DNA from: Apiospora phragmitis
Taxonomy: Eukaryota > Ascomycota > Sordariomycetes > Amphisphaeriales > Apiosporaceae
Direction: 5' to 3'
Length of the DNA stretch: 64,000 bases
NCBI GenBank assembly: GCA_038363925.1
Contig: JAQQWL010000018.1
Coordinates: 248,001 to 312,000 of the forward strand
A program made the position numbers and the translations under genes. Shown here one piece after another: positions 1 to 64,000 of this stretch. The notes beneath the pieces are model-generated. The model was not told the DNA's origin. It saw only the letters and a program-made list of their open reading frames with translations, and did not search any database. Position 1 is the stretch's first letter, and each line of letters begins with the position of its first letter.

Positions 1-65
1 AGCTGCTTTCTCCTGTAGCTGAAGAGACTAGCCATCCCCTTAACCCGCTTCCTTCACCTCCCTTC

Positions 66-160
66 AATATTCATACTATTTCGGAACGTGAGCCGAACAT
101 CAATAGCTTCCATGCAATAGTCAGTCACCACAATCAGCCTTTAATACAGGTAGTAAACCT
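66..160 (+). repeat. Dispersed repeat F, copy 1
   Basis: This stretch is similar to 24555-24620. Both contain a gagccgaa start, then cttccatgcaat(a/g)gtcagtca, then cctttaat(a/c)caggtagta. The copies are diverged and carry no convincing reading frame. Confidence 0.5.
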
Positions 161-270
161 TCAGCTTCTATATGCTACCAGAAATTTTACCGCCAAGGCC
201 GCGAGGTTTCTCTCCCGTACGCAAAAGCATTGCCATTTGTACCTCGGTCGTTTGTCTTCTCCATACAAGG

Positions 271-771
271 CTAGGCCCGCCTCTCGACACTGTTGTCAGG
301 CGGCAAAGACGACATGTCAAACGACTGCTTCATAGAGGCCGCAGCATCACTGTCTGTAGAGTTTGCTCTATCGCTGATGATGTCCTCGGGCCATCGTGCA
401 CTACACTCCGCGCCATCTCCGAAAAGTGCTGGATTCATCGTATGGGGCCATGGCGGACAGAGGTCGGATAGGTCGCTCATGTTGTACGCGCTTGGAAAAG
501 CCGCAGACGCAAGTAAAGCAGGGTCAATCGACTCCGAACCAGCGAAATGCAGATTAGGGGACTTGATGATGAGCAGAGTCAGATCGCTGATTTCAGTTCT
601 CATCTTCCGTATCTCATCACGCAGTCCCTCTATTGTCGCCCTCATCTGCAAAATATCTTCCGCCTTCCGTGCACGAGTAGCCCTAGCTGCATCGCGATTC
701 GTCTGGCGTCTTTTTTCGGGACCTGTGGATTGTGTAGCGGGCACAGTACTGAGAAGCAGCTGGTCTCCCAT
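271..771 (-). CDS. bZIP transcription factor, 166 aa
   Basis: A basic leucine-zipper protein, so a likely nuclear DNA-binding dimer. The basic region (residues about 20-36) has the signature Asn25-x7-Arg33 within KRRQTNRDAARATRARK. A coiled coil follows, with Ile at 40, 47, 54, 61 and 68 and Leu50/Met57/Leu64 as the second hydrophobic strip, so both the a and d positions keep heptad spacing. The rest is Ser/Asp-rich without a recognised domain. The start is the first ATG of the frame, 19 residues before the basic region, and the gene needs no intron. At 166 aa it is short for a fungal bZIP but of ordinary shape. No cluster-type neighbours point to a target. The family call is firm and the regulon unknown. 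Confidence 0.8.
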   Translation of the reverse strand: MGDQLLLSTVPATQSTGPEKRRQTNRDAARATRARKAEDILQMRATIEGLRDEIRKMRTEISDLTLLIIKSPNLHFAGSESIDPALLASAAFPSAYNMSDLSDLCPPWPHTMNPALFGDGAECSARWPEDIISDRANSTDSDAAASMKQSFDMSSLPPDNSVERRA

Positions 772-1084
772 CGTCTTCGCCGTCCTTGAAGTTGCGAAGG
801 ACAGGGTTTCGAGGTTTGCTGGTGGTAGAGGAAGGTGAAGAGAAAATGGAAGGAGATCAATTACTCAAAGATGTATAGGCTAAAGCTCGTTCAGTATGGC
901 CAAGATGTTTCTTTGATTATGTTCCCTCTTTATAATAGTTGCCTGCGGTTCGTTATACTGGAAAAGCCCTCCTGCTTCCTTCATCGGTACGATGTGAGAC
1001 TATATGTACAATACCAGCAGGCGTATGTGCCCTCGTATTTCGTCGCATACTTCCCACACCTGCATCAGAGCAGAAACCACGAGA
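772..1084. other. Intergenic, upstream of the bZIP gene
   Basis: Probable promoter and 5' leader of the minus-strand bZIP gene. The short frames here have no recognisable product. Confidence 0.4.
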
Positions 1085-1235
1085 CAAGGAGCTACTACTG
1101 TGCTGCTCCGACACTACCCCCTTCAGTGTTCATATCTCTACTCCAAACAATACGAGATCCCAGTTCTGCTTTCACAGTCGCACTTTTCGCACGGTGCATG
1201 TAAAACAACTTGCAGCTCGATCCCGCCTCGCGGCC
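1085..1235 (+). repeat. Dispersed repeat C, copy 1
   Basis: Shares blocks in the same order with 8400-8640: gagctact(a/g)ctgtgctgct, a cagtgttcat block, then agtcgcactt followed by acttgcagctcgatcc. The second copy carries an extra insertion of about 90 bp. There is no coding content I can support. Confidence 0.55.
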
Positions 1236-1374
1236 GTGTCCCACCGCTCGTGCGTCGGGTTCCAGTACGCGAGCGCGCTGAAGATGTCGCAGTACCGCCC
1301 GAGGTCGCGCGTCGGCCATGGACGTCAGCTATTCAAAGCGGCTCCGTCAAATTTCTGGACCTTCTTGAGGCGTG

Positions 1375-1830
1375 TTTCTGAATGTCCACTGAGCTACAAA
1401 AGCGTCTCGCGGAACGGTAGATATAGCAAGTGCTAGCTTGCGGGTGTGAAATGTAGCTGACATGATGAGCTCGAGTTGGGTGGAAGTGATCTCGCCAGGG
1501 CACTTGCTGGTCTGGTTCTAGGAGCCATGTTGGCGAAAAGGATTCGAAAAAGATTTCTGGCCCAGCTTCTCTTAAAGAGGAGAAGTTCTCGAGATTGGGC
1601 AGTTGACCCGAATGACGCGGGGTCACCACGCTGCTTTCCAGGGGACCTGGCCCGCTAGTCGCGCTAGTGCGCCATTGCTGCTCTTCCGACTCTGCGGGCA
1701 ACTATGGAAGCCAGGACCGGAAACAGCCCACGAGAGTCTTCGAGCTTAAGCAGCAAAAGGCACCACTGTATGTTACTGGATAATTCTGGTTCCATTCGAA
1801 AGCGGCGCACCTCGACTCCGAGGACGGCTC
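1375..1830 (+). repeat. Dispersed repeat B, copy 1 (partial)
   Basis: Diverged copy of the element at 54440-55270. Shared blocks include gtagatatagcaagtgct, atgatgagctcgagttggg, cgctagtgcgccattgct and caggaccggaaacagc-like sequence, all in the same order. It shows many small indels. Frames across it (for example 1333-1701 on the minus strand) look like chance ORFs in a repeat. Confidence 0.65.
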
Positions 1831-2370
1831 GGCCCGTCCTCGGTATCCACTCTAGGGGTAGACAAATTATCTGGGCTCCGTGTCTTCTCGTATCTTTGCA
1901 GTGCCCGGAGTATCTTCCTGCGCCTCTTTCGTTTTGCTCTGGTCATAATACGGGGAGTCCAAATTATTGACCATGTCAAATGTGGATATACGGTCGGAAA
2001 CCCGAACCCGGTTTGGCGGAGATCCCCCCGATTGTGGAGCAACTGATCTGCAAAAGCCCCATCTATTTGACGTCCTTCCTTTCTCACTTACTCATTAACT
2101 ATTTAGGCGGGATCAGTAACATATATCTGCTGCTTACAACCGCTGCTTATGACAATTTCCGCTTGTATTGGTGCTAGGTAGGCTACCATGGTGACTCCTA
2201 AGATGAAGTGATCGCTCCGGGGCCAGAAGCATGCCAATGTGTTCAGTGGACTGCCACCCGCGGTGCCGCCTTCAGTTATCCAGAGCGTAACCCAGTGTCC
2301 AGAGCCATGTTCGGGCAGATAACCCCTGGTTCTGGTGACTAGCCGCTTCGGCTTGCCCGTAGTGTTGTGA
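1831..2370. other. No recognised gene
   Basis: Only short overlapping frames; nothing recognisable. Confidence 0.4.
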
Positions 2371-2673
2371 CTAGAACCTGATAAAGCAAGAACTCCTCGC
2401 GAACATGTCCATCAAATTCAGCTGGTGCGGATAATCAAGAGAGCTGTAGTACTCCTGTGCCATTAGGTACAAATCGCTGAACTCCATAGCCGTGTCCTCG
2501 TGCTGTATATCTTCAACCTCAAACTGGCGTAATAGTACTTCGAACTTTGTTAGGACGTCGAAGATGCCTTGTAAAAAGTCAACCACTATACACCCATGAT
2601 CAGGCAAGTAACTCACTGTGGGATGACATTTCGGATAATTGCTTTCTAGGCTAATATACCAGTTCCTTGACAC
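2371..2673 (-). CDS. Hypothetical protein, 100 aa
   Basis: An open frame of 100 residues with protein-like composition: an acidic and hydrophobic middle (about residues 35-75, with alternating Leu/Phe/Val and Asp/Glu) suggests amphipathic helices. I recognise no domain, signal peptide or membrane segment. No consensus intron is needed, but it lies between repeats and may be a fragment of a longer lost gene. Whether it is expressed cannot be judged from sequence. Confidence 0.25.
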   Translation of the reverse strand: MSRNWYISLESNYPKCHPTVSYLPDHGCIVVDFLQGIFDVLTKFEVLLRQFEVEDIQHEDTAMEFSDLYLMAQEYYSSLDYPHQLNLMDMFARSSCFIRF

Positions 2674-4200
2674 TGCAGCGCAGTGGCGTTGTGAGGTGAA
2701 AAGCTGTTCGTGTTCAATTTATTGTGCCCGTGGATAAAATGATGAAAGAACGAAAGAAAAAAAGAATCAAGATTTGTCTAGGAAGAAATCACTGGCTCAT
2801 ATATTCTCGCGAATTTCTCGGAAGCTCTGGGGTTGGAGCTTGGCGTTATATACGAGCTTGCTTCTTCGTACTTGGCTTTGCTACAATGGGGCGTGGCATG
2901 ATATCACTCGCTAGTTCACAGCCGCGCATTTGTGAGAATCAGAGCGAGACGAACCACTGTAGTATTAGATGTCTTCACCCGCGCCAAGGTTATGGTTTTA
3001 CTAACGATGAGCCTTGTCTCGTAGAGTTATAGATCCAAGGTGTCACGGCGAATGCATTCGATACTGGAAGTAACAGACGAAACATGATGTGGCTCTTATT
3101 TGACACATCGAAGCCTTACGCGTAGTGTATGCTCGGAGTACGAAGGATGGCCCTGGTGCAGCGTGGGTATGTGTACCATGGTCATGGCGTAGCTTGCTGT
3201 GGCGTGTTGCGCTGCACCCGGAAGACATCATTGTTTCACGTAGGCCCTCCGGACTAGTATAAATCAGCTGACTCCGAAGCAGCTTTGGATGTTCTGCGTT
3301 GGAAGCTCCCTTCTTTCCATTGCCCTGCTAGGCCAACAACACTCAGACCCCCTATAGGAAAGCCCGCATCGCCACGCTAATCAAGCCCTCTTCGAGCAAC
3401 ATGTAAAGTAACGAGCAGATCGCCATAAAAGCGACCATTTTTTCGCTTTTCATCGCCGTGAGCTTCCACAGGCTCGTATCTTTCATACTCGGGCAGTATC
3501 CCACAGTCTTGCGGTCCCATGTTTTAGGACGCGGAAAGCTCTTGGTCGTAGTGATCATAGTCCAATGTGTCCTATAGATGGGTGTTTCGACAGTCTTTCT
3601 TGTCCTCTACATGATGTACAGAGGGCTCTGGGGGATCTATCTGCTGGTATTCATTGTTATCTGCACAATGTTACAAGAGGTAATACCAAGGCAGGGGTAC
3701 ATGAGCAATGACTGACCATCGTCAGCTGCTATACGCAATCAAATATTCCGCTACGGGGATACCTGCCTTTTTCCCCAAGATTCTGCTGCCCTTGTTCTTG
3801 GCCGCTTCACTATGCCATATCGTAGGGGCCATCTTGGGCAGCTGGTATCCGCTCGAGGGCCGCGTGCTGTCGACTTCAGGGGCGCTCCTCTACCGATTCT
3901 GGTTGGTCCGAGAATGGGCTGGGCTTCTTCGTGGCACTATTCAGGAACCAATCCGACAACCTATTATCTGGGGTACCAGTCAAGTTCGAGATGGGCACAG
4001 CTCCACGTACTTTCTTCCAGAAATCCCCTTCACGAATCTACACACTGACCGATAAGATTCTCTCAGGCACGTACACCATCACTGAGCTCCTTGCTTGCAT
4101 GAGCCCGTTGGTGGGCAAACTAGTCCGTACGGGGACGCAAGAAGATCTTGAGTTCATAGAACTTCAGTGAAGGAGATAGAACAACATCATGGCAGATTCA
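2674..4200. other. No recognised gene
   Basis: Holds several short frames, including a hydrophobic one at 3708-4055 (+) and one at 3352-3558 (-). None has a recognisable motif or a convincing splice partner, so I leave them uncalled. Confidence 0.35.
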
Positions 4201-4239
4201 GGATTTATATGACAGTAAAAAGTCAGGCATGCATAATGG

Positions 4240-4345
4240 GAGACGTTTTTGGGTGAGAATAATTCGCAGATATAGAGAGTACTGGAATAGTCCCACTTTT
4301 GTAGTAATCTCTTACCAATCTGCTACAATTTGCAATGACTACTGA
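4240..4345 (+). repeat. Dispersed repeat D, copy 1 (fragment of the gene at 24655-25251)
   Basis: About 80 bp from attcgcagatatagagagta onward is nearly identical to 24810-24895, which is part of a broken gene read on the minus strand. This looks like a short duplicated fragment of that gene. Confidence 0.7.
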
Positions 4346-4499
4346 GTTACCCGAACCGTATTAGGTAGCTTGACCTTGATCCAGTGTGAGCGAGTAGTAT
4401 GTACTTAAGGAAACAACCAGATGCGTTTCGGCTACCTGTCGTGAATAGGCAGACTTAGTTCAGACCAAAAAGCACCCAGAAGTATTTGAGCAGCTTGCT

Positions 4500-4562
4500 A
4501 GGTTAGACTCTACAAGGCCTCTTTTGTCATGGTTTTGAATTATCGCAACCCCTAGTCTCCCG
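4500..4562 (+). repeat. Dispersed repeat E, copy 1
   Basis: Matches 22495-22562 (acaaggcc-c-cttttgtcatgg, then gaat-atcgcaa-tcctagt). The two copies differ mainly by transitions. Confidence 0.6.
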
Positions 4563-5107
4563 TACATCTTTGTTGCGGCTTAGTCAGTTGCATGCCAGTC
4601 CTAAGTTGGTTTGCCAACTTGGAATGATTCCGTTGAAAGTTTTCATCATACCGTTTCAAGTTCTGTCCGGCGTGATTTGCTTCTACCAAAGTCCACCTTG
4701 CGACAACAAGCATGAAAAACGATGATTACCGAATTTGACTCAATTGCGCACAGAGTAACAAGCCATCTTACCACGATTTTAACTACAACAAAAGAGTCGA
4801 GACGAGGACATCATTCGGTTAGATCCCTGCACGCCACAACAGAACAACTGGACCGAACCCTCGTATCATTAATACACCATTCCCTAGAGCGGCCGCAGAC
4901 GAGAGGCAGCAATTCATGGCACCCAACGCTCCCACGGAGGCTCGGCATATTGGTTCTTTGGCAGCACGCGATGCCTCCGAAATAGTATGTATGCTTTCCG
5001 GGCATTGGGTTACGTCAAAGCTAACGGCTATCCTCCCAGATTGATCCAGATAATGGTCCCAGAGAAGAGCTCCTTGGCCATGCACAGTTCCTGCATGATC
5101 TCGCTCT
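4563..5107. other. No recognised gene
   Basis: A minus-strand frame (4819-5127) exists but resembles nothing I know. Confidence 0.3.
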
Positions 5108-5684
5108 TCATGTTTTGTACTCATCATGGCTACGGCTCTTCTCCCACTGGTATAGCCTCAAGTCTCCTTGAAAGGCCTCGAGCTTTTGCATCAGGATTGT
5201 GCTGATTTCCTCGGTGGCGTCGACAACGTGTCGAGGTTTATCGTATTGCGGAAGTCGTGGTCGTGGCGTCCGAGGCTCTAAACTGACGCACATCTCGCCC
5301 TCGCTAGCATCGTATTCGTAACTGTCGAAGATGCCGTAGACTGCCATGGATCGCATTTATCTCGCTTCTGAATGGCGATTTCGGGCGTGTAGAACGAGGG
5401 CGATGTCTGATCGCCTTGAACCGGACGAGGCCCTGCGTCTGGGTTTTATAATCGGCGTAAAGTATACCCAGCGTAGGGTATTGCCGGCACACGTGCCAGC
5501 TCATTATCGACTCTAAAATCATTTGAGCCGCTTTGAGAGCCCGCAGCGCAATTGCCGTGCTTCGTAACTGGACGCTTATACTGCATCCTGTCTGGGTTGC
5601 GTAGGCATAACTAGAGATGCTGTAGAGAAGTTGCAGGTCGAGACAGTTTAGACTCTGGGAATCTGTTGTGGGGTTGGTTGGCAT
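5108..5684 (-). pseudogene. Hypothetical gene, probably frameshifted
   Basis: Two minus-strand frames overlap end to end. The first (5684-5304) has a leucine- and alanine-rich helical stretch about 30-70 residues in; the second (5356-5108) is a charged tail. Together they look like one coding region interrupted by a frameshift near 5330, though an unrecognised intron is possible. I do not recognise the family. The alpha-helical part is reminiscent of the ligand/regulatory region of fungal Zn2Cys6 regulators, but no zinc cluster is visible, so I do not call it one. Confidence 0.25.
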
Positions 5685-6109
5685 TGGCGGCCGTCGCCTC
5701 AGCGCTAGCTTAGGAGGCGCTGAGTCGAAATCGGCACCCTTGATTCAATACCTAGCGGCCTGGAGAGCTCGAATTGCTCGGTTCCTTTGTTCTTTTAGCG
5801 TTGGAAATGAATTTGTACTCTTCCGATTCTCATAGGAAGCCCTCGTTAATGCGATGCTTGCCTTCAGGTTTTTCCTAGCAATATATTATGTAGCTGCATA
5901 TGGACAATCAGGTTTGCTTCAAAAATAGACTTTGACGAAAAAATGAGACAGCCAATATTGACTGAACTCTTAAAGGCAAAGATTGCATTTCGGCTTTTGG
6001 CGACACCTACAAGACAATTGAGGCACTCGTCCATAAATCGAATACAACACCTGGCGATGTCCCCTATTCACTAGGTTTTGTGCATGCTCTACTTGGCACT
6101 ACAAACAGA
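5685..6109. other. No recognised gene
   Basis: Only a small perfect hairpin (stems 5698-5705 and 5717-5724) stands out; no function can be assigned. Confidence 0.3.
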
Positions 6110-6450
6110 TCTTTTGTCAGAAATCTGTCAGCGTTACTGTAATAACTCAACGCCAAATACGAAGTTGACCGGATTCGTGTCAAAACATCTATTTACAACC
6201 CTTACAGGAAAGACTGTAGTACCGAGGAAAGCATACACGGATATCGGTAGTTTCTAGCCATGGCGCTTTTCGAGCATAAAGTAATTCGAGAGTATTGTAA
6301 TCGATTTCTGGATGTACAAGGGAAGGATAAGCAAAGGCAGAAATTGGCTCTGTACCTGCGAGCATGATGGGTCTAAAACGGAAATTATACCGTCCCTCTG
6401 CGCCGGAACGGTACAAGCAGAGCAGTGGGAACTTGGCCAAAAGGGGACGT
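6110..6450 (-). repeat. Dispersed repeat A, inverted copy
   Basis: The reverse complement of this stretch matches 24170-24520 and, more weakly, 42930-43180. The minus-strand frame here and the plus-strand frame at 24169-24444 both translate to a similar peptide around GTEPISAFA, showing the common origin. It is a degenerate element without an intact gene. Confidence 0.7.
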
Positions 6451-6543
6451 GTGCTAATATGTTGATATATATATTTTCGCCATTCTACATGTGTTTGCGA
6501 CACCTGAAGTTTAGTCACTGTAGATGGGTTTATAAATTACACC

Positions 6544-6993
6544 ATGGGAAACCAATCGGCTCCACTAGATCTCCCTTACTACCCTTTGACGGTCCCGTCT
6601 AGCGGACCCAATGATAACATCATAATTGGGCTGTTAGTAGGTCTTCTTGTTGGAGTCGCTACCTTAGTTCTGTTAACGGGCGCAATTCTGGTCTCTGTTA
6701 TTCTGAAGAACACCAAGCGTCAAACCGATACAAACGCGTGCAATGTAGAGCAATCCATCGATACACCTCAGACAAAAGCGCAAAACGTACAATCTGGAAT
6801 GCCAGCTCAGTGGCCGTCCGACAACGTACACCCATTGTGGAGAGGCGACGCTCAAGTATACGGACTGAATAGTAACTCAACAAACAAAGCCACCGGACCC
6901 AGTGAAGTGCCTCGCGTCTTAACTCCCGGTCGATGGGCACCCACAGAAGCTGAGAGTCGGCCGCCACCATCTCATGTGGAAACGTGGCAGTAG
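6544..6993 (+). CDS. Small single-pass membrane protein, 149 aa
   Basis: Unrecognised protein with one strong transmembrane helix (about residues 26-54, Gly/Leu/Val-rich, starting at NIIIGLLVGLLVG). A basic KNTKR stop-transfer follows, then a hydrophilic Asn/Thr/Pro-rich tail of about 90 residues. The short N-terminus and the positive flank after the helix favour a cytosolic C-terminus. There is no cleavable signal peptide. The ATG lies in an ACC-ATGG context close to the fungal start consensus. It could instead be the last exon of a larger cell-surface protein (a WSC- or mucin-like receptor has this arrangement), but I find no upstream extracellular exon. Confidence 0.45.
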   Translation: MGNQSAPLDLPYYPLTVPSSGPNDNIIIGLLVGLLVGVATLVLLTGAILVSVILKNTKRQTDTNACNVEQSIDTPQTKAQNVQSGMPAQWPSDNVHPLWRGDAQVYGLNSNSTNKATGPSEVPRVLTPGRWAPTEAESRPPPSHVETWQ

Positions 6994-7457
6994 TTATGGC
7001 CCGAAAGATGGGAATGAGGGTTTTCCGGTTCGTTAGCTTTCGCATAGAGGCATCGATAAGCCCCTAGGCGAACCAGCAAAGGTATTGCGACCAATTAGGC
7101 ATATAGACGAGGATCCAATCTTTAGAGAAGGATCTTGAGGGAGATGCACAAAACGTATGGTATGCCGCCGTTAGAACATGTATGATTTGCGCACTTTTCC
7201 ATTAAAGCCCTGTAGACTACTCAACTGCAATTCTGGTTGCCTCATCAAAACCCAAGGAGGAGGCCACGATTCTTTTCGAAAGCAGTTTCATGCATCCAAG
7301 TATTACTACCAATTCACACATCAGAGGGCGCCCGTTTCACAAAAATAGACTAGGAATTCAACGAACCATCTTATTAGACATGCATTTATATGACCTTTAC
7401 TGTATATGGAGTCTGAGGCTGGTGGCTATCGTAATTGACGGCTTGTATGAGTTTCGT
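6994..7457. other. No recognised gene
   Basis: Probably holds the 3' ends of the flanking convergent genes; nothing else seen. Confidence 0.3.
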
Positions 7458-8045
7458 CTACTCCACGGTGCTATCCCGTCGCTCTGGGCTTCGGCCCCGA
7501 CCGGACTTCCTGCGATCCCCCACCCTTCTCCTTTCCGTGTATAATCGTCCACTCCGCGTTCGGAGCTTCAGCTTCCACTCCTTGAGTAGCTCCGCCATGT
7601 CCACCAGATTGCTATCAGGCTCGAAGGTCGGCTCCCACTGGACCCTATAGTGAGTCGCACCGTCCAAAACCTCTTCTCCGATGATAGTACCCAGCCACTG
7701 ATCACAACGTTGCAGCACCACATGGCTTTCCAAGACAGAATCACGGTTCGGAGCGACCAAATTGTCCATCTCGTCCCTCCACGTTTGAAGCAGCGTTGTG
7801 CTTACTTCCGTTTCAGGCACAAGACTGGGTTTCCAGCTGATCAAATAGTACGTCTTCTCGCCGACGACTTCCTCGTCCAGGATTTCCTGCGCCTCCCATT
7901 CCTCGTGAAGCCGGAAGTTGGTTTCCCGTGTCTTTGATATAGTTGAGCTAGTATCTTGGGAGCATAACGGGTTATGCCTTCCCGTTGGTGTGGGCATTGG
8001 CAAGTTCAGTGAGCGGCGTGACATGGAAGATTGCAATGAGCCCAT
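7458..8045 (-). CDS. Tandem chromodomain protein, 195 aa
   Basis: Two chromo-like modules lie in tandem. Module one is about residues 49-92, with the pattern W-x-A-x-x-I-L-D ... YYLISWKP ... LLQTWRDE. Module two is about 115-158, with WLGTIIGEEV ... HYRVQWEPTFEP ... LLKEWK. Chromodomains bind methylated histone tails or, in diverged forms, RNA or other proteins. Here the second aromatic-cage position before the strand is Tyr, and the usual W-x-P-x-x-x-x-W/F turn is kept as WKPSLVPE and WEPTFEPD. The basic Arg/Ser-rich tail (160-195) could contact nucleic acid. There is no chromoshadow domain. In fungal genomes such proteins are often relatives of retrotransposon integrase chromodomains, so a domesticated origin is possible. 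A decayed fragment of a second copy lies at 8284-8350. Confidence 0.6.
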   Translation of the reverse strand: MGSLQSSMSRRSLNLPMPTPTGRHNPLCSQDTSSTISKTRETNFRLHEEWEAQEILDEEVVGEKTYYLISWKPSLVPETEVSTTLLQTWRDEMDNLVAPNRDSVLESHVVLQRCDQWLGTIIGEEVLDGATHYRVQWEPTFEPDSNLVDMAELLKEWKLKLRTRSGRLYTERRRVGDRRKSGRGRSPERRDSTVE

Positions 8046-8283
8046 GTGGGACTTGTTCGTTACGGTGAGTTTATATATATTTCATAGAGTAGGTGTGGAG
8101 GGGTGGTTGAGATGTAGATATCTACAGGTGATTGCTTATGTAGTCTGGGTGTCCCACACTCAATAGGCTGGAATTCATGGTTCAGTGCATGGCAGACAAT
8201 AAGATATAATATTCATCCAATGCGATAGTGGAGATGGGCAGATATGGACAGCCTATGCACCAGGCCTGGCTCTTGTTCAGCTC

Positions 8284-8350
8284 GCTGATCAAATAGTATG
8301 TCTTGATGCTAGAGAATCCGGGCATAGGGGTCAAGGCTCGCCGACGATTT
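8284..8350 (-). pseudogene. Fragment of a second tandem-chromodomain gene
   Basis: The plus strand repeats gctgatcaaatagta(t/c)gtctt and ctcgccgacga(t/c)ttcct from 7838-7872 inside the neighbouring chromodomain gene, separated here by extra sequence. It appears to be a broken tandem duplicate. Confidence 0.5.
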
Positions 8351-8399
8351 CCTGAGTTATAGCTTCTTGGTCTGCATTCGCTTTACACTACACTATGCG

Positions 8400-8640
8400 C
8401 CATCGATAAGGAGCTACTGCTGTGCTGCTATTTTGAAACCACTCCTTTTAGTGTTCATGCCTCTATTTCGAATAATCTGGGATCCTGGAGAGGCTCTAGG
8501 TTAATCTAATTCCCCAGTGCCTTCTACAGTAATCAAAGCAGCATATATTCGACGTCAGCTCTGCTTTCGTAGTCGCACTTCTCCCACAGTGCACGCAAAA
8601 CTACTTGCAGCTCGATCCAACTTCGCGTGCTGCAGCGATT
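8400..8640 (+). repeat. Dispersed repeat C, copy 2
   Basis: Longer copy of the element at 1085-1235. It keeps the same block order with about 90 bp of additional sequence in the middle. Confidence 0.55.
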
Positions 8641-8650
8641 CCGCCTCTGA

Positions 8651-9025
8651 TTACTCCATCCCACCTGGTCCAGAGTTGAAGAGCCCTCCAAGGAGCCACT
8701 TCTCCCAAAACCTTCGCGAATTCTTCCTCTTGCCAAGATCAGTGTCCTCCGTCGCAGGTGTCACTGTGAAGTTCGAATCCTCCTGAGATACTGGCGCTTC
8801 GAAGGCGACCATGGCACGACCAATGGTTTGCTTGGCTTTGCGGAGCAGAGGCTTGTATGGTTGCTGTCGAGTTCTGATGGGATTGATATCTTCGACAGTT
8901 ATGGACACACCAGGTGCTGTATTAGCTTCTGGATGCCTCAAGGACGTGGTGCGGAAGGCGAAGGACACAGGAAAACCGGTGTCGAAATCCACGGCCTTGT
9001 TGATGTTAGCAGGTGCGGAAGCCAT
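8651..9025 (-). CDS. Hypothetical protein, 124 aa
   Basis: An open frame beginning at the ATG of MASAPANINKAVDF and running 124 residues. It contains a Pro/Arg/Lys-rich centre (RTRQQPYKPLLRKAKQT) and ends soon after an aromatic-basic stretch (RRFWEKWLLGG). It has no signal peptide, membrane helix or known domain. The 3' end abuts repeat C, so the C-terminus may have been replaced by repeat sequence. Confidence 0.35.
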   Translation of the reverse strand: MASAPANINKAVDFDTGFPVSFAFRTTSLRHPEANTAPGVSITVEDINPIRTRQQPYKPLLRKAKQTIGRAMVAFEAPVSQEDSNFTVTPATEDTDLGKRKNSRRFWEKWLLGGLFNSGPGGME

Positions 9026-10691
9026 CGTGTTGTACAATGAAGAATAATATGAGGTACATCATAGGCAGTGTCGGACGGATAAACAGTGGCAATGTGCCAC
9101 CTATCCGGGGAATAGAAACAAAAGCGGAATGACCCTACAGTACCTCGTAGAGGTAATTGAGGCTAGTTGCTACGTAGGAAGCCGCTCCTGGGATGCATTA
9201 CCACCGTCGCCAGTGTGACACGAGAACTACAATGGGGTCCCTTATTTGCTGTGTGAGAATACCTTATATCGTGATCTGAAACCCCACTAAGAGGCCAAGG
9301 AGCTGAACTAACCTTGGGCACCCAGTAAGCCATTAAACTCCTTTGTTGGTCTACTCCAGTTAGTACTGCGAAGTGACTAATACTAGCTTGTTCTGTTGTT
9401 GAGCCTGATCTGAAGACCGTCGCATATAGGGCGAGCCAGGAATGCCTGCAACCACAGCACTAGTAGACTCGCGTCGTAATGGATTCTAAACCTCCAATGC
9501 AGCGCTCGCGCCAATTAAAAAAAAGACAAGCGTAACATCATACAGCAGGTAACGAAATCGGCTTCCCCTTCGATAGCAACCAAAACGAGTTCTCCGCTCT
9601 GACCACTTTCCGCTTTAGGAAGGCACACAGTGCGGGACTTTAGTATGCTGACTGTCTCTTGATGTACTTAGTACATCACGAAGTATTGTGCCGGTTATCC
9701 AATTATATACCCCACTTCCGACTCTAGAGCGGACAATGGACGAAAAGCAGAACCGTTATCAGCGATTACTGCATACCGGGCTTCACTATGCAGTTGAATT
9801 ACATAAACAAGGCTCCAGTGTGTCATCGATCCTGTTATGTTAAGAAGTCCTCCAATCCAGGTGCGCAACACCTCTTGAACTTGATCATTTCTATACGAGA
9901 GAGCAGCTCTTGGTTATTGGAGATCTTGTTGGAATTGAAAAGCGCTCTGTGCAAGCTGACTGGTTCGGGATGCGCTACGGTGGTCCGGGATGCGCTACGG
10001 AGGTCCGACAGGGAAGTTTACGCTATATATTGAAGGATCCGACCAAGGAAGACAGACTAGAGCTAGGCTAAGACGCATATAAGGAGCATTTCACCCTGCT
10101 CGCCTAGATAGAATGGAATGGACACTGTTAACGGAAGAGCGTTGCGACCGGTGCGTTTCTGATTCTAACAGATCTCCCACGATGCGACCGCTGAATAATG
10201 GAGACAAGCGCTGTCGGCTGCCTGCTAAATAGCAGCGTAGCATAGGGACCTCAAACTAAATACAGCTTAGCGTCCAGCATCGCTCTTGCTCTTTTGTTTA
10301 CTAAAAACCAAACTAATAAACAATACAATCCACGTCTAATACTGGATGCAGTTCCTAGTTTCCGCTATATTTAGCGGTTCGCTGCTTTTGGAATTATCTG
10401 TGACTTATTTCGTTCGAGTCTAACAATGGATCTCTCTGCCCCCGCCAAATCTGTTTCGCCACCGTCTTCGTCAAGACTGGCGCTGTTGCCTCGTGCATAG
10501 CCGCGAAAATAGATAATGAGTTTGATACGTATCAATATAATTCGTTCGACGACGATGGAAGTGCTGCTTTTGGCTCGGCTAGTCCACCTCCTCAGGCTGT
10601 AATCAATGCACAGTAGAGCTGGCGATCGTCGCTCGCACCTTCCGAGCATTTCGCGTCGGGTCAATCGCTTCAGTGCGCTGGTCGCAGGCAG
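9026..10691. other. Gene-free stretch
   Basis: No frame of note. A short direct repeat (cgggatgcgctacgg twice, near 9968-10003) and a frame at 9788-10033 were examined; neither looks functional. Confidence 0.4.
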
Positions 10692-11851
10692 TTGAGCATC
10701 GAGCGAGCAACGCTTCCCTTGCTGCAGCTTGCTAACTGGAAAGAGGACGAAGCCTACGATAACGAGCTACCTCGCTATATCCACTACTCGATTGAGTTTA
10801 AGGTGATATACAATAATAGGGTCCTTTTAAAGGACACAGAGCCAGACCTTGTGCTGGCGCCGGGTGCTTACTGGCTCAAGTACTTGCAACCAAAGCTCGA
10901 GAAACTGGTCGCGGCTAAGCTCCGACGAACTCAGGACTCGGTACAAATTAATAATACGACTATCACAGTCTCTGTACGAAATCGCTCCGCGCGCGATCTC
11001 GTCAAATATTTTAGCGGCTTTAATATTAACTAGAGGCTTATCGAGAAGCAGCTTCGAACATGGGCGCCCCTCTTTCAAAAAGGCAAGCCACTACGACTCG
11101 CGATCGCCTTTACCTACGTAGACATCGCCAGGCCCGGCGACGTATCAACGGGCACCACTACTCGGGGGAGATTATCTGCTACCCAAACAATGCTTACCAG
11201 ACAAACAACGCAGCTACACGCTGAAGTAACGACGGGCCAGCAGACCACCTAGAACGAACTATACGAGCGTATGCGATGCCCAGGGCCTCCGTGCCACCTC
11301 GGACTATACTGCTGGCGCGATAGTGCGAACAGCAAACACTATCGACTACGCACTCATTACTTCCGAAGCCTTATTCGGTATATAGAAGAAGGTTACGCTA
11401 TTAACTGTCATAACGATATACCCGATTTCCTTCGTACCCAGCTCTACGCCGAAGAACAGCAAGATATAAAGCGTAAGTAAAAGCGGAAGCGCGACGTTTC
11501 CCCCGAGATCTTCCATTTATTTAGATTACTAATGTCTTACCTGGCCAATCCAACGAGCAAGCCTCTGAGGAACATCCAGCTAGCAGCCCTAATCCTATTG
11601 CTATTTACGGTTCCAGGGATCGCGCCGTTAAGAGATATTGCGAATGGCAGTGTACTAAGGTGGACGATATAGGACTAAAGTTCGAGTTTCGAAAGGCTCG
11701 AGATTTAACTCTAGCTGAGGGCTTTGACTTGGAGCAGCTGCACGAGGATCAGGATGACCAGTTTCTTCTAGACAAGGGTGTAAAGCGTGGCATTGCGAGA
11801 CGCTTCGTGCGCGATGTAAAGACCTGGGCTAGTCTTTTAAGTAACGAGTAG
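10692..11851 (+). pseudogene. Decayed copy of an uncharacterised fungal repeat-associated gene
   Basis: One reading frame runs from 10692 to about 11650 and is broken only by stops (TAG at 11031-11033, TAG at 11250-11252, TAA at 11478-11480). A second frame then gives 11660-11851. The pieces keep family-like blocks: a DTEPDLVLAPGAYWLKYLQP stretch, IEKQLRTWAPLF after the first stop, MRCPGPPCHLGLYCW, and a SAM-like end with DLEQLHEDQDDQF and KRGIARRFVRD. I recall this combination from a multi-copy uncharacterised family in filamentous ascomycetes, function unknown. The two TAG stops could derive from TGG by C-to-T change on the other strand, as RIP does. It lies back to back with a mariner-type relic. 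Confidence 0.55.
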
Positions 11852-11907
11852 CAAGTAATAAACGACGATATATTGCTTTTATTTATATTTGTTCTAGTTT
11901 TAAGCTT

Positions 11908-12888
11908 CTACGATTCTTTAATAAACAGTCCTGTATGCCGAAAATGTCCCTCTACACTTAACCGTCTTGACCCTACGACGTCTACATACCACTCTAGAAA
12001 AACGGCAAAATCCTGCTGCATTGTATAGAGGTGCCCGTGTCGTTTAATAAAGGCCTTGAGCTCGGCAAAGAACTCTTTAATGGGATTCAAGTCGGGCGAG
12101 TACGGTAACAAGAACAGGAGCTTAACTCCGGCATTGTTACATAGCTGTTAGATTCTATCGGATTAATAAAACGGTGCATTATCCATGATCAGGACAGACT
12201 TCGGTTCCGGCCATCTCCCACATAAAGGCAGAAGCTCTTAAATAAAGTCTTTAAATTCTTTACTATCCGTAAACCCCTGGAAGATACGCGAAAGCATAAT
12301 GCCGTCTTGGGTGTAAGCCGGCAGGATCTGGTACCTACGACTACGGTGGAACCGTGCTATTTGTACGGGTGCCACGCCTTAAGGAGACCACCCGGTTCGT
12401 CGAAATCCCGCACGCTTGTTACAACCCGATTCGTTAATGTACACTAGGTGGTAAGAACGGAAGTCGGATAGAGTATGGCTATAAAAGTCGCGTAGGTCGG
12501 CATTCCGTTCTTCGGCGACGCGTCGGGTAGTTTTCTTAGACCATCCGATGGACGCGAGGGCTCTGCTCACGCTTATTTTCGTCACCTCGACGTCGAACTC
12601 GGCCGCGAGAAATGCGACCATCTCGTCCTGGTACATTTCGGGCCTCTCGATCAAACGATCGCATAGAGCGTCAATCATCGGCGGCGTGATGGTTCGAGGT
12701 CGTCCGACGGCGTTTCGAGGCGCTCTGGTGGTGCGAAAGCATCGCAGGTTCGCTCGGATCGTACGAATAGAACGGGTGCTACACCCAACAGCTTCCGCAA
12801 TCTGTTTATTAGCAAACTGATTACTCTCGATCATGACTTGGGCGCGTTCGTGTGTAGCCTCTGCCAGGTTTGGGGCCATTAATGTCAC
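11908..12888 (-). mobile_element. Tc1/mariner-type transposase relic
   Basis: A single reading frame across 981 bp encodes a mariner-like transposase, broken by four TAA stops (after GFRRTGWSP, after EFKDFI, and twice around the VLIMDNAPFY block). The N-terminus has a homeodomain-like HTH (about residues 15-75) with the linker GRPRTITPPMIDAL. The DDE_3 catalytic core follows: first acidic position in VYINESGC, second in LIMDNAPFY, third region LPYSPDLNPIKEFFAELK. The first catalytic Asp appears as Asn (usually VDESG), a G-to-A change, so the protein would be inactive even without the stops. I could not delimit terminal inverted repeats. Stops and the Asn change are compatible with RIP. Confidence 0.8.
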
Positions 12889-13341
12889 CTTGATGGCGGA
12901 TGCGTGGATGGGGGTTAATGTCTTTGTTCTGGGTGTTCCAAGACAAGAACAAAGGCACGCTTAGGCCACCTGCCGCCTAAAAGCCCCGCCACGGGACGAC
13001 TACCCCCCCCCCCCTCCCCAATACCTGCCTGAGAAGGCTGCTACATTGCGACTATTCACTAGACATTACAACAACAGGCAAATCTCCCTGTGCATCTACC
13101 AATTACATCGCCATACGCCAACGTCAAACACAGGAAAAACGACTCGATTGGCAGGACGTGCAGATCCCGTGACTGGCTCAGCCTCATCACAATTACCCCG
13201 ACAACGTTCGACAATGTGTGCCTTGTGCTGGACTCCTGTTCAGCAGGCCCAGCCCTATGCCTGCATGGCCTCAATCGTCTTTCACACTTCCAACCGATTG
13301 CCTGGTCCTTAGCCGATGCATCAAGCGACATCCAAGCCGTA
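12889..13341. other. Intergenic with a poly-C tract
   Basis: Holds a run of about 13 C near 13004-13016 and the probable promoter of the NLR gene. The frame can be extended upstream to 13090, but those residues do not resemble the family N-terminus. Confidence 0.4.
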
Positions 13342-16247
13342 ATGGCTGAAGTATTCGCTACTGCAGCCAGCGCCCTTGCCGTTGCTGAATTGACTGCGAA
13401 AGTCATCGAGCTTTGTGTACAATACTCGAAAGATGTCGCAAGCGCGAGGGCTGACATACAACAAATCGTAACTACGGTAACCTGCCTGTATAGCGTCATC
13501 GAGGATGTACAGCAGCTTTTGAAAGGACCCCATAGATGTAAGCTTCTCTCGACAGAGAAGCTCGATGGCGCGCTTCGAGACGGGCAATTACAACTCATCA
13601 GCCTCCATCAGAAGTTGACTTCGAGTAAAACGACGCCATTTGGGTTCAGCACATGGAAATGGCCGTTCCAAGCCAAGGACGTCGACAAGGTTGTCACTCA
13701 TCTAAGGGGATGTAGCCAAACAATATCCTTGGCCTTACAGGTTGATCAAATGTAAGTCGCTTCTTCCGGTCTAGGTCTATTCTTAACTGCTTACAACGTA
13801 TACCTACAGGACCGTTCTTCTTACCATCGATCAAAAACTTGTCCTCGGGAAACTCCCCGTCGCACAAGGAGCTACCTTCGACTCCCATGCCGAAGAACCT
13901 AATCCAATCTGCCTTCGAGACACTCGAGTCGATCTGTTGCGCGAAATCGACGAATGGATCCAGTCTCCGAACGCCGAAGCGATGTTCTGGCTCAATGGCA
14001 TGGCAGGAACGGGCAAGTCGACTATCTCGCGTACCCTAGCGCATACTGCCTCCACGGGCGGGTTTCTTGGTGCTAGCTTCTTCTTCAAACGTGGTGAAGG
14101 GGATCGTGGCGGCGTCTCTAAGTTCATCTCCACCCTGGCAGCGCAGCTGTGCTCACGGGAACCGGCTGTTATACCGCACATCCAAGCTGCTATCGATTCC
14201 GACCCTGCGATCTTCGGAAACGCGATGCGAGAACAAATCGAGAAGCTTCTATTTCAACCGCTATCGAAAATTTCCGGAGCTGCTTATAAAGACCGTGCTC
14301 TTCTAATTGTCGTCGACGCCCTTGACGAGTGCGAGCGCGAGGAGGATATTAGACACCTTATTTACTTGTTCTCGGGCTCGAAAAGACTAAAATCGCCACG
14401 ACTCAAGATCTTTCTTACCAGCAGACCCGAGCTTCCCATCCGTCTTGGCTTTACTGCGATCAAAGGAGCATACCAAGATCTTGTTCTTCACGAGGTTGCT
14501 GGGCCTGTTATTGAGCGGGATATCCGCGCTTTCATCGAAAGTGAGCTCACACAGGTCAGGAATACGTATAATGCTTCCGTGCCAGACAATCGACACGTAC
14601 CCGCCACATGGCCGCGCGAAGCTGACATTCAAACTCTGGTCAAGATGGCGGTGCCACTGTTCATCTTCGCCGCTACCGTCTGTCGCTTTATCGGTGATCG
14701 CAGACTTGGCAGCCCGGATAAAAAGCTTCGAAGGGTTTTAGAACAACACACTACAGGTCTAGAATCCAAACTTAATGCTACGTATTTGCCTGTTTTGGAA
14801 CAGCTGGTCTCCGGTCTTTCAGAACAGGAGCAAAAAGATGCGTTGAGATCGTTCCGCAATGTCGTCGGTTCGATCGTGGTGCTTGCTAGTCCCCTTTCTG
14901 CTTCGGCTCTGGCTCAGTTGCTTGACACTACTTTGGACGACGTGCTAAATAATCTAGACTTACTTTATTCCGTTCTCAGTATCCCCGATTCATCTGAACA
15001 ACCGATCCGGTTGCTGCATCTATCCTTCCGCGACTTCCTTCTCGACCCGGAGAAGCGAGAGAGCAACCAGTTCTGGATTGATGAGAAAGAGGTCCATCGT
15101 CGGCTAGCCACGGAATGTCTGCGAGTCATGAATAGCTCGCTGCGGACGGATATCTGCCAAGTACAAGCACCAGGGACGACACTCTCCGATATCGACCCCC
15201 AGCGAATCAGGGAGCACCTGCGGCCAGAGATACAGTATGCCTGCCGCTACTGGGTTTACCACCTAGAACATTCAGGCACACAGCTCTCCGATAGTGACGA
15301 GGTATACAAATTCTTAACCCGTCACTTCCTCCACTGGCTAGAAGCGCTCAGTTTAATGAACAGAGTTTCGGAAAGCTTAGAAATTCTAGCTACGATAAAA
15401 GGCCTCACTGTAAGTTATAAATTAATTCGTTTCGTTAGGTAGCTAATATCCGTTGAAGTCAAGTCCTACTAAACAACTCGACGCTTTCTTCGACGATGCG
15501 AACCGCTTTATTCTAGCTAACGTTTCTACTATCCAAGTTGCCCCTCTTCAAGTCTATTCATCTGGCCTCCTCTTCGCCCCGAAACAGAGCGTAATCCGCG
15601 CTACATTTCAAGATCTTATCCCACAATGGATCTTGCACCAGCCAGTAGTAGATGACAAGTGGAATAATTGCCGCCAGACGCTCGAGGGCCACAGCTCCTA
15701 CGTCAGCTCGGTGGCGTTCTCGCCCGACAGCAAGCTGGTGGCGTCGGCGTCGTACGACAAGACGGTCAAGGTCTGGGACGCGCAGACGGGCCAAGAGAAG
15801 CAGACGCTCGAGGGCCACAGTTCTTCGGTCAGCTCGGTAGCGTTCTCGCCCGACAGCAAGCTGGTGGCGTCGGCGTCGCGCGACAACACGGTCAAGGTCT
15901 GGGACGCGCAGACGGGCCAAGAGAAGCAGACCACCCACATAGGCACTACTTCCTCTACATTATCATTTAGCCCGGACTCTTCACATCTTCTCACCGCTGT
16001 TGGTGCTATTCCCGTTGGTAGCCAACCTAGCCAGCCATCACCTCCACCGCGCAAGATTGCACGCCTCGGCTATGGTATCAGCGAGGATCGCAGCTGGATA
16101 ACTTGGTATGGAAATTATCTGTTATGGTTACCGCCTGATTTCCGGCCAGTATTATCCGCTGTTGCCGGCTCTTTGATTACGATCGGCTGTGCTTCGGGGA
16201 GGGTGGTTTTTATAGAATACGACATGGAAGGGGTTGGGAAGCAGTAA
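13342..16247 (+). CDS. NACHT-WD40 STAND (NLR-like) receptor, about 932 aa
   Basis: Fungal NOD-like receptor of the HET-E/HNWD type: an N-terminal effector domain, a NACHT NTPase switch and a WD40 sensor. Exons by my reading are 13342-13751, 13810-15409 and 15459-16247, with introns of 58 bp (GTAAGT...CAG) and 49 bp (GTAAGT...AAG, branch GCTAATA; acceptor less certain). The N-terminus (MAEVFATAASALAVAELTAK) matches the Helo-like/fungal STAND N-terminal domain. Walker A is GMAGTGKS (residues 200-207), Walker B LLIVVDALDE (about 301-310), and the sensor LTSRPE follows. The start was chosen at MAEVF because the 84 upstream residues look non-family. WD40 consists of two almost identical 42-residue repeats (743-784, 785-826) and degenerate remains after them. 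Two repeats cannot close a propeller, so the array looks contracted. Such genes mediate heterokaryon incompatibility or xenorecognition. Confidence 0.85.
15675..15926 (+). repeat. Two near-identical 126-bp WD40-coding repeats
   Basis: Units 15675-15800 and 15801-15926 are head-to-tail and differ at few positions. The changes fall in the codons for SY/SS after GHS, Y/R in ASA(S)xD, and K/N beside it. Third-base identity is also high, so the copies are recent or homogenised. Their G+C is clearly above that of the flanking exon. Confidence 0.9.
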
Positions 16248-16889
16248 TTCTTGTGCAATTTCTATTCTAGGGCTTCTACTCTTTATCTTCTTTTTTCTAC
16301 TACCTTTGAAAATGGAGGGTTCCAGGGAGCGCCGTCAATTTATAGACCGCTTCGCCTTCGTTGGGGGACCAGGAAGATTCTAGACACAGGTCCGAAATGA
16401 GTAATATTTGTTGCCACCGTAAAGCAGGAGGGGTATATGCCAAATCTATCTAGTGGCGCCAGCCCTCAATCAATCGATAGAATTGAAAAGGGCCATGCCG
16501 GCTTCTTCATGGTGCTCAATTTGGGATGCTGGAACATTCCTCGAAAAGGGGTCATGTACGTATGCTTTTGAGGTAATGCCTTCATGTGGTTATATAGAAA
16601 GCAGCGTGGAGCTAATTCGCGACCCCGCGCCATTAGGGTCAACTGTCCTCGTAATTGATTACCTAAGAGCCTATATGGGATTACAGGTACATGCCAAGCC
16701 TTGGAAGAGTACAAATTCAGGCACCTGGTCAGCGAGTAAGCGTCACTGTGCACCTGTCCCAAAAGGGAAAGTGGTCCGAGCGGAAAGAGATTCTCGGCCC
16801 ACTATCAAGGAAGCCGATTTCGTTACCTGCTGTATATAGTACATCCAAGAAAGACACGACAAAAGCACCTTGCTATTGCGTCTCGTTCT
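16248..16889. other. No recognised gene
   Basis: 3' flank of the NLR gene and the ragged end of the ankyrin fragment; nothing else supported. Confidence 0.35.
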
Positions 16890-17026
16890 TGGACCCTTCG
16901 ACACTCGCCCGTGCTCGAGAAGGACTTCCGCCATGTCCGTCCGTCCCGTCATGACCGCCCGCTGTAGCGGCGTGTAGCCCTGCGCGTCAAGTCCGTTGAT
17001 AGCGACGTCGTAGCGCTGCAGTAGTA

Positions 17027-17071
17027 CCATCCCCCACCACACCTCCGGACACACCAGCACTCCGGACTAGT
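17027..17071 (+). repeat. Left terminal inverted repeat of the pogo element
   Basis: Begins ccatcccccaccacacctcc and ends ggactagt. It pairs with the reverse complement of 19190-19233 with a single one-base length difference in the C run. Confidence 0.9.
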
Positions 17072-17331
17072 AAAATAACAACAACCCCTTTAACTTCTGT
17101 ATAAGTGTATTAACCAACTAACCATGTAATTAAGGTGTTATTTACATAGTTTTAATCAGAATCTCTTGCTCTATAAGTGCCATGAAGTTATTGGAGATGT
17201 GGCGTCTTGGCATCGGTGTTTCGGCTCTTAGAAGTCCGCGCCGATTGCAGAATTATCTGTATTTTGAGATGTGTGCGCCCCCTGACTAGAGACTCTTGCT
17301 CCTTATACACGAGGTATCAGAACCAGCCAAA

Positions 17332-19087
17332 ATGCCTTCCCCCAGCTATACCGAGGACCAGCTAGTCGATACTATATTCGACATTACAGACAACGGCCTC
17401 TCCCTATCGAAATCGGCCCAGAAGCATGGGATTCCCAAGCAGACCCTTTCTGACCGGATGAGGGGCAAGGGAAGCAAGGAGGAGTATAGTCGTGATCAGA
17501 GACTATCGGAGAATGAAGAGAAGAGACTAGTCGACTGGATTCTGCGCCAAGAGAGCCTCGGATATGCCCCCTCCCACTCTCAAATCCGGGCCTACGTAGT
17601 CTCGATTTTGAGCAGGAATGGGGAAGACCTGGAGGCGCACCCTTGGGGGTTAATTGGGTGGCGAGGTTCGTGAAACGCACCGAGAGTATATCGAATAAGA
17701 TGGGCCGGCGTCAGGAGGCAGTTCGGTTCAATAATTTCACCCCCAAGGCCGTCAAATGGTACTTCGATATCAGAGAAGGAATATGGCTGGATCAAGCCAC
17801 AGAACACAGTCAATGTCGATAAGGGAGGCATCATGGCTGGGTTTGGTATGCCCCTGAATTCTCTGGCCAATTCTGAACCTATACTGACTCTCTCAAAGGA
17901 CTGGATAGCTTGGTTGTTGGCTCTTCTGATATGAAACAGAAGGCCTTGCTGAAAGGGGCGCAAACCAGGGCCTGGACCTCCTTTATCGAGGCAGTAACAG
18001 CAGATGGTCGAGCACTCAAGCCAGGAATTATTTTCAAGGGAAAGGACCTCCAGAAGCAGTGGTTCGTTGAGCAGTTCCGGACTATAGCAGACTGGTATTA
18101 TATTACCAGCCCCAATGGGTGGATAGATCACCACATTGCTATAGAGTGGCTCAACCAGGTATACCTGCCACAAACCAAGCCGGCCGACGAAGGAGAAGCT
18201 CGATTGATTATACTAGATGGTCATGGGAGTCACGCACAGGTGAGAGCTTATTTTTCCGATTTTCCTACGTCTGGATTCTGCGATCCTAAGTTGCTGACCC
18301 CTTTTCCAGGATGAGTGGATGGCGACCTGCTTCCTGAACAACGTATACTGTTGTTATCTGCCGGCACATACTAGCCATGGCCTCCAGCCCCTGGATAATG
18401 GGCCATTCAACGCCCTGAAGGCAGCGTATAGGCGAGAGCTCGAGAAGCTGGCTGTATTAACCGATTCCGCACCAGTTGATAAGGTTAACTTTATTAGAGC
18501 CTATTCGGCGGCCAGGTCGGTTAGTCTGACCGAGAAGAATATAAAGTCGGGGTGGAAGGTAACTGGGAATTGGCCAATCTCACGAACTAAGGCCTTGAGC
18601 CACCCAGAAATACAGCCGGACCTGGTTGATACACCCCTGGCAGATGAGGGAGGATGGCGCAGCCCCTGACTCGCCTCGCACGCCGAGAAACGGCCGCCAG
18701 ATCAGAGATCTGGCTATAGGAAAGAGCCCCCTGACTCGCCGACTATTCGGAAAGATGGCCTCTAGTTACGAGTATCAACAGGCCGAGTTAGCAGTTAAGG
18801 ATGCTACTATAGCAAGACTGGAGGAAGAACTGGCTCGAGCCAAGCGCGGAAGGACTAGACGGGCTATACCAAACCCCAACAAGCGCTTTATGGACTTGGC
18901 AGAGGCGCTGGGGGCCCCTGGACAAGAGGAGGTTATAGTCGTGGAAGAGGAGCCCCTTCGTCGCAGAAGGAGGGCTCGAGAGGTTGCGGTGGTAGAGGAG
19001 GAGGAAGAGGACGAGGAGGAGGAGATTGAGCCACCTCAGATCATGACTAGATCTGGTCGCATGGTGAAGCGGCGTAGACTGTCTTAA
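17332..19087 (+). pseudogene. pogo-type transposase, frameshifted
   Basis: Encodes an N-terminal psq HTH (MPSPSYTEDQLVDTIFDI...), a CENP-B/Tc5-type HTH (LVDWILRQESLGYAPSHSQI) and a DDE_1 core. The catalytic Asp positions are visible in NTVNVDKGGIMAGFG, LIILDGHGSHAQ and GLQPLDNGPFN. The C-terminus is coiled-coil and Glu-rich, ending TRSGRMVKRRR. Two introns fit (17846-17898, GTATGC...AAG; 18240-18309, GTGAGA...CAG). Three frame changes break it: near 17640, near 17770 and near 18650. The DDE residues survive, so inactivation is by indels rather than by RIP-type stops. Confidence 0.85.
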
Positions 19088-19189
19088 AGAGCTTGAAATT
19101 CTGATTAAAACTAGCTATATAACACTCTGATTGATTGACTATAACCTGTTTTTATCTATAAGTGAACATGTGGTGTTTTAGCTTATTTA

Positions 19190-19233
19190 ACTAGTCCGGA
19201 GTGCTGGTGTGTCCGGAGGTGTGGTGGGGATGG
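19190..19233 (-). repeat. Right terminal inverted repeat of the pogo element
   Basis: Inverse of the left end, reading actagtccgg ... ggtggggatgg up to the flanking TA. Confidence 0.9.
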
Positions 19234-19373
19234 TAGTCGAAGGGTGTCCATCGAGCCACCCGCCACCGCGAGATGTAGAAGAGGTGCGCTGGTTTCGGGC
19301 AGCACGGACGGGCCTTGCTGTTGCTGCTGTTCGCCGACGCTCATGTTGGACTGGTACTTCGAAGACGCTGCCG

Positions 19374-20737
19374 ATGGGCATGTTGTTGGCATCGGATCGG
19401 CTGTTGTGGTACCAGGACAGATACCTCGCCATTCTAGCGCGCCCGAACGCGCTCCAGCAGCTATTTTACTATTCAAAGGCCCTTTCCGCTTCGGAGCCCT
19501 TTGAATCGGCCTGGGAATCGATCATAACTTTGTTTGATCCGTTGCTTGGCTCTGGTAGTCAACGCTCGCGTCTCCTACCTATTGACTTCGCTTTTATTAA
19601 AGCTCAATGTATTATGTTGAGCGGCAAACGTGGCGATGAATGTCAAACTTCAGTGACAGACTTCCTCGGCAACCTTGATAACCACACTAGCAGAACTACT
19701 CGAAACTGGATGGAAAGCGGGTAAGTTATTCACGCACTTCGGATGCCGTGCAATAGTTGACAGTGAACAGTTACTACATTGGAATCTCCAATTGCTGCGC
19801 CTTGTTATGTTGGGGCAAGGAGAGTAGCAGTTCCATCTACGAGACCATCCGGACCAGAAGAAAATCAGGCTCCCGCAAGGAAGATGACGAGCAATACAAG
19901 AACAGGGAGATCCCCGACCCCAACCACCCTGACAACGCAAAGGGCCTGGAACAAGCTCGTTGTCTTGCCGAAGGGACGTACAACAATTTTTTCTCTAGAT
20001 TTGCCGACCCTAATATTTTGCCTTACCTACATACCATACTCGTATTCCATCGCTATCTGATTCTTTTCCCATCAGCTATGAGTCTGCTCGAGACAACGTT
20101 CCCTTGGAAACTGGTATCAGCGCTTCTCAATTCTTTTCTGCATTCGTACCACGAATATGAGAGAATTCAAAGTGACGAGTTCCCGAGGCCGGTCAAACAA
20201 TCACCCAGACCACTCCCAGAAGACTTCGCCCTCCGGGGTTTAGTTTGGGCCGACAAGTACTTCCCGCCCGATTGGTTCTCCAATAACAAGATTGACGATG
20301 ACGAGAAGTATTTCGAGGTCGCCTCTATGACGGATGAGCGAAAGGAGAGGGTTCTTTGGCTCGGCATTTCTATTGCGCGGCATGGCAAGTGGCTGCTTTA
20401 TGACGACAAATCTCACCAGTTCTCTGTCCCTTCTCGATTCGAACAGGATATCAATATCATGAGTGTTAATACCGAAATGGACATGGTCTCCGAGCTCAAC
20501 CTGTCACGAGCGTCCACGCTTGTCCCATATTTAGCCGGCAACAAGGCAATGGGCAAAGCCGAGAAAGGCGACAAAGATATACCGGATATCGAGGATTCCA
20601 GCCGATATGGCGAGACATCCCATCTTTGGACCAGGCTATCACATTACGCTGAGAATTTTGCGGGGTGGTGTGGGTGTTGGTGTGGACGTCGAAATAAACA
20701 TCCTCCGTGCACGAGAGCTCCGAAGCCTCGACGATAG
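19374..20737 (+). CDS. EST1-type DNA/RNA-binding domain protein, short form
   Basis: Two exons, 19374-19720 and 19771-20737, with a 50-bp intron (GTAAGT...ACAG) that joins in phase 2. The first exon has LAILARPNALQQLFYYSKAL, then FESAWESIITLFDPLL, the pattern of the helical EST1/SMG5-7 domain. The second has FADPNILPYLHTILVFHRYL and the C-terminal PEDFALRGLVWADKYFPPDW block, then ERKERVLWLGISIARHGKW. EST1 proteins act in telomerase recruitment and SMG5-7 in nonsense-mediated decay. Filamentous fungi also have many uncharacterised paralogues of this kind. The 14-3-3-like N-terminal part of EST1 is missing, so this is either a truncated paralogue or the 5' end was lost when the ankyrin gene and transposon became its neighbours. 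Exact start uncertain. Confidence 0.55.
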
Positions 20738-21009
20738 CTAGAGGGAGACTGAAACTTGGTTCCGTAAGAAATTTTCAAAGTAGCCATTCTATGAAAGGGA
20801 ATGTGTTCTGACCACCAATTTTGGAGTTCGATCAACAAGCATCTTTTTTTGCAACAGAGACTACAGAGACTGCAGCATGAATATTGGATGGTGGAAGAAG
20901 CGGGTTAAGGGGGTGGCTGGTGTCAGCCACGGGAGAAGGTGGCTGTGCTACATGGGGCCGCGCTTCCAGTTCAATTGCAGTCAGAGCTCGTAACAGCAAC
21001 AAATCTCAT

Positions 21010-21984
21010 CTAAACAACGGAACATGCACCTGGTTGGGATCGAGCAAAGCGGAAAGCGGATACAATTCCATCGAAATGGATGTATGCTGCAACCATTACA
21101 GCCACGTGGAAAATCTGGTGACTTGCGCCGCAGATGTCGAAAAGCCGAGGTGCCCATCTCTCAGGAATCCTAGCCGCGTAGATGGCAGCGCCCACGAGAT
21201 TTGACGTCGCCATCCAGCCCATCCAAACCAACGACATGCGCGATTTTTGCACAGCCCAGCCGTAAACCAGAATTCCGTGCACGACGAAAATAATAGAGCT
21301 CAGTCCAAAGCCAGCGTAGAAACAAACCCGCCAGCTGCGGAACCTTGGCGAAGCAAAGTGCGGATCAAGCGTAAGAATAGCACAAGTCAGTGCAGTACCA
21401 CTGGTAGAGGACCAATAAAGCAAGCGCATGCTTTCGTTACAGAAGAATCCATAGTAGATAGTTGGGATTCCAGCTCCCCACATCAATATGAGAATCCCTA
21501 GATAGTCGAGCTTATTGCAGAACGACGTTAGGGGATGGCTGTGGTTCCATAGGATATGGAAGGTTGCAGAAAAAAGAAAGCAAACCGCCACCCCCAGACA
21601 GTACGTAGACACAACGACCAAGTCGACTACTTCCCTATTGGCCTGGAATTTGTAAACGACTTGGTGAAAATATACAGACAGCGTAATGAAAACGGCTGCA
21701 CCGATAAGGTGCGAATAAGCGTTGACTGTCTGGTTATGGAGGTAGAAGAGGCTTGTGAGTGACCTCCAAACAGAGCCGGAAGTCGGCCTGTAGCCCGATA
21801 GAATGTATTCGTTGTCTTGTTGCCACGAAGGAATCTTGTGGAAGAACAGCAGCCGGGACGGCGTGTACCATGGCTGAGATGCCTCACTATTGCTGTTGGT
21901 GGGATCTCCGATGGGAGATACCGATTGCTCTGATCCGAGAGATCGGGATCGTGAGCGTGAGTGGGGGTATGGGCGGCGATACAT
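21010..21984 (-). CDS. PAQR/Izh-type seven-helix membrane protein, 324 aa
   Basis: Intact single-exon member of the progestin and adipoQ receptor family (the Izh/hemolysin III superfamily), zinc-dependent membrane hydrolases or receptors linked in fungi to zinc and sterol homeostasis. The family's metal-binding marks are all present: Ser-x3-His in FLFSATFHILW, Asp in CNKLDYLGIL, and His-x3-His in GASHQIFHVAV. Seven hydrophobic helices follow a Ser/Arg-rich soluble N-terminus of about 75 residues. NAYSHLIGA marks the start of the first helix. Length is normal for fungal members. The ATG is the only one before the conserved region. There is no sign of decay, which contrasts with its neighbours. 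Substrate or ligand unknown. Confidence 0.9.
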   Translation of the reverse strand: MYRRPYPHSRSRSRSLGSEQSVSPIGDPTNSNSEASQPWYTPSRLLFFHKIPSWQQDNEYILSGYRPTSGSVWRSLTSLFYLHNQTVNAYSHLIGAAVFITLSVYFHQVVYKFQANREVVDLVVVSTYCLGVAVCFLFSATFHILWNHSHPLTSFCNKLDYLGILILMWGAGIPTIYYGFFCNESMRLLYWSSTSGTALTCAILTLDPHFASPRFRSWRVCFYAGFGLSSIIFVVHGILVYGWAVQKSRMSLVWMGWMATSNLVGAAIYAARIPERWAPRLFDICGASHQIFHVAVMVAAYIHFDGIVSAFRFARSQPGACSVV

Positions 21985-22149
21985 TGAATCTATAAGCTAC
22001 AGTAAAGAAACGATAAAGAAGTCGTACAGCCGGCGTTGGGAGCCTTTGTCAGCTGTACAGATACCCCGTTCTACCTCATTGGCAAGAATCCTAGATTGAA
22101 ATCTGGACGGTGAACCTGGATTTTACTGTATAGTAATTATAACATATTT

Positions 22150-22660
22150 TCGTTATTGGTCACTAGCGTAGAGCCGGTTCGCGAGCCCGCATCATTTTAG
22201 AACTAACTGCCCAATCCTCCTAAACTGCGCAAGAATAACTGCGCAAGAACAACCGCAGCATTTGGGCAGCATTCCGTATTAGAAGCCATATACGGCACAT
22301 CAGGAGCGGCGAATATCGGTCACTGTCGGTTATGGCGCCACGAGAAGGCGTTTGTACTGCCGCTGAGACCCAACAGAACTTGGGACTGGAAATAACCCGT
22401 GAGCCTCTTCGCGCTGATGCGGCAAAAAGAGAGTACGGTTTGCCACTGAGTAATTCTGGTTCCATTGCGAATCCGTCAAAAATTGGATACTTGGAGACTA
22501 CGGTTACAAGGCCCCTTTTGTCATGGCTCTGAATCATCGCAACTCCTAGTTCTCTCGTACTGTACTGTCGGCTCCCGTTCAACTTCTCTGGTCGAGCGGA
22601 TGCGGATTCGCTCCTCAGCCTCTCAGCGTCGGCGTCTCCTCTACCTGCCATGCCAGGAAT
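22150..22660 (-). repeat. Dispersed repeat B/E mosaic
   Basis: 22165-22250 is an inverted copy of part of element B (compare 54695-54770 and 23520-23600: gtagagccggttcgcga, then aactgcccaa-cctcc). 22450-22470 resembles 1780-1800, and 22495-22562 is repeat E copy 2. It is a patchwork of element pieces without a gene. Confidence 0.55.
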
Positions 22661-23469
22661 AGCGGAGTTTCCTGGAAGTCAGCGTCTACCGTGGCGGCGT
22701 ACGAAGCAGTGAGTAGGACAAGGTCGGGTACGGTACAGTGATCTCGAAGTGGCCTGCGTCTTTGCTCATGGTGGCTCGGTCACAATTGGAAGTCAGCCAA
22801 GCGACTACAGCGAGTACAGCGACAGCTGTCGTCTCCCAAGTCTGACTTCTGCCAAGGTCATTAGAATCGGATAGACCGTTCCGGACGACTTCGAGTGTGA
22901 CGGCCCTCTTATAGTAGTAGTCAATCAACCTGATTATGGGTAAACAGTATGGAATGGCACTCTGCAGCACTGAATAGAAGCCTCCTTTGCCAACGTATGT
23001 CACACTAGCCTAGGCCCACCTTCTGTGGTAGTAGGTAGGCGATGTCCAGGGATTCTGGTACAAGTATTTGAGCATAACTGGCCCAAGAGCATCGTTCCTC
23101 TCACGCACGAGCCTAACCTCCCCGTATTATTAACAATCGACTGGGGCAGTACGCAGACATAAAATCCCCCACTTTCCCACAGGGTTGCCTACATACAGGG
23201 TCTGGGAACCAACACGGCTATCTTAGTTCTCAGAATCTCGTCTTCGTCTCACTTGGCCAATACTACTTGCAACACAAAAGGAGAATCACACCACAGCTCC
23301 CTTTGTCATGAAGAACATCACATCCAGCCTGCCGCCACTAAAGGAGGCCACACCCATGGGCATCTTCCAGGCCCTTCTCGGCCAGTGGATAGGGCAACTG
23401 GACATTACACAGACGAGCTCCATTCTCACTCTTGCTGGACTCCCTTGGAGCACATTCCTGGAGTGTCTA
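22661..23469. other. No recognised gene
   Basis: Short frames only. Confidence 0.35.
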
Positions 23470-24150
23470 TAGAGCTTCAATGGCGCACTAGCGTGAACTA
23501 GCGGGCCAGGTCTAGAACCCACCGTTATTAGCGTAGAGCCGGTTCGCGATCCCGCGTCATTTGAGAACCAACTGCCCAACCCTCCTGAACTGTGCAAGAA
23601 CTTCTCCTCGAGACACGTCGAAGAGAAGCTGGCCCGGGATCCCTCTCGCCAACATGGGTTCGGAACCGGATCAGCAGCTCCCCTGGTGACGTTCGCCCAA
23701 CTCGAGCTCATCATGCCATCCCCATTTGACACCCGCAAGCCAAGCGCGACTATATCTACCGTTACGCGGGACGCTATTGCTACTCTTCCGACTCTGCACT
23801 CTGCAAAGAGACAGTACTGTACTGTATGTCACTGGATGTTTCCGGTTTCATTCGGAATCGGCGTACCACATCGATAAGGGCACAATTGGATACTACGGTC
23901 GGGCGGACCAGAGTGGCAGGTTGGCCTCTCAGTATCATTTCTGCATACTACTCGGTGAGGAGTGGAGGGACCTGAAAGTGCCTCGTGTGAGCCAGCAAGT
24001 GCGACACGGCCAACAACGGAGCACAACAATATCGGCGCTGCTGTTCGCTGGCTTTGCTCATTTGGACCGGCGGCGCCACCAGCAGCTCTGCATCCTGAGG
24101 TCGACATCTGCCCTTGCGACGACTGGCTCTAGGGAGATGGATGTTGGTTT
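23470..24150. repeat. Dispersed repeat B, inverted/direct composite
   Basis: 23480-23710 is the reverse complement of about 54600-54810, while 23755-24150 is a direct copy of about 54810-55240. The copy has thus been flipped around a point within the element. Shared landmarks are gcgggccagg-ctagaacccaccg and, after the switch, cagtatcatttctgcatactact and ggcggcgcca-cagcagctct. Confidence 0.65.
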
Positions 24151-24164
24151 CATCCATGAGCCAA

Positions 24165-24520
24165 TTGATTGCCTATGTATACAGTCGCTAGCGAAACCTA
24201 CGTCCTCTTCCTCTCTCTTATAGTTCTAGTTCTGAACCACTTTGGAGGGGTAGCTGTTGACATTATGTACCCCGCCATGCTCCCAGGTACAGAGCCAATC
24301 TCTGCTTTTGCTACTCGTTCACTTGGACATCCACAGACCGATTACTATGCATTTGGATTACTTACTGTATGCTCAACGAGAGCTAGAGCTAGAAACTGTT
24401 GGCAGTCGTATGCCTTCCTTATGGCACTACAATCGTTCCTGTAAGCGTCTACAAACAGATGTTTTGTCACAATTCGGTCAACGTCGTTTTCCGCGTTGAG
24501 TTATTACAGTAACAGATAAG
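24165..24520 (+). repeat. Dispersed repeat A, direct copy
   Basis: Starts with cagtcgctagcgaaacctacgtcc and includes catgctcccaggtacagagccaat. Matched inverted at 6110-6450 and direct at 42930-43180; only its first 50 bp recur at 54450. It follows directly on element B, suggesting A and B may be parts of one larger element. Confidence 0.65.
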
Positions 24521-24554
24521 AATGAATACAGTACGATCTATTGATACTCGTTTG

Positions 24555-24620
24555 GCACGAGCCGAATAACTTCCATGCAATGGTCAGTCATAACAGTCCT
24601 TTAATCCAGGTAGTATTTGA
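24555..24620 (+). repeat. Dispersed repeat F, copy 2
   Basis: Second copy of the sequence at 66-160. Confidence 0.5.
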
Positions 24621-24654
24621 CAATCTTAATTGAACTGCAGGCCCTCATGAAAAG

Positions 24655-25251
24655 TTACATCCAAACGTCCATTATTGCCGACACAATGTCGAACTTTTGC
24701 TTTCGCTCGCCGATGGTAAGCTCCAGAATGTAACCCGGCCCGCTGCTTCGATGTGTAATGGGACCTGGACAAACATAGTCTGCATTGTCGCTGCCTTCTA
24801 TACCAAATGTATTCGCAGATATAGAGAGTACTGGAATAATCCCACTTTTGTAGTAATCTCTTACCAATCTGCTACATTCTGCAATTACTACTGACTTGTG
24901 TAGAGGCATATAAGCGAGATTGTAAATATTCAAAGTGATATCCGAATCCGTAAAATCTAGCTCATATCGGTCGTTCATTTTACCGTGCGGCTTAAGGCTT
25001 GATAGGAACAGATTGAAGGCGCTCCCTGTTAGTTAATAGTCGTCATTCGTTACTATCAATGCCAAGTACCGCCCTTCGCAGCCAGGCGGCGGCTCGCTTT
25101 CGATGTCGCCAATGACAGTGAAGAAGATTTGTTTATCAAAGCAAGTTTTGAGGAAAGACATATTGCGAAAGAGCTCATCCCAGATCTTTTTCGAAGCTGG
25201 GCTATTTGCAATGTATGAAGTGTAGTCGTCCATAGGTAAGAAACTGGTCAT
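24655..25251 (-). pseudogene. Hypothetical gene with one in-frame stop
   Basis: One frame of 199 codons interrupted by a single TAA after VTNDDY. Beyond the stop it continues without a shift through LKPHGKMNDRYELDFTDSD to the end. TAA could come from CAA by a C-to-T change. I do not recognise the family; composition is protein-like, mixed alpha/beta, with no signal peptide or membrane helix. An 80-bp piece of it is duplicated at 4240-4345. Confidence 0.4.
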
Positions 25252-25467
25252 AGGAATGCCTCTGATTGGTGATACATAGTTATCCTGTTTGTTGTAAACC
25301 GTAATATAGATATACCTACTTCACGGAGTAGTGACGCGGCATACCCACGCCTCAGCCGTAGACTATATACCATTCGACGCCTAGCGCATGCCATCGCCTA
25401 TAAGAAGTAAACTGAACTCGTGATGTTTGAGATTGTGTATACCACGTAATCGAAGGCTTCTCAATCG

Positions 25468-25782
25468 CTATCCACCTGTCCACCTGTCTCCTGATCTGCG
25501 CATTCGCTTTCCTCTATTTGCCACAGCGACAGACCGGGCCTCGTAGAGACTTATGCTATAGTTTGCGGCGAGGTCTGGAAAAACACAGTTTGCTGTCACG
25601 AATCTGTTCGTTACAAAGCAAGACACCTTAACCAACAGTGCTGTACGAAGCCTATAGAGGCTGAGTTCAGAGGATGTGTCCCAGTAATGCGTTAGGATAT
25701 GTTTCGAGGCCTCCCTTGGTAACAGAGCTTCAGGGGGATTGTCATCCTTGGCCAACTTTTCTCCTTGAAGTGGAATTTGCAC
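25468..25782 (-). CDS. Hypothetical protein, 104 aa
   Basis: An uninterrupted frame with a helical middle (DTSSELSLYRLRTALLVKV) and a basic tail. It may belong with the broken gene just downstream (24655-25251) as an upstream exon, but I find no splice sites that join them convincingly. Function unknown. Confidence 0.2.
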   Translation of the reverse strand: MQIPLQGEKLAKDDNPPEALLPREASKHILTHYWDTSSELSLYRLRTALLVKVSCFVTNRFVTANCVFPDLAANYSISLYEARSVAVANRGKRMRRSGDRWTGG

Positions 25783-26863
25783 GGGCTTTTCTCTTTCGAC
25801 TCGTCACCCTTCCAAGTCTCCCGGCAACTAAAGCCACACGGGTATATAGCCCAGGTGCCCGGCCTCTACACTCCTGGATTTTCTCGTCCTTCCCTTCGTC
25901 AGCAAAGCCTTTACCCTAATCCTGTTATCATTCCTTCCGGTCATGCCTGCACAAAATCGTGCTTTCAATTTTATGGAGCACAGAGAGCTTGGTGAGAAGC
26001 TCGCACATTGCTATAATCTAGCCTATGAGTTCGAGGAGTCCGCCAAAATAGTCTAAAAAAAAACTCGGTAACCTGCTTAGTTGCGACTGCAGTTGTGACT
26101 GGGACTGTAAACTGCTATTTGTGGGGACGTCCTCCGCGGACTTGGACCTAGATACCTTGAAATTCGACTGCCTTCCGTACTCCCAGGCGTGCCGGCAAGT
26201 CCATGATTGGACGGCAAGGCGGCGTACCCTGCCTACTTAGAACCCCTAATCTCTTCTGCTAACACACTCCTATCTAACGCTCACGTTCCTACAAGCCATC
26301 TCCACGTCGCCGGGTTTGGTTCCTTTGGCAATGGCTCGTGTGTGACAAGGGCAGTAAGGGCTTGGTTCTGATTCAACTAATAATTGACTATGGCACTTCT
26401 AGGGGCTCTGGTCTTCTGTCTTTCCTCTCCATCCGGGAGGGTGATTCGTCAAGCTTATATACACCTAGTCTGACATCCTTCGGACGTCTTTTATCTCCTT
26501 AGCCGCCATACCCTTCAGGAATGTTATTATCCGTTAGGTCGATATGCATGCCTTCGTTAGCATGCGTGTGACATCGTGATACTCTTTACAACATCTACAA
26601 CAGCACGTATTAGGCAGGTTGCTCCCCACTGAAGACTATTCGTGATTGCGGGATTTTGATTCTGGTTTTGCTTGTACATCTGTGTTTATCCCGTTCCCCA
26701 TTCAAATCCGACTCCACCCACAGAGTAGATAACAGTAAATCGCAAAACGGCAAGCTTCCCGCAGCCAAGGTATGTGTTACAGACTATAAAGCAAGGCGAT
26801 GTTGTACATACCGGGTGGCACTCGGTATGTGTCTCGGTCGCGCAAGTCTGAAGCTAACGACGG
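25783..26863. other. No recognised gene
   Basis: Rich in short plus-strand frames but without motifs. Confidence 0.35.
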
Positions 26864-27817
26864 CTACTCTGAAGCGTCCAGATCCTGTTGGTTCGCGCAA
26901 CCTCCGCCAACGCAGTTCTTGGGGCCTCTGTCACCATAACCGCGGGCACAAGCCTCCGACTTGGTCACTCGCTTGGACAAGTCACCTTCCGCCAGCTGTT
27001 GTTTTGTAAATGGAAGTTTCCGGGGCTTGATTTTGCTCCTCTCTTCCTTGTACTTCAAGACCGCCCCAAAATGAAAGTTCGTCCGCGCAGCGGGGCGGTT
27101 AGGCTCCGTGTGGAGCCTCAGGTGCTGTATCCAATTGTCTTTCCGGTTAAATTTCCTATTACAGAAGTCGCACTCCGCCTCTGCTCCAAGGCCATGTTTC
27201 CTACAGTAAGCTGTCAGCAGCGGGCATTACGGGAAAGGGCGAACGAAGTCGTACGTGTTCTGGTGTCTCTGAAGGTGCTCGCGCCTCTTGTAAGCCGTCC
27301 TATTCTTACATCCCGGAAAGCTACACACGTGAACTGATTTCGGGATTTTGGCTACGGAGATTTGGGCGTCATCCATGTAGCCTACCTCCTTCACGTTGCT
27401 TCGTAGGTTAGAAGCCGGCGAATCGGCCTTCATATCTCTGTGGAAACGCATGGACGATGGAGCGGCTATACCGTGAGCGTCCATGGCGTGGCTGTCGGCC
27501 ATTCCTGGCCGTAGTGAAAATCGCTTATAGCCTTGGGCGACCACCCTGGGTGATAGCGTTCGAATAAGAGACAGCTGTGCCAGGGGATCAAGTAACGGGT
27601 ATTGTTGCCAATTATAGGGGCCTCTAGGCTCGAGAAGGGAGGCGGGCTGGTGTACAGGGCCTCCAAATATATGGGTGAAGTCGAAATCGTTGTCGCAAAC
27701 CATTGGAGAAGAATATTTAGATTTCACATCAACAGGAAAGTATCCGTTGAGGGTTTTTGAACAAAACATATTATAGGTTATAGGTGCGGAACCCTTAATG
27801 GTGTCCAACTCTTCCAT
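26864..27817 (-). CDS. C2H2 zinc-finger protein, about 299 aa
   Basis: Two exons: 27817-27255 and 27200-26864, with a 54-bp intron (GTACGA...CTGTAG, branch CTGAC). Read without splicing the frame ends at a stop inside the intron. Splicing restores a first finger with the fungal KRREHLQRHQNT-KHG ending (C-x4-C, then His/His across the junction) and a second finger ECDFCNRKFNRKDNWIQHLRLH (C-x2-C-x12-H-x3-H). A Lys/Arg-rich tail follows (RSKIKPRKLPFTKQQ), a likely nuclear localisation or DNA-contact region. The N-terminal 160 residues have no known domain. KRREHL followed by FNRKDNW is seen in many fungal C2H2 regulators of unknown target. Intact if the intron is right. Confidence 0.7.
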
Positions 27818-28857
27818 AGCTCTTGGTGATCAACTTGAATTGGGAGTCGATCCATTGAATAGCGGTTTTTACAGGCTACGGTAGAGCGTGTTTAAGGAAC
27901 TCCTCGCGGAAGAAGCACAAGAACGCCGTCGACTTTCATCAGTATGCCGTTTAGCAAGCTAATAACAACGATTCGGTGGTTGCTAAGTTGACTGCGTTGG
28001 ACCAGGGTTGCCCAGCACCGCTCGAGTTCAGGTCATCTGCCTCAGGGCCTTACATAAGGGATGAAGTCATGACTCGTTTGAGAAAGGTTGGACAAATGAT
28101 GATATAGTTATAGGGGCGCAGCTCTTAGCTACAAAGTAGCATTTTAGGTCTGTACCTCTAATCTTGCTCCTCTGGATCGTACCTACCCGTAGCATACTTT
28201 TTGCGTCTATTTCTGACCGCGCTAGCTGAAGCTACTCTGGCTTTATTGACTTTGTACTGTACAGTACCTCAAGATACATTTATAAAACAGAGACTGGTGT
28301 GGTGCTTGGTAGTGCCAACTATGTAAGGCCGTTCTGTGTCGTTAATATTATCTGCGGATAGCAGAATGCTTTTTTGTAGCGGTTTAAAGCATCTTAATCC
28401 TACTATATCCACTTTGCGAGTATCATTTGCTAGCTAACAGAAATGTCAGATGCACAGGCTACGATATGGTAGATGCGTATTTCAGGAGGCAGAGTTGCTG
28501 ATCCGCCGCTCCAAATAACGAAAGCCAGCGAACAGCGGCGGATTTGAAGCCAGATGGGGACTCCACCAGGCGCCGGTACTGTTTTACTTTAGTCGCCCGC
28601 CTCCTTCGACTCCCACCGAGAGCGACAAAAGTAGACGCCGAACATATGACTGCCTCACAGCCCTCTTTGCGCCCGAGAATTCAGGCGTCAACACTTAACC
28701 TTTATCATTCATCAACGTCTTCTGGTGTCCTTGGATCGTTAGATTGTCTGCTAGGAACAGTTCTATCACGAAGTTTTTCCTTTGTTTCCATTGCGTCTGC
28801 CGACGATCATCGCTACTTCACAGTCTTACCAGCTTTTCCGACCCCACCCATCCACCT
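27818..28857. other. Divergent promoter region
   Basis: About 1 kb between divergently transcribed genes (C2H2 factor and AIG2-like). The plus-strand frame 28544-29107 is out of frame with the AIG2-like protein and looks like leader sequence. Confidence 0.45.
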
Positions 28858-29517
28858 ATGGACACATCTGAGAAGAAGCCTCCTACCCCACCACCGTTGC
28901 CCCCAATGCCAGTCTCAGCGGCGCCTGCACCTACACTTGCAACTGCACTTGCACCCGTCAGCAATGTTTCGCAAAAGAGCGAACGCCCTTCCGTGTACCT
29001 GGCTTCCCTCGAAGCCCTGGGACCAAACGTGGTGGAAAATGCCCTGTACATCCCGCCGTTCGATAACCGGCCTGAGCCCATGTGGTATTTCTTCTACGGG
29101 ACCTTGACCAAGCCCGAGATCCTGCAGCACGTCATTGACGCGGACGAGACGCCAGCATACCGCCCAGCCAAGATCATCGGCTACGAGCTTGCTTCGTGGG
29201 GCCAATACCCTGCTCTGATCGACAACCTAGAAGGTAACAAAGTTGCCGGGTTCGCCTTCCAGGTCCCGACCCGCGAGCAAGAGGAGAAGCTAGCACGCTA
29301 TGAGACAGACGCGTATCGCATACATTGTTGCAAGATCGAGTTCACGGATGGGCAAGATCCGGTAGAAGTGTATGGGAATACCTTCATGTATGCTGGTGAC
29401 GCCGAGGCGTTGAAAGCTGGGCGGTTCGACCGGCGTTTGTGGCAAATTCGTACGGGACAAGTGCTACCCGAGGGTTGGGGAAGTCTTTTAGGTAACGGCG
29501 AAAAGCGACAACCTTAG
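28858..29517 (+). CDS. AIG2-like gamma-glutamylcyclotransferase-fold protein, 219 aa
   Basis: Contains the AIG2/GGCT-like fold. The substrate-binding YFFYGTL loop (YGTL at 80-83), then the WGQYPALI strand, then LARYETDAY in the place of the catalytic Glu (Glu148). Family enzymes release 5-oxoproline from gamma-glutamyl compounds; many fungal members are uncharacterised. The first 75 residues are Pro/Ala-rich and probably disordered. I start at the ATG 28858 (MDTSEKKPP) because upstream in-frame sequence lacks a Met and looks like leader. Single exon, intact. Third-position G/C is high compared with the surrounding sequence, which marks it as a conserved gene in a poor neighbourhood. Confidence 0.85.
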   Translation: MDTSEKKPPTPPPLPPMPVSAAPAPTLATALAPVSNVSQKSERPSVYLASLEALGPNVVENALYIPPFDNRPEPMWYFFYGTLTKPEILQHVIDADETPAYRPAKIIGYELASWGQYPALIDNLEGNKVAGFAFQVPTREQEEKLARYETDAYRIHCCKIEFTDGQDPVEVYGNTFMYAGDAEALKAGRFDRRLWQIRTGQVLPEGWGSLLGNGEKRQP

Positions 29518-31384
29518 ATGCGCATCACTTCCTCAGCAACGCACGACGACTCAGACGAGGTGTAACAATACAGTATACTACAAGGACTAGGTTCATAAGG
29601 TGTTGCCATTTAGCTTTGCTAGAGACGGCTGTGTGCTGGTGATTTAGGGATTGCGTTCAGGATAGATATCATGCCTATTCAAATTGATGGGCCTAGCCTG
29701 TTTGTTGGCCGAGTTCGTAGCCTTCTTTTACTGCATCTTGTGTACGGTGTACCTGTGTCCTCACTTGTCGAGTTACCGAATGCTCCGATATTGACTGCTG
29801 AAAGAAATCCTGAAGACGCTGATGCTAGGTCTGGCACACCCACCTAGCTGCGGCAGCCTGGGGCGTCATAGTGTGGCCGGCATATGCCTTTTTCGTTTTG
29901 CGGGCCTCGGTCCAGGTAGAGGTAATTGTGGAGGTTTCCTTTTGGGGGACTCAGCCTTATCCTTCCATTGGTAGGTAGTGATCGTAGGCATAGAGGTTCC
30001 GTGCTTTGCATTCCGCGAAGGTCTATGTCCAGTTGAAGTGTTTGCACCGCCAAGCAGGGGGAAAAGCAGCAGCTTTCTTGTTATTTTGAACGTTGATCAT
30101 CTTATACAGTCCGTGTACGGTTGGGCCGCCTTCTTCAACCGTGCCGATCATAGTCAGTAAACGTACTACGACCCCCCGTCCGTCTACCAATCGAGAAACC
30201 AGGAACAGCCGCCTTAAGGCGACCGCAACACCAAAAGCAAGATATAACCTACGATCACGCCCCGTAGAATTGGAGCAGCATCTCGATCGACGAAAGCGCC
30301 GGAGGTGCGGATGAGATGAAGCTTGAACTCGGCGGGATTCTCAGCGACGTAGGATTGAGCGACCCCTCGGCGTTTCTGCGGCGTCTCGGAGCGTTCTAAG
30401 ATCAGCGTCGTCCGCGATGCGCCACTGGCGTTACTGCACTCGATATAGCCTTCGCCCCCAACCATCTGATCCAGCATTGACATTGGTTCCCACGTTGGCG
30501 TGGGCGGAAGACATCATCGCAGCCTCTTGGAAGTGCAAGAAAAGAGCAACAAGCAGGCGAAGTCGGTGATCCTACGAAATCGGATACAGCTACACTGAGA
30601 AGGGCTGAGGAACCGGACGAGATCTCGACTACGGCAAAAGAAGCTCACACCGCGCGTCGATCGCACTCTGGACCCTGCAGCACGACGACGATACAGCGAA
30701 CGACGACGACAGCTATGATGATAGACCACTGTCATCGTAATGTTTCGCGTTGCTCTTCGCCTGCGCCTGTCTCCGCACCGGCGCCTTCTCACCGGACGTC
30801 CAGTTCTTGGGTGACATCAGGATCTGGCAGCGAAAACCCAACGCCAACATCCGACGCGACAAAAAGGCGGACGCTGTGACAGCTAATCCTCGGCGTGCTA
30901 GTCTGGCTAGTCGGTCTAGATGATTGCGGAACAGAACGCCACGGGAAGTGCCCGGAAGACTAGGCTACTGTGACATACGTTGTACGACCTTTCGTATTAC
31001 AATGTGTGCCGATCAAGGCGCAAAGGAGGTTTTTGTTCAATTCTGCAGAGTACCGTTCCATACGGAAATCTATGTTCAGACTGTAGCGAGCATTTCTACT
31101 GCCCTGCCCCCTCGGCTCCCCGTTAACGAACCGCGCACTTCTAGACCGCCACAATTCCAATCCAGTATCCCCCATGTCACGGCAGCGAACCCCCGTGTGC
31201 CCGCTGCGGGTATCTTAGAAAAAAATAGGGAAGAATATCGTTCAGACCTTGGGCGAATGGCTAGCGGTTCTTGTGTCCGCGTTTCGACTTCGACGAATTC
31301 GCGGAAGTGGATTGTCCAGGTTTTTGCCGAATGCCGGATAGCATTCGCTGATATTTCCAACGTACAGCTGGTTCACTCTGTATG
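29518..31384. other. No firm gene; weak minus-strand frames
   Basis: A minus-strand frame at 30483-30214 (containing ILERSETPQKRRGVAQSYVA) and frames at 31360-31076 and 31175-30960 have protein-like composition. They are short, unsupported by motifs, and may belong to the LINE relic that follows. No call made. Confidence 0.3.
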
Positions 31385-31920
31385 CTAAGTTTGCTTCTGG
31401 GTTATTTGCTGCCCAGCGTGCAGAATGAGGGTTGCTTGAGACTTACATCGCCGGTGTGTAGTGCTTCGTACGTGATACATGTTGTCGTTCTTATCCAGGA
31501 CCGCTGTGCGCCTAACGCTGTCGAGCTTGATCAGGTATAATTCCTCTCGCAGAACGCGAGCTCCAGACACGCTCGTCTTTTCAGCGGCTTACTTGACTAG
31601 TCGGTACTCGGTCTCATCTCGTCAGACGATCTTGATGCGTTGGGGCTTCCTGGGGTCCATGGTCACGGCGCGGCATCGCCAGTCCTTCTGTTCTCCCGTC
31701 GCTCGTATCTCCTTCTCGATCGCGGCTCGAACCGTTCCGGCGGTCACAGCCGCCCGTTTATCGTCCTCCATCCGGGAGGTGTCAATCGTGCAGTACAAGG
31801 TATCGGTGAACGTGGAGGGCGTCGTGTTCATCGAGGTAAGCATATGTACGTTGCGAGATTCTTGTTCGGTCAGGTTATGAGATTTGGACTTGAACGCATT
31901 CTCAGGTTTCCATCCTGGTT
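31385..31920 (-). mobile_element. Relic of a Tad1-like LINE ORF1 (gag-like)
   Basis: Read on the minus strand, VRAAIEKEIRATGEQKDWRC...PQRIKIV is followed in the same frame by TGA, DETEYRLVK, TAA, then SGARVLREELYLIKLDSVRRTAVLD. This resembles the gag-like ORF1 upstream of the zinc knuckles in fungal Tad1 elements. TGA and TAA stand where CGA and CAA would fit, so both stops are explained by C-to-T changes, as in RIP. No zinc knuckle or reverse transcriptase is left nearby. Confidence 0.5.
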
Positions 31921-33699
31921 GCTGTCTGCCAAAAACGACATTACTGTATGTACATGCCACGCTTGTTACTAATGAATGTCGATAGCGGGGTAACATAAGG
32001 CGTAGAAGTCAACTCCTCCACTGGGTGTATTGCCTCCTTGACTACCAGACTGTGCCGCTAATGCATTTTCAAAGCCAGTAGATCTCCTTATCCCATTATC
32101 CGTTCCTGGAGTGAGAAGCTTGATGAATCGAACCCCATCACTGACGGTTGTTGTTCCTCCGCAGGAACTTCTGTCATGCTCCCATCTTCGTGGATTTTCA
32201 TCACCAAACAGTGTTCGTCCCCAATGGTACGTTGGCCATGGATCTCTGACCCGTAGCTGTAGAACGGCTACGAAGTAGCACTTCATACTCACGAAATATC
32301 CTACTGTACCTTGAGGCACGATCCCAATAAGACCGGAAGTAGCTTTGGGCAGCATGGTCAGAAACGGTCTCCGCTACCGTAGGTCCCTCCACATCCAGTC
32401 CGCGCGTTGTACTGAAAACGAAGAACGTCGGGCGACACCCAAGAACTGCTGGACAAGGTCAACGCCGTCCAGTCTCAGCTGGCCCACCACAACGAAAAAT
32501 AAGTCTATCCCCGCCCTCGTACAGCAGAGTTCTCCTACTCACGCACAGTGTGGTAGATTAACCACTAAGCCGAAGCTTAGCTATTCGAAAATTGGGTTAG
32601 GTACGTTATCCCTGTGAAGAGACTATGCCCCGCCTCTCTAAGGCATCTAGCGTACGAGGGTCCGTATTATGGTATCGTTGGTATGGTGTCCCAACCAATA
32701 CTGTAGTGGGTGGGCTATACGTGCCTGAGTGTGGAAAAGGCTTGGCTAGCTGTGTCGTCTGGGCTTGTGCAAAGTGCGCTCGGGATGGGTGGTAACCACG
32801 TTACCTGGTGATCGCAACGGTCTAGATCTGGCTCCGAACTATCGTGTTGAAAGTAGTGGTTCGTCCTAGCAGCCTCGATAATCTTGGTATAATAATGAAT
32901 TTGCTTATGTTTTTGAAGAGCTTCGAGCGTCACCACCGTGGCTCAGTTATTCGTCATTCACGTCCCTCATCGTCGTCGTGCTTCCGTCACAGGGCTTAGT
33001 GAGGGGGGAAAGGGATTGAAGCTGTATTAGAGTTAAAGCCAGTGGACCCCTTAGATCAATCTCGTTCTAGATCCCGTTCTAGATCCCGTTCTAGACCACT
33101 TTGACCCCAGGCACTTAATTTTTAACCGTTACAACGTTAATATTCTCTAAACCATTCTATTTTAATTGAGATGAAGTATCGGTTACGATTTGTTACGGTA
33201 AATAACTCTAATAATGAAAGCGTAGGTGAAGATTCGGATTCAAAGATACTGAATCATTTATCTACTGCTGGTTCCCGCAAACTATGTAGTCCAAGGTCCC
33301 AGCCTTCAAGATAGCCATAGTATCATAGGACCTTGTAAAGCAAACAACACAAATCACAAGCGGTCAGTATCGGATGTGGAGGGAAGCATGGTGTAGCAGG
33401 GCAGGGGTCTTTGGTTTGAGCATGAGATGGGTCGTGCATGTCGATAGAATTGCACAGACTTTTGGCTTTCGACCGTCGGGTGGGGACTGGGTAGCTTCGT
33501 TCAGCCTCGAGGAGTCACTGTGCGCCGGCATGGTTCGTGGGTGGTAGACTTGGGGCGAACGGCGACCCCAAGTTCCAGTGCTGGTGAAGGTAGAAGTGCG
33601 CTTTTACGGTCGTGCCTGGTCGTTCACACTCGTCAAATCCTTTACTACGGCTTCCTCGAGAGTCAGTATCTACGATGTAGACGTGTGAGATGCCCTCAC
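31921..33699. other. No recognised gene
   Basis: Gene-free. A short tandem repeat of cgttctagatcc (three units near 33062-33095) is the only feature of note. Confidence 0.35.
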
Positions 33700-33723
33700 T
33701 TTCCGCTTGCCACGCCGTAGCTA

Positions 33724-34143
33724 CGGTACATTCAGTTGAGTGGGACTAACCAGGGAGGGTTAAGTGAGGAATACGGACAATGGATGTGCCAAAACCCCTT
33801 GACAGGGTTAGAGCATCGTGCATTGATCATCTAGATGTATTAGGCGTCATGCAGTGCTTCCGCCTCTGAGTACTCCATCTCCATGTCCCAGACCCAAAAC
33901 CGCTCAATCGACCAAGTTTCGATGCTGTAAAGTAGCCCAGTATTGGTCCAGAAAAGCAGCATACGCGTCTAGATCCTGCTCCGACTCCCAGGTTGGGCAT
34001 TCATACCCAATCCACTTTACAGAGTAGTATAGGAATCCACTTCTGGTGTCGTAGTGCCCTATCACCGCATCCATGTTATGATCTGATTTACCCTCTCTGA
34101 TTGCGGGCCGCTGCTGGCCCTCCTGCCATACAGTACCTGCCAT
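33724..34143. repeat. Segmental duplication, copy 1 (with 45353-45760)
   Basis: About 400 bp closely matching 45353-45760, from the shared gagtgggactaaccaggga to the minus-strand chromodomain coding region and its 3' flank. Similarity ends at the coding equivalent of residue 75 of the longer copy. Confidence 0.9.
33904..34143 (-). pseudogene. Truncated chromodomain gene, 79 aa
   Basis: Nearly identical to the C-terminal part of the protein at 45527-45964 (shared QQRPAIREGKSDHNMDAVIG and YYSVKWIGYECPTWESEQ). The N-terminal half is replaced by unrelated sequence starting MAGTVWQEG. The chromodomain itself is complete (Tyr-Tyr-x-Val-Lys-Trp ... Thr-Trp-Glu), so a minimal protein could still be made, but the duplication breakpoint lies inside the gene, so I treat it as a truncated copy. 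Confidence 0.6.
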
Positions 34144-34737
34144 CGTTGGAGATGCAGCCCTACGGATGTATTGCTAGGTGCTGACGCCTGTACCGTACAG
34201 TATATACTGTAAAATCCAGGTTCCGCGTCCGCCATTCAGACGTCAAAAGAATAAGCCCGGGGTACTGTGGGGCGCCATCGCCGTGCGTAAGCGATGTGGG
34301 GGAAGTACTAGTCATCGCCAAGCAAGGCTTCTGTAGGGCTGCATGTGTGGCGCGCTGACAGGTGCCGCTACCGCTAAGCCCTGTACTCCAGCGGACTTGG
34401 AGTCAACAGTGGATTACACCACGGGGTGGAGGAGCAGTTTTGAGCTGACTGTACTGTGCGTACATGGTACATACATACAGTACATACAGTTTGCATAATG
34501 CAGTTGTTAAGTCCAGACTCGGTATTTAGAGGTAATAGCGATAGAGTAGCGGGTCCGTGGAGGCTTGGAATGCGAGCTTCACTGATCTATATACAGTATA
34601 TTATATAAATCAATATATATATCATCCTGCCAATATAATCAGCTCAATAATAGCATGGAGCTAGTCCAAGCTATAGTAGCAGGCAGTAACCTTTTACAAC
34701 TACTTTACATACCAAATTGCCACGTTACATTAACATA
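34144..34737. other. AT-rich intergenic stretch
   Basis: Low-complexity TA-rich sequence near 34590-34640; nothing else. Confidence 0.4.
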
Positions 34738-35821
34738 ATGCCGAGTCTAGCCAGCCCTCGTCCTATGCGACTTATTTGCCTAAGCCCCAGCCGGTAGGAT
34801 CTTCCCGGCGCAGAACCATCTCGCGTAGGCCAGACCCAACCCGACTATTACTGACTTATTACCATCTGTTACAGGTCTGGCACCCATGCATTATACGAGG
34901 CACTTGGGCTATTGGGGTACCAGCCATACCATTTCATTGAAACCCTTAAGCAGGGTATTTCTCACCAGAAGCTCGCCCGTGAACTCCTAGACGCCTGGCA
35001 GAGCGGTACCGTGAAACCGTAAAGCCGCGGCGACTTCGACAAGTGGTTCGGGAACTATGATGTACGTATTAACGATTCGGACCTTTCCGCGTTCGGTCCC
35101 CGGCAATCCTCGCCGCCTTTTCTTCGTCCGGCATGGGACGCTTAGCGTGCTCACTCTCTTCAACAACCACAGGCCCTGACCGAGGTGCCCGCCTATGCCG
35201 TTCCCCAAATGGTGGCGGCCTACCCCGAAGCCAAGTTCCTTCTTCTCGAACGCTCGCCAAAAAGCTGGGCCAAGAGCTTCCAGGAGGCGGTCATTCCCGA
35301 AGCCCGCCGCGCCGGCCAGTTCCCGGCCAACTTTTTGAAGCTCATGGATGCTGGGTTCCGGGAGTTCAACGACATGTTCTACATTATTGGCCACGAGGTC
35401 TCTGGGGGTGCGTTTAACGGGCCCGGTGGGTTCGAGAACTGTATTCGCTGGTATAAAGAACAGTACGTTTCTCGTCTGTTTCACCCTTCCGTGTTCCCTG
35501 TGTTCCCTAACAGAAGACCCGAGCGTTCGGATCCCACGAAACTGAGTCCCGTGTCCTAGTGTGAAAAGAGTTAAAGACCTAGTTCCTGCGGAGCGGCTCC
35601 ATGTCGTACACCTGGAAAAAGGCTTTGGCTGGGGCGACCTTTGCAGGATCTTGGAAGTGGCTGATCCCTGTAAGCCATGGCCTCGCAGGAACAATGCAAA
35701 GGAGCTCAAGGCCTTATTAAAGCCGCACATTGCGCGTGCCACCACCAGGGCCGTGACCAAAGCTGCCGCAGTTGGCGTTGGAATAACGCTCTTGCTAGTT
35801 TATATAACTAACAGTAAATGA
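34738..35821 (+). pseudogene. Sulfotransferase-family gene with one premature stop
   Basis: Four exons fit: 34738-34793, 34875-35061, 35173-35462 and 35560-35821 (introns 81, 111 and 97 bp, all GT...AG, all phases consistent). The product (264 codons) matches the fungal Sulfotransfer_4 family. Residues LICLSPSRSGTHALYEALG form the PAPS-binding loop split by intron 1; GDFDKWFGNYD and VPAYAVPQMVAAYPEAKFLL follow, then VKDLVPAERLHVVHLEKGFGW. The tail has a hydrophobic anchor (AAAVGVGITLLLVYI). A single TAA at 35020-35022 interrupts exon 2 after GTVKP, where the family usually has Tyr (TAC or TAT). Everything else is intact, so this is a very young pseudogene or a sequencing error. The substrate of this family is mostly unknown. 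Confidence 0.75.
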
Positions 35822-37439
35822 AAGTACGTAACCAGCGAGCTACAGTATTAAGCTGGACGACAGTCTCGCTTTCGAGATTGCGTGGTTCAACATGGAGTAC
35901 GTGGTCGAAACAGAGTTTGGCCGGGGAAACAACTCAAGTAGTGGAAAGCACGGTCCATGCCTAGGCACTTAGTCGCCGTGTTGTGCGAATATATTTGGAA
36001 TACGAGTACACGAGCATACACTGGTCACGAGCACAGGAAACCCGAGGATATGGGGAGGGGTTCCACGTGATTTATTCAGTCTTCACAAGGTTTGCCAGCC
36101 CTCGCATACTCTAATCAGTTTTCGCATCCGAACCAAGCGGTATACAAATTCAAATATCGATTCGTTAATGCGTCTATAACGTTCTTTGGTGAATATTAGG
36201 TTGTTCCATCATGCGTGGCAAAATGACTATATAGTGCCTCCTGTTCTTCGTTCGTCATCGTGGTTGCTAAGCTACGTTTGGAGGCGATGAGCTCTGGAGT
36301 TGTATACGACCCGTGGGTTTTAAACGATCATCGATTGAATGCGTGCGTTCTTTTAAGGCGGAAGGGCCTGTGTTGCCTTCAAGACTACCCCAACCGCGGG
36401 AGAGCCCTTCACCAGAATTGGAGCGCTGACAAGGACTACGCCCACCATGTCCGCAAATGCGGTCAAATGCAGCTCGAAAAGTGTCAAGTCCTGTCCCAAT
36501 GGAATTCTCTGCGATGATTCTCAACCGGAACTGATCATCCATAGCGAATCGCTAATGCCAGTAGTTGTGATTCCTTCGGCAGTTGACGGGGATCTTCTGC
36601 CAGCATAAAAGCACGCGTCGTGATTTTGACACGTCAATGCTCCTAGGCTACCATAAAAGGGCCGGAAGTTGGTCAATTCGCTAGCGCCAGCGACAGTTGA
36701 CTGCATGCAGTATACACGCTACGTGGTCTAGGGGCCTTTGCATGCGACATTCAAAGCGCTACTGTTCGCCTTGCTGTTGTTACTTTTTTGACTTTCCACT
36801 TCCCAGCTCCTCTGTACCCTCCTCAATTCCAATTGCGTGGCATCAAGCTTGTGATTTCATTTCGATAACCTGCTGTTCCTTTTACGGTTTACTCGACTAG
36901 GACTCATCTCAAGCTTCATCACGCATTCGCTCTAAATCCACGACTTGGGTTACGCGGTATCCTGCTCCGGCTTAACGGTCTTCTCCCTTTTGAACTCCCT
37001 TCCACTTGGCTTCGCATTCGCCAACTTGAATTTTCCATTCTACCCTCGCGTTTTGAATACCCACCGTGGCCCCCGTCTCGCAATTGACCTACGCATGCAT
37101 GCAGGACCCGGGGCAATGGACACCGATTGAGTCTCGGTCGGCCTTCGCAAAGAGTGGCGGCTCCTACCCGACCGTATGAAAAACGACATCCGGAAGCACA
37201 AGATTGATGGCTCCTCCCTAGTTCGAGCCACCAACAAGCAACGATACAGTATGATCTTCTCGGCTATTGGGGTCTCGCAGTCCCCCTAGAATATGATATT
37301 ACTCGAGTTTCTCGAAAGGCTCCAGGCCTCCCACGCCACATTCTCCAGCAACCCATGACCAAACCCAAAGCGCAAACCCGACTGGGCTCAAGCGCCCAAC
37401 GGCGAGCGGCGGCGTTTTCAGCTGACTGACTTCTCCCTT
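35822..37439. other. No recognised gene
   Basis: Several short frames (for example 36542-36267 on the minus strand); no motifs. The end may contain eroded 5' parts of the helicase relic. Confidence 0.35.
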
Positions 37440-38930
37440 TCCACAGTTTGCACTTTTCGGTATGTGCCTCTGGAACCCCGGCGCCAAAGCTATTGGCATC
37501 CTTGAACCCGAGTCGGATCCTGATGCCGACGACGGCGCCCGACGCATCAACATTCAAAGTCACGGACCCGGCTACAAGGGACATCAGCGCCAAATCAACG
37601 GCCTCCTCGCACGTCCCAGCTGAAGCCTGATGAAACAACCTTCCCAACGACCCCCTCCGCGACCATAACCTTCCTCTCTACGGCGAGTCTGACGAGGAGT
37701 CTGCGTCGGAAACCTCGGCCGCTATGTGGGATAAAGACGACGGCGAGGACGCAGCAAGTCGGACTGACGCCGCAGACCAGCATCCCAGCCCGGGCATCGG
37801 TCTGCCCCGACAAGCCGCGAGCCGCGCTTGCCCAGGCGACCAAGAGCTTCGAGGACGACTGGTCTCGGCGCATGTCCGATCGGCTCAGATTGGAAGCGCC
37901 GCGTACCTGGATAGACGAGACCCGATCGAAGGCCGAGATCGTTCGCGCGCTCCGGCAGGAACATACACATTTAGATAAGCGCATCCGCGGCTTATACGAG
38001 CAGCTTCTGTCTCCAAACCAGTGGCGTTCGTCAGCCGACCTCGCGCAGGTCGCCGTCGTCCAGCCCTCTGTTGAAGATCGCCAGCCCGTGCGGTACAAGC
38101 TGGACTTGGCCGTGTGGTTTTCCTGGTCAGTCCGGCGCCCCTCCTTGCGTTCCCGTGCCTAGTTGTTCAAGCCCCTCTCCACCCGGCCCGTCCACTTCTT
38201 CTGCCCCTGGAATCGTCGACAAGACAGTACGGAGAACCCACTCGTTTTCTCTTCACTCTGCCGACATTCTTTGCTAGGTCCTGGGGACGAGGACGACTCC
38301 GACGGCCAGATCCCGGAGCCTTGCTTATTCGCCGAAGCGTGCAACAGCTGGAACGAGGCCGACTGGGAGGGAACCTGCGAGCTTTTCGGCCGTGACGCCT
38401 CCGCCACCAAGGCCAACGTCGGCGCCTTCTTGAGGCCGTGAACCGTTACCAAGCCATGGTCACGTTCGCCTGTCCTGCCCAGCCCGTGCAGCGGGGCATG
38501 GCCGGCGCGCTGCTGGCGGACGACATGGGTCTTGGAAAGACCCGGTTGGTGTTCGCTTTCCGACTTCATCTCATCAAACTGCGACATGACTTAGTTGACT
38601 CTCCCGACGAGCATCTGCCCCTAGGCCATCCTCCCGGCGCCTGGTGTCCTAGCCGAGCAGGGAAGTACGACCTTCCGCAGTACGCCTGCGGGCGAGGCGG
38701 CCGGGCCTGTCGGATCGCCCAGAAGTTCCCAGAAGCTTACAGACCTTCCCGCCGTCCTCTTCATGCCGGCCCGCCTAACCGACGGCCGGACCAAGCAAGT
38801 CAAGACATCGATTTCCGCCCTACCAGCCCCGCTGGCCACAATTATATTCAAAGTGAACCACTCGCGTTGGTGCCTGGTCCAGAGCAGAAACACTGCAAAC
38901 GAGCGTTTCGTATTGAAGAAGTTGAGTAGG
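37440..38930 (+). pseudogene. SNF2-type helicase relic, N-terminal part
   Basis: Frames shift repeatedly, but the plus strand gives, in order: an acidic low-complexity region; MSDRLRLEAPRTWIDETRSK with KRIRGLYEQLLSPNQW (37872-38130); LLGPGDEDDSDGQIPEP with LFAEACNSWNEADW (to 38441); then NRYQAMVTFA and GALLADDMGLGKTRLVFAF (38438-38600). The last is helicase motif I (Walker A) of SNF2-type ATPases. Motifs Ia-VI are not found downstream. At least two frame changes and loss of the C-terminal two thirds make it non-functional. G+C is higher than in the flanks, as expected for former coding sequence. Confidence 0.6.
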
Positions 38931-39909
38931 GCGCTGCCACTCCCAAGTGATCCTTCTCGTCTTGCAGAGTCTGATAACGCCAGCCTCGAGTGCTATTTCG
39001 CGAGCAGTTCTGTCCAACTCGACGGCCGCTTCCACGACAGATTCACCGCCAGCCCTCTTCGTCCTTGACGGAAGTGTCACGGCCTTGCCAACACCACCTA
39101 GGGCGCCGCCGAGGTCACCGCCCTCTTGGTACTCACCACCTTCTTACCCGGCCTTGTCCTGAGCAAGCTTGGTGGCGTCGTGGGTGGCTCCTTTAGAGCG
39201 GGTTGTGTAGTTGCCCAGCTCCTTTGATGCGGCCGGCGGCATTTGGACTCGTCAGCTGTTGCTGGAAGATACCCGGGATTGACTGGATGCTGCGCCCCCG
39301 CGACACGCTGTCGGTGCAGGACGGCTCCTCGAAGGACCTCGATCGCGGCAGTCTCTCTCGCATTCCAGGCCCAGGACGCTCTGTTGGGCGATTATAGCAA
39401 GCACTTCCGGGAGGACTTCCGCTCGTCGAGGAAGGATATCCGCCTCTGTCTGTAGCCCGGGGTTTAGAGCACGTGAGCGTGCTAACCTCCGAGGACGTTA
39501 GCGACAGCGACTCGAGCTTCGTCACAGACGGCTTCGTGGATGCAAACAGCGCCAGGTTCATTACTCCCGCAAAGCCCGACAAGAAGTCGTTTCAACGCAG
39601 CAGTCGACGACGCAGTGGACGAGGACGGCAGATCAAGCAATCACAGCGACGGTCTGGGTGTGCCAGCGGTGGTCTCTTGAACCTGCAGACCTGTAGGTAT
39701 TCGTGGCACGTGGACTCATACTTAGAGCGGGCTTGCCAGCTACGTAGCGTACTGCTATACTCCGAAAGATAAACCGACAAGGAAATGCCATCGGATATAT
39801 AAGCAAGTAGATATCCAGCTCACGAAGATGGCGTAATCGACCAAGTAATATATAAGTCAAATAGAAAACCATTTAAGCTCATATCCCCTATCGTAGTGTA
39901 AACCCCACT
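38931..39909. other. No firm gene
   Basis: Plus-strand frames near 39330-39600 (QAQDALLGDYSKHFREDF; VLTSEDVSDSDSSFVTDGF) look like broken coding sequence, possibly belonging to the helicase relic or a neighbour, but I cannot assign them. Confidence 0.3.
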
Positions 39910-41295
39910 TTATAAATTCGACCACGAGCTGGAGTCGGCAAAAACCTTTTCCACAACAGAGACCAGTGTATTAACTATTAAGACGATGGTCTCGGGTGCC
40001 GGGTTGTACGCCGGCATGATCATGACATGATCACCCTTTTTGTCCCGCGCAGCCCTGTCCGTAGTAGATGGCCACGTTGTACGAGGCAGCCAGCGCCGCC
40101 GAGTGAACCTGCTGCGCGATTTGTAGTCGGGGGTCAAAAGGCTCCTTGCTGGTCTTGTCCTTCACGAACTCAATGCCCCAGAACAAACCCCGGCCACGAA
40201 TATTGCCCACGTAGGTGTAAATACCAAGTTTTTCCTTGAGAAGTTTCTCCAGATAAGCCCCTTAGCTTCGGACATTAGCGAGCAAGTCGTCGCGCTGAAT
40301 AATCTGTTAGACCTTCAGGGCTGTGGCGCAGCCCAGCGGGTAATCTTGGTAAGTGTGGCCATGAGTGAGCATCCATCAAGTCGGAAACCTTGTCGCCGGC
40401 CAGGATGGCTGACACTGGCTGATACCCTGCCGCCAGGCCTTTACCTACTGCTTGGATATCGGGAACGACCCCCTCTTGCTCCCAGGCGTGTAGAGTTCCG
40501 GTCCGGCCCATTCCCGACATGACTTCATCCAGAATCAGTAGCGCGCCATACTTATCACACACGGCTTTCATGGCCGGGAAGTAACCAGGCACAGCGGGTA
40601 TACAGCCAGAAGCCGCACCGACGACAGGCTCGGCAATGAAGGCCGTCACGGTCTGGGGCCCAAGTTCGAGGAAAGCCTCTTCCAGCTCCGACGCTTTTCG
40701 CAAGACAAACTCGTCGTCACTCTCATCTTGGAGACGTTGCCGATACTCATTGCATGGAGGTATGCGGTGCACGCCAGGCAGTAGCAGGGACTCAAAGGGG
40801 GCGCGTCGTGTCAGGTGTCCTCCTAGAGCTAGGGACCCAAGAGTAATGCCGTGATAAGACACCTCACGTGAGATGTAATTGATACGACGTGGCTCTCCTT
40901 TCCACACCAAGTATTCGTGGGCAAGTTTCATGGCACCCTCCATCGCTTCCGAGCCTTGTAGTAGAAGAGCAACGTCAGTGGTAAATTGCACCTAAGCGGG
41001 AAGGAAGGCCCACTGACCCGAACTAGTCACCCAGGCTTGTCGGAAGCAGCCTTTGCGATGTAGACTTGAACCATTCGGCGAGTTCCCGCCTGCTATTGTT
41101 GTCGAAGAACCCATGTGCGGCATATGACAACTGGCTAGCCTGGGCGGCCATAGCATCGATGACCTCTTGGTTGCCATGCCCGAGACAGGTCACAGCCGCA
41201 CCACCGCAAGCGTCCAAGATCTGCCGGCCATCTGACAAGCGAATATAATCCCCTTGGCCTCCAACAGCTATGGGCCGGTACCCTCCACTCGACAT
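39910..41295 (-). pseudogene. Class III aminotransferase pseudogene (PLP-dependent)
   Basis: Exon 1 is 41295-41031 (MSSGGYRPIAVGGQGDYIRL...CLGHGNQEVIDAM). A 76-bp intron (40955-41030) restores the conserved GSEAMEGAMKLAHEY. The PLP site follows: LILDEVMSGMGRTGTLHAWE and the Schiff-base lysine in AVGKGLAAGYQP, with SYHGITLGSL earlier. Near 40370 the frame shifts before HTYQDYPLGCATALKV, which then has TAA stops where CAA (Gln) fits. A second frameshift precedes DHVMIMPAY. The fold-type I omega-aminotransferase family covers acetylornithine, 4-aminobutyrate and related substrates; specificity cannot be read here. Two frameshifts and two stops mean it is dead. Confidence 0.8.
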
Positions 41296-42199
41296 GGTAT
41301 AACGATGTGTAGAAGAGCCCGGGGAAGTTATTTGGCTGGCTGATCTGTATCCTCGAATATCTTCAACACTATAATACAACGAGCGAATTAAGTACGAACA
41401 TAGGCTAAAGCAGATAACCCTCTAGACGACATATTTCTCATCAAGTAGGGGACAGGCGCACGCTTATAGAATAAGCCGTGGCATGTTACCTATGACCCCC
41501 ATGCTGTACTTCTTCGGGCGTTTGGCCGCCAAGAAATGTGGCGCGAAATTCGACGCGAAATCCGCCGAGGAGTGGTTGAAGTAGGTTGGCTCCAGCCTAT
41601 AGGACTGGGCTATAACGGTCTAGGTATTCGTTTTACGCAGGGTTAGAAAACTACGTATTGGCTGGTAACACCATACCCGCGAAGAGTTCCAGATATTTCC
41701 AGAAGCAGCGAACCGCCAGATATAGCGGAAATCAGGAACTGCATCCAGTATTAGACGTGGATTGTATTATTGTTAGTTTGGAGCAGACAAAGGAGCTAGA
41801 GACGATGCTGAACGCTAAGCTGTATTCAGTCTGGGGCCCCTGTTCTACGCTGCCATGGACTCTTTAATAACTAAGAGCTTCTCTTTCACATAGAAATCGT
41901 CAAGTTTAAGAGGTATTGCGCACCTAGTTTAGAGGACTTCTTAACATAACAGGATCGATAATACGCTAGAACCTTGTTTAATTATATAATGAAGCCCGGT
42001 ATGCAGTACTGTAATCGCTGATAACGGTTCTGCTAATTGTCCATTGTCTGCCCTAGAGTCGGACGGATTACTTCAAGTGGAGTGCAGAATTGGATGACAG
42101 ATACAGTACGTACTGTAGCAGGCAGCCCTACAGAAGTCTTTCTTGGTGTGCTGACCAGTACCTTTATCACATCACCTGCGCACGGTGCCGGGACCCCAC
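41296..42199. other. No recognised gene
   Basis: Short frames only; small fragments of coding-like sequence near 41500-41590. Confidence 0.3.
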
Positions 42200-42600
42200 A
42201 GTAGGCTGACGCTGAACGTCCCTGGCACACATGTGTACAGCGAGTCGATATTGCAGACCAACGGGCCCTTCCAGACCGCCCACGGCGCCCGCCTGTCCTT
42301 CCGCCGCACCTAGCCCAGTTCGATGACTTCATGCCGGCCTACCGCGCCGGCAACCTGAACTGTTGGGGCTTCCACCCCGTCGTGGCCGAGGCTGAGAAGA
42401 CCCACGGCAGCGCTGCGCGGCTGTACGAGGCGCAGGCCCACCACTTCTTCACACCGCAGCTCCTAGTGGGCGTGCGGGCTTACTCGCTGCACTCGATCCT
42501 GCATGACTGGGCGGACGCGGAAGGCGTGCGGATCCGCAAGAACCTGCGGCCCGCTGTACTCTACTTTCGTTGGTGCCGCTGCTCGCAAGCTTCAAGGTAG
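42200..42600 (+). pseudogene. O-methyltransferase fragment
   Basis: Plus-strand frames give TNGPFQTAHGARLSF, then after a frameshift FMPAYRAGNLNCWGFHPV. A further block, HHFFTPQLLVGVRAYSLHSILHDWADAEGVRIRKNLRPA, contains the LHDW motif with the catalytic-region His typical of fungal SAM-dependent O-methyltransferases (Methyltransf_2). The SAM-binding LDVGGG segment that should precede the HDW block is missing and no C-terminus follows, so an internal deletion plus truncation destroyed the gene. Confidence 0.65.
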
Positions 42601-44028
42601 AGATTACGACGTAGGCTGGGCAATACGAACGGACAGAAAGGGTAAACTGCATCCATTTCCGAATTCCAAAGTTTCGCGAATCGAAAGCCACAGTGGGGGT
42701 ACTCCACAATGTCCCCACCGATACTACGCGTGCGGCGCTCCAGTCCCCACAAGAAAAGCGACAGTCGGTTCATTCTGGCTTGAAAGAAAGCTGATCTGTT
42801 TATCCGCTCGAGTGATAGCTCGGCCTGACTTTTCGGGCATTTGCTCCGCTGCGTAGGATTCAATTTGATTTGCTAGTGTTAACGACAAGTGAGAGCAATG
42901 TGAACGGTAAGTGTTTTAAACCTTGTACAGTCACTAGCGAAACCAGTGTCCTCTCTACACTCTTTAATAGTTGCCATTCTGGCCCCACTTTATAGGGGTA
43001 GTTGCTGACACTATGTACCCCTCCATTCTTATAAGTACAGCGCCAATTTTGGCTTTGCTTACTCTCCACTTGTGCATAACTTAAATACAAGACCTGGAGC
43101 CAGAAGTTGCTGACCGTTTATGCTCTTCTTGGCGCTGTAATTGGTTCTAAGCGTCTGCAAACAAATCTTTCGACACAAGTCTGGTTGGCTTCACCATCGG
43201 TGCATATTCCATCCTCCGTCCATCCTCCGTCCGTATAACAGGGGCGAGTTCCCATGTCGAGGTCAGTCGCAATTTTCGTCTGCTTGGTCTTCTCTACTTT
43301 CCTTCTCCTTCTGGGTCACTATCACTATCATTGCCCCGAGATGTAGTATCCGGATAGCGGGATCGAGTATTTGATGCTCTATTTACTATTTTCCAGTTGA
43401 TCTGGTTCACCCTACTAATGATTACCGCAGTTTAGACGCCCGCGAATTGGCTGCAAAGCATAAATATATATATATACAACACTATATTATATAAGTAATA
43501 GTGAGATCTGGTCTACCGTAGTTTCATGTCAGGTCTATCGCTTCCCTAAATTGCTCCATCCTCCGATTCATCTGCCCACATATTTAATGCTTCAAGAGAG
43601 GATAGGAAATCCGGATGTTCTGGGCCTAATCGGTGTTCCCGTAGTTGCACACATCGTTCCATTATGTCTTGTTTTCCTTCCTGGGTGCCTCTGCTTGATT
43701 CTTGGCACCCACAGGGGTGCTATTAGTATCGGATCCCATCTCAAAGCCTTCTAAGCCTCTCTTGAGCTTCTTTCCTGTAGAAGTTAGTAGGCCCGGCTGA
43801 AGGGGGTACTCATACACATGATCAATGTTACGCACTGTAATTGCGCTGAGTAATACGATTTCTACCCGTCTGCGCTCGGCAAGGTCTGAAATCTTGGTCC
43901 AATCCTCTACTGGTCTGCTCGAGGGAGAGAAAGCAATGCTTCTGTGGAGCTGAATACTGGTTGGGTGTCATGATAGTCCCATATTCTAGATATTAGGGTT
44001 GATATGAGGTCTGAGCCTCGGTATCGCA
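42601..44028. other. No recognised gene (contains repeat A copy)
   Basis: Contains the repeat A copy annotated separately and a TA-rich tract near 43462-43500; otherwise nothing. Confidence 0.35.
42930..43185 (+). repeat. Dispersed repeat A, diverged copy
   Basis: Matches 24165-24450 (cagtcactagcgaaacc at the left, then tgacactatgtacccc-ccat). Confidence 0.6.
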
Positions 44029-44457
44029 ATGGCCTCTCTGTTCACTTCTGTGGGTATGCCGATAGCCCTGGGTTCCTTTTTGGGGGGCATCATCATCGCA
44101 GGTGTCCATGCCTACCACGGAAGCACCGTCATGCTCGTGTCTGCAGCCGCATTTCGGTTATGGGTAGCGTGTGAATGGATAGTGTATTCTCAGAAAAAGC
44201 ACCGGATGAAGGGCTACGTCTTCATGGAGGCGTTTCTTCTTTCGGTGGTGGTCGTAGCCGGTGCTATGGGCATAACGTATGCCAAAGACTGGCGTCTTCT
44301 TCCTGTACTTAGGCTCTACATGCTACTGGTGAGTGGTGGTCTATCCCATATGAAAATGGATACTCTGACAAATTAGGTCATCTCCATTGGCTATGGACTA
44401 GAAGATCTGTTGGCCGCGATATGGGCGATCCAGTATCGGAATGACAGCGATGAATAA
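44029..44457 (+). CDS. Small four-pass membrane protein, 126 aa
   Basis: Two exons: 44029-44328 and 44377-44457, with a 48-bp intron (GTGAGT...TTAG, phase 0). The protein has four hydrophobic segments: about residues 8-28, 33-52, 64-84 and 91-113, the last one formed across the splice junction (LYMLL-VISIGYGLEDLLAAIW). It has short loops, a basic loop QKKHRMKG between helices 2 and 3, and a polar C-terminal end QYRNDSDE. I recognise no family. The size and topology resemble uncharacterised fungal integral membrane proteins. The intron model is well supported because the spliced frame ends cleanly right after the fourth helix. Confidence 0.6.
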
Positions 44458-44639
44458 TCGGACAATCTGGGATCTGGTTGATCCCTGGTCTCCGGTAACG
44501 GGCTGGGATATGCTATTTGGAGCATAGTGATGGCGCTTTGGGCCAGTTCATCAAGATACTCTGTTCCCATGGCCCAGTTATCGATCGTAGTTTTCGAGCC
44601 TCTACTGCGGCAACTGCATTTTAAAATGTATAACGCTAC

Positions 44640-45222
44640 TTAAGCAACAGCCGTCATTTGATATGGTCTGAGGAGCACGGCCACAGATGTGCACTTGGTC
44701 TCCCGTCTAGAATCGAGCTCATCCATCTTCCCATCGTTGGTAACTTTATCTGTACAGTCCAATGTCAAGTTGATAGAACCAAAAGCATGGAATCGTACAC
44801 TGTGCCAACGTGAGAATGGAGCTTCATCGATATTCGAAGGTCACTTACGGCCACTGGGGGTCCTCATCGCTGCAGACCCACGTTTGGTTGATATTGAGCC
44901 TACGACTGAGGCTGTTGAAGCCAAAGGTCGTCTGCGTGATAGTACCCTCTGGCCCATCGGTGCATGTATACGGAATGGTACTATAGAAGCCGCCGAACGG
45001 CTGGCTATCCGACGCACTACATTGAGATGTGTGCGACAACGTGGGATTCGATAGTTCGAAGCTGAGATTTCCCCGTGCATTCGACACCTGGTGGTCGAAG
45101 TTTTTGATTTCCCAAGAAAAGTTGCCGAGGGTTGCAGCCTGGCAGCCTGTGGCATTCGTCCGGCTGCGCATTGGCGAAGCAGCTGCCGATAATGTAGTCA
45201 AGACGGAGATGGCGTGCTGCAT
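44640..45222 (-). CDS. Secreted cysteine-containing protein, 177 aa
   Basis: Two exons: 45222-44849 and 44799-44640, with a 49-bp intron (GTAAGT...CACAG). The N-terminus MQHAISVLTTLSAAAS is a signal peptide, with likely cleavage shortly after it. The mature chain has six Cys in the contexts TGCQA, SQCSA, YTCTD, WVCSD, LDCTD and TKCTS, enough for three disulfides, and many N-glycosylation sequons (NFS, NLS, NQT, NLT). WEIKNFDHQVS at the start and NINQTW in the middle recall a family of small secreted fungal beta-sandwich proteins (AA1-like), often listed as effector candidates. Without the intron the frame stops just after PQWP; splicing restores a second half with matching composition and the last two Cys. 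Extracellular role; partner unknown. Confidence 0.7.
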
Positions 45223-45352
45223 GGTGGTCAAGTGACAGGGTCAAGGAAATTTTTATTTTAGAATCATGGAGCGTTGAGGCTACTGCTCCCTAAATATCCG
45301 GCTGGCCAGCCGCCTTTGCGCGAATAAATACCAGAGCATGGCCTACGGTAGA

Positions 45353-45760
45353 TCCAATTGAGTGGGACTAACCAGGGAGGGCTAAGTGAGGAATAGGGAC
45401 GATGGATGTGCCAAAACCCCTTCACAAGATTAGAAGATCGTGCATTTGATCATCTAGATGTATTAGGCGTCCTGCAGTGCTTCCGCCTCTGAGTACTCCA
45501 CCCCCCTGTCCCAGACCCAAAACCGCTCAATCGACCAAGTTTCGATGCTGTAAAGTAGCCCAGTATTGGTCCAGAAAAGTAGTATACGCGTCTAGATCCT
45601 GCTCCGACTCCCAGGTTGGGCATTCGTACCCAATCCACTTTACAGAGTAGTATAGGAATCCACTTCTGCTGTCGTAGTGCCCTATCACCGCATCCATATT
45701 ATGATCTGATTTTCCCTCCCTGATTGCGGGCCGCTGCTGGCTCTCCAGCCATACGGCCAC
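45353..45760. repeat. Segmental duplication, copy 2 (with 33724-34143)
   Basis: Contains the 3' flank and most of the chromodomain of the gene at 45527-45964. The two copies differ by scattered substitutions, mainly transitions. Confidence 0.9.
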
Positions 45761-45964
45761 AGAACCATCTCGTCCGCATACCCAGAGCAAGTCCACGTTC
45801 GGCCCGGCCTCCAGCAAACGCTCCCTGTTCTCGGCTAACACGCCATGGAATACAGCATTAGGCGTTTGTAGAGTGTAGAGAACCTGCACTACGACTAGAT
45901 TCAATGACCAATGTGTTCGGATCCCCAAGCCTTTCAAAGCTGATGTAAGATCTTGCGTTGCCAT
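45527..45964 (-). CDS. Chromodomain protein, 145 aa
   Basis: The C-terminal chromodomain (residues about 88-140) begins HNMDAVIGHYDSRSGF and has the core YYSVKWIGYECPTWE, including Tyr/Trp/Trp-type aromatic cage positions, then a helix (FLDQYWATLQH). The N-terminal 85 residues have an Asn/Glu-rich helix (NAVFHGVLAENRERLLEAG) and VDLLWVCGRDGSVAVWL, without a domain I recognise. Proteins like this are common near fungal transposons, where the module resembles integrase-linked chromodomains; it may be a domesticated piece. Single exon, intact, start at the first ATG. A truncated duplicate lies 11.6 kb away. Confidence 0.6.
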   Translation of the reverse strand: MATQDLTSALKGLGIRTHWSLNLVVVQVLYTLQTPNAVFHGVLAENRERLLEAGPNVDLLWVCGRDGSVAVWLESQQRPAIREGKSDHNMDAVIGHYDSRSGFLYYSVKWIGYECPTWESEQDLDAYTTFLDQYWATLQHRNLVD

Positions 45965-46383
45965 GTTTTATGCTTCCTTTCGTCAAATATAATCTATCCT
46001 GACGAAAAGCTGCGATGTGCGACCATAGTTCTGTACGGTATGTACTAGTGGGAAGCTTGTGTAGAACCGTGTCTGGAAGGCGCTTTTATGTGGATTCCGC
46101 TCCCCTATTCCGGTTATGGCGTAACAGCACCAGCTGGGTAGCGACATTATTGACGACGTAGGCCTGAATAGGCTTTTGCCGTGTACACTATAACTATCCG
46201 ATTCGGGTCACAGTAGGCACATCTAGCACTAAAAGTCGACCTAGGTAAAAGTTGGCTCCTGTCTCAAAATTGCCAAAAAGCGCCATAGTATAGTTGCAGT
46301 TTTCCAACTCATATAGATGGGCATCTCGTCAGATCTGCGTCCTTAGGGCTTAGGTGAGCGAGGAAAGTCGCAGTGTAAGAATC
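45965..46383. other. Divergent promoter region
   Basis: Lies between the minus-strand chromodomain gene and the plus-strand cyclin gene; no specific site identified. Confidence 0.35.
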
Positions 46384-47067
46384 ATGGCAACTGGGTTGGA
46401 TCCCTTATGTCAATCAGGTACCAAACGAGCCATGAATACGACCGCGCTTGCACGACTAAGCCTAGACGCTATAACCGAAGACATGACGTCCATTTTAGCA
46501 CGTACTACCCACGACCTCCTCTCCCACGTAACATCGCCGGATGCAGTTGGCATTCATCAAGCCTCCAGGTGTTGCCGAAGATGGACGGGAGGCGTCTCCG
46601 ATAGTTCCGTGGACAGTGAGGCATTATTACTTCAAGGTTTCATTTCCTATCTGGTGAAGGCCTCCAACACCAGTTCGCTTACATTGCTGGCTACCTTGGT
46701 GTACTTACACCGGTTGAAAGGGAAGCTCGCGTTGGCGACACGCAAATACAAATGTACAATGTACCGTATCTTCCTAGCTGCGCTTATAGTAGCGACGAAG
46801 TATCTACATGACTGGTCGCCGAGGAACAAGAAGTGGGCCAAATACAGTCGTTGGTCTTGTGGGCCCGTCAGTTTCCGGTTCACTCTACCGGATGTCAACC
46901 TGATGGAGGTCGAGATGTTGTCCTTGCTCGAATGGCGGCTAGGCGTCACTGAAGATGATTTCGTCCACGTTCAGGTGCCATCCCTGAGCCCCATAGGACA
47001 GCTGAGAAAACATCACCAGGTTCGGCACACCGGCGTCCGCAGCTGGGATGATATTCGAAGGCAGTGA
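46384..47067 (+). CDS. PCL/Pho80-type cyclin, 227 aa
   Basis: Has the Pho85-cyclin form of the cyclin box: LLLQGFISYLVKAS, LLATLVYLHRLKGK, the signature YRIFLAALIVATKYLHD, KKWAKYS, then FTLPDVNLMEVEMLSLLEWRL. The conserved Asp and Asn/Lys of this class are present. Such cyclins activate a Pho85-type kinase in phosphate sensing, polarity or cell-cycle entry; which role applies here is not visible. A nine-residue insert (about RWSCGPVSF) interrupts the usual helix boundary before FTLPD. The first 75 residues are unique. The start is at ATG 46384; an alternative ATG is 46432. Intact, one exon. Confidence 0.8.
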   Translation: MATGLDPLCQSGTKRAMNTTALARLSLDAITEDMTSILARTTHDLLSHVTSPDAVGIHQASRCCRRWTGGVSDSSVDSEALLLQGFISYLVKASNTSSLTLLATLVYLHRLKGKLALATRKYKCTMYRIFLAALIVATKYLHDWSPRNKKWAKYSRWSCGPVSFRFTLPDVNLMEVEMLSLLEWRLGVTEDDFVHVQVPSLSPIGQLRKHHQVRHTGVRSWDDIRRQ

Positions 47068-47285
47068 CGTAGCTGGAAAACAGTACACCGATACTCGGCT
47101 TGGGAACCTGTCTGGTGGTCTTTTGGGACTTTTCTTCTTTCTCCGACAGCTTGACAGACCCCTGCCGGCGCCCTACAGCTTGAAATGACCACTAAGAATC
47201 GGAAGGTAATTCAATACCTATCAGCCTTGGAAGGCATTTTCCGGCATGATAATATCTGTAATACATGAAGCACTTCAGAGTTCAT

Positions 47286-47538
47286 TTAGATACCTTCACG
47301 GCTAGCTATTCCATCTAGAAGAGATATCCCACCGACAACGACTTGTTTCTGGTATGAATCTTCGATGGTGGGATCATACTGCAGGGCGGTAAAGTATTGA
47401 TTAGTATGGGATGCAGGTGGGATTTGGGAACAACTTGCCGTTGAGACAATGGTGTATGTAGAACTGGATTGCAAGAGCCATTTTCCCGACACCTTCTTCT
47501 AATATCACCAGTCTGTGGAGTGGTACCTCGGAAGACAT
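47286..47538 (-). pseudogene. Ras-family GTPase relic
   Basis: A 5' part from ATG 47538 reads MSSEVPLHRLVILEEGVGKM then ALAIQF. A GC-AG intron with donor GCAAGT and branch TACTAAT follows, then the effector (switch I) segment YDPTIEDSYQKQVVV and LLDGIASREGI. YDPTIEDSY is the Ras/Rho-class signature. The P-loop (normally G-x4-G-K-S/T) reads EEGVGKM, lacking the first Gly residues and the Ser/Thr, so nucleotide binding is unlikely. The intron phase does not restore the frame exactly, and the G3 region DTAGQ is degenerate (DGIASRE). The G4/G5 motifs are absent: a 3'-truncated pseudogene. Confidence 0.6.
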
Positions 47539-48178
47539 CGCGACACGTTAGCTAGCGATGAAGTCAGCATCGATGAAATTGTTACGCATCACGGTATGCC
47601 CGAAGTTGCGGGGACAGTCCTACAGTAGAATACAGGTCATACCGTAGTGTATTAGGGTGTGTGGTAAGTGAAAGAAGATCGTCTTTGGGCGCTTGGCAGC
47701 ATGTTGTGGCTCATATACAACTCAATCAAGCCATTGCTAGATCTAGCCATGCTCAGTCCGATGGGTCGGAATGAGGTCCCCAGCCTGGTGAGATCGTACC
47801 CTCGACTAACGATGGCTGCAGCGGACCGAAAGCATGATGCTGGGTAGGGATCTTCTGCTTCCGCTTTGAATCGGGGCCTCTACGCCGAAATAACACAAGT
47901 GAAGCGGTTGAGAATGTCAGGCTCTTCGGCAGGCCGCGTCAGATCCATGGGAAGTAGGGCATTTGCCGCCGCTCCCGAGCGCCGATACTGTCGCGTGTAT
48001 GTATAACACCAAAAGATAACTTAGAGTAAATCTCAATTGATCACAATTTCATCGTCAAGGAGCTATGTATTCACCCATTATGGCTTTCTCGCATGCCAAA
48101 CGTGCCTTCATAAGTAGTCAGTATATCTTGCTTGCCATCAAAGAGAGGCTGTCTGCTACGCAGTGGGCACTGTATTAC
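47539..48178. other. No recognised gene
   Basis: Nothing recognisable on either strand. Confidence 0.35.
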
Positions 48179-49427
48179 TCACATGGTGCATGAAAACCTT
48201 TTCGAATGAGTGCAGACCTCAAGTCGCACTCTGTTCTCAAACAGTACCAAATCTTCCAATCTCCAATTGCCGTAACGCATCAACGGCGCTCTTGACATGG
48301 ACGAAATCGCTGGTTGCATCCCAAAATTGAACCACCGTCCGATATCCTGTTGGTCCTCGCTCTCAGGCCACGGGTGAAATGGGATCTCCTGTTGTTGATG
48401 CTCCACCTCTACAAACCCAAGCTTTTCGAGAGTGGAGGCAAGATCCTCCTGAGGCCACAGAGGCTTCCCGTGTGTGTCAAAAGCTTCATACAGCTGGTCC
48501 GTCCAGCGGTAGATCTCTGCATCCTGTGGCAAGCTGCCATCTTTGCTGAATGGACGAAAGTCGATCTCAATATGTTCGAAAACTCCCAAGCCGGGCTTCA
48601 GGTGGCTTTGTTACAGGATCAGCCTTTTATTTCGTAGATGTGACAGAACACGTGGTAACTGACTTGAAAACGTTTTGGTACAGGGTCGTCCAGTTCGCAA
48701 CGCAGCCTCCCAGAAGCTGCATGTGGATCAAATCCATGGAATCCTTTTCAAGGCCCCAATTGAGATCGGTGATATCCTGTCCTTGAAAACTGACGCCCGG
48801 GGGGATTCTATGCTCGTGTTAGCAGCCTCAAAGCCTCTCAAAATATGCCGTTATCATACAGTTGGGGCTGCATTCTTAAACATGTATCTAATCCGATGAC
48901 CTTTGCAAATGGATAGAGTCTATATGTATCAGTCAGTCACGAGTGCCCTTTCCAAGTGAATGCTATGATTAGTACTCAGCCATTTCGTTGCACCAAATCC
49001 CTGTACCACAGCCGAGATCGAGAACTCTCAGCACTGCGTTGCTCTCTATAGGACGTGCATGCAAGCCGCGGACAGAACCCATCGCTTGGCGGGTTTTGAT
49101 GAAGAAGCTGTGGAAACGATCCAGCCTATCTTGCTCCCCCTCGTCAATCGGAAATAGGCAATTCCCTCTTGTACTATACGCTCGACCATTCTCTATAAAG
49201 TACTCTACATACTCCCGAGCTGCCTGGGCAGGACCCCTAATCACCCAGGTTAGTACTGTTCGACAAGTATTGTTGTGGTATGACAAGTTCAAAACAAAAT
49301 TAGGGACCTTGTAAAGGTAGAGGACCATATACATACACCAGGCTGTTAGCCATTTGTAGTACTCGAATAGTTCTGGTACTAATAGCACATGTTCGATGTA
49401 CAATCCACAGTTTGTTGGCTTGAACAA
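48179..49427 (-). CDS. LaeA-like SAM-dependent methyltransferase, four exons
   Basis: Exons by splice-site reading: 49427-48976 (5' end uncertain), 48919-48860, 48807-48664 and 48605-48179, with introns of 56, 52 and 58 bp. All phases fit. Product about 360 aa. It has motif I VLDLGCGTGIW, then ELYPFAKVIGLD (motif II acidic residue), IPPGVSFQGQDI, DLIHMQLLGGCVANW (motif III/IV) and KPGLGVFEHIEIDFRP with DIGRWFNFGM near the end. This order is that of LaeA and other fungal Methyltransf_23 proteins, several of which regulate secondary metabolism. The N-terminal 75 residues are atypical and might contain a missed intron or come from a wrong start; EYFIENGRAYSTRG resembles the usual ENGR(x)Y entry to the domain. 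Apparently intact. Confidence 0.75.
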
Positions 49428-50899
49428 AGAAGAACGCGGATGCTTCTAGGAGTGTGGAGCAAAGGTAAGAATATATAGATATGATTACGTCTTTATCCTT
49501 TTCCCTTTACACTAGCTTACATGTAGTAGCTGTCATATGCAATATTTATGCAAATACTCCATGCCCAGGCTCTAGTGAATGGGCGCCTATACCCCTATGG
49601 GCATCTATTCACTCTATCGTACACGACCCTGACACCTTGCTCGTGAAGGTAGATGCCACCTTACAGATCCCTCCCCAATATCCTTTTTGATTTAATAGCG
49701 CTAGTTGCTCCGAGTAGATGCTCCGAGAATGCTAATGGGACCGGATGTAGATCACGACGGGTGCGCCAAAACAGTGTGGTTGAACCGGGAACGGGGTTGA
49801 AGACAGCTACGGATAGACGCAGGTCAATATGGCATACGATTACGTCTTGCGACCTGTTAGATTCGCTTTCTGAGCTAGGTTATTGCTAGCTTCAACTCAA
49901 GCACAGTGATTTAGGAATATTGATGCAATCCCAACCATCGCGTTTCGCCTCCTCAGTTGGTGGCCCAGCGCCACTGTAAACCTGTACCCAAGAGTAGTGG
50001 TGTTCTTCTATAGGGCAACTGCATGGCGCCTGAAGAATAGAATTTGACTGGTACTCTGCATAAAGTTGGACGCACAACCCGGCTGGTAACTTGGCAGACT
50101 ACTAACAAGGTAGATCGTCTTGGCAGGCATATCACACGGCATAATACGAGGATTTGGCTTGATAGTTCGAGAGCTTTAGCGAGGTTACGATAGCGCCACG
50201 TCCTCGTTTCAGGGCAGCCTGTTAGTCTGTTCGTAGCAGTAGCAACGCCTGCTCATCTGGCTCGCATCAAGACACCGAAGAGAGCATGTATTAATAATAG
50301 ACCGTATCTACGGCTAGTCACAATCTGCTCTTACGCCATAACCGAAACGGGGTAGCCGATATGTACATAACAAGGCGGTTCTACGCAGATACGGTAAGGT
50401 TATACCCCTGGCACAACCTAGTCATGTACCCTAATGACAGAAGTTATCTACCTCGGTGGACTCGCCCGTCTGGAATTGATTTTATTCTTATGCCACCTGA
50501 AGATCAACAATACGTCCAGGGTAATTAGAGCCAGGCCCCCGACACCAGCTCCGACCCCAATGCCGACCTTAGCTGCTGTGGATATTGCTCATCTCGTGGC
50601 TGTAATACTAGTTTCAGGGATGATGTAGTTCGTTGCTGGCGGCACAGCGGTCGTTCTCGCCCGGTACGTACTTTCTGCTGGCTACCTAATCGGCCACTCT
50701 CGGAGAATGTCACTGCAGCAAGCGGATGTACGTTGACTAAGGGAGGGCCGAATTGGTGCGATCCTACCACCGCCGCATGGTTATTAGGTGTATGTTATGT
50801 TGAAAATGGCTAGCTTGATCCCGGCTCGATGTGACACTGCCCCTTCAAGGTTGAATGAAATTACGCGAAGGGATACCAATCGATAACCAGTAGAGTCTA
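49428..50899. other. No recognised gene
   Basis: Short frames only. Confidence 0.35.
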
Positions 50900-51437
50900 T
50901 TAATCCAGCTGCCTTTGGTAAAGTAGGCTATCCTGGGGCCTCAGGCAGACCAACGCACGCCACTTCGTGTATGCAAACCCTTCATTCACGGAGCAACCGT
51001 TCCTGGAGGTCGGGATCAAGGATTGACTCGAGGTCTCTGTCCGCGGCGGGATAATAGACATGATACCTTTACTGCCTAGCTGTTCAAGCTCGAGTGATAG
51101 ACCATGATAGGAGAACTCGAAGCAGGAGGAATGATAATCTGCCTTTAGTTGATGGGCTCGATCGTTTTTCTGCGGCAATGCCATGATGGGTAGGCCGTGT
51201 GCTTCGTTAGTAGTGTCGATGGTGATGTTTTTGGCGCTGCACATCGTCATGGAGGGCTTGTGGTTGCGAAAAGTGAAGAAAAAGGGGGAAAGTCGGATCC
51301 TGTCTAATAAAGGATGTACGTGTTATAGTTGTGCCGGGCAGATCGATCATCGAGTGCTGTCGAGGACTGCGGAAATTCACATCCGACTTAGAGGCAGTTT
51401 CCTGTTGGTCGACTTGAAAGCCTATTTCTGGGTACAA
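50900..51437 (-). pseudogene. Hypothetical gene, frameshifted
   Basis: Two minus-strand frames overlap at 51207-51250. The upstream one reads SMIDLPGTTITRTSFI and FPLFLHFSQPQALHDDV. The downstream one takes over in another frame with CSAKNITIDTTNEAHGLPIM and SSCFEFSYHGLSLELEQLG. The composition is continuous across the join, as expected of a single gene with a one-base shift. No family recognised; no membrane helix. Confidence 0.4.
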
Positions 51438-52727
51438 CCATCCATAATCTTTCTCTCATGGAGGCCTCCCTCGATATCTAGTGTCGTGCAATGGATGACA
51501 TGCCATGACTAGGTACCGTATTGTCAGCCTCTAATCTAAATCGGTACAGTTGCGGCTGACAGATCAGTGCCGTTCATCTCCCATGTGGTCGAATGCAAGG
51601 TGAGATAGGGCGCATCTGAGGCTGCCTATCTGTCATGCACGCCTGGGCCATCCGAAGAGGAGGCTACTATGTTGAATACGAGTTGGCTCGTAGGATTTGG
51701 CAGTGTTTGTGAGGCCGTGATCGTACACGGCCGACTCCCAACGCTGTCACACGAAGCCATGGCGTTCTGGCAGTGCGTAGGTAGCATTCCTCTTCCACGC
51801 TACTACTACAACAAGACTTAGAAAGTATTGCCATGCTCAATGACATGCAGGAAGCCGAGATTATCTCTTCCCTGACGAGGAGTCTCGCTTCGTGGGATTG
51901 TCGGTCCAAGAAGCCAAGACGAACATATTTGATGTGGGAAGCAACATACTAGACGTGATTTGACTCATGATAAGATGTAGGCCCAATAAGAAGCATTACA
52001 AAAGTCTACTTCTTAGACAGGATTTTCTGTCACTGACTGTACGGCCTTTCGCATTACGCATAATTTGGGACACCGATTTCTTCAATCGCAGCAGTCGGTA
52101 GCCGGGAACGCCAGGTCGTTTGCCATTTTAGCCTTGTGGCCTTCGCCCGACGGCAGCGCCAGCACCCTATAGCCTTCGGTGTAGCATCGGTGCCCTGTTG
52201 GAGTGCTGTGGGTCAATCCATTTGCCCCGTCATCATATCTTAGGCCTACGTTAAAACAACTGCAGGGACTGCGGTTGCCTGCACAATGGGCTGCTGTCCA
52301 TCTATATAAGGCTATAGTACTACTCTCGATACTGTTTTCCCATCGCCCTTACTTCATTTTTGCAGCCACAAATGGCAGTCAATTCCAGGCAATTGGAAGT
52401 GACTCATGTGCCCCCGACTTGACCATATCGAACCTTTTATGGGGCTACGTACACCACACCAGTCATTCTTGAACAACAACGACGACCCCTCCCAAGGGCT
52501 ATGGCTTTCACCGATGGAACTGATGATGTCTCTCAGTAAGTATGGTATTGGCCCTTTGGCGAGCTGTGACGAGAACTGATGAGAAGAAGTAGTTCATTCT
52601 TGGGCACCAGAGGCATCGGCAACAATGTCTCCCCACGGCAACACCAACGCCCTATGGATCGAATAGGCAGCCGAATATAGCCCTTGGCTCAATCGAATAC
52701 CGCGGCGGTGACAGGGGTAGCAACACA
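51438..52727. other. No recognised gene
   Basis: Contains only short frames (for example 51667-51909 on the minus strand). Confidence 0.35.
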
Positions 52728-53369
52728 ATGGCGAGAGGCAATAGCAGCAATGCAAATCGAACCCTACGAGGCGGGTTTGACGGACCACACCAGTTTCTCC
52801 CACGGCCGACCCAGGAGTACATCAACTCGCTCGACAAAGAGCTGCCGCATTTACCCACCAACTTACTGGCGCAGGAACAAGATGACGTGTTGAATCAAGT
52901 CAACGACCGGCTCTCTCAATGTGCTTTTGACTTCGTGGCAAGATACCAATTTCCGGTCCCTCTTACCCAGGATAAGCGGCCAGTCGAAGGACCAAGTGAT
53001 CGGGAATGGACGGAGTGGGTGGCCCTGCTTAAGAGCCTGGCAACCAAGAGGAGGATTCCGAGCCGTGTCATTTATGGTGGACAAATTAAGCAGCTGGTTA
53101 CCATCTTAGAAAACTCTCTGGAGATGCGCCATGCTGCAAAACACCAATCCCGGCCGCTAAAAGACGACAGGAATGTCCTGCAGCTAATTAGTGCAGGTAT
53201 TCAAGTGGCCAAGTTCCTCAAGGACGCTCCAGCTACGGAATACCTAGACAAACTATATTGCGAAACTGAGGAACTGATCCAATCTCGGAAACTTGCGCCT
53301 GCGTCAACCGACGGTAGTCTTGTACCCCATAACCGGAGTAGTAACACAGGCAGAGGCCAGTTAGCCTAG
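52728..53369 (+). CDS. Hypothetical protein, 213 aa
   Basis: A clean single-exon frame from ATG 52728. After a short Asn/Arg-rich start come mostly alpha-helical segments: INSLDKELPHLPTNLL, DVLNQVNDRLSQCAFDFVA, WTEWVALLKSLATK, QIKQLVTILENSLEMRH, VLQLISAGIQVAKFLK and TEYLDKLYCETEELIQSR. There is no signal peptide, transmembrane helix, zinc motif or known domain. The regular helices suggest a small helical bundle. Composition and length support a real gene in an otherwise poor stretch. Function unknown. Confidence 0.5.
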   Translation: MARGNSSNANRTLRGGFDGPHQFLPRPTQEYINSLDKELPHLPTNLLAQEQDDVLNQVNDRLSQCAFDFVARYQFPVPLTQDKRPVEGPSDREWTEWVALLKSLATKRRIPSRVIYGGQIKQLVTILENSLEMRHAAKHQSRPLKDDRNVLQLISAGIQVAKFLKDAPATEYLDKLYCETEELIQSRKLAPASTDGSLVPHNRSSNTGRGQLA

Positions 53370-53704
53370 ACGTTTAGATAGATCAGAGGGACTTGGTGTT
53401 TTGTCCCAAATCAGAGATGTCTTCGACTATGATCCTTGGGTAAATTGATCGCTGGACTGATAGTAGCAGACACGTACTCATGTGCTGTGACGCCGTAACT
53501 GGAACATGGCAGTGTTTACGATCCGGTTAGTATCCAAATCGCACATTAAGACTTGTCGAGTCCATTCACAGTTGACGTGAGTTCATAATACAATATGGCA
53601 ACGCAAACCCCTACTTCCGCTTGGAAAGGCTCAGGGGTAGGATCGCATTGGTCGTTAGATCTAATCGTAGTGCGGGTTCCCCCATGTATGCTACTATGGA
53701 CTAA
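53370..53704. other. Short intergenic gap
   Basis: 3' flanks of two convergent genes; nothing seen. Confidence 0.35.
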
Positions 53705-54268
53705 CTAGATATCTAAGACACGGCTTACAATTATCAACATCGTAAAATAGTACCAGACTGGCTGACTTAGAGTATTTCCATCTGAAGTGACCGTTAGACC
53801 CGCCGTAGGGGTCGGCGAGCGAATAAAAGAGACATTGGCGAACGTGCTGTTAGTTGGCATGAGACTGATTATTGTACCAATGGTACCTATAGTGCGGGTT
53901 GTCCCATTTGCGCTACCTGTCCAATCGGCGCTTGCAGTCCGGACCGAGCCAGAGTGCAGGACTGTAGTTGGGTTGGGGGTGGAATCCGTGATGGTGACAA
54001 ACACAGTTTGTATTACAGTTCTCGTGATACGTTGAGCCCCACCCGTGTTGGCGTTGGTGGCCGGGGCATCCAAGGAACTCTCAGTGGTTGTCGTCGTTTG
54101 TTGCGGCGAGCTTTGTGTGTGGGGGCAGTAATCAGGCTCGAACTCTAGGGAGCCTATGGCTTTGAGCGTTCCCACCTGGAACTCGAACTTGACAATGTCC
54201 CCAGGTGAGACTTCCAAGCCTAACACACCCACAATGGGAGCGAGCAAGACGGGGATGGACAATCTCAT
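53705..54268 (-). CDS. Probable GPI-anchored, Ser/Thr-rich secreted protein, 187 aa
   Basis: Begins with a signal peptide (MRLSIPVLLAPIVGVLG). Next is a short beta-rich head with PGDIVKFEFQVGTLKAIGSL and one Cys in EPDYCPHTQSS, then a long Ser/Thr/Asn-rich region likely to be O-glycosylated, with TVIQTVFVTITDS in the middle. It ends in a hydrophobic tail (about residues 168-187, VWYYFTMLIIVSRVLDI) after a small polar stretch (SDGNTLS), the usual layout for GPI attachment. The tail could also be a plain membrane anchor. Such proteins sit at the plasma membrane or cell wall. The head resembles the cupredoxin-like N-termini of some fungal Ser-rich proteins, but only one Cys is present. Confidence 0.55.
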   Translation of the reverse strand: MRLSIPVLLAPIVGVLGLEVSPGDIVKFEFQVGTLKAIGSLEFEPDYCPHTQSSPQQTTTTTESSLDAPATNANTGGAQRITRTVIQTVFVTITDSTPNPTTVLHSGSVRTASADWTGSANGTTRTIGTIGTIISLMPTNSTFANVSFIRSPTPTAGLTVTSDGNTLSQPVWYYFTMLIIVSRVLDI

Positions 54269-54439
54269 CTTGACCAGACCCCGAGGAATGATGGTACTGC
54301 GCCTCAGCGGTCCTTAAGTACATCCATGGCTGTCTCGTCCCGGACGTCGGCCATTATTGCTCGTTTGCCCCGAGGGCGTACGGAACCAGACGCGCTCTAT
54401 GGGGCCTCGATGGATATGGGTTCCATGGCTCTATTTTGT

Positions 54440-55270
54440 AATATCAGTCACTAGCGAAACCTACGTCCCCTTCCCACTCTTTGGTAGTTTCCGTATTCCT
54501 GGAGTGTCCATTAAGCTACAATAGCGTCCCGCGTAACGGTAGATATAGCAAGTGCTGGTTTGCGGGCGCGAAACGTTGATAACATGATGAGCTCGAGTTG
54601 GGCGAACCTCGCCAGGGGAGCTGCTGGTCCGATTCTGAACCCATATTGACGAGGAGGAATCTCGAGCCAGCTTCTCTTCGGCGTGTCTTGAGGAGAAGTT
54701 CTTGTGCAGTTCAGGAGGATTGAGCAGTTGGTCCTAAAATGACGCGGGTCGCGAACCAGCTCTACGCTAACAACGGTGGGTTCTAGGCCTGGCCCGCTGG
54801 CTGCGCTAGTGCGCCATTGCTACTCTTCCGACCTGCACTCCAACAGTAGGGCCAACAGGTCTGCAGGCAACTAGGAAGTCAAGACCGGAAACAGCGCGCG
54901 AGGATCTTCGAGCTCTCGACGGATGCAGCGAAAGGAGAATACGCTGCTGGATGATTCAGGCTCCATTCGGGATCGGCGCACTTCGAAAAGAGTACAACGA
55001 GAGATAACGGTCGTGCGGACCAGAATGGTAGTTTGGCCTCCCAGTATCATTTCTGCATACTACTTGGTAGGAATTAGAGGGACTCCAGAGTGCCTCTCGT
55101 GAGCAGCAAGTGCGCCACGCCCGGTAATGGACACGACTATATCGGCGTCTGCTTAGGGTCCCCATTCGCTCTAAGTCTGCTGGCTTTGCTCATTTGGACT
55201 GGCGGCGCCATCAGCAGCTCTCTACTCTGGGGTCTACATCTCGCCTACCGCAGCTTAACAACGTAGAGCT
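54440..55270 (+). repeat. Dispersed repeat B, most complete copy (with the A start)
   Basis: Begins with the first 50 bp of repeat A (gtcactagcgaaacctacgtcc), then runs through all element B blocks found at 1375-1830 and 23470-24150. No open reading frame of size, no terminal repeats recognised, so it may be a non-autonomous or decayed element. Confidence 0.65.
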
Positions 55271-56259
55271 AGAGATAACTTTGAACCGACTATGAAGAAG
55301 CACTTCCTGATCGAGAGTCTAGATTCGCATGATGGGTACTGTATGTCTAATATGTACATAAGCTAGTATGACAAGGTTTTGAGTGCAGAGCCAACTGTAG
55401 AAGACAGGGACCGGCTGCCTTAGCAATCCTATCTGGGTCAGTAGCGAAGCTGGGGCCAGTTCCTGATTTGGGGCGGAAGCGTACCTGGGCCAGTCCTTAT
55501 GCTGAGAGGAATAACAGCCCAATGCAGAGCCCGATCCGGTCCCTAGTCGGGGCCCTTTCTGCGGACCTGGCTCTCGTACAACCAGGATATGAGGCAGAAG
55601 CCAGTTGCGGAACTAATGGCTAACTCAGATAAGCTATGTACGTTCTCGGTGGGTAGCCCCAAGCATCGAATTGGCTGCGGTGGGACATGAGGCTAGTTCA
55701 GAAGCGAGGTTTCCTAGACAATGGGCCAGAAGCAATACGAAAAGGAGCGACATCTGGCTCCTACTTTGCCCTGGGTCAATAGTGGCTAGCAGCCAAGGCG
55801 TCGCGCAAGGCGGTCGCCAAGGTTGGAAGTGCCCGTAAAGGATCTCAAGGAAACACGTCAGGACTTTGCGCAGCCTCCGGGTGCTGCGGGGATTTTTCCA
55901 TGGCGATCCAAAAAGACCTTATCACTCAGCCATGCGATATGCCCGTGCAAGTTGGAGAGCGTGAATACAATTGCTGACTAGAAACATAGTGAACATGTGA
56001 GACTCTATGGCCCAGCTGAAAGTGGTAAGCCGTTTTCGTTCCATTGGGTATTCCATGTTTCGAACCTTAATTCCGATAATTATAGTACAAAAGCTACAAA
56101 GGTAAGACCTCGTAAATCGGTATCGCAATATACGTATTTAGCATAACCTAAAACCGTGCGGTGTGTACTATGAACTGCGGGCGGATTCGAGGCCTGTGCT
56201 TCGAGACTCGATGTGGTAAAACTGTGATCGGTGTAGGCTGGTTACGGAGCGTGGCGTTG
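55271..56259. other. No recognised gene
   Basis: Nothing above the noise of short frames. Confidence 0.35.
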
Positions 56260-57992
56260 TTACGGTGCGCCTCGCCGTCTCCGTCCACGGTTCGGTCCGT
56301 CTGGGCGTTGCGAAAGGACATCGCGGAGGAGGGGGTCATCTTTGTCTTTATCGACGTGATGTACCCGCACATGCCTAAAAGGGAATCTGCGTTAGTATCG
56401 TTGGCTCCTCCCTTCATGCGACCAGTTCCAAGAAACAGCCTATCTATCCGTCCAAGACTTACCTCTGCAGATTGTCCGGCCGGGGGTATTTGTGTTCGCG
56501 ATCAGGGCAGAACGGGCACACATACCCCGGCGACTCATGGACCAAACCATGCCGTATCATCTCGTTCTTCCGCTTGAACCCCTTTCCGCCCTCGCTTCGC
56601 GGACATCCCTTGACGGCGCAGTAGTGGGGCCGCGCCGAGGAGTGGACGTTGGCGTGGGAGTTGAGCAAGTACTGCGTCTGGAATGGGGCCGCGTTGCAGC
56701 CGGCAAATTTGCAGACAAAATTGCTCGTTGGATTTGTCATGTTGTCTATGCTCATCCGATCCGTAATGGAACTAGCGGGGGTGGGCAGATCCGAGATGTT
56801 TGGCCTGTCTCCATTGTTGCTGCTAAATTCGGAGCCGGACCGCAGCCTATTGCCGGTGCTGGGAGGTGAGAACGCTGCATGAAACGGATTGAGGATCGGT
56901 ATGGAATGCGCCGGCGATGGCATACTGTGACTGTAGGCATAGTTGGGCGAAACCGGAGGCGAGGCGTGCGGGCTGCCCATGACCGGCATGCGGGACATTG
57001 CGGGCGGGGAATTCGGGAAGGATGGAGTGGGAGGAGGGTTGTGCCTCATGGCATGTTCTTTCTCCGTCATGCCGGGGTGGTCACTGAGCTGGTCCCCGAG
57101 TTGGGACCTGATGGGAGGTAAAGAAGCGTGACCGTTGACCTCCGATTGGGGAGAACCAATGGGCGGCAGGTCACCATGCATGCTGGGTGTCGGTAATTGC
57201 GTGGGAGACTTCGCATCGCTCGGATGTCGCAGGACTTGACTTGATGTTTGCCGCGGGGAGTACAAGTCTTGGGTTGCTGGTGACGTGTAAGGAGACATCG
57301 GAGGTGCTAGTACCGATTTGGGCGCTTGCGACATCGTCTCCCTCCGCAGAGGCAGTGGATGAGGCGTTCGTTGCTGCTGCCGCAGACTCGTGGAGCGGTC
57401 GCCATTCCGAGACGAGAACGTCTCTTGTGGGACAAGCTCCCTCTCACGCGGCTCCTGAACATCGCGCGGTTCGTCGGCCTGCACTGCCGACAGAGCGCTG
57501 GCTGCGAGAGATTTGAGGTCTATGGCGGGTGGTATGGTCGGGCGCGATTCCGGAGACATGGCCGGACTGTGCGTATGCTCGTCGTCTATTTCGATGTCAC
57601 TGGATTCGCCCGAACTTGAGGTATAGCTTCCCTCCTCGTCATCCCCCTCCTCTTCCTCCTCTTCTCCGCCCTCGCCTAATGATGATGCCAGTGGCCGACT
57701 TCCCGCCTCAAAGGCGATATCCGGCCGCTTTCCACCGTCCATGTACTGTATCAACACAGCATCGCCTTGGCTAGGGGGTACCTTTCGCCGACGATTAGAA
57801 GACTTGCGTTTGCGACCGGGGTTGGAGGGAAGACTGACTCTAGGTAGCGGAATTGCAGGCGGAGGGGGAGGGCGAGAGGTTGAGTTTCGGTCGAAGAGGT
57901 TTCATGGGCGGGCTGTTGCGGAATAGCCCTTCATCGGGGTCGTATATCTCGCTGTCTTGGGCGAGAGCTGGTCCGTCGAAGGTAGTAGTCAT
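56260..57992 (-). CDS. C2H2 zinc-finger transcription factor, one N-terminal frameshift
   Basis: Main frame 57757-56463 (432 codons), then an 88-bp intron (56375-56462, GTAAGT...TTTAG) and a last exon 56374-56260. Three C-terminal fingers: FVCKFAGCN...LLNSHANVH, HYCAVKGCP...NEMIRHGLVH and YVCPFCPDREHKYPRPDNLQR-HVRVHH, the last one completed across the splice. A Lys/Arg tail (NRGRRRR) follows. The middle is Pro/Ser-rich and disordered. Upstream, ATG 57992 opens MTTTFDGPALAQDSEIYDPD, but that frame ends at a TAG, while RVSLPSNPGRKRK continues in the main frame. The switch falls in a GA-rich tract (57857-57873), so one extra base explains it. It is either a recent frameshift or a sequence error. 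About 550 aa if bridged. Confidence 0.75.
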
Positions 57993-59519
57993 AGTTCTCG
58001 GCTGGTTCTTGGGTATATCGTTGCCGTTACTCGCGCATTAGTGGGCTTCGGTACGCGCCACAGCGTGCGCGGCGCGATGCTGCTGCTGCTCAAAATGGGA
58101 CCGTCAGATAGCTACTATTGCCAGTAAGTCTGCGCGACTCTTTTTCTGTCTCGAGAGACAAGTCCAGATAGTACCGTCGAAACAGCCCAGCCACTACGGC
58201 CTTGGGTCGGCCGAGGCAGAGGGTAAATTGCGCCGACGTGAGCGGTCGCGTAGGCTCGCACAAAGATGTCCCCTAATCTGAAGCAGTCGCCGACAGAGGG
58301 GATGGGCGCAGGTTGGTTTCGCGATCGGCAGGCGCAGCGGCGCGCAAACCTCCGTTGTGACAATATATTTAATTATTGTCTTGTGTAAGTTCGCCAAGGT
58401 TATGGTCGCAACAGGTTTGAGTGCAGTTGGCTCACACACACATGCATACCACACCATCCAAGAATGCGCGGCTCTTCGGGGGCGAGATACAGCGACACAG
58501 GTGGTCGGGGAGGCCAAGCATGGGCGGCGTACGAAAAGGGAGGGAGAGAAGCACTACCATGGAGCGAATGGGGATTTACAGCAGAGAGAAATAACTAAAG
58601 AATCCCCTCCACCTTTCCCTCCTCTCTGTGCCAGGAGCCAGGATAGAAACGATGGCGGTAAAGCGTCTAAGGTTGGAGCCCCAAGCTGATGTTCGACAAG
58701 TCCAGGCTTGGGACCTGACTCACGTATTTGCAAACCAATATTTTGTCAAGTTGTGTATGATCAAAATGCAGTGCATCCCAGCACTGACTTTTCAGTAGAC
58801 GAGTGGGAGCTGGCTAAGCAAGGATGAATGACGATTGAAAGGAATGCCTCCTTTCGAGATGGAGTTGGGTGTAGAAGGCTGGGTCGGAGGCCCCTGGACC
58901 CAAACCCCCAAGGCACATGTGCATATACGAAAGGCGCCTTGAAAACAAACCTCGAGGACAATGCCTGCATATTACTTGGATGAGAAACCTTGCTTTCCAT
59001 TGAGCTATAAGCCAGGATGTTGGATCAGGCCTCGAGTCGACCTCCGGCTCGTCCCGACTAATCCCATTGTTATATTACAAGGAAGGCCTCGGTGGAAAGT
59101 GGGTTGCAAGGAGCCTGACATTGAAGAGCTCAAGTTAACTCCTTGTTGTGCCTATACTTACAGTCATATTCGTCTTTTTCGTATCCTTTTCGGCCTCAGG
59201 GGGCTCGCTTTCGGTGAAGACGCCAGAAACTGAGGGAGTACTCAGGCCAGGGAACAGTGATAAAATATGGGATGCAGATAGTGACTGGCCGTGGATGCGG
59301 TATATTATTGACGAAATAGTGCGTGACGCACAACACACTTTCTATTAAAGTCAGGATGACCTGGAGAATATTCTTGCGGTGGATGACACGAAAATCATTC
59401 CCAAGGATCCCTCCAGATAGTTATCCTTAGTACCTACATTGATCCGAGGCTACTCAGCATGTTACCTCGCATAATCCCCTCCGTAATGAGCGTGCCATGG
59501 CCTAGGTCCAAGATGTGAG
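57993..59519. other. Promoter/leader and gene-free stretch
   Basis: About 600 bp of G+C-rich sequence upstream of the C2H2 gene is probably leader. Farther right, frames at 58961-59233 and 59148-59348 are unsupported. Confidence 0.35.
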
Positions 59520-59900
59520 CTGGATACATTCGATCCTTGTCGAAAGGAACACACCCTTGATCTTATCAAAGACAAACACCAAAGATTTCCTCCCTATGAA
59601 CCCGTCCAGATTCGGGAATTGATCAACGCCAGACTCCAGTGTGATGCAATCAAGGGTGTACAGGCCTCCCGTAAAGGGAACGTCGTACTGACCTCACTTT
59701 CTCTCACAGCCTCGCAGCTGCTGCTGGAGCAGCAGAGAGCCTCAACCAGCCTTTCTCGGTTTTAAAAATACCTTCATGCAGCTACACAACCAATGCGTCT
59801 TCAATTGTGACGTGGCTTGAAGAAAATGTGGATATCGACTGTGTGTCCCGGGTGGAAGACCGGATACTTGCAAGGAGCTGCCCTAAGATAGAACTCGCGT
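59520..59900 (+). mobile_element. Retroelement gag-like fragment
   Basis: A plus-strand frame reads PPYEPVQIRELINARLQCDA, then IKGVQASRKGNVVLTSL and TASQLLLEQQ before a stop. This resembles a segment common in gag-like ORFs of fungal LINE or LTR elements. Short, isolated and broken. Confidence 0.4.
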
Positions 59901-61343
59901 ACTTATACAGTTGCCTGGGTGCTCTGTTCTTACTAGTGCCAGAGCAATGCATTTTCATGGGTCCTATTTAGGAAACTTTGTGGTAGCTCAGGCGCATTGA
60001 GCCGACTGGTCGTCAAGGGGGGCAAGTGAGGATGTGTGGTCTTCTCGGGCACAGCGTCTAAAGGAAGCAACGCAGGCTCTAGCCCTTGTTCAGGTTGGCC
60101 ACCATTACAGGGGTCGTTTCGTAAGCTGATCCCGTCGGAGAGCCTCTTTGATTGGTCTCCAGCGAGCGACAAGGGAAACGGTGCGACGATCTCCAGTCTC
60201 CCGCTGATCTTGTCACCATCGGGGGAAGCCTTCCTCCTCGACCTCTCGAGCCAAGCGGCTTCCTTCGTGAGGAGTAAGGGGTGAAACAATCCCCAGGTTG
60301 ACCTGGCCGCCATCACAGGGGTATCGGTAAAGCAGACTTCGTTGGGCCGGGATTTGAGTCAGCTAAGAGCGACGTTGTATTTTCAATAACCATCATAGAT
60401 GACACTTTCTCATCCTTGGTCCAATATGAAGATCGAGGTATACCCACCCACCCTGTTGCAAGCTGGGGTGGCCATGAAGCAGCCATTGGCTGTTAGCGAC
60501 GCACGATACGACTCCCTTCACGCCGTGCTCATGGATCACCCAGGCGAGGTTGTCGCGGACATGTGAATCTGTCACATTCCCGAATGCCGGCCGTGCTTGC
60601 TTCCTCAATCTCACTATCTCATGTCCTGGGCGGTACAGACTCCGCCTCGATGCATATACGGCAGGATACGGACAGGCCATGCGCAAAGTATGCGTGGTGA
60701 GTCGCGAGCTCACGGTTTAAGAGAACCCAGTGGATAATGACAAACCGAGTAAGTCATGTCTTGTGCCGGAATTTATTACACGCGCTAAGTATCTCAGCTT
60801 CTTAGGGAAAACAGGTCTTACACAGAGTGGAGAAGCTGGACCAAGCCAGCTTGGTTGCATCACCCGGGATGGGAACAGAATGTATATAGGACCATGTAGC
60901 TTCCGACCACCGTAGTGCTTTTCTACAGGTCTCTTGAATATCTATTGCTATCCTTCATCATTTGAAGCATTGGGGAAAATGCGCTGCGTCTGCAACATAT
61001 GCCACGCGGACCCTCTTTGTCGATTCTCGAGCCTTACCAGGAACTCTTTGGTTCTTTTCGGTCATTACTGGCGTATGTTGAGACGTTACCTCCCCCCCCC
61101 CCGGGATGATTGAATGCCTCGATGTGTGCGGAACCCTAGTCAGGGGTTGTCACCCAAAACGGCCACAGCGCCAGTTTCACAGCTGCTTGTCCATGGTAAT
61201 CTTTACCCGAAGGACAAGTCGTATCACCTGGCATGAGTGCTCATCTCGCTTCCTCTAGGCGCAATTAATTTATCACTCTCTACAAGCGCTGGCGCGAACT
61301 CGACGTTGTGCCTTGTTTGTCCCCGACACCCCCATATTTACCC
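59901..61343. other. No firm gene
   Basis: Contains the weak frame annotated at 60393-60680 and a poly-C tract near 61091; otherwise upstream sequence of the WOPR-domain gene. Confidence 0.35.
60393..60680 (-). CDS. Hypothetical protein, 95 aa
   Basis: Frame from ATG 60680 (MACPYPAVYASRRSLY) to 60393; basic N-terminal half, then AWVIHEHGVKGVVSCVANSQ. No known domain. Possibly a chance frame. Confidence 0.2.
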   Translation of the reverse strand: MACPYPAVYASRRSLYRPGHEIVRLRKQARPAFGNVTDSHVRDNLAWVIHEHGVKGVVSCVANSQWLLHGHPSLQQGGWVYLDLHIGPRMRKCHL

Positions 61344-63166
61344 ATGAGGGGCCAATACCCCTTTCGCCTTTCGATACCTCACTTCATGCTGCCACCTGAC
61401 TTCTTCAACATGAAGGATCAGAGAAAATACGAATGCAAGTACTGCTCCCGTCTTTTCAGACGTTCTGAGCACAAGATGCGACATGAGAGGACTCGTCAGT
61501 TATCCCAACTTCCCACTTGTCTGTAGTGTGCTAATCGACCTGCAGATACGAAGGAAAAGCCCTTTGTTTGCGATTGCAAAGATTCATTTGCGCGATTGGA
61601 TTTATTGAAACGTCACAAAAGACTTGTGCATAAGGATGATTCGAACAAGTCACCGGATATGGCTGCTTCAGCCGTTGAGTCCTTGGATGTGAAATCGTGG
61701 AAGGATCCATCACAGCAGCCAGTAGGCGGCAATAGCACCGATCCGAGGCTGGACGGCGTCCCGGATAGTATCAACCAAAGGAATCAGGTCGAAGCGTTGG
61801 CGCTGTCTTTTGGAAGCGGTGAGTGGAAACCGAGCCGACTCGAGTCAAATATTTACTGATGAGTCTCCAGGGGACCAAAGAACCTGGATCAACGACATCG
61901 ACTTGCCGGAGAAAATGGATTTAGATATAAGTGGACATATCCCGTCCTCCAAGCCGTCTCAGACATCGTTGGTGCGATGGAAAGTTGATCCTTTTCCTTG
62001 CTCATTTGATGGCTCGGATAGCTGTTATCCCGTGCCACCATCGCCCGGAACGGTCCATGGAAATCCTTCTTCTAGGCTGTCAGTACCACTTTGCGAATCT
62101 TATCCCCTACCTGCTAGTGGCATTACCCACGTCTCAGCCTGTGCCCAGAGCCCGCTCGCGTCTCACGCTACCGTCCCAAATGACCAACAGCCTGCTCAAG
62201 TCGCTCGATCGCTGGGTAGGTTTGCTTGCGAACCTTTAGCTCCAGTCGCTCCTACCACCGATCTGACACTAGACGATCGTCGGGGTATTGTCAGCGAGCC
62301 CCATCAGAAGGCTCTCTTGCTGCATGACTGTGGCAACGGTGAAGGAGAAGAGAATCCCTCCAGGCACCAACCAGAGCAAGCTGTCCGGATTGGGAGAATT
62401 TCATCGCCCAAGAAAACCGCAGTGGACGTCGGACCACCAATTAGGCCGACATTTGTGGGCTTCATTGGATCGGTGATGGACGCTCTGGTCCTTTTCGAGA
62501 GTTGCTTGAATGGTACGAAGACCGCCGTCCGTCGAAACCCACGCAAAGATGAGCTGTCGAGCCTGATACGTAGCGGCAACATCTTTGTCTACCAGGATAT
62601 ATCCAGTGACATACACCGATGGTGCGACGAGCTGTCTTGGCACAGAGTTCTTCAACCCTCCAAACGCAACACGTTCTCAATTTACCGCGAATTAGTGAAG
62701 CAAGCGATGATCCAGGCGCCTAAGATCAAGAAGGGTGGTCTGGTCAAGAAGGTATTGGCAGTGAAGCATAACGGGATTAAACACTTTTTGGTCTCGTACT
62801 GCATTGAAGATATGGAGAACAAGCTACCCAGGCCTTCCGAGTGCTTGCAGATCACGCTGCGGGATGGGCTTATCTCGGACGGAGGCGGGCAGGAGACTGT
62901 TCTGAAACGAATATCCACGCCTAGTTATCAGAAAGGCAAGAAGCGGAAACGCCGAACTTCGACTGAGAAAAGAGATATATGCCGATTCGTTACGAAAAAT
63001 CCAAAGTATAGCCAAATGGACGTCTCAAACAATTTTAAGATACCCATAAAGTAAGTGCCAGGTTCTAATTTAACGAGTTCTATAAATCTGACTCCTACGT
63101 AGCTCTCTCCATAATATTTTACGAGAGAAACATCGCTGGTTGTCGCATGAAGAGGAAGTGAGATAA
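61344..63166 (+). CDS. C2H2-WOPR-psq fusion regulator, 555 aa
   Basis: Exons 61344-61494, 61546-61818, 61871-63050 and 63103-63166; introns of 51, 52, 51... range (51, 52 and 52 bp), all GT...AG with matching phases. Fingers: Cys31/Cys34/His47/His51 (YECKYCSRLFRRSEHKMRH), then Cys59-x-Cys61 with His74/His79; KEKPF is the linker and ARLDLLKRHKR the fungal-style second finger. A disordered stretch follows (about 80-330). WOPRa runs from FVGFIGSVMDALVLFESC (336) through LIRSGNIFVYQDISS and HRWCDELSW to YREL (about 416); WOPRb is GLVKKVLAV...HFLVSYCIED (430-455). The C-terminus (about 499-550) has a basic patch KKRKRRTSTEKRDI and a psq/CENP-B-like HTH (ICRFVTKNPKYSQMDVSNNF, then SLHNILREKHRWL). 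WOPR proteins (Wor1, Ryp1, Sge1, Gti1, Pac2) are master switches of morphology and virulence-related expression; they normally lack the other two domains. Start ATG 61344; MLPP and MKDQ are alternatives. Confidence 0.85.
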
Positions 63167-63872
63167 GAAGTGCCTTTGGTCGTTACTGCCCGTTGTGGAT
63201 AGTAACGATGGAGAAGTTCGCATCGATCGACATCAACAACCTGCCTGAAGAGGAACACGTGCTGTTCTACAAATTCGACGACATCTTCAAGGGCAGGGAA
63301 GAGGTCGTCAGGTCGTGGCGGTCACCCACAACCACTCAGCTACGGAGCTCACACTGCCACAATCAATGGAGCATCACTAGACTGGCCTACATGGCGACAT
63401 GCCCGTGGGGACTAGACTGCTGTTATGGTCTCCTATTGTTTTCTTTTCTTCTTTTTCCTTTTTTACCTGTACTCTATCTTTAGTCTGCCTGATGTGCGTA
63501 CTTGCCAGCTCCTAGGAGAGAAGTCAGAGATACGTAGGGCTTAATGGGTCCCACGTGCTCGTTTCTCGCGCCACACCATAACTCATAATACGATTTCCAT
63601 ACGGGCCTCATACAGCTTCACCGCGCTTTTGCCGCCTGTGCATACACATGCAAGCAACTGTGTGCGTAGTACCACTCCGTCTGAGATAAAGCCATGCATG
63701 CGCAGCTAGTGCTTTCAATGAAGTAAAGGGGCGTGCGCCCATCGGGGGAAGAGGCTGTGGTACCCTGGACTGTGGTCGGTCTGTATAATTAGCAAGGCAG
63801 CAAGCACTGGGCTATTTCATCCAGGAGAGTACATAACCTCCCAATACAAAGATTCTTTGGGGCCTAGTCAAA
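63167..63872. other. No recognised gene
   Basis: 3' flank of the WOPR-domain gene. A frame at 63193-63483 ends in a Phe/Leu-rich run and looks like chance coding of a T-rich tract. Confidence 0.35.
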
Positions 63873-64000
63873 ATGATATTGATCATCCCCGTTTTGACAA
63901 CTCTTTTCGCGGGTGTCTTAAGTTTGGACACCGATGGTATCAATCACAGTGTGGAATGTTCTGTTTGAGTTACTTGTACAACTGGCTCCAACGAAACACA
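63873..64000 (+). CDS. 5' end of a possible secreted protein, cut by window edge
   Basis: ATG 63873 in an AAAATGA context opens MILIIPVLTTLFAGVLSLD, a typical signal peptide, followed by TDGINHSVECS. The frame then meets a stop inside gtttgagttact, which could be an intron donor. Only the first exon would lie in the window. Confidence 0.3.

Follow-up and report, generated by a model that had tools for sequence, protein, structure and literature searches.

In fungi, WOPR proteins act as master switches of development. The closest described systems are the Sge1/Wor1/Ryp1-type WOPR regulators (Gti1_Pac2, PF09729), in which the WOPR domain is N-terminal and WOPRa and WOPRb are separated by a linker of 25-100 aa (as given in a part of PMC4567300). 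Passages of PMC4917244 state that most fungal genomes hold two WOPR proteins, and passages of PMC5140021 describe the DNA-contacting residues of WOPR as highly conserved. Two other families bear on the gene described here, namely the ADR1/AmdA-like C2H2-Fungal_trans regulators and the CENP-B/pogo-family helix-turn-helix (HTH; CENP-B_N, PF04218). The CENP-B-class HTH derives from pogo-like transposases according to a part of PMC10799480, and the main text of that paper mentions neither WOPR nor Gti1.

Here, we analysed a gene of Apiospora phragmitis that lies in a 64-kb stretch of DNA (the window; C17:248001-312000 of a searched genome of 52.7 Mb in 19 contigs). In contrast to the Sge1/Wor1/Ryp1 type, its WOPR domain lies in the C-terminal half, the WOPRa-WOPRb linker is 13 aa, the recognition loop and the WSPSR motif are rewritten, the long disordered tail is absent, and fingers and an HTH are added. 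With the ADR1/AmdA-like regulators, represented by a gene at C11:922-923 kb, it has in common the two fingers, the place and phase of the first two introns and part of the linker, but WOPR and HTH follow the fingers where those proteins have Fungal_trans. Unlike that of the CENP-B/pogo family, its HTH is C-terminal, split by an intron, free of a DDE domain and below the Pfam cut-off. In the titles and abstract openings listed from the openly licensed PMC literature, no description of a C2H2, WOPR and CENP-B-type HTH fusion was found, nor anything in that literature combining WOPR with CENP-B. The gene looks like a genuine, rapidly changing new combination of known parts, a fusion within known regulator families.

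Results

The first-pass annotation had proposed a single spliced protein from four exons. This is borne out: exons 61344-61494, 61546-61818, 61871-63050 and 63103-63163 splice in frame to 555 aa, with TAA 63164-63166 as the stop codon, and the NCBI model P0001 (Apiospora phragmitis, 533 aa) is identical to this protein from the latter's second Met (61410) onward. The computed phases (1, 1, 2) agree with the proposal that introns join the fingers to the WOPR exon in fitting phases, and the open frame of 61871-63050 was seen to hold WOPRa, WOPRb and most of the HTH in one uninterrupted exon, also as proposed. The coding start at 61344 is less probable; the start at 61410 is better because P0001 and P0114 (A. 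aurea) both begin there (MKDQRK). A paralog on contig C11 also has an ATG at the matching place in aligned DNA, which is weak alone (E 1.0). The NCBI label of P0001 is 'Gti1/Pac2 family protein', and its precomputed Pfam column gives that family alone. The features are listed in Table 1.

Table 1. Positions of the features of the four-exon gene in the window.
Feature	Position	Strand	Remark
Extra 22 codons upstream, probably 5' UTR	61344..61409	+	P0001 and P0114 start at MKDQRK
Exon 1, coding part: finger 1 (C9, C12, H25; H29 finished in exon 2)	61410..61494	+	
Intron 1, 51 nt, phase 1, GTCAGT donor	61495..61545	+	donor and 3' end conserved in C11 paralog
Exon 2: finger 1 end, finger 2 (C37, C39, H52, H57; 61569-61631), disordered linker	61546..61818	+	
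Intron 2, 52 nt, phase 1, GTGAGT donor	61819..61870	+	P0002 and P0003 open with its translated sequence
Exon 3: linker, WOPR domain, first part of HTH, one open frame	61871..63050	+	
WOPRa, P0001 residues 311-396	62443..62700	+	
WOPR recognition loop, flanked by edge strands (residues 362-375, DISSDIHRWCDELS)	62596..62637	+	placement inferred from model and a part of PMC9252788
W-HRVL insertion after recognition loop	62641-62652	+	
WOPRb, residues 405-455	62725..62877	+	
CENP-B-type HTH, first part, residues 475-512, opening with basic cluster GKKRKRR	62935..63050	+	
Intron 3, 52 nt, phase 2, GTAAGT donor, within HTH	63051..63102	+	
Exon 4: third HTH helix (NSLHNILREKHRWL), C-terminal end, stop TAA	63103..63166	+	

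Both fingers have full zinc ligand sets (8/8; C9 C12 H25 H29 and C37 C39 H52 H57), and the zf-C2H2 profile scored 19.4 bits on the whole protein and 24.7 bits on the N-terminal piece, below the cut-off of 25.2. A PDB comparison gave 110 distinct sequences at E<=1e-5; the best 60 of these 110 include many C2H2 proteins, and ADR1 (2adr) matches the fingers at E 6e-13. The contact positions read from the sequence are R-E-H-R and R-D-L-R, which we take to resemble the contacts of ADR1. AlphaFold placed both fingers at pLDDT 82-95 when finger relatives were in the alignment and below 50 without them. The run aligned on the fingers gave no WOPR fold, and its finger and HTH parts alone were used; from the run without finger rows, only the WOPR and HTH parts were used.

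The sole match at E<=1e-5 of the coding part to the DNA of its own genome is C11:923214-923282 (-). The C11 gene has an equal finger pair, including the C-x1-C spacing of finger 2, and introns 1 and 2 in equal phases, with the unusual GTCAGT donor of intron 1 at the identical place. DNA identity is 79% over 84 columns and 80% over 69 columns, spanning both edges of intron 1, and the likeness extends past the fingers into the linker (TDPRLD). When the fingers alone were compared as protein with the same genome, C4:2709517 was best (55%, E 3e-11) and several genes outscored C11, so it is the intron and linker likeness that singles out C11; the protein match at C11:922638 also spans the linker (E 2e-6). 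Farther downstream the C11 gene carries Fungal_trans (65.3 bits), and the Pfam scan of the whole window protein found no Fungal_trans domain. We looked for a trace of the C11 protein past intron 2 in the linker and rejected it, as local alignments scored no higher than shuffles (fractions 0.36, 0.66 and 0.14 of 1000). Taken together, the shared fingers, introns and linker indicate that the 5' part is a relative of the 5' part of a C2H2/Fungal_trans gene. Direct observations are the open frame, the splice frame, the three domains, of which the HTH is the weakest, and how closely the finger half resembles the C11 gene.

In the Pfam scan of the whole protein, Gti1_Pac2 scored 82.3 bits in two stretches, well above its cut-off of 23.6, as expected if the WOPR assignment of the first-pass annotation was right; 62449-62712 is one of six WOPR places in the genome. 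The domain is complete but divergent. It retains the WOPR fold and the DxxxW motif, and the conserved stretch GIKRWTDG..WSPSR is absent, with DIHRWCDELSWHRVLQPS in its place; the gene is therefore classed as a divergent WOPR-domain chimera and not as a typical WOPR regulator. The motif WSPSR had been described as replaced. It is altered, in both relatives P0002 and P0003 too: all three proteins have about three inserted residues here besides substitutions, and the preceding recognition loop (SSGIKRWTDG in standard WOPR) has also changed. The loop residues vary among the three family members while D and W of DxxxW are constant. The very short WOPRa-WOPRb linker that had been noted was confirmed: 13 residues lie between YREL of WOPRa and GGLVKK of WOPRb, compared to 76-77 in three WOPR copies of the same genome, and P0002 and P0003 have a short linker too.

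Of 61 near-invariant WOPR positions, 25 are changed in the window protein, compared to 0-7 in 31 ordinary Sge1-side rows, and 23 of the 61 columns differ in all three family members (one via a gap in P0002). These changes suggest that the window WOPR domain probably does not read the standard WOPR site, which lends support to the earlier proposal that its DNA specificity may have changed. The genome's own Pac2-like WOPR (L005) departs from the Sge1-side constants about as much, at 21 of 59 positions, so the count of changed columns alone is no proof of lost binding. The window gene was rejected as the genome's Sge1 orthologue; the canonical, conserved Sge1-type gene is L001 on C15 (563-aa frame), with further copies L002-L004. 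Three of the six WOPR places lie on the small contig C17 (888 kb; at about 310, 362 and 616 kb). The copy L004 at C5:611858-612391 (-) has a TAG inside the conserved WOPR stretch and is apparently broken.

The window contains no exact WOPR site TTAAAGTTT and has it with one mismatch at one place (4634), far from the gene; 100 shuffles averaged 12.3 (sd 4.4), and the median of 500 permutations was 11. Autoregulation via the WOPR site was dropped. Genome-wide there are 2440 exact matches versus 314 for the reversed control, and the 100 matches listed, all on C1, look clustered. RIP may explain this excess, since it would destroy the TG present in the reversed control.

Of the three modules, the HTH is the most weakly supported. 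CENP-B_N scored 15.7 and 15.4 bits on 61- and 64-aa cuts of the window tail, below the cut-off of 21.2, and gave no match with 46- and 66-aa cuts or the whole window protein. On the tails of the relatives it scored 25.3 and 22.9 bits, above the cut-off, and on whole P0002 and P0003 20.5 and 17.9 bits, below it. The module had been named a psq/CENP-B HTH. 'CENP-B type' is the better name because HTH_psq went unreported in the Pfam scans. The Pfam scan found no DDE family domain in the window protein, so it is not a pogo-type transposase. When its own genome was searched with the HTH tail at E up to 1, the gene found itself alone. A genome search with CENP-B_N gave no match at E<=0.001, which says little since even the window's own HTH escaped it. 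When a profile built from the three HTH tails was run on the frames of the window and the fetched loci, the gene itself was alone above threshold, and of 12 candidates in a protein database searched with the tail region, P0001 was the single match.

The HTHs found beside resident DDE_1 elements are HTH_psq (150 of 376 candidates were scored in the genome search with DDE_1; HTH_psq gave 42 matches). One pogo-like element with stop-free matched parts lies in the window at 17350-18555 (+), with HTH_psq at 17350-17478 and DDE_1 at 17967-18245 and 18310-18555; this DDE_1 match (17967-18555) is far from the chimeric gene. At C17:612974-614182, an HTH_psq and DDE_1 element lies about 1.4 kb from the Sge1-type copy L003, and an element of like layout at C5:618580-619788 lies about 6 kb from the broken copy L004. 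The window also holds a NACHT-type NTPase frame followed by WD40 repeats at 13787-16244 (+), an NLR-like gene, and an HTH_33/HTH_32 piece at 12382-12960 (-), presumably of the type found in IS630/Tc1-type transposases. Downstream of the gene, 63207-63361 and 63607-63735 resemble C3:2.625-2.628 Mb and C17:1694-2091, the latter at most 2.1 kb from a contig end.

A protein search gave 113 proteins at E<=0.001 among 7979 candidates of 305-971 aa. Only P0001, P0002 and P0003 among these 113 cover at least 70% of the query, and no row lists Gti1_Pac2 plus a C2H2 family in one protein. P0002 (ENA) and P0003 (source lgn) are unspliced frames from inside intron 2 to the intron 3 donor, and, as judged from the proteins, both would stop where the unspliced frame meets the TAA of that donor. 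A search with exon 2 (3 candidates) gave two proteins. P0115 is a frame that runs unspliced through exon 1, intron 1 and exon 2, with about 60% identity, and P0114 of A. aurea is 98% identical across exon 2, with 6 of its first 120 residues different. At about 60% identity, open frames of relatives span both parts of the gene, P0115 the finger exons and P0002 and P0003 the WOPR-HTH exon. Their splice sites apparently lie at matching places, and the intron 2 donor region is compatible with the C-terminal end of P0115. That end, SEWEAS, is unique in P0115 and can be encoded by the DNA of MSGKR, the start of P0002 and P0003, as can 9 of 4000 random hexapeptides. From this we infer that P0115 and P0002/P0003 lie on one contig, so that a second lineage would have the finger and WOPR halves together.

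The tree unites the three family members in a single clade (100% support) with a very long stem (1.3 or 2.5 changes per column, by model) on the Sge1 side and not the Pac2 side. One tree groups this clade with four Apiospora copies at 57% support; a second does not resolve this grouping, and it is not rejected (AU p 0.66). Of the columns that set the Apiospora copies apart from 25 other rows, the trio goes with Apiospora in 9 and with the others in 6. In the databases searched for the same architecture, as raised by the first-pass annotation, the three-module fusion is restricted to Apiospora and relatives. Taken together, relatives' frames for each half, C11-like fingers and an Sge1-type WOPR on a long branch argue for a lineage-restricted fusion.

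P0001, P0002 and P0003 align end to end as proteins in one frame despite several gaps. Simulated neutral drift of exon 3 to 62% protein identity gave a mean of 7.7 stops and no stop-free run in 400, and drift to 79% identity gave 4.2 stops with 1.75% of runs stop-free; the simulation started from the window DNA and applied no changes other than substitutions, and databases hold open frames only. Across the three pairs, identity is 78, 73 and 71% in WOPRa, 78, 76 and 71% in WOPRb, 67, 76 and 63% in the linker and 31, 46 and 41% in the HTH. WOPR is hardly better kept than the linker (71-78% versus 63-76%; p 0.04, 0.78 and 0.24) and the HTH is less conserved than the linker (p 5e-5, 6e-4 and 0.017), where the pairs are non-independent, the borders were chosen after alignment, and in the last HTH columns spliced residues are set against unspliced ones. 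The first cysteine of finger 1 is replaced in P0114 (C9 to R), and in P0115 the final histidine of finger 2 and contact residues of finger 1 are gone. The frame has thus been maintained in three cases, while domains erode in some copies.

Discussion

As judged from its sequence, the C2H2-WOPR-HTH gene is probably a genuine three-module chimera and a DNA-binding regulator with altered WOPR specificity. The account that we favour, and hold to be rather probable, is that of one real gene born in its lineage as a DNA-binding chimera in which two ADR1-like C2H2 fingers are combined with an Sge1-type WOPR domain and a CENP-B-type HTH. Within the Apiospora lineage or close to it, the 5' exons and first introns of one copied gene, of the C2H2/Fungal_trans kind, would have joined another copied gene, of the Sge1-type WOPR kind, with the Sge1 tail lost and the HTH in its place. 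The basic cluster ahead of the HTH points to a nuclear location; the fingers and the HTH would bind DNA, and recognition of the standard WOPR site may be changed or lost because the loop is rewritten while the DxxxW brace stays. Most likely, the protein would act as a regulator without Fungal_trans or the long Sge1 tail; at the targets of its parents it would compete with them or redirect them, in a mode that would differ from the classic WOPR switch.

The A. aurea copy, with one zinc ligand gone and exon 3 annotated in a different frame, makes decay a serious rival: the fusion would be real but decaying at lineage-specific speeds under weak or no selection, with no present function. The ligand lost in P0115, the long WOPR stem of 1.3 or 2.5 changes per column, the 25 of 61 near-invariant columns changed versus 0-7 in ordinary Sge1-side rows, and the like rates at which WOPR and linker diverge all fit this reading. 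It is opposed by an exon 3 that is open in all three family members at about 60% identity, where 0 of 400 neutral runs were stop-free (databases holding open frames only), by the retained WOPR fold and DxxxW, and by the intact ligands and splice sites in the window. We regard it as unlikely for the gene as a whole; some lineages have likely seen decay, and all of them may have. The different exon 3 frame also raises the case of two products, in which the finger exons would splice to an acceptor ending at 62075 and WOPR-HTH would be separate or unexpressed. The last 53 residues of P0114 are present unchanged in the window at 62078-62236, directly after the TTCTAG acceptor, so the alternative splice is possible there too, but the NCBI A. 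phragmitis model joins at 61871, relatives whose exon 3 frame is that of WOPR retain the intron 2 sequence and its donor position, and the Pfam matches of P0114 are fingers only; separate products thus seem very improbable.

The rapidly changing HTH (31-46% identity versus 63-76% in the linker; p 5e-5, 6e-4 and 0.017 for pairs that are not independent) may be read in two further ways. In a lineage-specific regulator assembled by exon shuffling, it may be, with its core kept, a module re-aimed at a moving target, e.g. transposon ends, with WOPR and fingers as the platform, which we consider improbable. Alternatively, an HTH taken from a pogo/CENP-B-type transposase would guide the protein to the DNA of transposons, making it either a domesticated silencer or an element's helper. 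Membership in the CENP-B_N class speaks for such a transposon link, but with the DDE domain absent, no second copy of the gene or the HTH in the genome, and HTH_psq in the resident elements, we rate it the least likely of the explanations. The same findings bear on the earlier suggestion of a WOPR switch captured by a transposase-like HTH: the CENP-B class agrees with it, and the lack of a DDE domain and of a second HTH copy does not. The past of the gene is easier to read at its finger end, given the likeness to a C2H2/Fungal_trans gene.

If the gene is decaying, it would be a well-marked failed fusion in a genome that still carries a relative of one parent. If it is the functional chimera that we favour, with the fold kept and the recognition loop rewritten, it would offer a natural and direct way to ask how the WOPR contact surface changes, and it may also inform how the fusion of regulator genes yields new regulators.
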